From Gemmatimonadales bacterium (lineage in GTDB: Bacteria; Gemmatimonadota; Glassbacteria; GWA2-58-10), in assembly GCA_024278175.1 (NCBI GenBank), contig JAJRTS010000101.1, positions 89,950-123,496 of the forward strand: a stretch of DNA of 33,547 bases, read 5' to 3'. Every line of letters starts with the position of its first letter. The first letter of the stretch is position 1. Shown piece after piece: positions 1-33,547 of the stretch. The notes under the pieces were generated by a model, which was given only the letters and a program-made list of their open reading frames with translations, had not been told where the DNA came from and made no database searches. Position numbers and translations under genes: made by a program.

Positions 1-571
1 TGTCGGCCTGCTCAAACTTTCCGGCAACGAGGCCCTCGGGAGGCTCGCCCTCGCCATCGACCGCCACGGCCACTGGCTCCGCGCGGGCGGCGCTGGCCTG
101 AAGTCGGGAGAGCAGATCGGCTATCCTGCCGACTGAAGCAACCAGCAGAACCCGCTCGCGGGCCAGCGGGGCGAACAGGGAGAGGTCCAGCATCAACTGG
201 GCGGCGAAGCGCCAGGCAAGGCCGTAGACAGCACTGAGCAGGCAGAACATCAGCACGACAAACCGGCTGAAAGCGTAAGCCCGGAAATAGAACGGAAGGA
301 CAGTGACCAGCACGGTGAGGATCAGCACGGCCTTGAACAGGCCCAGGGCCGAGGGCACACGCTGTCGGCCGATCCCCAGCGCCCAGAGAATCGGGACGTA
401 CAGGATTACGATGGCGGCGGCGTAGAACAGGTAGGACCAGCCGTTGAAAAACGGCGGGATCGGGTACAACTCACCCCAGCGGAGCAGCACCGCCGAAAAA
501 AAAGCAGCCTCGGCGGCCGCTACGTCCGAGGCAACCCACAGCGGCCCCGGTTTCCTGCGTTCAACGTTCAA
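1..571 (-). CDS. N-terminal part of a polyprenyl-phosphate sugar-1-phosphate transferase (truncated by window edge)
   Basis: About 190 codons are visible; the C-terminal part lies outside the window. The reading frame begins at a TTG (569-571), five bases after an AGGGGTG ribosome-binding site and just downstream of an in-frame TGA (575-577). The visible protein has three or so hydrophobic segments (YLFYAAAIVILY, a long stretch ending TVLPFYF, then FVVLMFCLLSAVYGLAWR). An AFSR motif follows the second, and then comes a cytosolic Rossmann-like strand (ERVLLVASVGR). This is the arrangement of the N-terminal half of WbaP/WcaJ-type initiating transferases, which move a sugar-1-phosphate onto undecaprenyl phosphate to start a surface polysaccharide repeat. 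The catalytic bacterial sugar transferase domain is not visible, so the family is inferred from topology and the glycan-locus setting. Three tandem 7-mers (CGTTCAA-like, 558-578) overlap the start. Confidence 0.55.
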   Translation of the reverse strand, partial: MNVERRKPGPLWVASDVAAAEAAFFSAVLLRWGELYPIPPFFNGWSYLFYAAAIVILYVPILWALGIGRQRVPSALGLFKAVLILTVLVTVLPFYFRAYAFSRFVVLMFCLLSAVYGLAWRFAAQLMLDLSLFAPLARERVLLVASVGRIADLLSRLQASAARAEPVAVAVDGEGEPPEGLVAGKFEQAD

Positions 572-618
572 CGTTCACCCCTGAGTGTGGTGGTATCGGT
601 CGGCCAATCCGTCGGCTG

Positions 619-1338
619 TCAGATTCGGCCCATCAGCGCCTGCAGCTTGAGCCACCAGACCATCCAGACCGCTTCCTTGACGATCTTTTTGTCCATCTTG
701 GAGGTCCCGGAATGACGGTCGACAAAAATGATCGGGATTTCCCTGATCTTGAATCCCTTGCGATAAACCTTGAAACTGACCTCGATCTGGAACGAATAAC
801 CCTCGGACTGCACCTTGTCCAGATCAAGCGCTTCCAGCACCCGGCGGTGGAAACACTTGAACCCGCCGGTGGGGTCCTTGACCGGCAGACCGGTGATCAC
901 CCGGGTGTAGATGCTGGCCCCGTAGCTGAGCAGAAGGCGGCTCATCGGCCAGTTGACCACGTTGACCCCTTGCACGTAACGCGAGCCGATCACCAGATCG
1001 GCCTCCTTCGCGGCGGCCAGGAAATCGGGCAGATAACGCGGATCGTGGCTGAAATCGGCGTCCATCTCGAACACGAGCTCGTAATCGCGCTCCAGGGCCC
1101 AGCGGAAACCCGCCTTATAGGCGCTGCCCAGTCCCATCTTACCCTCGCGGTGCATCACGTGCACCCGTGGGTTTTGCGCCCGGACACCGTCCACCAGCTC
1201 CCCGGTGCCATCGGGCGAGTTGTCGTCGACAATCAGCATTTCCAGGCACTCGTCTTTCTCCAGCACCTGGCCGATCAGGTTTTCGATGTTCTCTTTTTCG
1301 TTGTATGTCGGGACAATCACCAGCGCCTTGCCGCTCAT
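619..1338 (-). CDS. Dolichol/polyprenol-phosphate mannose synthase-like GT2 glycosyltransferase
   Basis: A 239-residue single-domain GT-A enzyme without C-terminal membrane helices. It shows the opening VIVPTYNEKENIE, the nucleotide-binding DDNSPDGTG, the metal-binding DADFSHDP and the family block ending FVDRHSGTSKM. These match bacterial and archaeal Ppm1/DPM1 enzymes, which transfer mannose from GDP-mannose to a polyprenyl phosphate on the inner membrane face to give a lipid-linked donor for GT-C transferases. The length is usual for the family. It starts three bases after the stop of the flippase-like gene (1342), so the two are probably co-transcribed and translationally linked. The sugar is inferred from the family; glucose or another hexose is possible. 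The nearby gmd shows that GDP-mannose is used in this cell. Confidence 0.85.
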   Translation of the reverse strand: MSGKALVIVPTYNEKENIENLIGQVLEKDECLEMLIVDDNSPDGTGELVDGVRAQNPRVHVMHREGKMGLGSAYKAGFRWALERDYELVFEMDADFSHDPRYLPDFLAAAKEADLVIGSRYVQGVNVVNWPMSRLLLSYGASIYTRVITGLPVKDPTGGFKCFHRRVLEALDLDKVQSEGYSFQIEVSFKVYRKGFKIREIPIIFVDRHSGTSKMDKKIVKEAVWMVWWLKLQALMGRI

Positions 1339-1341
1339 CGC

Positions 1342-2295
1342 TCACTCCCTGGTACCTGTGTCCTGCTTGTTGTTCTTTTTTCCCGGCAATCCACCGGCTG
1401 CCAGCAATACCGCCACGGGAACCAATTCGGCCAGGGTCAGCCAGATCCGCGAAATCAGTGCCACCACCGTGGCGGCCACGCTGCCCAGACTGGCGGTGAG
1501 CAGTACGGTGAACATCCCCTCGCGCACGCCGATTCCGCCGGGTGCCACCACCACCAGAAAACCGATAATGTAGCCCACCGCGTAGATCCCGGTCGATTCC
1601 GTCCAGCTCAGTTCCACTCCCGGAATCAGCGAGCGGATGAACCAGTGGAAACAAAGGCCGTAGCCCAGCCATACCAGCACATTAAGGATAAACCATACCA
1701 GCAGATCACGGAAGCGAAGCCTGCTGCTGACCGGGGGTTTGCCCGCCAGCCGGGCGGCCAGGTCCAGCAGACGGTTCAACAGGCCCGGATGCAGGAACAC
1801 CAGCAGCAACGGGGCCGCCAGCCAGGTCCATTGCAGAAGGGATTCGAATCGTCCCGCCAGCGAGGCCGGGAACAGGGCCAGCCCAACCACCGAGCCGGCC
1901 AGCAGCAGCAGCACCTGGTTCAACACGCTGCTGGCCGCGGCATCCATCGCGCTCAGGCCCTCGGCCCGGGCCATCACGGCCATCCCGGCTATCTGCCAGA
2001 CCTTACCGGGAAGGTAGCGGCCCAGGTTAGAGATAAACCACACGTAAGCCGCGCGCCAGGGCCTGATACTCACCCCGCCGATCGCCAGCACCACCATCCG
2101 CCAGATCTGGGTGTTGACCAGAAAGATCAGCGAAATACCCAGCAGCGAAAGCACGAACGGCAACAGCCTCAGTTGCCAGTCAAGCTCACCGAGCTGGCGC
2201 CAGCCCAGCAGCAGGTTGTGATAAATCAGGTAATAACCGAGCACGAACAGAACCAGCGCCTGGCCCGCGCGCACGACCGTTTTTTTCCAGTTCAC
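1342..2295 (-). CDS. Flippase-like integral membrane protein (LPG synthase TM-domain / UPF0104 family)
   Basis: A 317-residue protein with about eight hydrophobic segments and the family block VAPGGIGVREGMF near residue 245. This domain is shared by the membrane part of MprF and by AglD-like proteins. It often sits beside dolichol-phosphate-mannose-type GT2 genes, as here, and is usually taken to handle lipid-linked sugars or phospholipids in the membrane. I place the start at the GTG of VNWKKTVVRAG, four bases after the stop of the upstream YfhO-type gene and preceded by AAGGA. The frame stays open a further 30 codons upstream, but that stretch is cysteine-rich and overlaps the end of the upstream gene in another frame, so it is unlikely to be translated. 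The substrate cannot be read from sequence. Confidence 0.75.
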   Translation of the reverse strand: MNWKKTVVRAGQALVLFVLGYYLIYHNLLLGWRQLGELDWQLRLLPFVLSLLGISLIFLVNTQIWRMVVLAIGGVSIRPWRAAYVWFISNLGRYLPGKVWQIAGMAVMARAEGLSAMDAAASSVLNQVLLLLAGSVVGLALFPASLAGRFESLLQWTWLAAPLLLVFLHPGLLNRLLDLAARLAGKPPVSSRLRFRDLLVWFILNVLVWLGYGLCFHWFIRSLIPGVELSWTESTGIYAVGYIIGFLVVVAPGGIGVREGMFTVLLTASLGSVAATVVALISRIWLTLAELVPVAVLLAAGGLPGKKNNKQDTGTRE

Positions 2296-2299
2296 GTCG

Positions 2300-4843
2300 C
2301 TACCAGTCCTTCCGGTACGTGTGCCGGAGGAGCACTCCGGCCAGCAGCAGCAGGGACAGCAGAGTGATCCGGCGGCCCCAGACAAACGGAGCCGAGTGGT
2401 AGCTCATTGTCACCTCGCGCTCTCCTGCGGGCACGTACACCGCCCTCATCGCCAGATTGGCGCGGTAAACCTTCGCCGGCTCTCCATCGACAGTGGCCCG
2501 CCAGAACGGGTGATAGCTCTCGGCGAAATAGAGCAGCGCGGGATTTTTACCGTTTACGTTCAGGCTGATCCGGTCAAAGCCGTGGTGGGTCGTCTCGATT
2601 GTACCGGGGTCACCACCGGGGCCGGGCAGCGATGAAGTGTCAAACTGCGGCGGCTCGTCCAGAATCAATGTGTTATCGAGATCGAACGACGGGTCGTTGA
2701 TCCGCTTGAGCACAGCGTCGTCGTCCTCGATCAACTCGAACGCCCCGAACAGACGGAAGCGCTCCCAGGCGCCGGGGTTGCGATAGAGTACCCGGCCCGT
2801 GCGCCCGTCTTCGACCACTTTTTCCAAAGTCGGGTACTCACGCTCGAAAAACGGTGTGAGCTGGCTCTTACGGAACATGATAAAGTCGGCGGCCATCAGG
2901 TTCCAGAAACGATTGTGGAGCGTGGCCGGCAGTTGAACCCGGGGATTACCCAGTTGTTCCTGCAGCGATTTCCAGAGCCGCGGATCACGGGCCAGGTTAC
3001 GCTGGGTGTGGGTGCCGTAGAGTTTCTCGAACCACTTGAGCCGCAGCGGCATGCTAGCGTTGACAGTTGGTATGCTGAAATAGAGCAGACTGTTGTCCCA
3101 GTAGTCGCGGTAACCCTCCGGGATAACCGGCGAGGGATAGAAATAGACCCTGTGCCTGGTCAGGTCCTGCTCTTGCATGTGCTCGACAATTTTATCCCGC
3201 GGGTAGGCACTGTTCACATCGGCCACACTGAGCCAGTTAATGTCCATCCGCATCAGATCGGCCCAGGCGAGCACCGCCAGCAACCCCACCAGCACGGCCA
3301 GCGGGATATAACGGGATTTCCAGAGCCAGACCAGCCCCACTATCACCGCCCCCACCACAGCGCTGAGCAGCGCCGCGCGGATAATCTGCGGGTAGTATTG
3401 GGTCAGGATCGGCAGGCGCGCCCGGGCTATCTGCTCGGGCATCATCGCGGCGAGCACACCGGGCATCGCGTCCTTGCCCCCGCCGAGCACCAGGAAAACG
3501 ACCCCCAGCGCCCCCAGGCAATAAAGCAGCACCTTGAAGCCACCGTTCACTTTTTCTATCCGCTTATCGTCCCTGCCGCCACCACCGCCGCTGAGCAGGT
3601 AGTCGATCCCATAGCCGGCCAGGGTAATCAGGCAGAACATGAACACAAAGAACATCTGGTTGGGCGCGCGGAAATCCTTTACCACCGGCAGCAGGTAGTA
3701 AGGCAGGCGGAAAAACGGTGTGTACCCGCCGAAATTCCAGAGCAGGGCCGCCACGCCCAGTCCGCTGAAAAACCAGACCTTGCGGTTGCGGCGCCGCACC
3801 AGGGCCACAGCGGCGAACATCAGCGGCAGCAGGCCCATGTACTCCGAGTGGCCCTTGAAACTCTCCGTGCACCAGTAGGCCGACGGCTCACCGGTGAACC
3901 CCGGCACCACCAGCCCGACAGCTTCCAGCGGGTGCATGGAAAAACTGGTGGCGTGTTCCCAGCCCTCGTAGCCCAGGCCCTGCCCAGCCTGACGGTGGGA
4001 AAACTTTTGGTTAGCCATCGTGGGCGCGAACTGCGCTGCCGAGAGCGAAACAGCCACGGCGAACCCCAGCGTGTAGAAAACTCCCAGGCGAATCACCGGC
4101 TTGACCGACTTGTCCTCGCGCCAGAGGACAACCAGCCGGTAGAGGGCGTAGGCGGAAACGGCCAGAGAGCTGAAGTACATCATCTGCATCATCGGCGAGA
4201 GGATTTGCAGCGCCACGGCCGCGCCCATCAGCAGGAACCAGATCAGCTTGCGACGGTTGAACCCGCGCTCGAGGAAGAAAAACACCAGCGGGGTGAGCAG
4301 GATCACGAACATCCGGCCGTCGTGGCCGCCCTGCAAAGCGCTGGCAACCCAGCCCGTTAACGTAAACATCACCGCGCAGAGCGCGGCGGCCACTTTGGAG
4401 AGGTTCAGTTCCCTGATCCAGAGGTAGCAGAACATACCGCCAAAGAGCGTCATCAACAGGAAAGTCCAGCCGATCGCCCGGTAGAGCGGCAGCAGGAAAT
4501 ACAGAATGCTCAGGGGGAAAAAAATCGGGCCGGGCAGGCTGCCCACATACGGGATCCCGCAGAAACTCAAGGGGTTCCAGAGCGGAAGCCCCTGGCCAGA
4601 GGCCAGCGCGTCGATCATGATCTTGCGCGTCTGCAGACCCTGGGTAACCATGTCCGATCCCATCAGGATCGCCTGGGAATCGAAAACGAACCTGCGGTAA
4701 TAAACTATCAGGGCCAGCAGCAGAAACCCGGCCAGCGCCCAGAACAGGCGGCTGCCCCGCTCGAGGTACTCCGGCAGGTTAAAGTCGGGCAACCTGGCCT
4801 GTGCTGTCGCTTCAGCGGACTTCTTCTTTTTTTTAGCGGCCAT
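2300..4843 (-). CDS. YfhO-family large integral membrane protein (putative GT-C-like)
   Basis: An 847-residue protein with a short lysine-rich N-terminus (MAAKKKKKS), about a dozen hydrophobic segments over residues 35-530, a soluble region of roughly 280 residues and one last membrane helix near the C-terminus. The stretch WNPLSFCGIPYVGS after the first extracytoplasmic loop, and YHPFWRATVDGEPA with a small beta domain before the last helix, are typical of the bacterial YfhO family (PF09586). Gram-positive YfhO is implicated in glycosylating lipoteichoic acid, but the activity of Gram-negative members is not settled. Its place directly upstream of a flippase-like protein and a prenyl-phosphate-mannose synthase suggests that it uses lipid-linked sugars on the outer face of the membrane. 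That role is inference. Confidence 0.75.
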   Translation of the reverse strand: MAAKKKKKSAEATAQARLPDFNLPEYLERGSRLFWALAGFLLLALIVYYRRFVFDSQAILMGSDMVTQGLQTRKIMIDALASGQGLPLWNPLSFCGIPYVGSLPGPIFFPLSILYFLLPLYRAIGWTFLLMTLFGGMFCYLWIRELNLSKVAAALCAVMFTLTGWVASALQGGHDGRMFVILLTPLVFFFLERGFNRRKLIWFLLMGAAVALQILSPMMQMMYFSSLAVSAYALYRLVVLWREDKSVKPVIRLGVFYTLGFAVAVSLSAAQFAPTMANQKFSHRQAGQGLGYEGWEHATSFSMHPLEAVGLVVPGFTGEPSAYWCTESFKGHSEYMGLLPLMFAAVALVRRRNRKVWFFSGLGVAALLWNFGGYTPFFRLPYYLLPVVKDFRAPNQMFFVFMFCLITLAGYGIDYLLSGGGGGRDDKRIEKVNGGFKVLLYCLGALGVVFLVLGGGKDAMPGVLAAMMPEQIARARLPILTQYYPQIIRAALLSAVVGAVIVGLVWLWKSRYIPLAVLVGLLAVLAWADLMRMDINWLSVADVNSAYPRDKIVEHMQEQDLTRHRVYFYPSPVIPEGYRDYWDNSLLYFSIPTVNASMPLRLKWFEKLYGTHTQRNLARDPRLWKSLQEQLGNPRVQLPATLHNRFWNLMAADFIMFRKSQLTPFFEREYPTLEKVVEDGRTGRVLYRNPGAWERFRLFGAFELIEDDDAVLKRINDPSFDLDNTLILDEPPQFDTSSLPGPGGDPGTIETTHHGFDRISLNVNGKNPALLYFAESYHPFWRATVDGEPAKVYRANLAMRAVYVPAGEREVTMSYHSAPFVWGRRITLLSLLLLAGVLLRHTYRKDW

Positions 4844-4877
4844 CGGTTCGGCTCCCGGTCAATTATCGATGCTTTAG

Positions 4878-5082
4878 AAGCGTGTTGAAAATACGAAGAA
4901 TGGGAATAAGGGTCGTCCGGGGCCGTTGCTCGTCATGCCGGCCGAAAGCTGGTGTGAGCAATCTAACTGCTAGAAATAAAATGAATGGCAGAACCGGTAA
5001 AAAACGGCTTGGCTTGCCCTTGGCAACCCGCCCAAACAAAATTTTTCATTTCAAAGGCGTTGAATATCTTTATTCCAACGCC
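4878..5082 (-). repeat. Copy A of a ~205-bp structured inverted repeat
   Basis: Read on the minus strand, this stretch aligns along its whole length with 9831-10037 on the plus strand, roughly three quarters identical by eye. It opens with a hairpin (GGCGTTGGA ... TTCAACGCC, 9-nt loop, one mismatch). An AT-rich stretch, the conserved GCCAAGGGCAAGCCAAGCCGTT and the conserved core CCAGCTTTCGGCCGGCAT follow, and it ends AACACGCTT. GCCGTT and AACGGC can pair, as can GGGTTGCC with GGACGACCC apart from one A-C mismatch and one G-T wobble. The 5' hairpin contains the last codons and stop of gmd, and the other end lies 34 bp before the YfhO-type start. It is not recognised as a known element. Confidence 0.8.
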
Positions 5083-6065
5083 CCCTCAGACTGCTTCTCC
5101 AGCAGGGCCATGTCGTTGTCCACCATCTCGCACACCAGCTCGCCGAACGACACGCCGTAGTCCCAACCCAGCTCCTCGCGCGCCCTGGAGGCGTCGCCCA
5201 CCAGCAGCTCTACCTCCGCCGGGCGGTAGAACTGGTCGTCGATCTTCACATATTTTTCCCAGTCCAGGCCCACATGGCCGAACGCCCTGGCAACAAACTC
5301 GCGCACGGACCAGGTCTTGCCGGTGGCGATCACAAAATCATCCGGCTGCTCGCGCTGAAGCATCAGCCACATAGCGCGCACGTACTCACGGGCGTGGCCC
5401 CAGTCGCGCTTGGCGTCCAGGTTGCCCAGGCGGACCTCGTCGGCCAGGCCCAGCTTGATCCGGGCCACGTGACGGGTGATCTTGCGGGTGACGAACTCGT
5501 AGCCGCGGCGCGGGGATTCGTGGTTGAACAGGATGCCGGTGGAGCCGTGGATGTTGTAGGCGTCGCGGTAATTGCGGGTCAGGTCGAAACCGACCACCTT
5601 GGTGATCCCGTAGGGCGAGCGCGGATAGAACTGCGTCTCTTCCGTTTGCGGCACCTGGCGCACCTTGCCGAACATCTCGCTGCTGCCGGCGAAATAGAAG
5701 CGGCAGCCGGGGGCGTTCTCCCGGATCGATTCGAGCATGAAATGGGTGCCGTTGATATTGGTGTTAAACGTGCTGAACGCGTCCTCGAACGAGTAGCTGA
5801 CAAAGCTCTGGGCCGCCAGATGGTAGCACTCGTTGGGCCGGACGGCGCCGACCGCGTTGAGCAGGCTGGGGTAGCTTTCCAGCGAGGCCGAGTGCAGTTC
5901 GATATCGTCCAGGATATGGCTGATCCTGTGCATGCGATGTTCGGGGTCCTCCAGCGCCACCCGCCGGACGATTCCGTGGACCTCGTAGTCTTTCTCCAGC
6001 AGGAGCTCGGCCAGATAGCTGCCGTCCTGCCCGGTGATGCCGGTAATCAAAGCTTTACGTTTCAT
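5070..6065 (-). CDS. gmd: GDP-mannose 4,6-dehydratase
   Basis: A 331-residue extended short-chain dehydrogenase that converts GDP-mannose to GDP-4-keto-6-deoxymannose, the precursor of GDP-fucose, GDP-rhamnose and GDP-perosamine. Visible features are the NAD(P)-binding TGITGQDGSYL (8-18), the active-site SSEMFG with Glu130, the catalytic pair Tyr152/Lys156 (YGITK) and the GMD signature NHESPRRG...FVTRKIT (181-197). It is slightly shorter than usual (about 340-370 residues). The ATG has AGGA eight bases upstream. No reductase or epimerase for the next step is visible, so the final sugar is unknown. The last four codons and the TAA fall inside the terminal hairpin of repeat copy A, so the C-terminus may have been replaced by repeat sequence. 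Confidence 0.95.
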   Translation of the reverse strand: MKRKALITGITGQDGSYLAELLLEKDYEVHGIVRRVALEDPEHRMHRISHILDDIELHSASLESYPSLLNAVGAVRPNECYHLAAQSFVSYSFEDAFSTFNTNINGTHFMLESIRENAPGCRFYFAGSSEMFGKVRQVPQTEETQFYPRSPYGITKVVGFDLTRNYRDAYNIHGSTGILFNHESPRRGYEFVTRKITRHVARIKLGLADEVRLGNLDAKRDWGHAREYVRAMWLMLQREQPDDFVIATGKTWSVREFVARAFGHVGLDWEKYVKIDDQFYRPAEVELLVGDASRAREELGWDYGVSFGELVCEMVDNDMALLEKQSEGALE

Positions 6066-6187
6066 TTATTGTTCCTCGATTTCGCAATGAACTCTCCCGG
6101 CGACAAGCCGCGAGGAATGCTATCGATCAAATTCTTATCACGCTACCCTGCTAAAATAGTTAAACCGTTCGTAAGGTAAAGACTTAT

Positions 6188-7390
6188 TTACCCCGCGCTG
6201 CGCACAAGGCGGCCGTAAATATTCAGCCACTGAGCCGTAAGACGGTCCCAGTCGAAATACTCCGTAACGTAATCGTATCCCTGCTCACCGAGGCGCAAGG
6301 CAAGCTCGCGGTCGGTCAAAACACGGGAAATGGCCCCGGCCAGCGCCTGCGTGTCTTTCTCCGGTACGGCCAGACCGGTACGCCCATCCTTGAGGATATC
6401 GACAATCCCGCCGACACCGCTGGCTACAACCGGCTTGCGGTAGCTGAGCGCCTCGATCAGCACCACGCCCAGGCCCTCGGTATCGCCCCGCGAGTCGATT
6501 ATGGCCGGCAGGACGAAACAATCGCAGTCGCGGTAGCACCGGGCCAGACGCTCATCGCTCACCCGGCCCAGCATGTTGACCCGCTCGCGCATCGACAGCG
6601 CGTCCACCAGCGCGCCCAGCCTCTCCTGCTCGGGTCCGCCGCCCACGATATCGAGCGCCACCGGGAACGGCAGATCGAGCTCACGGATTGCGCGGATCAG
6701 GTAGGCCACGCCCTTGCGCTCCACCAGCCGGCCGACAAACAGCACCCGGCGGGTGCGCTCCGAGCCCTCGGGCAGCGGCTCGACCTCCCTGGGGGGCGGC
6801 ACCGGCGAACCGTAGGGCACTATCTCCACCTCGGCGCCCGGAGCCACCTCTTGCATCAGATCGCGGGTGTGGGTGCTGATCGCCACCACCAGGTCGCTGA
6901 TCCGGGCGGTCCAGCGCAGGAACGGGATAAACGCGCGCATCCGGTTCATCACCCACATCAACTCCACGCCGTAGAACTGGTTAATCAGCGGCGCTTTGGC
7001 CCAGCGCGCGGCGAAATAACCGAAAATCGCCAGCGGAAACGGCCAGTGGACGTGTATCAAGTCGTACTTTTTCGCCTTCAGCACGCGGCGCAACCCGAAT
7101 ATTCCGCCCAGGATGTAAAACGGGACCAGCAGCAGCACCAGCTTGTTGGCCTTGATCTGATCGGGGATGGTCCTGTCGTGGGAAAGCATTTCGAGCTTGC
7201 GCGGGAGGTAACGAAAACGCCGCACCGGGGTGCCCTCGACCTCGTGGTCGCCCTGCCCGTGCCAGGCGGAAGTGTAAACGTCCACATTCACACCCCGCCG
7301 GCGAAGTTGCGCTATCGTTTCGACCATCCACGGATTGATCACATCGGCGGGGCCGCGCTTGTAGGAGGTGACGATATACAGAACGTTCAC
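6188..7390 (-). CDS. GT4-family glycosyltransferase
   Basis: A 400-residue GT-B enzyme. The N-terminal domain begins MNVLYIVTSYKRG and contains YDLIHVHWPFP. The C-terminal domain carries VLFVGRLVERKGV near residue 220 and the retaining-transferase E-x7-E motif EGLGVVLIE, followed by GVGGIVDIL and GRTGLAV. It would add a sugar from a nucleotide donor to a lipid-linked acceptor on the cytoplasmic side. Donor and acceptor are not predictable, although GDP-mannose or its deoxy derivative is reasonable beside gmd. The GTG start overlaps the TGA of the upstream membrane transferase (GTGA), showing translational coupling. A 122-bp gap separates it from gmd downstream. Confidence 0.85.
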   Translation of the reverse strand: MNVLYIVTSYKRGPADVINPWMVETIAQLRRRGVNVDVYTSAWHGQGDHEVEGTPVRRFRYLPRKLEMLSHDRTIPDQIKANKLVLLLVPFYILGGIFGLRRVLKAKKYDLIHVHWPFPLAIFGYFAARWAKAPLINQFYGVELMWVMNRMRAFIPFLRWTARISDLVVAISTHTRDLMQEVAPGAEVEIVPYGSPVPPPREVEPLPEGSERTRRVLFVGRLVERKGVAYLIRAIRELDLPFPVALDIVGGGPEQERLGALVDALSMRERVNMLGRVSDERLARCYRDCDCFVLPAIIDSRGDTEGLGVVLIEALSYRKPVVASGVGGIVDILKDGRTGLAVPEKDTQALAGAISRVLTDRELALRLGEQGYDYVTEYFDWDRLTAQWLNIYGRLVRSAG

Positions 7391-9012
7391 TTAAGCACCT
7401 CGGCCACTTTCACGTAGCGTTCGTTATAAACCAATTTGAAACTCTCGGGCTGTTTCTGCAGCGCCGGCACCAGATAGCGGCCCGTGGTTCCGCTGACCGC
7501 GTCGATCACCACGTAATCGGTCCGCAGCACCACCGCCAGCACGGAGTCGGCATCCAGGGAGTAGGGGTAGTTCAGCACCTTGCGTCCGCTCAGGTAATGA
7601 AACAGACGCGGTTTGCGCACGGTAACCACCGCATCCTCATCCGTATTTTCACGCACCCAGTCGGCACTCTCGAAAAACTGGCGGAAATTGACCCCATAAC
7701 CGGCGTAGCGGTCGCCGGCCGTATAGCGGGCAAGCAAATGCAGGTTGGTCCTCAGGACGGGCAACTGGGAAAGCAGGCTCCCGGCCGCGAACACGATCAA
7801 CGTCATTGCGGCGACCCGGCCGCGCCCGGGCTGCGTTAATCCGGCCAGAGCGGCGAGGGCAAGTACCGATTCGGCGATATATAGCAGAAACAGCGGTATT
7901 ACCGCCATGATAAAACGAATGTCACTCCAGACGCTGGGCCAGACCAGCACCACACCCAGGGTAGCGAGCACGTAAAAATCCACAACCCCCCGTCGGCGCA
8001 CCAGGCCCAGGCCCAACCCCATCAAAACAAGCAGCGAGAGTAAACCCGCCAGCAACACAACGCTTTTTCCCGAACCGGCGAGCACCTCGGTGCGCAAAAG
8101 AACCCGAGCCTGTTGTCCGAGAAAATAGATCCTAGCATTATCCCTCACCCGTGCGGCCAGATCCGCGGGCCCCATCATGCCCAGGTGCGGGCGATACGGA
8201 TTTTTCATCAGTAACTGCTGCTCGTAGGAGATGGCCTGGTCGCCCTGGACAGTGTTGTTGCGCACAATCCACGGCCCCAGCATCGCGGCGGTTATCAGGG
8301 TAAAAAGGGCCGCCGCGCGCCAGCGGCGGCCCAGCAGCAACGAGGCGATAACGCCCAGCGGCAGGGCGATCCCGGCCGTGCGGATCAGCACGGTCAGCGA
8401 GGAGCAGACAGCACCGCCGGCGAAAAGCGCGATCCGCCCCGGCCGATGTGTTTGCTCGCGCTCACGGATCATCAGATAAATCGCAAGCAGGCTGAAAAAC
8501 AGAAACGGCGACTCGCTGAGAATCCAGTGCGAATACTCAATCAGCACCGGATTAACCGCCACCGCAGCTATTAAAGCCACCCAAACCAGCGGCGGGACCA
8601 TCCTGCGGGTCAGCAGAGCGAACAGCAGCACAGAGCCGGCGGAAAACGCGACCGAGTACATCTTGAACAGAATCACGCTGCGCCCGAAAAGAGCCAACAG
8701 CGGCGCCAGCAGCAGCGGAAAGCCGAACGGATAATTGACGTGAGCCAGCGGCGGGCCCGGATTCATCCCCAGTGAATACCCGTCGCCGGCGCGCAGGATC
8801 GATTCCGCCAGCAGGATATAGGCAGCGTTGTCGCCACCGGTATGCAGTTTGGGATCGAACATGGCCAGGCAGAGCAGGAGATGGATCCCCACCACCACGG
8901 CGATAATCCAGGCTGCGCCGCGGACGATTTTCCCGGTGATTTCCGGCGCAACGGTCCCGGAGCGCGCAGTGGAGCGCTGACCGGAGGTTTTCTTTCGGTG
9001 CCGTGTGCTCAA
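7387..9012 (-). CDS. GT-C-type membrane glycosyltransferase (ArnT/PMT-like)
   Basis: A 541-residue protein with one N-terminal helix, then an extracytoplasmic loop containing an acidic motif (TGGDNAAY, Asp61), about ten more hydrophobic segments up to residue 410 and a soluble C-terminal part. The acidic first loop followed by GFPLLLAPLLALFGRS is characteristic of GT39/GT83-like enzymes, which transfer sugars from polyprenyl-phosphate donors on the periplasmic face. Prenyl-phosphate-sugar synthases are encoded nearby (619-1338, 9061-9795). The best start is a TTG (9012) with AGG seven bases upstream; the hydrophilic basic N-terminus before the first helix fits this. The stop overlaps the next GT4 gene. 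The acceptor is unknown. Confidence 0.7.
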   Translation of the reverse strand: MSTRHRKKTSGQRSTARSGTVAPEITGKIVRGAAWIIAVVVGIHLLLCLAMFDPKLHTGGDNAAYILLAESILRAGDGYSLGMNPGPPLAHVNYPFGFPLLLAPLLALFGRSVILFKMYSVAFSAGSVLLFALLTRRMVPPLVWVALIAAVAVNPVLIEYSHWILSESPFLFFSLLAIYLMIREREQTHRPGRIALFAGGAVCSSLTVLIRTAGIALPLGVIASLLLGRRWRAAALFTLITAAMLGPWIVRNNTVQGDQAISYEQQLLMKNPYRPHLGMMGPADLAARVRDNARIYFLGQQARVLLRTEVLAGSGKSVVLLAGLLSLLVLMGLGLGLVRRRGVVDFYVLATLGVVLVWPSVWSDIRFIMAVIPLFLLYIAESVLALAALAGLTQPGRGRVAAMTLIVFAAGSLLSQLPVLRTNLHLLARYTAGDRYAGYGVNFRQFFESADWVRENTDEDAVVTVRKPRLFHYLSGRKVLNYPYSLDADSVLAVVLRTDYVVIDAVSGTTGRYLVPALQKQPESFKLVYNERYVKVAEVLK

Positions 9013-9060
9013 TAGCCAACCTGCTGGAGATGATTCGGCAAAAGCGTCAACGGAAAGGGA

Positions 9061-9795
9061 TCAGTCGAAAAAGCGGAAATAGACGATCGCGCAGACAGCC
9101 GTGACCGCGTCCTTCCAACCGATCTTCTTTCCCTCGCTGTAATCGCGGCCGTAATAAGATATCGGTGTCTCGTAGATCCGGCAGTGCATCCGCGCCACCT
9201 TGGCCGTAACCTCGGGCTCGAACCCGAAACCGTTGGAGCGCAGGTTTATATTTTTAATCACCTGGCTGCGAAACATCTTGTAGCAGACTTCCATGTCCGT
9301 CAGATTCAGGTTGGTAAACATGTTGGACAGCAGGGTGAGCATCTTATTTCCCACGAAATGCCAGAACATGTGGACCCGGACAGTACTGCCGCTGAAACGG
9401 CTGCCGAACACGACATCCGCCCGGCCGTCGACTATCGGCTTCATCAACTGATGGTATTCCACCGGGTCATACTCCAGGTCGGCGTCCTGGATAATAATCA
9501 CATCGCCGGCGGCTTCGGCAATCCCCCTGCGCACGGCCGCGCCCTTGCCCTGGTTCCGCTCCTGAAAAAACAGCCTGACCCGGGGATCGCTCAGCTTGCG
9601 AAGGTACTCGCGGGTGCCGTCCGTGCTGCCGTCGTCGACAATGACGATTTCCTTGTCCAGATCCACGGCCAGCACGCGACGGATAATCTCCTCGATCGTG
9701 CCGATCTCGTTGTATACCGGCATCACAACCGACAGCAATAATTTATTTTCTCCACCCTGCACACGGGTATCGCCCTGACCCGGCAATGAATTCAT
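9061..9795 (-). CDS. GT2-family glycosyltransferase (polyprenyl-phosphate sugar synthase-like)
   Basis: A 244-residue GT-A protein with SVVMPVYNEIGTIEEII, the nucleotide-binding DDGSTDGT, the metal-binding DADLEYDP and a C-terminal block FGFEPEVTAKVARMHCRIYE followed by YYGRDYSEGKKIGW. The last block resembles soluble glycosyltransferases related to DPM1 and AglJ, so the product is probably a polyprenyl-phosphate hexose used by the GT-C enzyme encoded 48 bp downstream. No membrane helix is present. It is the first gene of the four-gene block (9795 to 5070), and its upstream region holds repeat copy B rather than another gene's end. The sugar is not predictable. Confidence 0.8.
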   Translation of the reverse strand: MNSLPGQGDTRVQGGENKLLLSVVMPVYNEIGTIEEIIRRVLAVDLDKEIVIVDDGSTDGTREYLRKLSDPRVRLFFQERNQGKGAAVRRGIAEAAGDVIIIQDADLEYDPVEYHQLMKPIVDGRADVVFGSRFSGSTVRVHMFWHFVGNKMLTLLSNMFTNLNLTDMEVCYKMFRSQVIKNINLRSNGFGFEPEVTAKVARMHCRIYETPISYYGRDYSEGKKIGWKDAVTAVCAIVYFRFFD

Positions 9796-9830
9796 TCACC
9801 CTTACCTGGATAATTAAGTGATTCTAAAGG

Positions 9831-10037
9831 GGCGTTGAAATAAAGACGTTCAACGCCCTGGGATGAAAAATTTAGCTTGGCTGGTTGTCAAGGGCAAGAC
9901 AAGCCGTTCCTTTTTATAATGCTGCTATTTATGTTATACCAAGTAGTTACATTGCTCCCGCCAGCTTTCGGCCAGCATAACGGGGAACGGCCCTTGACAA
10001 CCCAATTCCCATACTTGCGTTATTTTTCAACACGCTT
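9831..10037 (+). repeat. Copy B of the ~205-bp structured inverted repeat
   Basis: Opposite orientation to copy A (4878-5082). It starts with a hairpin: GGGCGTTGAA (9830-9839) pairs perfectly with TTCAACGCCC (9849-9858). A second, longer fold pairs GGTTGTCAAGGG (9883-9894) with CCCTTGACAACC (9991-10002), stacked on CGTTCC-type pairing of 9904-9910 with 9984-9990. The core CCAGCTTTCGGCCAGCAT (9961-9978) differs from copy A at one position. It fills most of the 296-bp gap between the GT2 start at 9795 and the end of the next GT2 at 10092. Short reading frames inside it are not conserved between the copies. It could be a MITE-like element, a structured RNA or a leader region. Confidence 0.8.
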
Positions 10038-10091
10038 AATCCGGGAAAATAACACAATCCGCCCCTGGCGCGCAAGCCGTCCATCACACGG

Positions 10092-11039
10092 TCAATCATC
10101 GTGTTCACGGTCGGAGCGGAGGCGCTCCTCGATCCGGTCGAGGCGGTCGAAAAGCTGGCCGAGCAACTCGGTGACAAATCCGAGGGTAAACAGTACGCCG
10201 CCACCCAGGAGCAACAGGATCACCAGGTAGAGCAGCGGGCGGTAGCCCTGATAGAGTACGAACCTGAGATAAAGAGCGACACAACCGATCACAAAACCCA
10301 GCCCCAGCAACAGCATGCCCCCGCTGCCGAACAGAGTCATCGGCTTGCGGCCGAAACTGATCATGAACTTTACGCTCACCAGGTCCAGCAAGCCCACCAC
10401 CGCGCGCCAGGAGCCGGTGTATTTGGACTCCCCGTGACGGCGGGGCAACAGCTCGATATCGATCTCGCCCACGCGGTAGCCCTTGTTGAACGCCAGCACC
10501 ACGAAAAAACGATGCCAGTCGTGGCGCAGGGGAGTTTCCGCCAAGGCCTGACGAACGAACGATTTCATCGAGTTCAGATCCCGCACCGGCACCTTGAACA
10601 GCCGCCGGGAAAGCCAGTTGTAAATCCCGGAAACGAATTTTTTGCCGTAGTTTCCCACCTTGCGGCCGCAGACGATGTCGTAGCCCTCGTCCATCCTGGC
10701 CAGAAAACGCGGAATATCCTCTACCGCGTGCTGCATGTCGGCGTCGTAGAGCACCACCCTGTCGGCCCTGGCATGGGCGTTACCGGTAGCCATCGCCTCG
10801 GCCTTGCCCAGGTTTGCCCGATGGCGCAGTACCCGCAGGCGCGGCTCGGCCTCGGCGATTTCCCTGGCCGCCTCCCAGGTCCCGTCCGTGCTGCCGTCGT
10901 CCACCAGCACGATCTCGCCCGCCAGCGAGTGCCTGTCGAACATCGCGCACAATTCGCCGGCCAGCTCGGGTATGTTTTCGCGCTCGTTGAATGCCGGCAC
11001 AAGCACGGTCACATCCGGGCGTTTCACGTTCTGGCTCAT
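10092..11039 (-). CDS. GT2-family glycosyltransferase with C-terminal membrane helices (GtrB/ArnC-like)
   Basis: A 315-residue protein with TVLVPAFNERENI, DDGSTDGT, the metal site DADMQH and RRHGESKYTG at the end of the catalytic domain. Two hydrophobic helices follow (about 235-258 and 265-290), then a charged, probably amphipathic tail. This is the architecture of GtrB, ArnC and related polyprenyl-phosphate glycosyltransferases, which make prenyl-phosphate-linked sugars for periplasmic transferases or flippases. It is a third candidate prenyl-phosphate-sugar synthase in the locus, suggesting several lipid-linked donors. It lies 88 bp downstream of the DUF362 gene in the same direction. Substrate unknown. 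Confidence 0.85.
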   Translation of the reverse strand: MSQNVKRPDVTVLVPAFNERENIPELAGELCAMFDRHSLAGEIVLVDDGSTDGTWEAAREIAEAEPRLRVLRHRANLGKAEAMATGNAHARADRVVLYDADMQHAVEDIPRFLARMDEGYDIVCGRKVGNYGKKFVSGIYNWLSRRLFKVPVRDLNSMKSFVRQALAETPLRHDWHRFFVVLAFNKGYRVGEIDIELLPRRHGESKYTGSWRAVVGLLDLVSVKFMISFGRKPMTLFGSGGMLLLGLGFVIGCVALYLRFVLYQGYRPLLYLVILLLLGGGVLFTLGFVTELLGQLFDRLDRIEERLRSDREHDD

Positions 11040-11127
11040 TTGCGTTTCGCTCTCCTCAAGGTTTATCTTCTTCTAGCCCGCAGATAGCAAAATCCGGTCC
11101 ATTGCCTCAGGCAGGCGGACGACCGGT

Positions 11128-12210
11128 TCAATACTGCTGGAACAATTTACCCCACTTCGTCTCGTTCAGCCAGCGCCTGACCACCGGCTTGCCCCTGAGC
11201 GGGTACCAGAGCTTGTCGTGGTAGCAATAACTGCCGAACACGAACAGGTAGATCAGGGGCGTATGGAACAGCAAGCGCTGCAACACTTTAAGCGGACTGA
11301 ACCAGAACAGGTCACCAATCCGGCTGGCCACGTTGTCGCCCACGGGAAACTTGAGATTGATTCCAGACACGTCCTCGCCCACAACCTCTATCCCGCGCGG
11401 ATCGCCCACGCCCAAGCCCTGCTCGTGAGCGAGGCGGATATAGCCGATCTTCAGCGGATCGAACCCCATCAGCCTGCTGGAAACCGCATCGACCGCCACG
11501 CTGTCGGCCCCGGCGATAATCAGGTCGGCCTGAACCGGCACCATCGTACGCGGGCCGGGGCCGCTGCCGCAGGTGGTGCCGTCGACGAACGAGAAAATCC
11601 CGGCATGGATTTCCTGCTGGATCCGCAGCAGATCGACCAGGGTTTCGTGGATACAACTGTGCGTGTAGTGCCGCTTGCGGTTAAGTAGCCCGCCGAACGC
11701 GTTTTTCATCGCCCCGGTGGTGGTGGTGTAGATATGTGTTTTCACCGTGGGCAGATGGATGATATTCGTGCCGGTAAACTCGCGGGGAATCGTGATCCCC
11801 TCGGGGTAGATCTTATCGAGCACCAGCATTTTCCCCTTGGGGCGATAGACTTCCCAGGTAATATCTTCCTTGCGGAAGTTATAGAGCGTGGGCACCTTGT
11901 AGCGCTCCAGCACGCCCACATAGCGGTTGAGCTGCTCGCCCTTGTACGCGTCGGTAACCACGGTGTCGTTCTGCACACAGACAAGATCGTCGAACCCGTT
12001 ATCTTTCAGCGCGCGGATCGAGCCCTCCAACTGCCACGGCGTGGTGTTGGCGCCGGGATACAGGAAATGCCAGGAGATATTGTCCTTGAGAATCGTCCTG
12101 GCCCCGGCGGCAAGCGCATCGGTCATCCCCGCCAGCTTGGCCAGGGAGCCGTAGTCTTCCAGCACCGTCTGCGGTGTGGTCTTGAGCACCGCTACTTTCG
12201 CTTTACCCAT
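11128..12210 (-). CDS. DUF362 domain protein
   Basis: A 360-residue protein of the DUF362 family (PF04015): the N-terminal AKVAVLKTTPQTVLEDY, central IIHLPTVKTHIYTTTTGAMKNAFGG and IIAGADSVAVDAVSSRLMGFDP are the family's recognisable blocks. Many members carry ferredoxin-type cysteine motifs; none is present here, and the C-terminus is instead a hydrophobic/aromatic stretch (LLFHTPLIYLFVFGSYCYH). I chose the ATG of MGKAKVAV, preceded by AGGAGG ten bases upstream; the longer open frame starts 22 codons earlier without better support. The function of DUF362 proteins is not established. Its position between a prenyl-phosphate phosphoribosyltransferase-like gene and a GT2 suggests a glycan-linked role, but this is association only. 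Confidence 0.8.
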   Translation of the reverse strand: MGKAKVAVLKTTPQTVLEDYGSLAKLAGMTDALAAGARTILKDNISWHFLYPGANTTPWQLEGSIRALKDNGFDDLVCVQNDTVVTDAYKGEQLNRYVGVLERYKVPTLYNFRKEDITWEVYRPKGKMLVLDKIYPEGITIPREFTGTNIIHLPTVKTHIYTTTTGAMKNAFGGLLNRKRHYTHSCIHETLVDLLRIQQEIHAGIFSFVDGTTCGSGPGPRTMVPVQADLIIAGADSVAVDAVSSRLMGFDPLKIGYIRLAHEQGLGVGDPRGIEVVGEDVSGINLKFPVGDNVASRIGDLFWFSPLKVLQRLLFHTPLIYLFVFGSYCYHDKLWYPLRGKPVVRRWLNETKWGKLFQQY

Positions 12211-12302
12211 CCTGACCTTGCCTCCTGAGCACCGCCTACCCTGGACTGCAATCTCGCCAAGTAAAAAACAGATCAAAAACCATGTTATATTTCAGTATAC
12301 TT

Positions 12303-13169
12303 TTAATACAAAACCAGCCAGACCGCAACCGCCCAGCCCGCCACCGACGCCAGCAGCAGAGGGTCGCGCACGAGCAGCACCGCCGGGTCTCCACCCTGCT
12401 TACGCTCGTGGACCAGATACAGGTAACGGAAAATCCCGTAGATCACAAACGGCGCCGTGGCCAGCAGCCCCCGGCCACCCACTTTGAACACGGTCTCCGG
12501 GCTGACTGTATACAGCACGTAGCAGACCAGCGTGCTGGGAGTTACCACGGAAATCAGCTGGTCCAGAAAATACGGGCTGTAGTGGGCCAGCACGGCCCTG
12601 TGGTTCTCCCCGCCGCTCTCTAAAACCAGCAACTCGTTGCGGCGCTTGCCGAATCCCAGAAACAGGCTGAGCAGAAAGGTGCAGATCAGCAGCCAGTGGC
12701 TTGTTTCCACCCCTATCGCGAACGTGCCGGCCAGTACGCGCAGCACGAACCCGGCGGCGATAGTCATCACATCGAGGATCACAACCTGTTTCAGCCAGAT
12801 TGAGTATAAAATATTTAACAGCATATAGGCGAATATTACCGTTCTCGCACTATCAGGCAGAAGGTACCCCAGCCCCAGCCCGGCGCAGCCAAGCGCCACC
12901 GCGAAAAGCCCGACCCCAACTCCGCCGATCCGTCCCGCTGCAATCGGACGATCCTTTTTGAGCGGGTGCAACCGGTCCTGCGCGGCATCTTTCAGGTCAT
13001 TAAAGATGTAAACGAACGAGGAGACCAGACAGAACGAGACAAATGCGGTAATCGCGTGCAGCAGAGCTGTCGAATCGGTGGCTTTCCCGGCGAACAGCAG
13101 CCCGGCGAACACCAGCAGGTTTTTGGACCAGTGCACCGGCCGCATGGACGTGATCAGTTCGCGGATCAA
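12303..13169 (-). CDS. UbiA-family polyprenyl-phosphate phosphoribosyltransferase (DPPR-synthase-like)
   Basis: A 288-residue membrane protein with about eight helices. The first aspartate motif is NDLKDAAQD (57-65), followed by RLHPLKKDRPIA, and the second is the YSIWLKQVVILD region. The N-terminal MRPVHWSKNLLVFAGLLFAG and the RLHP-K-RPIA block match decaprenyl-phosphate phosphoribosyltransferases (Rv3806c type) better than quinone-pathway UbiA/MenA. Such enzymes join phosphoribosyl pyrophosphate to a polyprenyl phosphate, giving a precursor of prenyl-phosphate arabinose or ribose. The DprE1/DprE2 epimerase partners are not in the window. Six base pairs separate it from the upstream GT4 gene, indicating an operon. 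The exact prenyl acceptor is unknown. Confidence 0.8.
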   Translation of the reverse strand: MIRELITSMRPVHWSKNLLVFAGLLFAGKATDSTALLHAITAFVSFCLVSSFVYIFNDLKDAAQDRLHPLKKDRPIAAGRIGGVGVGLFAVALGCAGLGLGYLLPDSARTVIFAYMLLNILYSIWLKQVVILDVMTIAAGFVLRVLAGTFAIGVETSHWLLICTFLLSLFLGFGKRRNELLVLESGGENHRAVLAHYSPYFLDQLISVVTPSTLVCYVLYTVSPETVFKVGGRGLLATAPFVIYGIFRYLYLVHERKQGGDPAVLLVRDPLLLASVAGWAVAVWLVLY

Positions 13170-13175
13170 CTCGTC

Positions 13176-14321
13176 TCAGCTCCTTCCGGGGCTACGCCTG
13201 ATAATCTGCGTGATATACTCACCGGTCAGCCGCGCCGCCTCCTGCCAGGTGAGGCTCTCGGCGAACTCGCGGGCTCCCTCACCCATCCTGCGGCGAACGA
13301 TCGGGTCGGTAGCGAGCTGGACTATCCGGGCGGAAAACTGGGCGACATCTCCGGGGGTGAACAGGTAGCCCGAGCGGCCATCGCGCACGGACTCGCGCAA
13401 CCCCGGCGAGCGGCTGGCCACCACCGGGGTACCACAGGCGGAGGCTTCCATGTTGGTAATGCCCCAGCCCTCCTTGGGCGAGGAGTTAACCACACAGAGC
13501 GCGTGGCGCAGCAGGTCGATTTTATGCTCCTGGGTAACTCTGCCCAGAAAACTGGTCCTGTCGGCGATACCGAGCTTTGCCGCGCGTTTGAGCAGCCGGG
13601 GGTAGTCGTCGCCCGCCCCGGCGAAAATAAGCCTGGTCCCGTCCTGAAGCCCACCGCGGATTGCCCTGGCGAATGCCTCCAGGATCAGATCGAGGCGCTT
13701 GTAGCGTTTGACCCGGCCCATATAGAGCAGGTATGGTTCCTCGGACGGCGCGCTGCCGGCCCCGTGCCCGGAGGGAGAATACAGGTTCGAGTCGATCCCG
13801 TTATAGACGACCTTGATCCGTTCCGGGGCGAACCCGATATCAACCAGTTCACCCTTGGTGTCCCGGCTCACCACCTGCACCCATTCATCGCGGTAAAAAC
13901 GGGGAATCATCTGCTCCCAGAGCCAGACGTAGAGCGCCACCGGAAACACGGCCTCGCGGAAAATCGTCGCGCCGAATAGATGATGGAACAAGATCAGGCG
14001 GGGCAGGCGTGTATGTTTCGGAGTACGGAAGGGGATTTTGTTAACGTCCTCGACCACGATGTCGAATTTTTTCTCGACATCGAGCTTACGCATCAGCTCC
14101 GGCACCGAGTAGTTGAACGTCATGTTCTTGCCGCCGCGGATTATCCGCAACCCGTCGATCTCGGTCTCGCTCTCACAGCCGGGCCAGGCGCAGGTGAGAA
14201 AAGTGACCTCGTGGCCCGCCGCTGCCAGGCGAGTGAAAATTTCGTGCGCATGTACCTCGGCGCCACCGGCCTCCGGGTGGGCGATATCACGCCAGTTAAT
14301 CAGCAGTATCTTGTAGCCCAT
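13176..14321 (-). CDS. GT4-family glycosyltransferase
   Basis: A 381-residue GT-B enzyme. The N-terminal domain has a glycine-rich donor loop, HPEAGGAEVHAHEI (15-28). The C-terminal domain has LLYMGRVKRYKRLDLILEA near residue 200 and the E-x7-E motif EGWGITNME followed by ACGTPVVAS and GRSGYLF. This is the usual set for retaining GT4 transferases acting on lipid-linked or capsular glycans in the cytoplasm. No substrate can be assigned. It lies between the metallophosphoesterase (6-bp gap) and the UbiA-type enzyme (6-bp gap), so the glycan genes are probably read through from the nusB/phosphoesterase genes upstream. Confidence 0.85.
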   Translation of the reverse strand: MGYKILLINWRDIAHPEAGGAEVHAHEIFTRLAAAGHEVTFLTCAWPGCESETEIDGLRIIRGGKNMTFNYSVPELMRKLDVEKKFDIVVEDVNKIPFRTPKHTRLPRLILFHHLFGATIFREAVFPVALYVWLWEQMIPRFYRDEWVQVVSRDTKGELVDIGFAPERIKVVYNGIDSNLYSPSGHGAGSAPSEEPYLLYMGRVKRYKRLDLILEAFARAIRGGLQDGTRLIFAGAGDDYPRLLKRAAKLGIADRTSFLGRVTQEHKIDLLRHALCVVNSSPKEGWGITNMEASACGTPVVASRSPGLRESVRDGRSGYLFTPGDVAQFSARIVQLATDPIVRRRMGEGAREFAESLTWQEAARLTGEYITQIIRRSPGRS

Positions 14322-14327
14322 GGTCGT

Positions 14328-15056
14328 TCAACTCCCATGAGAGAGCCGGGTGGCCAGTATCCGGGGCAACCCGGCGTCGATTATCCGGCGCTGGGCCTGT
14401 TCGATATCGTATTGCTCCCGGTAAAACTCCACCCGCTGCTCCCGGGTATCGAGCAGCACGAACGAGGCTCGCGGGTCGCCGTCACGGGGTTGGCCCACGC
14501 TGCCGGCGTTGATTATGTAACGGCTGCCGCCGGCCGGCGAAAAACTTTGCGGCTCAAGCCGGCTCACCCCGCCCTCGTCCGAGCGCCGGAAAGCACAGGC
14601 AACGTGGGTGTGGCCGTAAAAGAGCAGGTCAGCCTCGAATGAGTCGTAGAGCGCCGCCGCGTCGAACTCGCTCAGCAGGTAATGCCAGGCGGGAGGGTCC
14701 TCGGGCGTGGAGTGGACTATTTCGAACAAATCGAACTCCATGCTGTAGGGTAAATCACGAAGGTAGCGGCGGTTCCGGGCGCTCAACCGCCCGGCGGTCC
14801 ACTGGGCGACCTCGCCGGCCGCGACACTGAAACGCGAGGTGTCGGCCAGGCCCAGCACGGCGGCGTCGTGGTTACCCATCACCGTGGCCTCGCAGCGGGC
14901 GCTCACCAGCTCCACGCACTCGTTCGGCTCGGCCCCGTAGCCGACAATATCGCCCAGGCAGATCATCCGGTCCCAGCCAACGCTGTCGGCCTTGCGCAGG
15001 ACAGCTTCCAGGGCTTGAAGGTTGGCGTGGATATCGGAGATAATCGCCCAGCGCAT
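14328..15056 (-). CDS. Metallophosphoesterase (YfcE/MJ0936-like)
   Basis: A 242-residue calcineurin-like phosphoesterase with the complete two-metal site: SDIHAN (Asp8, His10), GDIVGYG (Asp36), GNHD (Asn62, His63), His115 in IVHST and GHTH (His149, His151). Related small proteins hydrolyse phosphodiesters such as cyclic nucleotides in vitro; the natural substrate is not known. The start codon shares one base with the nusB stop (TGATG), so translation is coupled to nusB. The surrounding genes (transcription factor upstream, glycosyltransferase downstream) do not identify a pathway. Confidence 0.85.
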   Translation of the reverse strand: MRWAIISDIHANLQALEAVLRKADSVGWDRMICLGDIVGYGAEPNECVELVSARCEATVMGNHDAAVLGLADTSRFSVAAGEVAQWTAGRLSARNRRYLRDLPYSMEFDLFEIVHSTPEDPPAWHYLLSEFDAAALYDSFEADLLFYGHTHVACAFRRSDEGGVSRLEPQSFSPAGGSRYIINAGSVGQPRDGDPRASFVLLDTREQRVEFYREQYDIEQAQRRIIDAGLPRILATRLSHGS

Positions 15057-15496
15057 CAGCAGCCGTCCTCTCCTTCACCGGCTCCGGCATCGGTCAGACG
15101 GTCGCGGCGCACAGCATCCAGCACCCCGTTGACAAATCCAGGGGATTCGTCGGTGCCGAACTGGCGCGAGAGTTCAATGTACTCGTTTATCGTCACCTTG
15201 GGAGGAATATCATCGAGATACAACAACTCGGCCACGCCCAGGCGAAGAATGATCCTGTCGAGCCGGGCCAGCCGCTCCGGGGACCAGTTCTTCAGGTAGC
15301 TCGCAATCGCGGCGTCCACTTCCTCCAGATGCTCGTCCAGCTTCCTTACCAGCCGGACAGTCAACTCGCGGTTCTGCTCGCCGATCCTGCGCCAGCGGAA
15401 AAAATCCTTGAGGATATCCTCGCCGGGCAGTTCGCTCAGATGCATTGTGTAAGCCACCTGCACGGCCCAGGTTCTGGACTTGGTGCGTTTTCTCAT
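15056..15496 (-). CDS. nusB: Transcription antitermination factor NusB
   Basis: A 146-residue all-helical RNA-binding protein. The N-terminal basic stretch (MRKRTKSRTWAVQVAYTMHLS) corresponds to the RNA-binding arginine-rich start. The C-terminal signature LARLDRIILRLGVAELLYLDDIPPKVTINEYIELSRQFG with FVNGVLDAV is diagnostic. NusB with NusE (S10) binds boxA and supports processive rRNA transcription. I chose the ATG of MRKRTKS with AGAAGG just upstream; the frame is open 11 codons further. It follows ribH, the common ribH-nusB pairing, and overlaps the phosphoesterase start by one base. Confidence 0.93.
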   Translation of the reverse strand: MRKRTKSRTWAVQVAYTMHLSELPGEDILKDFFRWRRIGEQNRELTVRLVRKLDEHLEEVDAAIASYLKNWSPERLARLDRIILRLGVAELLYLDDIPPKVTINEYIELSRQFGTDESPGFVNGVLDAVRRDRLTDAGAGEGEDGC

Positions 15497-15571
15497 GGGC
15501 CTTCTTGTGTCACTGCTGATTTCAAACAACGCTTGCGGCAGAGCAGCCGCCAGCCGGCAGAATCGTTCAAT

Positions 15572-16042
15572 TTAAAGCTCACCCGCGCCGTAGAGACTCA
15601 TCATCTCGATAGCGCTGTTCGCCGCCTCGGCGCCCTTGTTGCCCGCCTTGGCCCCGGCGCGTTCCAGCGCCTGTTCCAGAGTATCGGTGGTCAACACGCC
15701 GAACACCACCGGCACGCTGGCTTCCAGCGAGGCCTGGGCGATCCCCTTGGCCACCTCGGAGGCGATAAAATCGAAATGGGGCGTATCGCCGCGGATCACC
15801 GCGCCAAGTGCGATCACCGCGTCGTACTTACCCGAAAGCGCCAGGCGGCGGCTTACCGGGCTGATCTCGAAAGAACCGGGCACCCTGAATACGGCGATAT
15901 CACTGTCGGACGTCCCGTGGCGCACCAGCGTGTCCACGGCCCCGTCAAGCAGCCGCGAGGTAACCAGATCGTTGAACCGGGAAACCACCAGCGCCACCCG
16001 CTTGCCCCGGGCATCCATTTTACCTTCGAAATACTTTGGCAT
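15572..16042 (-). CDS. ribH: 6,7-dimethyl-8-ribityllumazine synthase
   Basis: The 156-residue lumazine synthase condenses 5-amino-6-ribitylamino-uracil with 3,4-dihydroxy-2-butanone 4-phosphate in the penultimate riboflavin step, usually as a 60-mer or pentamer. The protein begins [20 protein letters not shown], has VSRFN for pyrimidine binding, [25 protein letters not shown] (the phosphate loop and catalytic His) and [16 protein letters not shown]. The ATG at 16042 has GGGAGAG upstream; a longer open frame to 16102 lacks family similarity. The gene is separated from ribBA by a 263-bp gap holding a palindromic element, so it may depend on read-through or its own promoter. Confidence 0.95.
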
Positions 16043-16097
16043 TTTCTCTCCCGTGTGCAGGATATAAACTGGAAGCTGTTTCAAGATCTTAAGCCAA

Positions 16098-16230
16098 GAC
16101 AACCCCCGCCTGCTGCGCAGGCACCCCCTTTGCTAAGGGGGAATTGTCTGATCCCAGGCTTTCTCGCACGAAGGTCGGGGTATTTGCGGTTTTAGTTCCC
16201 CTTAATAAAGGGGGGAAACAGGGGGTTGTG
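16098..16230. repeat. Palindromic intergenic element with terminal inverted repeats
   Basis: The 263-bp gap between ribBA and ribH holds a ~133-bp element. Its ends are ACAACCCCC (16099-16107) and the exact inverse GGGGGTTGT (16221-16229). Inside are a GCCTG-CTGCG-CAGGC hairpin (16108-16122), CCCCCTTTGCTAAGGGGG (16124-16141) and TTCCCCTTAATAAAGGGG (16196-16213), each able to fold on itself. Similar C-run/G-run palindromes (CCCCCTTAGTAAAGGGGGAA type) occur as dispersed intergenic repeats in many bacterial genomes; that comparison is from memory. No open reading frame or transposase is present. Nothing else was recognised between 16231 and 16305. Confidence 0.7.
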
Positions 16231-16305
16231 TTTTAAGGAATTACCCGGCAACAGGCAATAGTAACAATAAAACTTCTGTTTCGAAATAACCTCTAATAAA
16301 GACAA

Positions 16306-17580
16306 TCACGCCTCTTCGGGCTTGTCCCGATCACCGACCTTGTTCAGGCGGTGGCCCATCTGCTCCCGCTTGGTTTCCAGATAACGGCGGTTGTAATCGT
16401 TGGGGTCCTGTTCCAACGGCACCTGCTCGGTAACTTCCAGGCCGAAACCGCCGTAGATGAAAGCATCGACCTTCTTGGGATTGTTGGTCAGCAGGCGCAC
16501 GCTGGAAAGCCCCAGGTCCTTGAGAATCTGGATCCCCACACCGTAGTCGCGCTCGTCGGCGGCAAAACCCAGCTCGATATTGGCCTGAACCGTATCGAAT
16601 CCCTTGTCCTGCAGGGCATAGGCCTTGATTTTCGGCGCCAGGCCGATCCCGCGGCCCTCCTGGTTGAGGTAGACCACCACGCCCAGGCCCTCCTGCTGAA
16701 CCATCTGCATGGCCGTGTTGAGCTGGTAGCGGCAGTCGCAGCGAAGGCTGCCCAGGGCGTCGCCCGTCAGGCAACTGCTGTGGACCCGCACCAGCACGTT
16801 GCTCTTGCCCGCCACCGGTCCGCAGACCAGCGCCAGGTGGCTTTCGTTGCTGTACGTGGTCTCGTAGAGATGCATATCGAACTTGCCGAAGGCCGTGGGC
16901 AGCACCGTGCGCTCCGTGCACTGGACAATCTTCTCCCGGCTCTCGCGATAGCTGATCAGGTCCCGAATCGACGCCACCGGCAGGTTGTGCCGACGGGCGA
17001 ACTCGAACAGGCGCGGCAGGCGCGCCATCGTTCCGTCCTCGTCCATGATCTCGCAAAGCACACCGATCGGCTGCAGACCGGCCAGCCGCGCCAGATCGAC
17101 AGTAGCCTCGGTGTGTCCGGCCCTGCGCAGCACGCCGCCCTCGCGGGCGCGTAGCGGGAATATGTGCCCGGGCCGCGCAAAGTCCGTGGGCCGCGAGCGG
17201 GGGTCGCACAGGGCCTTGACCGTGGCCGCGCGGTCAGGGGCGGAGATACCGGTGGTGGTTCCCGCCTTGACGTCCACGCTGACCGTGAACGAGGTGCCGT
17301 GGGACTCGGTGTTCTGATCATCGCCCACCATCGGGTTCAGATTCAACTCGTCGGCGCGCGACTCGGTCATCGGCACGCAGACCAGTCCCCGGCCCTGGGT
17401 TACCATAAAATTGATCTTCTCCGGGGTCACATGCCCGGCCCCGAAAATGAGGTCGCCCTCGTTCTCGCGCCGCTCGTCATCGACCAGCACCACCATTGCC
17501 CCGCTGCGGATCTGCTCGATAACTTCCTCTATCGGCGCCATGCCGTACTTTTCACTCACCATTTCCTCTTCCAAATACAA
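16306..17580 (-). CDS. ribBA: Bifunctional 3,4-dihydroxy-2-butanone-4-phosphate synthase / GTP cyclohydrolase II
   Basis: A 424-residue fusion that makes both riboflavin precursors, from ribulose 5-phosphate and GTP. The N-terminal half has DDERRENEGDLI, ESHGTSFTVSVD and GHIFPLRAREGGVLRRAGHTEA (DHBP synthase). The C-terminal half has the zinc site RVHSSCLTGDALGSLRCDC, the catalytic QEGRGIGL and LLTNNPKKV (GTP cyclohydrolase II). All key residues of both halves appear intact. The start is uncertain: TTG 17580 has AGGGG seven bases upstream, while ATG 17562 and GTG 17559 follow GAGGAA closely. It starts 17 bp after ribE. About 16 residues follow the last conserved block, ending PEEA. Confidence 0.95.
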   Translation of the reverse strand: MYLEEEMVSEKYGMAPIEEVIEQIRSGAMVVLVDDERRENEGDLIFGAGHVTPEKINFMVTQGRGLVCVPMTESRADELNLNPMVGDDQNTESHGTSFTVSVDVKAGTTTGISAPDRAATVKALCDPRSRPTDFARPGHIFPLRAREGGVLRRAGHTEATVDLARLAGLQPIGVLCEIMDEDGTMARLPRLFEFARRHNLPVASIRDLISYRESREKIVQCTERTVLPTAFGKFDMHLYETTYSNESHLALVCGPVAGKSNVLVRVHSSCLTGDALGSLRCDCRYQLNTAMQMVQQEGLGVVVYLNQEGRGIGLAPKIKAYALQDKGFDTVQANIELGFAADERDYGVGIQILKDLGLSSVRLLTNNPKKVDAFIYGGFGLEVTEQVPLEQDPNDYNRRYLETKREQMGHRLNKVGDRDKPEEA

Positions 17581-17597
17581 TCTGCGGCCCCTGAGGC

Positions 17598-18239
17598 TCA
17601 GTAGCCCCAGCCGCGAAGTTTATCCTCGGTAAGCATCGCCCCAGCCTTACGTGTTCGCTCCAGCGACGCCACCACGTACTTGCCGATAATGTCGGTTTCG
17701 ACATTAACCATCTCACCGATCGAGCGCATGCCGAGCGTGGTGTGGCTCAACGTGAAACCGACCAGCGAGACAGTGAAAGAATTCCCGCCCAGCCGGGCCA
17801 CGGTCAGGCTCACGCCATCGACAGCCACCGAGCCGCGTCCCACAATGAGCGGGGCGATCCGTTCGTTGAGCGCGAACTCCATCAACACGCTCTCGGGCAG
17901 AGGGCACACGCTCACCACGGTGGTGACGGCGTCCACATGGCCCTGGACAATATGGCCGTGAAGGCGGCCGTCGACAGAGAGCGGACGCTCCAGATTGACC
18001 CGCGCACCCACCTTGAGCGCGCCCAGATTGGTCTTCTCCAGGGTTTCGCTCACCGCCTCCAACCGGACAACCCTGCGCTCGACAGCGGTGGCTGTCAGGC
18101 AGACGCCGTTGACAGAGAGCGAATCGCCCGGCCTCATGCCCTCGGCCAGAGGTCCGGCCTCGATAGCCAGCGACTTTCCGCCGCCAATAACGCCGAGCGC
18201 GGAGACCGCGCCAAGATACTCGATAATTCCGCTGAACAT
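17598..18239 (-). CDS. ribE: Riboflavin synthase, alpha chain
   Basis: A 213-residue trimeric enzyme that dismutates two 6,7-dimethyl-8-ribityllumazine molecules to riboflavin and the ribityl-uracil precursor. It begins MFSGIIEYLGAV, the invariant start of the family, and has two related barrel halves. In the second half HGHIVQGHVDAV and VDGVSLTV are diagnostic, as is VNGVCLTA in the first. The ATG at 18239 is preceded by AGGTG; the frame runs 13 codons further upstream but does not match the family. It lies 55 bp after ribD. Confidence 0.95.
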   Translation of the reverse strand: MFSGIIEYLGAVSALGVIGGGKSLAIEAGPLAEGMRPGDSLSVNGVCLTATAVERRVVRLEAVSETLEKTNLGALKVGARVNLERPLSVDGRLHGHIVQGHVDAVTTVVSVCPLPESVLMEFALNERIAPLIVGRGSVAVDGVSLTVARLGGNSFTVSLVGFTLSHTTLGMRSIGEMVNVETDIIGKYVVASLERTRKAGAMLTEDKLRGWGY

Positions 18240-18294
18240 GGTAACACCTATAATAACATAAAGCTTCGGTTGAGGCAACTGAAGCGGAGCAGGG

Positions 18295-19395
18295 TCAATC
18301 CAGGCGGGCGGTCAGGTAAAAATCATCTCCGATCAGCCGCTGCTCCACATCGCGTAGCGAAAGCGCACCGCCCTGCCTGCCGATATCGCCGATCCCCTGC
18401 AGCGCGGCTCCCTCGCCCAGCACAACCGGCGCGATAAACAGGTGCAGGCGCTGGACCAACCCCCCGCGCAGCAGGGAAGTGGCCACCCCGCGGCCACCCT
18501 CGGCCAGTACGCTGGTGATCCCGCGCCCGTAAAGCAGCTCGCCAACCGCGCGGATATCGAACAGGCCATCACCGGCGGCGGCCAGAGCGGCCAGTTCCAC
18601 ACCGGCGGCGGCCAGGGCAGCGCGGGACGAATCCTCCGCGCGCCCGGGATCATAAATCACCAGCGTGGGAAAACGACCGGCACCGGCGGCCAGCTTGCAG
18701 CGGGGCGGTGTGCGCAGGCCGGGGTCGAGCACCACCCTCACGGGCCGGGGCGCGCTGCGGATACCGCGCACGTTGAGCAGCGGGTCGTCGGCAAGCACGG
18801 TGCCCACCCCCACCATCACGGCCCCGTGGGCGGCGCGCAGACGGTGGACGAGCCGCAGCGATTCGCGGCCCGAGATCCGGGTGCGCACTCCGGGGCCGGC
18901 GGCGATCTTGCCGTCGAGAGTCTGGGCCAGCTTGAGCGAGAAAAACGCCGAGCCGGTTGTTACGTTATGGACAAACACCTCGTTGAGCCGCCGCGCCCGG
19001 CGGGCCAGCAATCCCACCTCAACCCTCACCCCGGCGCGCCGCAGACGGGCGATACCCCTGCCCCGGACCCGTGGGTCGGGATCGCGCATGGCGGCCACCA
19101 CGCGGCTGATTCCCGCCTCGATAACGGCATCGGCGCAGGGAGGGGTACGGCCGGTGTGGGAGCAGGGTTCCAGATTAACGTACAGGGTAGCGCCACGGGC
19201 CCCGGTGCCTGCGCGCCGCAGGGCCATTCGTTCGGCGTGGGGCTTACCCGCCGAGCGGTGGTAACCCTCGGCGACAATTTCTTCGCCGGAGACTATCACG
19301 GAGCCGACCAGCGGGTTGGGCGCGGTCCGGCCCATGCCCTTCTCCGCCAGCTCCAGGCAGCGCCGCATCATCCGCGTGTCGAATTCCGTGTTCAT
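18295..19395 (-). CDS. ribD: Bifunctional pyrimidine deaminase / reductase RibD
   Basis: A 366-residue enzyme for the second and third steps of the riboflavin pathway. The N-terminal deaminase has the zinc site HAERMAL (His53, Glu55) and PCSHTGRTPPC, with the substrate motif APNPLVGSV. The C-terminal reductase has SLKLAQTLDGKIA, GVGTVLADDPLLNVR and LAEGGRGVATSLL. I start at MNTEFDTRMM, a usual RibD beginning; an ATG eight codons upstream adjoins the hairpin at 19420-19453 and has no ribosome-binding site. It is the first gene of the rib cluster. No FMN riboswitch is visible upstream, where a rubredoxin gene lies 87 bp away. Confidence 0.94.
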   Translation of the reverse strand: MNTEFDTRMMRRCLELAEKGMGRTAPNPLVGSVIVSGEEIVAEGYHRSAGKPHAERMALRRAGTGARGATLYVNLEPCSHTGRTPPCADAVIEAGISRVVAAMRDPDPRVRGRGIARLRRAGVRVEVGLLARRARRLNEVFVHNVTTGSAFFSLKLAQTLDGKIAAGPGVRTRISGRESLRLVHRLRAAHGAVMVGVGTVLADDPLLNVRGIRSAPRPVRVVLDPGLRTPPRCKLAAGAGRFPTLVIYDPGRAEDSSRAALAAAGVELAALAAAGDGLFDIRAVGELLYGRGITSVLAEGGRGVATSLLRGGLVQRLHLFIAPVVLGEGAALQGIGDIGRQGGALSLRDVEQRLIGDDFYLTARLD

Positions 19396-19419
19396 CAACC
19401 GCAATCCCGGCCTAAACAT

Positions 19420-19453
19420 CCAGGGGCCGGCCCCGGTTGGGACCGGCCCCTGG
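19420..19453 (-). terminator. GC-rich 11-bp hairpin between rubredoxin and ribD
   Basis: CCAGGGGCCGG (19420-19430) pairs perfectly with CCGGCCCCTGG (19443-19453) across a 12-nt loop. On the minus strand it begins about 30 nt after the rubredoxin stop and is followed by ATGTTTAGG, not a clear U-tract. It probably stops or attenuates transcription before ribD, but it could also regulate ribD translation, since it directly precedes that gene's alternative upstream ATG. Confidence 0.6.
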
Positions 19454-19482
19454 ATTACGATATATTCTCAAAAAGCGACAAC

Positions 19483-19647
19483 TCAGCCGTCGGTCTTGCT
19501 GAAATCATCTTTACCCACACCACAGACGGGGCAAAGCCAGTCGTCAGGCAGGTCCTCGAAAGCTGTTCCGGGTTCGATACCCTGGGTGGAGTCACCCTGT
19601 TCGGGATCGTATACCCACTCGCACACGTCGCAAATCCATTTCTGCAT
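19483..19647 (-). CDS. Rubredoxin
   Basis: A 54-residue protein with the two iron-binding knuckles CDVC (Cys6, Cys9) and CPVC (Cys39, Cys42), WVYDPEQGD after the first and the [12 protein letters not shown] pattern before the second. These define rubredoxin, a cytoplasmic one-electron carrier with an Fe(Cys)4 centre. The ATG has AGGAG eight bases upstream. It stands alone between ribD and a HAD phosphatase; no rubrerythrin, superoxide reductase or alkane hydroxylase partner is in the window, so its redox partner is unknown. In this setting it may help in oxygen defence. Confidence 0.95.
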
Positions 19648-19690
19648 CTCGAATCTCCTTTCCGGTGATTCTCACCAGTTGCCAGCAACA

Positions 19691-19719
19691 ATATTACGAA
19701 CCAGCATACAACTGCTCAA
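19691..19719 (-). promoter_or_regulatory. Candidate sigma70-type promoter for rubredoxin
   Basis: On the minus strand TTGAGC (19719-19714) and TAATAT (19696-19691) are separated by 17 bp, about 45 bp before the rubredoxin ATG. Each box matches the consensus at four of six positions, so this is a moderate candidate only. Confidence 0.35.
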
Positions 19720-19762
19720 TTACAAATGATAACCGTTCTCTCCCGAGGGTGAAACGGATGGC

Positions 19763-20431
19763 TCAGTTTCCGTTCTCAGCCAATCCGGCCAGCAGCGGCC
19801 TGTCGATTTCCGCCAGCGAACCCAGCAGCGCATGGGCGCCGTCGTAGTTCCGGTTGAAGCGGTTGCGCACGGCGATAACGGTCATCCCGGCGGCGCGCCC
19901 GGCCTGGATTCCGGCCCAGGCGTCTTCGAGCACGATACAGTTTGCCGGAGCGGCGCCCACCCGGCTGGCGCCGAGCAAAAAACACTCCGGTTCGGGCTTG
20001 CCCACGCTGACATCGTCGCCGGTGACCACCGAATCGAACTCGCCGGCCAGGCCGGTCAATTCCAGCAGCCGATTGACATAGCCGCTGATCCCGCTGCTGA
20101 CCACAGCCGTTTTAAGTCCCAGTTCCCTGAACAGGGCCAGCGACTGACGCACACCGGGCATCAGCTCGACTCCCTGCTCGACAAGGGCCATGAATATCTC
20201 GTGACGCTCCTGGGCCCAGCGCCGCGGAGTAATCCCGAGTTCCAGAGAATCAACCACCAGCGCGGCGACATCGATCACGCGCTTGCCGTAGAACGAGCGA
20301 CGGACCTCCCCGGAGAGCTCCTCCATCGAGCGCCCATACACATTCACTGTTTTTTCACTGGCGATACCGTGCACCGGCTCACTATCTACAATCAACCCGT
20401 CCAGGTCGTACAAAGCAGCTTCAAAACTCAA
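19763..20431 (-). CDS. HAD-superfamily phosphatase (beta-phosphoglucomutase-like)
   Basis: A 222-residue haloacid-dehalogenase-fold hydrolase with a helical cap. Motif I is LYDLDGLIVDSEP (nucleophile Asp and acid/base Asp), motif II is VVSSG, the motif III lysine is in VGKPEPECF and motif IV is LEDAWAGIQAG. These proteins dephosphorylate or isomerise small sugar phosphates; PgmB, phosphoglycolate phosphatase-like and 2-deoxyglucose-6-phosphatase-like activities cannot be separated here. The TTG at 20431 sits five bases after AAGGAG, while the GTG two codons upstream overlaps that site, so I prefer TTG. It is probably transcribed with, or just upstream of, the rubredoxin gene (115-bp gap). Confidence 0.85.
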   Translation of the reverse strand: MSFEAALYDLDGLIVDSEPVHGIASEKTVNVYGRSMEELSGEVRRSFYGKRVIDVAALVVDSLELGITPRRWAQERHEIFMALVEQGVELMPGVRQSLALFRELGLKTAVVSSGISGYVNRLLELTGLAGEFDSVVTGDDVSVGKPEPECFLLGASRVGAAPANCIVLEDAWAGIQAGRAAGMTVIAVRNRFNRNYDGAHALLGSLAEIDRPLLAGLAENGN

Positions 20432-20626
20432 TCCCACTCCTTTTCACGCCAGCGGCCGATCAACCATCCGTGCGCACACCGTCCACCGGCCAGCACTCAC
20501 CATATGCTTGCAGATTATCATCGGCCATATTAGCTTGCGAACGATGAAAGACAATTACCACCGCCGCCTTTAATATATCTTAAAAGCGGCGATTTTGCCA
20601 ACCTCAACGCGGGAAACGCAGCCATC

Positions 20627-20782
20627 ATGTATTTCGATTGGGTCACATGGAGCATCTGGTCGATCGGTCTGGTAATCCTGATTGTCTGGATTTACGTACC
20701 TGCCAAGGAATTCGCCCAACTGATCAAGGACCGCCGCCGGGGCAGTGCCGCAGTGCGGGATAACACACCAAAAGAGCATTGA
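20627..20782 (+). CDS. Possible 51-residue single-helix membrane protein
   Basis: An ATG frame encodes MYFDWVTWSIWSIGLVILIV, then WIYVPAKEFAQLIKDRRRG and a short hydrophilic tail ending PKEH. The hydrophobic, tryptophan-rich helix (about residues 8-24) followed by a basic stretch is typical of small N-out, C-in membrane proteins. It is one of the few plus-strand candidates and converges with the coiled-coil gene, whose stop is 7 bp away. The ribosome-binding site is weak (GGGAAACGC about 10 bases upstream). No family is recognised; it may be spurious, although its composition looks protein-like. Confidence 0.45.
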   Translation: MYFDWVTWSIWSIGLVILIVWIYVPAKEFAQLIKDRRRGSAAVRDNTPKEH

Positions 20783-20788
20783 CCGGTA

Positions 20789-21364
20789 TTATTGACTTTT
20801 ACCGATAGAAACGATTGAACTCTGTGCAAGATGTTCGTATTCATGCTTCAGCCTGCCCAGTTCCTTGCTGAGTTGGGCAAGCAACTGGAATTCCCTCTCC
20901 TTTTTTTCGATTAGACCTTTTTGTGATTGCCGGTCTGTCCTGGCCTGCTTGATTTTTTCCATCCAGAGCGATTTTTTACCGTTAATCTCCTGCCAGAGTT
21001 TTTCTATCATCCCCTTGCGGCGTTGGATAATCCGGCTCAGGTCCTGTTCCATCTCCTGGTCAACCGACTTGCTCTCATCGCGAAGGATTTCCAGGATTTC
21101 CTTAATCTCATCCCTGAGCTGTTCCATTTCCGAGTTCATCTGCATCAGCTCGCGGATACGGCTGTTGTAGGAAACACGAAGGCGGTCCAGGTCGGCCTGA
21201 AGAGTCTTATACCGACGATCATGAAAGCCGCGCTCCTTGCTGCATTTCATGTACGCAGCCTTTTTTTCCTGGAGCAGCCGCTGATGACGGAAAACCAGAA
21301 CCGCCACGACCAGGGTCGCCACGGAAATCAGCAGGGCAACCAAAAACATCATGCCAACACCCAT
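20789..21364 (-). CDS. Membrane-anchored coiled-coil protein of unknown function
   Basis: A 191-residue protein with one N-terminal membrane helix (about 4-25, MMFLVALLISVATLVVAVLVF) followed by a long charged helical region (30-180) with heptad-like spacing of Leu, Ile and Met and many Glu, Lys and Arg. It probably forms a cytoplasmic coiled coil tethered to the inner membrane. GGGAGAG precedes the ATG by four bases. It lies 36 bp after the GMC oxidoreductase and is the last gene of that operon, so it may be a scaffold for the enzyme or simply co-transcribed. I do not recognise a family. Confidence 0.7.
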   Translation of the reverse strand: MGVGMMFLVALLISVATLVVAVLVFRHQRLLQEKKAAYMKCSKERGFHDRRYKTLQADLDRLRVSYNSRIRELMQMNSEMEQLRDEIKEILEILRDESKSVDQEMEQDLSRIIQRRKGMIEKLWQEINGKKSLWMEKIKQARTDRQSQKGLIEKKEREFQLLAQLSKELGRLKHEYEHLAQSSIVSIGKSQ

Positions 21365-21400
21365 CGTACTCTCCCTGATTGACAGGTCAAATTCGCAAGC

Positions 21401-22930
21401 TCAACCGGACCGGCGGCTGATCAGGTGGTCTGCGGTCCGGGCCGCAAGGGCCATGATAGTCAGCGACGGGTTGACCGCTCCCGAAGTGGGGAACACGCTC
21501 CCGTCACAGATATATAATCCCGGCACATCATGGCAGGCGCCCCAGCGGTCGACCACGCTCTTATCCGGATCATCGCCCATCCTGCAGGTTCCCAGCGGGT
21601 GCGCGCTGCCGCTGGAAATATAGTGGTTTTCCCAGTCGTCCGCCCCACCGGCCCGGCAGATACTGCGCGAGCTGGCCACCGCATGCTCGAACATGTTCAA
21701 CTCGTTGACGGTACGCTTAAAGCGAACCCTGGGCCTGGGGAACCCGTTCTCATCGGTTGCCTCGGGGTCGGGATAGACCATGTTTTCCGGCCGCGCCTGG
21801 TCCTCGCCCACCACCGCCAGCCGGATTATCCGGTTGTAGCTACCCATCACGTCCATCAACCTCCCGCCCCACCGGTCGCGCTCAAGGTAGCCGACGAACT
21901 CGGCCGGCGGGGGAAGCAGGGATACATACAGGGTGTAGCCGCGATGGAAATCCCCGCCGGGTGCACCCTCGTAGAAATCCTGCACGTTTATCCCGCCGCT
22001 GATCCCCATGTAGCCGTTGACCACCTCGGGGAAACGGGCCATGTAGCGGCCGCCGTTGTGGCACATCAGGTTGCGGCCCACCATCGCGCTGCGAGCTCCC
22101 AGGCCATCGTGATGGGCCGGGCCGCGGCTGCGGCGAAGCAGGGTGGGATTGAGCAGGGCGCTGCCGCAGAGCATAACCAGATCGGAATCCGCCCGTTGTT
22201 TTACTCCTTCGGCATCCTTGTACACAACACCCGTGGCGCGACCCGCCGCGTTGGTTTCGATTGTCAGTACCTTGTATCCCGCGCGGATATCCGCCCCGTT
22301 TTTGACGGCGGCGGGGATATAGGTCATCTCCGGAGAACTCTTGTCGCCCACCATGCAGCCCTCCCCGCATCTGGCGCAATAGGTGCAGGAGGGCCGTCCG
22401 CGGTAGGGCCGCGAGATAATCGACATCGGCGTGGAAGCGGGATGATAGCCCAGTGTGCGCGCGCCCCGGGCAAACAACTGCGCTCCCCGGGAGACAGGGT
22501 GCGCAGGGTTGGGATACGCACCGCGCGGGACCTCAAACACGTTTTTGTTACTGCCGCTGGCCCCGCTGAATATTTCCACTTTATTGTAGAAAGGCTCAAG
22601 CTCTTTGTAGCTGATCGGCCAGTCCGTGCCGCAGCCCGCCCTGGTGCGGGTGGCGAAATCGCTCTCGTGGAGACGGAAAAACACACCGGCGAAAAACAGC
22701 ATGCTGCCGCCCACGCACTTGACCATCGAGGGCCGCAAGCTGCCCGGCTCGTAGGTGAGCCCGGTGGGGGTTCGCACCGCACGCTCATCGGGATAATCCC
22801 TGAACGGGCTGTACCAGGGGCCTTCCTCCAGCGCCAGTACTTTCCAGCCGGCACCGGAAAGAGCCTCGGTCACCACGCTGCCGGCCGCTCCCAGCCCGAT
22901 TATGATCGCATCGTATTTGGCACGCGGCAT
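21401..22930 (-). CDS. GMC-family FAD oxidoreductase (gluconate/glucoside dehydrogenase-like large subunit)
   Basis: A 509-residue flavoenzyme. The FAD-binding motif is GLGAAGS (12-18), followed by LALEEGPWY. GGSMLFFAGVFFR marks the second flavin-contact region. The C-terminal part has HPLGTCRMG and NPSLTIMALAARTADHL, which carry the catalytic His and Asn of the GMC fold. A four-cysteine cluster (Cys182, 185, 188, 192; C-x2-C-x2-C-x3-C) lies in the middle and could bind an iron-sulfur centre, as in some FAD-dependent glucose dehydrogenases. There is no signal peptide; export as a complex with the Tat-signalled small subunit (3-bp gap upstream) is the usual solution in this family. It would oxidise a sugar or alcohol and pass electrons to the cytochrome encoded upstream. 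Confidence 0.85.
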   Translation of the reverse strand: MPRAKYDAIIIGLGAAGSVVTEALSGAGWKVLALEEGPWYSPFRDYPDERAVRTPTGLTYEPGSLRPSMVKCVGGSMLFFAGVFFRLHESDFATRTRAGCGTDWPISYKELEPFYNKVEIFSGASGSNKNVFEVPRGAYPNPAHPVSRGAQLFARGARTLGYHPASTPMSIISRPYRGRPSCTYCARCGEGCMVGDKSSPEMTYIPAAVKNGADIRAGYKVLTIETNAAGRATGVVYKDAEGVKQRADSDLVMLCGSALLNPTLLRRSRGPAHHDGLGARSAMVGRNLMCHNGGRYMARFPEVVNGYMGISGGINVQDFYEGAPGGDFHRGYTLYVSLLPPPAEFVGYLERDRWGGRLMDVMGSYNRIIRLAVVGEDQARPENMVYPDPEATDENGFPRPRVRFKRTVNELNMFEHAVASSRSICRAGGADDWENHYISSGSAHPLGTCRMGDDPDKSVVDRWGACHDVPGLYICDGSVFPTSGAVNPSLTIMALAARTADHLISRRSG

Positions 22931-22933
22931 GGC

Positions 22934-23440
22934 TTACTCCCAGGTTTCCGCTAATTGAAAAAACTCGGGATAACCGACGAACTGGGTCGTTTCCCTGTAC
23001 CCGGTAAATTTCATCCCCGCCCCGCTCGAAAAATAGACCCGCAGCACATCCTCACGCATGGCGGCGAATTCTTTGCCGATTTTTTTGCCAAATTCCTCGT
23101 CACTTTCGATCAACTTTTTCAGAACGCCCGCCTGCCGCTCGCCTGCCAGGGCGAAAAAACTTTCGCCGGCCCTGTCATCCGTTGCCCGGTTCAGCTGTTC
23201 CAACGCGGCACGATACCTTTCCCGGCGCTCCCGCCTGCCGGGGTCACCGATTTCAGCCAGCAAGGCGGACGCCACGGCAGAGTTACGCCAAGTGCCGGGC
23301 TCAGAGCCGGGCACAATTACGGCGGCTAAAGCCAGCAGTCTGCTCTCGAATTCACTTTCGGCGGCGAACGCTCCGCGGCCGGTCATCGTTGTGGCGGCAG
23401 CGGCGGCCACCGCCGCCTGAATAAAAGATCTGCGGCGCAT
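22934..23440 (-). CDS. Gluconate 2-dehydrogenase subunit 3-like protein with Tat signal
   Basis: A 168-residue protein. The N-terminus MRRRSFIQAAVAAAAATTMTG, with the consecutive arginines then Phe-Ile, is a Tat signal; cleavage is likely after AFA (about residue 26). The mature part has LALAAVIVPGSEPGTW, the start typical of the gluconate-dehydrogenase subunit 3 family (PF13618), and ends with the aromatic block TGYRETTQFVGYPEF. These small subunits accompany GMC flavoproteins and act as chaperone and Tat hitch-hiker for the catalytic subunit. It starts 26 bp after the cytochrome gene and ends 3 bp before the GMC gene, so the three form one unit. Confidence 0.85.
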   Translation of the reverse strand: MRRRSFIQAAVAAAAATTMTGRGAFAAESEFESRLLALAAVIVPGSEPGTWRNSAVASALLAEIGDPGRRERRERYRAALEQLNRATDDRAGESFFALAGERQAGVLKKLIESDEEFGKKIGKEFAAMREDVLRVYFSSGAGMKFTGYRETTQFVGYPEFFQLAETWE

Positions 23441-23466
23441 TGCTGGAATGCTCCTGAAATTAAGTA

Positions 23467-24342
23467 CTATTTCTCTACCCGTTGCAGCACGTAAAAGCTG
23501 TCGGGCCAGACCTGTGTGGAGGGGTAAAAACGCAACTCCACCACCGCGCCCCCGGCAGCCGGGGCCTGAAGTTCAACAGAACCGCCCGGTTCCAATTCGA
23601 TTTCGCTGTTCCAACCCGGTTCACCGTTCTTTTCGGCAGCGACCGCCAGCACCAGGCTGTGGTGCTCGACAGCCGGGAAGGCGTGGGCAGGCACCAGGCT
23701 GGTGACGGTTATTGCGAATTCATTTCCTTCGGCGGCCACTTTAAGCTCGGCGCCGCCGGAGAGAAACACCGGATCGCGGGAGCCGCTGAAACGGTGCGAG
23801 CTGTGAGTGGCCCGTGGCTGAGCGGCGATATGCTTACCGGATGATGAGCCGCCCTTTGCCGAGGGCATATGGCAGCCCTGGCAGTCGAACTCGCTGTTTG
23901 CCGCCCATTTATGGCAGCTCGCGCAGAAAGCTCCCGTGGCGTAGCGGGCTGCCTTGGCCGTGAAATGCGGCACGTAAAGCGAATCGCCGCTGGACCAGAT
24001 CTGCCTGTCGTCGTCCATGTGGCAGCTCAGGCAATCGACACCGCCGGCGCGGTTATCGCTTCTGAGTTCGATAGCGATTGCAGGCTCCGGGCCGCCACTC
24101 AGACCCGGCGCGTGGCAGTCACAGGCACTTTTGCGGGAATCGCCGGCCTGCTCCTGTCGGTGCTTGAACACGGGTGACCGCCAGGCATCGGCGTGCAGCG
24201 ACCGGCTCCACTCGCGGTGAATCGTCTCGTGACAGGTGACGCAATCGGCCACGCCAACCTCCCCCGCCATTGCGGTTGCGCAGAGGACGGCAAACGCTAC
24301 TCCCAACAGCGGCAATAGTTTTTTGAGATGGTCGGATTTCAC
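23467..24342 (-). CDS. Exported tetrahaem cytochrome c (c554-like)
   Basis: A 291-residue protein with a Sec signal (cleavage likely after AMA, residue 26). Four haem c motifs are visible: CVTCH (34-38), CLSCH, CASCH and CQGCH. A further ACDCH in KSACDCHAP lacks the first cysteine and could be a single-thioether or vestigial haem site. The Cys-rich half (to about residue 165) resembles cytochrome c554/multihaem proteins of periplasmic electron chains; the second half is a beta-rich domain without cysteines. It starts at GTG with no strong ribosome-binding site and is the first gene of the operon with the Tat subunit and GMC enzyme, for which it is the probable electron acceptor. Confidence 0.88.
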   Translation of the reverse strand: MKSDHLKKLLPLLGVAFAVLCATAMAGEVGVADCVTCHETIHREWSRSLHADAWRSPVFKHRQEQAGDSRKSACDCHAPGLSGGPEPAIAIELRSDNRAGGVDCLSCHMDDDRQIWSSGDSLYVPHFTAKAARYATGAFCASCHKWAANSEFDCQGCHMPSAKGGSSSGKHIAAQPRATHSSHRFSGSRDPVFLSGGAELKVAAEGNEFAITVTSLVPAHAFPAVEHHSLVLAVAAEKNGEPGWNSEIELEPGGSVELQAPAAGGAVVELRFYPSTQVWPDSFYVLQRVEK

Positions 24343-24401
24343 TGTGGGAGGTTCCCCGCAAAACGGTTAAATAGAAACACGCCATCGCCGGGCTGCTCGA
24401 T

Positions 24402-24431
24402 ATTGTACAGCTTCGGACATGTAAGTGTCAA
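24402..24431 (-). promoter_or_regulatory. Strong sigma70-type promoter for the cytochrome/GMC operon
   Basis: On the minus strand a perfect TTGACA (24431-24426) is followed after 18 bp by TACAAT (24407-24402), five of six matches to the -10 consensus. The transcript would start near 24395, about 50 nt before the cytochrome GTG. The 290-bp divergent gap (24343-24632) holds this promoter and a possible opposite one, but no gene. Confidence 0.65.
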
Positions 24432-24560
24432 GTGAGTTTACCGTCGTGGACAGGGCTGATGACCTTGGCTTCGGTCATTCTGCGCCCCCCGCCGGCGGAA
24501 ATCATTAACTGGCTCCCGATTCAGGCGTCGCACTCACGGTTCGCATTGTATAGCGTTGTG

Positions 24561-24588
24561 TTGACAAATTGCACCACTTAAGTTTAGT
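24561..24588 (+). promoter_or_regulatory. Candidate promoter for the cyclic-nucleotide-binding protein gene
   Basis: TTGACA (24561-24566) lies 16 bp before TTTAGT (24583-24588), about 40 bp upstream of the ATG at 24633. A perfect TATAAT (24604-24609) is also present, but no good -35 box lies at the right distance. Confidence 0.4.
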
Positions 24589-24632
24589 TTTGTTTCTCAA
24601 GCATATAATTACTCAAGCGGAGACTACCGAGG

Positions 24633-25130
24633 ATGCGGGACGACGTAATCAGAACAAGCCGCAGGAAACCCGGTGGCGGCCAGTCCACCTTCTCCCTCGA
24701 CCAGAAGCAATTGGTGGAGGAACTCTCCGAAACTGATTTTTTCTCTACGTTTACCTACGATGAAATAGCCTTGCTGATGTTCTGCGCGGATAATATCAGT
24801 TGCAGGCGAGACGAGTTGATTTTCCGTGAAGGCGACGTGGGCCGTCAGTTTTTCGCTATCCGCAAGGGCAAGGTGAAAATCAGGAGGGAAAAGAGCGGAA
24901 CCGTGCTGGCCACTCTGGGTCCGGGCGAGGTATTCGGTGAAATGGCCGTACTGGATAACCAGCCGCGGTCGGCTTCGGCCATAGCGGCCTCTGAGACCGA
25001 ATTATTTGCATTCGACGGCCACAGGCTGCTGGACGATTTCCCCCACCTCAGTGTTAAGCTGCTGCGTTACCTGGCACGGGAGCTGTCCCGCAGGCTGCGC
25101 GAGGCCGATATGCTGATCGATAAGTTTTGA
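24633..25130 (+). CDS. Stand-alone cyclic-nucleotide-binding domain protein
   Basis: A 165-residue protein made almost wholly of a Crp-type beta-roll domain (about 36-150). The phosphate-binding cassette FGEMAVLDNQPRSASA (101-116) has the Glu103 and Arg112 that bind cyclic nucleotide in CRP and PKA. A C-terminal helix follows, but there is no helix-turn-helix, kinase or channel domain. It may therefore be a regulatory subunit or sensor acting through protein contacts. GGAG lies ten bases before the ATG. It is divergent from the cytochrome/GMC operon and 97 bp upstream of the peptidase gene. Ligand (cAMP, cGMP or none) is inferred. Confidence 0.85.
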   Translation: MRDDVIRTSRRKPGGGQSTFSLDQKQLVEELSETDFFSTFTYDEIALLMFCADNISCRRDELIFREGDVGRQFFAIRKGKVKIRREKSGTVLATLGPGEVFGEMAVLDNQPRSASAIAASETELFAFDGHRLLDDFPHLSVKLLRYLARELSRRLREADMLIDKF

Positions 25131-25227
25131 AGTCCGTCCTACCACGGAGCGGCGGAACCATACTGAACAAGCCCGGCGTTATCGCCGGCGGATAAGCAGG
25201 GTACAAACCACGAAAGGCTCCCGTATC

Positions 25228-27120
25228 ATGTTCCATGCAGACGTTCTTGAAAAGTTGCGTAAAGAGACCTCAGGCGATCGCGCTCTTGAATATATCCTTC
25301 GCTTCTGGCCCCACGACAGGCTGTCCACGTTTCCCGGCTACCAACGCGCCGCCGAGGAGACCAGGCAGATAATGGAAGAGCTTGGCCTGAGCGATGCGGA
25401 AATCATGCGCTACCCCACCACGGGCAAAAACCATTTCGCCGACTGGGAAGGCCCGCAGGGATGGGACGCGATCCACGGCACTCTGGACGTTACAGCCCCC
25501 GGCGGAGAAACCCGCCGGATCGCCGACAGAAACGCCGACCCCTGCCACCTGATGCTCTGGTGCGGAAGCACCCCGGCCGGGGGGATAGACGCACCGATAG
25601 TGCGGGCCGACAGCAAAAAATCACTCAAGGGCAAACTGGTGTTCCACGACAAGGTGGCGCTGGAAAGCCCGTTGCGCAAAATGCTGATCGAGCAGGGCGC
25701 GCTGGGGGTTATCAGCGACGAGTTGCCTTACTGGCCCGACGTGCGCAGCCGCGAGGAAAACATGCAGATGGTGCGCTGGCACAACGCGTTCCTCTTTCCA
25801 CAGAACGAGGAAAACCTGCTGGCCTTCTCGATTAAACCGGCCGACGGCGACTGGCTGCGCGCCCTGCTGGCCGAGCACGGGGAGGTCAAGGCGTTCGCTG
25901 ATGTGCAGTGCCGCCTCTACGACGACACCCTGCCGGTTACCACCTGCGTGATCCCCGGCAGCAGCGAACCGGAAAAAGAGGTGTGGCTGATCCAGCATCT
26001 TCACGAGGTCGGCGCCCACGACAACGCCAGTGGCGTGGGCACGGCCCTCGAGGCGGTCCGCGCACTCAAGGCCTTGATCGACAGGGGCGTGATCGAGCCG
26101 CCCAGACGCACAATCCGCGTGATCTGCTCCTGGGAGATCATCGGATTTCTTGCCCATCTGTGCGCCAACCCGGAGATAACCGAAAACGTGGTCTGCGCTT
26201 TCAACCCGGACATGGTGGGCCCGGACATGGACAAGTGCAAGAGCTGGCTGCAGATTTACGTGGAGCCACACTGCAATCCGCACTGTATCGACGATCTGAC
26301 GATCGATCTGACCCGCCGCGTTTTCGAGCACCATCCGCGCTGGCACTGGGAAGTCAAGCCGTTCATGATCAACGACAATTTCATGGCCGATCCGGCGATC
26401 GGCGTACCCACTCCCTCGCTGATCTTCCTGCACGACCGCCACTACCATTCCTCCAGCGACAGGCCGGAAAACCTCAGCCCGCTGGTGATGGGCGAGATGG
26501 CGGCCCTGCTGGGGGCCGGGGTCTACACCATGACCTGCGGGGGGGCCGAATCAGCGGCCGAACTGCTGGAACTGGCCCTGGAAAACTGCCTTCGCGAACT
26601 GGGCTCGCTGGCCGCGCATTCCAACGGCGGGGCCGCCTATGACGAGCGCCTGCGGCATCTGGTCCCGGTATTCGAGAAACGGCTGGAATCGGTTGTGGAC
26701 CTGCTGAGCCCGGGCGATGACGCCGCCGGGTTGGGAAAAGCCATCACAGCGGCCAGGGGAAAACTGGCGAAATTTGCCGAGGCAGGCAGGTCTGAGGGCG
26801 AGACGTTCAGCCATCAGCCGTCGAACAGGAAAGAAAAAGAGGCGTCCGGGCTGATCCCCGTGCGCAAGCTGTGGGGGTCCTACGGGCTGGCCAGGGTACC
26901 GGAAAAAGTGCTGAAAAAGCGCAAGCTCAATTTCTGCACCTGGTCTTACGAGAACAACGCGCCGATTTTCTGGTCGGACGGCAAGCGCAGCATTTTCGAG
27001 ATCCAGTGGCTGGTCGGCCAGGAGCTTGGCAAGACACCGGATATCGGTTACCTGCTTACGCTTTTCCGCACGCTGGAGGAATACGATTATTTTAAGCTGA
27101 AGAGACCTTCGAAAAAATAA
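25228..27120 (+). CDS. M28/DUF4910-like metallopeptidase with C-terminal winged-helix-like region
   Basis: A 630-residue cytoplasmic protein without a signal peptide. Residues 120-230 resemble a protease-associated insert. The peptidase-like core has HLHEVGAHDNASG (257-269), WEIIGF with Glu303, FNPDMVG (Asp328) and YHSSSDRPEN (His407), in the order of the zinc ligands of M28 aminopeptidases. Instead of the usual Glu-Glu pair there is Glu-Ile, as in the DUF4910 group, so the metal site may differ. The last 90 residues (RKLWGSYGLARVP ... YFKLKRP) look like a small helical, winged-helix-like domain. AAAGG lies ten bases before the ATG. Substrate unknown; a role in peptide or modified-sugar deacylation is possible. 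Confidence 0.7.
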   Translation: MFHADVLEKLRKETSGDRALEYILRFWPHDRLSTFPGYQRAAEETRQIMEELGLSDAEIMRYPTTGKNHFADWEGPQGWDAIHGTLDVTAPGGETRRIADRNADPCHLMLWCGSTPAGGIDAPIVRADSKKSLKGKLVFHDKVALESPLRKMLIEQGALGVISDELPYWPDVRSREENMQMVRWHNAFLFPQNEENLLAFSIKPADGDWLRALLAEHGEVKAFADVQCRLYDDTLPVTTCVIPGSSEPEKEVWLIQHLHEVGAHDNASGVGTALEAVRALKALIDRGVIEPPRRTIRVICSWEIIGFLAHLCANPEITENVVCAFNPDMVGPDMDKCKSWLQIYVEPHCNPHCIDDLTIDLTRRVFEHHPRWHWEVKPFMINDNFMADPAIGVPTPSLIFLHDRHYHSSSDRPENLSPLVMGEMAALLGAGVYTMTCGGAESAAELLELALENCLRELGSLAAHSNGGAAYDERLRHLVPVFEKRLESVVDLLSPGDDAAGLGKAITAARGKLAKFAEAGRSEGETFSHQPSNRKEKEASGLIPVRKLWGSYGLARVPEKVLKKRKLNFCTWSYENNAPIFWSDGKRSIFEIQWLVGQELGKTPDIGYLLTLFRTLEEYDYFKLKRPSKK

Positions 27121-27136
27121 TTCCGAGTGTCCTCCG

Positions 27137-27178
27137 GGCGACCGGCCGGTCGCCTGCGGGCGAACACAAGGTTCGCCC
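27137..27178. repeat. Two adjacent palindromes downstream of the peptidase gene
   Basis: GGCGACCGGCCGGTCGCC (27137-27154) is a perfect 18-bp palindrome, and GGGCGAAC ... GTTCGCCC (27158-27178, loop ACAAG) is a perfect 8-bp hairpin. The second matches, from memory, a widespread intergenic repeat of the GGGCGAACACAAGGTTCGCCC kind. Lying 17 bp after a stop codon, the pair may end transcription, although no U-tract follows. The remaining gap to 27318 shows nothing else. Confidence 0.65.
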
Positions 27179-27318
27179 CTACGAGACATGTGATACATTT
27201 GGACTTAAAGCCCATTTTATCATTCAAATTTCGGTTATAGGGTTGCTAATAAACAACTCTCACAACCGGTCCGGGATTAAATCAAAGGTCTCCTGAAAAA
27301 ATCCTGAGCGCTCGCCGT

Positions 27319-28053
27319 TCAGCCGTGATAGCCCGGCATCCGGCGATGACGCTCGATTACGCGGCGGATAAACCGCCGCGCGCAGGTTACCATCAGCTCG
27401 TAAAACGCCTCGCCCTTTTCGGCGGTAGCCCTGGTGGCCAGTCCCCAGGGTTTGCCGCCACCCAGGGCGTGAACGGAAAACATGTCCAGCTCCACGCGCA
27501 GGGCGTCGGGATCGCCGTCCTCCAGCCTGTCGGTGCGCACGGCATCCGGCCAGAGATGCATCATCACCGATACCTCGATCTCCCCACAGTGCAACTCGTT
27601 GGTCCCCTCGAATATTTTCGCCATCTCCACATGCGGCACCATCTCCCACGGATCGACAAAAATCGTCTTTTTACCCGGGTTGAGATAGTTGATCCGCCGC
27701 ACGGCCGGCCGCAGCGCAAAATTGCCGCCGTGGGAATTGAGGATCACCACAATTTCGAACCCCTGGCGGTAAAGGCTGTCGACCACATCGCCGGCCACAG
27801 CGTCCAGCGTTGCCGGCATCAGGGTAACAGTGCCCGGCGCTCCGCTGTTCTCCATCGAGGTGCCGAACGGCAGCGGCGGCAGCACATAGCTGTTGAAATG
27901 CGCGGCGATATCGGCGGCCAGGCGGGCGCTCTGCCGAATATCGGCATCCAGCGGCAAAATGCCGAAATGCTGTTCACAGGCTCCCACGGGCAGGAAGGCG
28001 ATCTCCGCCCCCGCGTCTTTAAGTTCGTGGCTGGTGGAATTGGTATCTATCAT
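27319..28053 (-). CDS. Creatininase-family amidohydrolase
   Basis: A 244-residue metal-dependent hydrolase of the creatininase family. The metal-binding block is GACEQHFGILPLDAD (the family usually has EQHGPHLPLGTD), followed by NSHGGN with its metal-ligand His and ELHCGEIEVSVMM carrying the last Glu ligand. The fold is shared by creatinine amidohydrolase, a formamide hydrolase of riboflavin/F420 biosynthesis in archaea (ArfB) and mycofactocin MftE; the actual substrate here is unknown. GGGGAG sits eight bases before the ATG. It is the first gene after the flagellar operon and separated from it by 195 bp in which I see no gene. Confidence 0.8.
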   Translation of the reverse strand: MIDTNSTSHELKDAGAEIAFLPVGACEQHFGILPLDADIRQSARLAADIAAHFNSYVLPPLPFGTSMENSGAPGTVTLMPATLDAVAGDVVDSLYRQGFEIVVILNSHGGNFALRPAVRRINYLNPGKKTIFVDPWEMVPHVEMAKIFEGTNELHCGEIEVSVMMHLWPDAVRTDRLEDGDPDALRVELDMFSVHALGGGKPWGLATRATAEKGEAFYELMVTCARRFIRRVIERHRRMPGYHG

Positions 28054-28248
28054 CTGTGAGTCTCCCCGCGTCTTTACCGCTCAAGTTCATTGACATCGGC
28101 ACAGCCCTGTCCGGCCAGGAACCTGACAATGCCGCGATGACATAATATAAGCAACAATGGCCGACGGCGACACCGGCACATCAGCCGCTAACGGCAGGGA
28201 AATGGAACATCATGGTATAAGGGGAGTTCCGCGCTGGAAAGCAAAGCT

Positions 28249-28965
28249 TTATGCGTCTTTTTTGCCCCGGGAGAGCAGGTTCTGGTAGATATTTTTGAAG
28301 CCTCCGCCCTGTTCGCCGCCCTCGCCGGCCGCGTCCTCGACTATCCTGCTCACCTCATCCGGATCGTCGATCTCCGCCAGAGTAGTGATCGTGCTGTCGG
28401 TTACGCCCAGCAGCAGCAGCCTGTCGGCTAAACGCACCAGCGTAACGCTTTTCTTCGGTCCCAGGTGAAACTGGCGGATCACCCGGAACTGCTCACCGGA
28501 AATCCCGCCGCCGAGCGGCTTGAACAGGAACTTGCGCAGAAAATGGAGAAACAGCACCAGCAGCCCCATCACGATCAACACCATCGAGACGTTCTTGACG
28601 CTGAACACGGAATCAGGCTGTTGGTAAGGGATGTCGAGCGGGTGGGGCTGCTGGCCGCCGCCGGTGCGCGACAGGCGCTGGACCATGCTGTCGGCGGCCG
28701 CGACGGGCCCGCTGGAATCAATCCGCGTACTATCGGCCCGCGGCTGCACCTCGGCAACGGCCGAATCGGCCGTAGTGGCGAGCGCAAAGGCCAGAACCTG
28801 ACCCTGGAAAAGCAGCAGAGTACAAAGCAGCAACAGGCAACTCCCGGACGGGAGCCGCGCGGATGAGGACACGCTGGACTTCGGCCCCGTGCAATCCGGG
28901 CCTGACAGGAGTTCGGGCACTGTCACCTCGTTAAATTTCAAAGTGGAAACGGACCGGCCACTCAT
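28249..28965 (-). CDS. fliO: Flagellar biosynthesis protein FliO
   Basis: A 238-residue protein with a signal-like hydrophobic stretch (about 42-62), a low-complexity extracytoplasmic linker rich in Ala, Asp and Ser, one membrane helix (about 125-142, VSMVLIVMGLLVLFLHFL) and the FliO domain GEQFRVIRQFHLGPKKSVTLVRLADRLLLLGVTDSTIT. FliO helps assemble the FliP ring of the flagellar export apparatus. The ATG at 28965 gives about 40 residues before the hydrophobic stretch; a GTG at residue 32 would produce a more normal signal peptide but has no ribosome-binding site. It starts 11 bp after fliY and is the last flagellar gene here. Confidence 0.88.
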   Translation of the reverse strand: MSGRSVSTLKFNEVTVPELLSGPDCTGPKSSVSSSARLPSGSCLLLLCTLLLFQGQVLAFALATTADSAVAEVQPRADSTRIDSSGPVAAADSMVQRLSRTGGGQQPHPLDIPYQQPDSVFSVKNVSMVLIVMGLLVLFLHFLRKFLFKPLGGGISGEQFRVIRQFHLGPKKSVTLVRLADRLLLLGVTDSTITTLAEIDDPDEVSRIVEDAAGEGGEQGGGFKNIYQNLLSRGKKDA

Positions 28966-28976
28966 CGCTCCCTGCT

Positions 28977-29978
28977 TCAGGAGGTCTGCAGCATCTTGAT
29001 CCGCTCCTCCATGCTGATCAGGTGTGTGATCCGGACACCGAAATTCTCGTCGACAACGACAACTTCGCCCTCGGCGAGCTTTTTATTGTTGATCAGCAGG
29101 TCAACAGTTTCCCCAGCCATCTTGTCCAGTTCGATCACCGATCCCGGGCCGAGTTCCAGAATATCGCGCACGAGCATGGTAGTGCGGCCCAGTTCGATCG
29201 AGACATCGAGCTTGATGTCCATCAGCAGTTCCAGCCGCTCCCGTTCCTTATCGCCGATACTGGACACCTGAGGCATGGCGATTCCCCCGCCACCGCTCAC
29301 ATCTCCGCCCACATCAAAATCTTCGCCGCCGCCGGAAACATCCAACCCGGCCAGGTCCATATCGAGATCGCCGGCCATCTCCGCGCCGCCGGGCTCGGCT
29401 TGTTCCGCCGCGCCGCTGCCGAATGCGCCGGCCACTTCCTGGATCACCGGGTACGGCACCAGCAGGGCCAGATTGCCCTCGGAAGCGCCCTCGATTTCCA
29501 GCACCAGCATCAAAAGGGTCATCTCGTCGAACTCGATTCCGGAAGCGGCCACCTCGGCCAGCTTGGCCGTCGAGGGCTGGAAATCCACTGTTTTACCGAC
29601 TTTAGCGGTAAGGGAAGTGGCCGTGGCGCCCATCATCTGGTTGACGCCTTCCTGGATGGCGTCGATATGGTCTTCATTGAACTCCGCGCTGCCATCGCCC
29701 ATCATCATCAGATCACTGAGCTTGGCCACCAGCGGTTTGCCTATCAGGAACTGGGGGACCGCCTCGAATCCGGTGGCGAACGGGCATTCGACGACCACTG
29801 CTTCATCGGGGAAACTGCCGCCCAGCGCATCGGCATCGGCCTCTCCCGTGGCCTCGACCTTGATTTCGATTTTCTTGTCCAGCAGGGTGGACATCACCAC
29901 CGCGCTTTCCTCGGCCACCAGCGAGGCGAACTCCTGGAGGGCCTGCTGTTCTTCGGGGGCCAGTGTGAAGTTACTCAT
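28977..29978 (-). CDS. fliY: Flagellar motor switch protein FliY (CheC-like domain plus FliN domain)
   Basis: A 333-residue protein. Residues 10-190 form a CheC/CheX-type phosphatase domain: DAIQEGVN (106-113) and Pro135 match the active-site pattern D-x3-E-x2-N-x21-P. The equivalent first site (residues 18-30, ASLVAEESAVVM) lacks the Asn, so only one site seems active. A Gly/Asp-rich linker (195-240) leads to the C-terminal FliN domain (about 250-330: LELLMDIKLDVSIELGRTTM, VIELDKMAGETVDLLINNKKLAEGEVVVVDENFGVRIT), which forms the lower C-ring. FliY therefore combines switch structure and CheY-P dephosphorylation. Its ATG lies inside the fliM stop (8-bp overlap). Confidence 0.92.
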   Translation of the reverse strand: MSNFTLAPEEQQALQEFASLVAEESAVVMSTLLDKKIEIKVEATGEADADALGGSFPDEAVVVECPFATGFEAVPQFLIGKPLVAKLSDLMMMGDGSAEFNEDHIDAIQEGVNQMMGATATSLTAKVGKTVDFQPSTAKLAEVAASGIEFDEMTLLMLVLEIEGASEGNLALLVPYPVIQEVAGAFGSGAAEQAEPGGAEMAGDLDMDLAGLDVSGGGEDFDVGGDVSGGGGIAMPQVSSIGDKERERLELLMDIKLDVSIELGRTTMLVRDILELGPGSVIELDKMAGETVDLLINNKKLAEGEVVVVDENFGVRITHLISMEERIKMLQTS

Positions 29979-30987
29979 CCTTGATCGCTCCCTGTTTGAT
30001 TTCCGAGACTACCTGCACGGCCTTATGGCTGCGATAGACTCCCGGCTTGGCCCTGAACTTGGACATATCGCCGATTTTGAGCTCCAGCAACTGGTCCAGC
30101 CTGTTGTCGAGTTTGATGATGTCGCCGTCCTCCAACCCGAGAATCTCGCGCAGGGACAACTGAGTATCCCCAAGATTCACAGCCACCGGAATATCCGCCC
30201 GGCGCAGCTTGTGCCGCACGATAGTCTCGTCGTGGTGCGAGCGTTTTTTCTGGTTATGCGCTATCTGGTGCTGAGCACTCAGCTTGGGCATCACGTCCTC
30301 AAGCACGAAATAGGGGAAACAGAGGTTTAGCAGGCTACTGAAGTCCTGAATCTTGACCTCGAAAGAGATCATGATCGCGGTCTCGCCGGGCGGGCTGATC
30401 TGGATCAACTGCGGGTTGGTTTCGAAGTCTTTCAGTTCCAGAGTAAGCGGAGTGATATTCTGCCAGGACCGCACCAGTTGCTCCAGGCCGTTGTCGACAA
30501 TCTTCTTCATCACGTTCTGTTCGATAATCGTGATCTCGCGGGCTTCCTGGATCACGCCGCCCTCGCCGCCGAAACTGCGGTCAATGATGTAGAGTACAAG
30601 CTGGGGGCTGATTTCCAGGATCGCATCACCTTCGAGCTCCTTGATATTGAAGATATACACGGCGCTCGGATCGGCCATCGACATGATAAACTCGGAGTAG
30701 GTGAGCTGGTCCACCGAGGTCAGGTCGATATCCACCAGGCTGCGCAGCCGGGTGGAGAGATGGGTGGCGAACCCGCGGGCGAACGATTCGTGGATCGTCT
30801 GGATCGTGCGGAGCTGATCCTTGCTGACCCGGTTGGGGTGTTTGAAATCGTAGAGGCTGACCAGCTTTTCCTTCTGGTCTTCTTCGCCGCCACCGGCTTC
30901 CGGAGCGGCCTCCGCGCCAACATCGGCGCCGAGTCCTTCGCCGCTGAGCAGGGCATCGATTTCTTCCTGTGAAAGAATCTTACTCAT
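29971..30987 (-). CDS. fliM: Flagellar motor switch protein FliM
   Basis: A 338-residue C-ring protein. The N-terminus LSQEEIDALLS (5-15) is the CheY-P-binding peptide, joined by an acidic/glycine linker to the middle domain (YDFKHPNRVSKDQLRTIQTIHESFARGFATHLS onwards), which contacts FliG, and a C-terminal FliN-like domain (ADIPVAVNLGDTQLSLREILGLEDGDIIKL). All regions are intact and the length is normal. AGGA lies six bases before the ATG. It starts 20 bp after fliL and overlaps fliY by 8 bp. It is the target of phosphorylated CheY, so chemotaxis genes should exist elsewhere in the genome. Confidence 0.96.
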   Translation of the reverse strand: MSKILSQEEIDALLSGEGLGADVGAEAAPEAGGGEEDQKEKLVSLYDFKHPNRVSKDQLRTIQTIHESFARGFATHLSTRLRSLVDIDLTSVDQLTYSEFIMSMADPSAVYIFNIKELEGDAILEISPQLVLYIIDRSFGGEGGVIQEAREITIIEQNVMKKIVDNGLEQLVRSWQNITPLTLELKDFETNPQLIQISPPGETAIMISFEVKIQDFSSLLNLCFPYFVLEDVMPKLSAQHQIAHNQKKRSHHDETIVRHKLRRADIPVAVNLGDTQLSLREILGLEDGDIIKLDNRLDQLLELKIGDMSKFRAKPGVYRSHKAVQVVSEIKQGAIKDE

Positions 30988-31007
30988 CGCACTTCCTATC
31001 CGCCTGT

Positions 31008-31577
31008 TTACTGGATGGTATACTTGGAGAACACCACCCTGGGAACATTCAGTTCCGGGTATTTTGTTTTGAAATGAAGTTTTATCAGAGCGTTGATGTC
31101 GTCCTTGAGCTCCTCGCGCAGAATCTTCTGATCCTTGAAATCATCCAGTTCGTCCATCCGCTTGCGGCTGATCCGTTCGATAATCAGCGCGCGGAACTCC
31201 GGGTCCAGGTCCTTTATCAGATCGGCGTACTCCTGCTGGACGTAAATATTGACGCTGACACTCAGATAGCGCTGCCCGCCGGTCTCGGCCGGGTTGACAA
31301 TCACGTCCTCGACAGCGTAGGTGGTATACGCGCTCAGATCTTCCACGTCCTCGCCGCGGCCCTCCTCGGTCTGCTTTTCCTCCGGCATGGGCTTGGTTTC
31401 AGGTAACTTCGGCGCGATAAAGGTGCTGACCAGAAAATAGGCCAGCACCGCCTGCACCATCACAAGCGGCAGACCGATCAGGATCAACGTCTTTGGCGAC
31501 AGTTTGGATTTGGACGACTGTTGGGGTTGATCTTCCCCCCCGCCATCTTCAGTCATTTCTTCGGGCTCTTGAGCCAT
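31008..31577 (-). CDS. fliL: Flagellar basal body-associated protein FliL
   Basis: A 189-residue inner-membrane protein: an acidic, glutamine-rich cytoplasmic N-terminus, one membrane helix (about 30-52), an acidic linker and the periplasmic FliL domain ending VPRVVFSKYTIQ, the typical C-terminus. FliL forms rings around the stator and supports torque. GGAG precedes the ATG by eight bases. The gene is 65 bp downstream of motB and 20 bp upstream of fliM, the usual order. Confidence 0.92.
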   Translation of the reverse strand: MAQEPEEMTEDGGGEDQPQQSSKSKLSPKTLILIGLPLVMVQAVLAYFLVSTFIAPKLPETKPMPEEKQTEEGRGEDVEDLSAYTTYAVEDVIVNPAETGGQRYLSVSVNIYVQQEYADLIKDLDPEFRALIIERISRKRMDELDDFKDQKILREELKDDINALIKLHFKTKYPELNVPRVVFSKYTIQ

Positions 31578-31642
31578 TGCAACCGCTCCGTGGCATTCGA
31601 GGAGCCGTTTCCCATCACCTGCACGGCGATGCGGACCGGCAA

Positions 31643-32359
31643 TTACATGAACGGGTCCTCGGTTTCCTTTTTATACTCCATGAACAGTTCGATGCGTCTG
31701 TTTTTCGCCCTGCCCTCGGCCGTAGCGTTGTCCGCCACCGGACGGTACTGTCCGTAGGCTACCGGGGCCAGACGGCTGGGATGAATCTTGGAAAAGTCGA
31801 TCGCGAACCGGACGACGCTCAGCGCCCTGGCGAATGACAAATCCCAGTTGCTGTCGTACTCTCCGCCCGCGATCCTGGTATTGTCGGTGTGGCCCTCCAC
31901 GCGGATCACATTCGGCCAGCCGCGGGCAATCTTGAACACCTCTTCGAGCAGCGGGTACGAGTCGGGGTTCATCTCCGCCCGACCTTTCTCGAACAGCACC
32001 GGCGCGCTGATCGTGAGCGCCACTCCCTTGTCCTCGACCACAACCTTGACACTTTCTCCCAGGTTCTTGCTCTCGATAAAATCCTGCATGTTCGATACCG
32101 ACTTATCGATAATCGCCCGCTGGATATTTTTCAGCGTTGGCAGCGGCGTGTTTTCCAGGCTGATAATCGCCGGGTCGGCGGTCATCACTCCGAACGCTCC
32201 GCGCAGGCTGCCGGCAGCCACCCAGAAATCGCGCTCGACAATCTTGCTCATCGAAACGATCAGCACGAAGAAACACAGCAGCAGGCTCATCAGATCGCTG
32301 AACGTGGTCATCCATGCCGGTGAACCGACCTCGCATTCCGGACACTTATCCTTGGCCAT
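31643..32359 (-). CDS. motB: Flagellar stator protein MotB
   Basis: A 238-residue stator subunit. The N-terminus holds the proton-channel segment PAWMTTFSDLMSLLLCFFVLIV with the essential Asp22, preceded by CPEC. A plug/linker region follows, then an OmpA-like peptidoglycan-binding domain (about 130-230: VEGHTDNTRI, DLSFARALSVVRFAI, GRAKNRRIEL). The sequence shows no clear mark of proton rather than sodium use. The ribosome-binding site is weak, and the gene starts 27 bp after motA. Confidence 0.95.
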   Translation of the reverse strand: MAKDKCPECEVGSPAWMTTFSDLMSLLLCFFVLIVSMSKIVERDFWVAAGSLRGAFGVMTADPAIISLENTPLPTLKNIQRAIIDKSVSNMQDFIESKNLGESVKVVVEDKGVALTISAPVLFEKGRAEMNPDSYPLLEEVFKIARGWPNVIRVEGHTDNTRIAGGEYDSNWDLSFARALSVVRFAIDFSKIHPSRLAPVAYGQYRPVADNATAEGRAKNRRIELFMEYKKETEDPFM

Positions 32360-32386
32360 CCCGGGGTCCCGCCTCTGGCAAAAAAC

Positions 32387-33154
32387 TTATTTCTCTACAA
32401 TCGCCCGCCGCAGCTTGGGCGAAATAAACGACGTCAGTTTCTGCTCGACAATCCTGGGGTTGTCCCCGGACTGGATCGAAAGAATTCCCTCGATCATCAT
32501 TTCCTTGACCAGGATTTCCTCCTCGCTACGGCGCTTGAGCTTATTGCCCAGGGGGATGAAAATCAAGTTGGCCATCACGGCCCCGTAGAACGTCGTGATC
32601 AGCGCCACCGACATTTTGGGCCCGATAGTCGAGGGGTCCTCCATCGTCTGCAACATCAGCACCAGCCCGATCAGTGTGCCGATCATGCCGAAAGCCGGCG
32701 ACAGCATACCGCAGGTGTCGATAATACTTTTGCCGCTGCCATGCCTTTTTTCAACATAATCGAGCTCGGTGGTCAGAATGCTGCGCATCAACTCCGGCTC
32801 GGTGCCGTCCACGGCCAACTGGATACCCTTGGAAAGGAATTCGTCCTCAATCTCTTCCATGTGCCGCTCAAGGGCCAGGATACCCTCGCGCCTGGCCCGC
32901 TCGGCAAACGAGACCAGTGTGGCGATAGTTTCGGTTACCGGCTGAGTTTTGGCGAAAATCGTTTTCTGGACAACACCCACAACCCCCACAAGCTCGTTAA
33001 TCGGGAAGCTGATGATAATCGCGCTGGTCGTCCCGCCGACAACGATGAATATCGACGCCGGGTCGATAAAAGTAACTATGCTGCCGCTTTGCTGAATGCC
33101 AAGAACGATAATCGCGGCGCCGGCGATAATACCAATCACTGTGGTAAGATCCAT
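32387..33154 (-). CDS. motA: Flagellar stator protein MotA
   Basis: A 255-residue protein with four membrane helices: two at the N-terminus (about 3-20 and 30-50), a cytoplasmic loop of about 100 residues containing RARREGILALERHMEEIEDEFL, whose charged residues face FliG, and two C-terminal helices with the conserved SPAFGMIGTLIGLV (proline near the channel) and the MSVALITTFYGAVMANLIF block. MotA with MotB forms the torque-generating ion channel. Seventy-two base pairs separate it from flbD. Confidence 0.95.
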   Translation of the reverse strand: MDLTTVIGIIAGAAIIVLGIQQSGSIVTFIDPASIFIVVGGTTSAIIISFPINELVGVVGVVQKTIFAKTQPVTETIATLVSFAERARREGILALERHMEEIEDEFLSKGIQLAVDGTEPELMRSILTTELDYVEKRHGSGKSIIDTCGMLSPAFGMIGTLIGLVLMLQTMEDPSTIGPKMSVALITTFYGAVMANLIFIPLGNKLKRRSEEEILVKEMMIEGILSIQSGDNPRIVEQKLTSFISPKLRRAIVEK

Positions 33155-33226
33155 ACCCTCGACTCACAGTCAGAATTATGCTCCGTTCAATCGCCGCGTG
33201 CGGCCGGAGAGCAGAGAAAAACAGGT

Positions 33227-33445
33227 TTACTCGTTACCGAGATTACTGGCTATTTTTTTCCAGAACGGAGGAAGCTGGCGACGGTAGTCCATAACGCGTT
33301 CGATCACTTCCTCCACGGTTTCACGAACCATGAAACGCTTGCCTGTAATCAGGCCGATAATCGTATCGGGAGTTTTTTCCACCGTTTCGATCAACTCGGC
33401 GTTGATCACCATTTCCTGGCCGTTGAGCCTGGTCAGAGCAATCAA
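33227..33445 (-). CDS. flbD: FlbD/SwrD family flagellar protein
   Basis: A 72-residue protein beginning MIALTRLNGQEMVINAELIETVEKTPDTII, with TGKRFMVRETVEEVIERV, the diagnostic pattern of the FlbD (SwrD) family. It lies next to motA in many Gram-positive and spirochaete-type flagellar operons; in Bacillus SwrD increases flagellar power. The start is a TTG with GGGGAG about seven bases upstream. It is unrelated to the Caulobacter NtrC-type regulator also called FlbD. Upstream (33446-33547) no recognisable gene is seen before the window edge. Confidence 0.9.
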   Translation of the reverse strand: MIALTRLNGQEMVINAELIETVEKTPDTIIGLITGKRFMVRETVEEVIERVMDYRRQLPPFWKKIASNLGNE

Positions 33446-33547
33446 TTTTGCGCTCCCCGTGCGGCCCGCAACGAATACGGGCCCTTAATTACATTAATCG
33501 ACAGCAGATGGCCGATCCATAAATAATTCAGCGCGGGGTTGAGATTA

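Follow-up and report, generated by a model that had tools for sequence, protein, structure and literature searches.

Copies A and B of a short interspersed repeat, found in a 33,547-nt stretch of DNA from a Gemmatimonadales bacterium (hereafter the window), belong to a family whose copies, as the family-wide data support, are under selection for base pairing. The family was directly observed to have defined ends, a target duplication, a target preference, a high copy number and intergenic siting. We consider the element to be probably a MITE of about 207 bp that depends for its movement on a DDE-type transposase encoded at another locus, and whose fold is needed by the lineages that spread.

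Copy B is a long-form copy of 209 nt on the + strand (9829-10037) and matched the profile over nearly the whole model. Its left end (9829-9859) consists of the terminal inverted repeat GGGGCGTTGAAATAAA and an 11-pair hairpin (9829-9839 with 9849-9859), made up of 10 Watson-Crick pairs (9830-9839 with 9849-9858) and a terminal G.U. The 5' arm of an outer helix (9883-9894) pairs with a 3' arm that contains TTGACA (9991-10002), and is followed by the unpaired 5' bulge CAAGACAAG (9895-9903), which is slow-changing as judged by substitution rates. The inner helix (9904-9911 with 9983-9990) encloses a variable middle (9912-9982) that differs between genomes and gives way to a short loop in the short form described below. 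The right end (10022-10037) carries the other terminal inverted repeat, with the reverse complement AAGCGTGTTGAAAAAT. The left target 5-mer CTAAA (9824-9828) differs from the right 5-mer AATCC (10038-10042), and hence no duplication is visible at copy B. The perfect 10-bp 5' hairpin and the long-range 12-bp stem of the preliminary description were borne out in copy B, the stem with 12 of 12 pairs, as was its continuation by 9904-9910 with 9984-9990 (7 of 7 pairs). The stretch 9880-10009 had a folding energy of -44.4 kcal/mol, 4.3 sd better than dinucleotide shuffles (0/200 equal); the fold of the 5' 149 nt alone was unremarkable (z -1.0).

Copy A is a long-form copy of 207 nt on the - strand (4878-5084). 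The similarity between the two copies spans the whole element, with a 79% match over the 82 nt joined by the repeat search. In the left-end hairpin of copy A (5054-5084, - strand) every pair is intact (8 Watson-Crick and 3 G.U). The outer helix, with its 5' arm at 5017-5028 and its 3' arm at 4911-4922 (both - strand), retains 8 Watson-Crick pairs and 1 G.U among 12 positions, with 3 mismatches, and the inner helix has 6 Watson-Crick pairs, 1 G.U and 1 mismatch. It had been proposed that the arms of copy A changed on both sides and still pair, and this did not hold: the outer stems of A and B differ by four one-sided changes, with no pair altered in both partners, and the sole double-changed pair of the inner helix is broken in copy A. 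Since these two copies show no compensation, the argument for selection rests on the family and not on them. As to gene context, positions 1342-13169 of the window (- strand) hold a run of envelope-type genes, with YfhO-like, GDP-mannose dehydratase, glycosyltransferase (groups 1 and 2), DUF362 and UbiA genes.

We screened 61 genomes, namely that of the window (G000; 4.18 Mb, 113 contigs), 5 others of its family and 55 of its phylum. Matches to the element were present in 4 of the 61 (G000, G001, G002 and G003), which belong to a single Glassbacteria-like family. A protein flanking the element had its best named relatives in Candidatus Glassbacteria MAGs (72% and 68%), which makes this group the most likely one for the host. 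No match was found in viral contigs (by pattern search), plasmids or phages. Within G000, BLAST with copy B gave at least 40 matches among those scored, from 190 candidates, the exact inverted pair of stem arms occurred 61 times, and the exact left-end 15-mer 63 times. A hand count in the commonly covered range gave 51 left ends and 50 stems, with 25 shared. These counts suggest roughly 100 copies in the counted range and about 125 in G000, which are rough values skewed to young copies. For the analyses below, 142 distinct full copies were read (87 in G000, 49 in G003 and 6 in another relative), and 49 partial matches were excluded. Recruitment of 22 of the 142 copies was solely by the exact-stem pattern, which introduces a selection bias, and the pairing test was therefore repeated without them.

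Copies of about 207 bp run from GGGGCGTTGAAATAAA on the left to TTTTTCAACACGCTT on the right, and their terminal inverted repeats are imperfect (GGGGCGTTGAAATAAA versus AAGCGTGTTGAAAAATA). Both flanks have the target consensus YTARA. After 3 of the 142 copies with insufficient flank were dropped, an exact 5-bp target duplication was found in 31 of 139 copies versus 6.9 expected when flanks were swapped between copies. By genome, these numbers were 20/86, 8/47 and 3/6, versus 4.0, 2.1 and 0.8 expected, and the excess was confined to one register. Six of the 142 copies adjoin the end of another copy, mostly across a YTARA-like 5-mer (right flank of L183, L231, L235, L297 and L300; left flank of L228). 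Based on gene prediction with a simple codon model of our own, no gene crossed the element in any of 74 copies, which places them between genes, and in 7 of the 74 the left end lay one base past the end of the upstream gene. For the 56 copies with both neighbours, these were in tandem and antisense to the element in 25, in tandem and sense in 13, convergent in 10 and divergent in 8. Left ends lacking a right end were inspected at L180, L236, L242, L252, L285, L293, L294 and L306; L242 is a short form, and the remaining seven represent decayed or solitary ends. Left-end hairpins of 30-40 nt stand alone, with no right end, at L025:1324-1364, L252:1946-1978, L285:1487-1515 and L306:1501-1539. With its terminal inverted repeats, 5-bp duplication, short length and many intergenic copies, the element has the characteristics of a MITE, and it may be classified as a putative non-autonomous transposon, presumably of DDE type.

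Selection on pairing was assessed at 31 structure pairs against a tree-aware null of 300 histories that preserved branch substitutions and column rates. Among 92 copies, 11 pair-preserving double changes were observed (4 in the hairpin, 3 in the outer and 4 in the inner helix), versus 1.3 on average and 6 at most in the 300 null histories. With all 142 copies there were 7 double changes versus 1.56 (maximum 6; 0/300 as many), and the G000 copies alone gave 6 versus 1.5 (0/300). After removal of the exact-stem-pattern recruits, the remaining 120 copies still gave 7 versus 1.31 (0/300), and the 65 remaining copies of G000 gave 6 versus 1.32 (2/300); in the set without these recruits, 130 pairs were broken versus a null mean of 185 and minimum of 153. 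The 49 copies of G003 alone had 0 double changes, a test without power because the null expectation was just 0.17. The count of double changes shifts with alignment and tree, from 7 to 11, and slid registers on the tree gave 0-2 per helix. Two smaller alignments were examined cell by cell. In A4 (30 BLAST-chosen copies, omitting L024, which is near-identical to L018), 95.6% of 917 cells were paired and 11 were double-changed, versus 3.5 in shuffles (0/500) and 0-7 in slid registers. In A5 (15 rows, across genera), 23 cells were double-changed versus 7.3 in shuffles (0/500), with 0-7 in slid registers; just 5 pairs were involved, a count that is not unusual (122/500).

A pairwise G-test with a similar null was weaker. 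It placed the inner-helix pair 9909-9985 at the top of 20,910 column pairs. In this R-scape-like test, for which the pair scores are valid for the outer and inner helices and void for the left-hairpin rows, no pair was significant over all 20,910 (best E 3.7). When the 31 structure pairs were tested alone, two passed, 9909-9985 (0.0055) and 9885-10000 (0.048). Inner-helix pairs 9905-9989 and 9909-9985 covary. The number of changes per site was 1.8-5.6 in the paired parts and 4.7 in the bulge of the long form, but reached 12.2 for the middle and 13.9-15.4 for the spacers. Selection on structure, which the preliminary description had suggested from copies A and B, finds its support in the full family and not in the comparison of the two.

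A second size version of the element, a short form of about 140 nt, was traced from the copy in G002. Its cores were recognisable at 12 loci in G000, G001, G002 and G003, and there were several further decayed loci. The short form retains the left-end hairpin, often with GGGCCG and CGGCCC replacing GGGGCG and CGCCCC, as well as the outer helix and a 5' bulge of 8-10 nt. The letters of its inner helix differ (TCAGCC/GGCTGA, TCGGCC/GGCCGA or GGCC/GGCC), with a closing loop of 3-4 nt. Eight of the 11 foldable cores gave an outer helix, 5' bulge and inner helix, 2 were without the inner helix and 1 had shifted pairing, while the twelfth has a damaged arm. Evolution has preserved the architecture of the fold across two size versions, which suggests that the fold matters for spread. 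At L325 (G003:C329, about 3665-3858), a short-form copy is interrupted by an inserted long inverted repeat of about 195 bp with AAGGATGCCAGCCCGCG arms, perhaps another small mobile repeat.

Across three to five draft genomes, a transposase partner was sought by end scans at 40 loci of PF01609, PF01797, PF13701, PF00665 and PF00872, with GGGGCGTTGAAA and TTTCAACACGC as the ends expected around an autonomous partner. At none of the 40 loci of these five Pfam families did element ends bracket a transposase. At L125 a long-form copy and a PF01609 match are separated by about 490 nt, and at L204 (G000:C18) a decayed short-form copy lies about 140 nt past an IS200; both are cases of proximity only. 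Copies of IS200 related to that of L204 occur in L200 and L211. Beside the left ends that lack a right end, no transposase was seen when the ORFs of L180, L236, L242, L293 and part of L306 were inspected by eye.

Of the readings offered in the preliminary description, a transposition-tied structure fits best, given the ends, duplication, YTARA target and copy number and the occurrence of solo and end-to-end copies; a host leader is not supported, and a hairpin of the IS200/IS605 or REPIN type does not fit. An RNA could account for several observations. The element might be transcribed as a structured small RNA, or it might form a hairpin that RNases process within neighbouring mRNAs, a role proposed for ERIC and Correia, and the strong + strand folds (mean z -3.1 in G000, -5.1 in G003 and -3.9 in G001), the slow-changing unpaired bulge and the compensated pairs are all in line with this. 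However, the opposite strand folds equally well (mean z -3.2, -4.3 and -4.0, respectively), and one-step departures from pairing were nearly equal in number for G.U and A.C (55 versus 60 events), with no strand bias. Such an absence of bias is expected for a DNA-level signal; the decay of dead copies would blur an RNA signal too. Searches of copy B yielded neither a terminator nor a sigma-70 promoter, and Rfam gave 0 matches in the window at the gathering score, with only weak, chance-level matches for the element. Taken with the mixed orientation of neighbouring genes, the lack of a terminator or promoter in copy B and of strand bias speaks against a host leader. We regard a transcribed element in either of these roles as unlikely; a non-coding RNA produced by the element itself is conceivable. 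The arms might instead be conserved as outward promoters, as TTGACA, the sigma-70 -35 hexamer, faces outward in both (9994-9999 and 9886-9891 of the window) and is nearly invariant. The best -10 at 16-18 nt averaged 3.2-3.7 of 6 positions versus 2.3-3.0 in shuffles, but there is no clear -10: in 5 of 6 sets, matches at 5 or more of the 6 positions did not exceed their frequency in shuffles. Given this and the 0 promoter sites in copy B, we consider outward promoters very improbable.

To our knowledge, IS200/IS605 elements have neither terminal inverted repeats nor target duplication, and we know of no target duplication in REPINs. The terminal inverted repeats and 5-bp duplication thus rule out an IS200/IS605-derived element. 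REPIN hairpins do carry compensatory changes according to the available text of PMC3116915, and the solo left-end hairpins would also suit a Y1 (RAYT) transposase acting on hairpins. Against this stand the duplication, the failure to find a Y1 match in G003 (at least 49 full copies; genome 84% complete) and the identity of the strong Y1 match at L204, an IS200-type element that has a right-end hairpin of its own, so that we give REPIN/RAYT or any other Y1 substrate almost no credence. Another possibility is that the arms covary merely through a dimeric protein on double-stranded palindromes, with the hairpin never forming. The left-end hairpin and outer arms are plain inverted repeats, double-stranded sites predict the observed lack of strand bias, and one protein on two arms would yield covariation too. 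The inner helix, however, lies flush with the outer arm on the 3' side and is separated from it by the 7-10 nt bulge on the 5' side, an unequal spacing at which it nevertheless covaries, and the short form swaps the inner helix wholesale with pairing retained. The unequal spacing and the helix replacement point to a folded strand rather than a pair of simple binding sites, and we find dimer binding alone rather unlikely.

Known bacterial MITEs form long stem-loops (PMC2229807 and PMC10969869, as far as the available texts go), and the available text of PMC2229807 gives mostly no known partner for Correia/NEMIS, ERIC/IRU, RUP and YPAL. On the same text, the element resembles these in its size class of 100-200 bp, intergenic position, terminal repeats, duplication, copy number of up to about 100 or more and stem-loop. 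It differs from them in ends without TA and a 5-bp YTARA duplication, in having a separate left-end hairpin and a central bulged stem between spacers rather than one terminus-joining stem, and in occurring in two size forms, in Glassbacteria-like genomes only among the 61 screened. Like REPINs, it is miniature mobile DNA with hairpin pairing preserved by compensatory changes (PMC3116915, available text); unlike them, it has a target duplication and DDE-like ends, and no linked Y1 transposase was found. The two hairpin arms and linker recall the CIR elements of Caulobacter, for which the table in PMC2229807 gives no terminal inverted repeats; the present element has these and the duplication. 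Compensatory hairpin changes are also reported for Borrelia intergenic repeats in the available text of PMC2674063. Hence, with REPINs and Borrelia repeats as precedents, hairpin selection within such a short repeat is no novelty by itself; the literature searched showed no case in which it is joined by a target duplication of 5 bp, a bulge that is conserved and two size forms. Our searches returned no published record of this repeat family and nothing on Glassbacteria and transposable elements.

Based on these results, the MITE would be mobilised by a DDE-type transposase supplied in trans and acting at the imperfect terminal inverted repeats, with insertion at YTARA generating the 5-bp duplication. 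The left-end hairpin and bulged central stem would be required by spreading lineages. Inserted copies would then decay, so that single mismatches accumulate in old copies, and compensated pairs would be inherited through active lineages. Since no RNA strand is favoured, the hairpin is read as a mobility signal rather than as a host leader or terminator, and we infer that the fold serves mobility. Most likely it is a DNA signal, folded or doubly bound, which promotes synapsis of the two ends or which the transposase or a host factor recognises. A more specific and tentative proposal is that the spread of this DDE miniature transposon depends on a folded core, which its transposase or a host factor would recognise in the form of single-stranded DNA or RNA. 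This core would comprise the outer helix, the 5' bulge of 7-10 nt, which is conserved, and the inner helix, and would have come through a rebuild between the 207-nt and 140-nt forms.

Stable hairpins are a common depiction of bacterial MITEs, and selection on these hairpins has rarely been tested. Here, pairing against a tree-aware null, a measured target duplication and two size forms were examined together. Should movement require the fold, nucleic-acid structure would be something on which DDE-type miniature elements can depend, and the natural variants of this family would allow such structure dependence to be tested.
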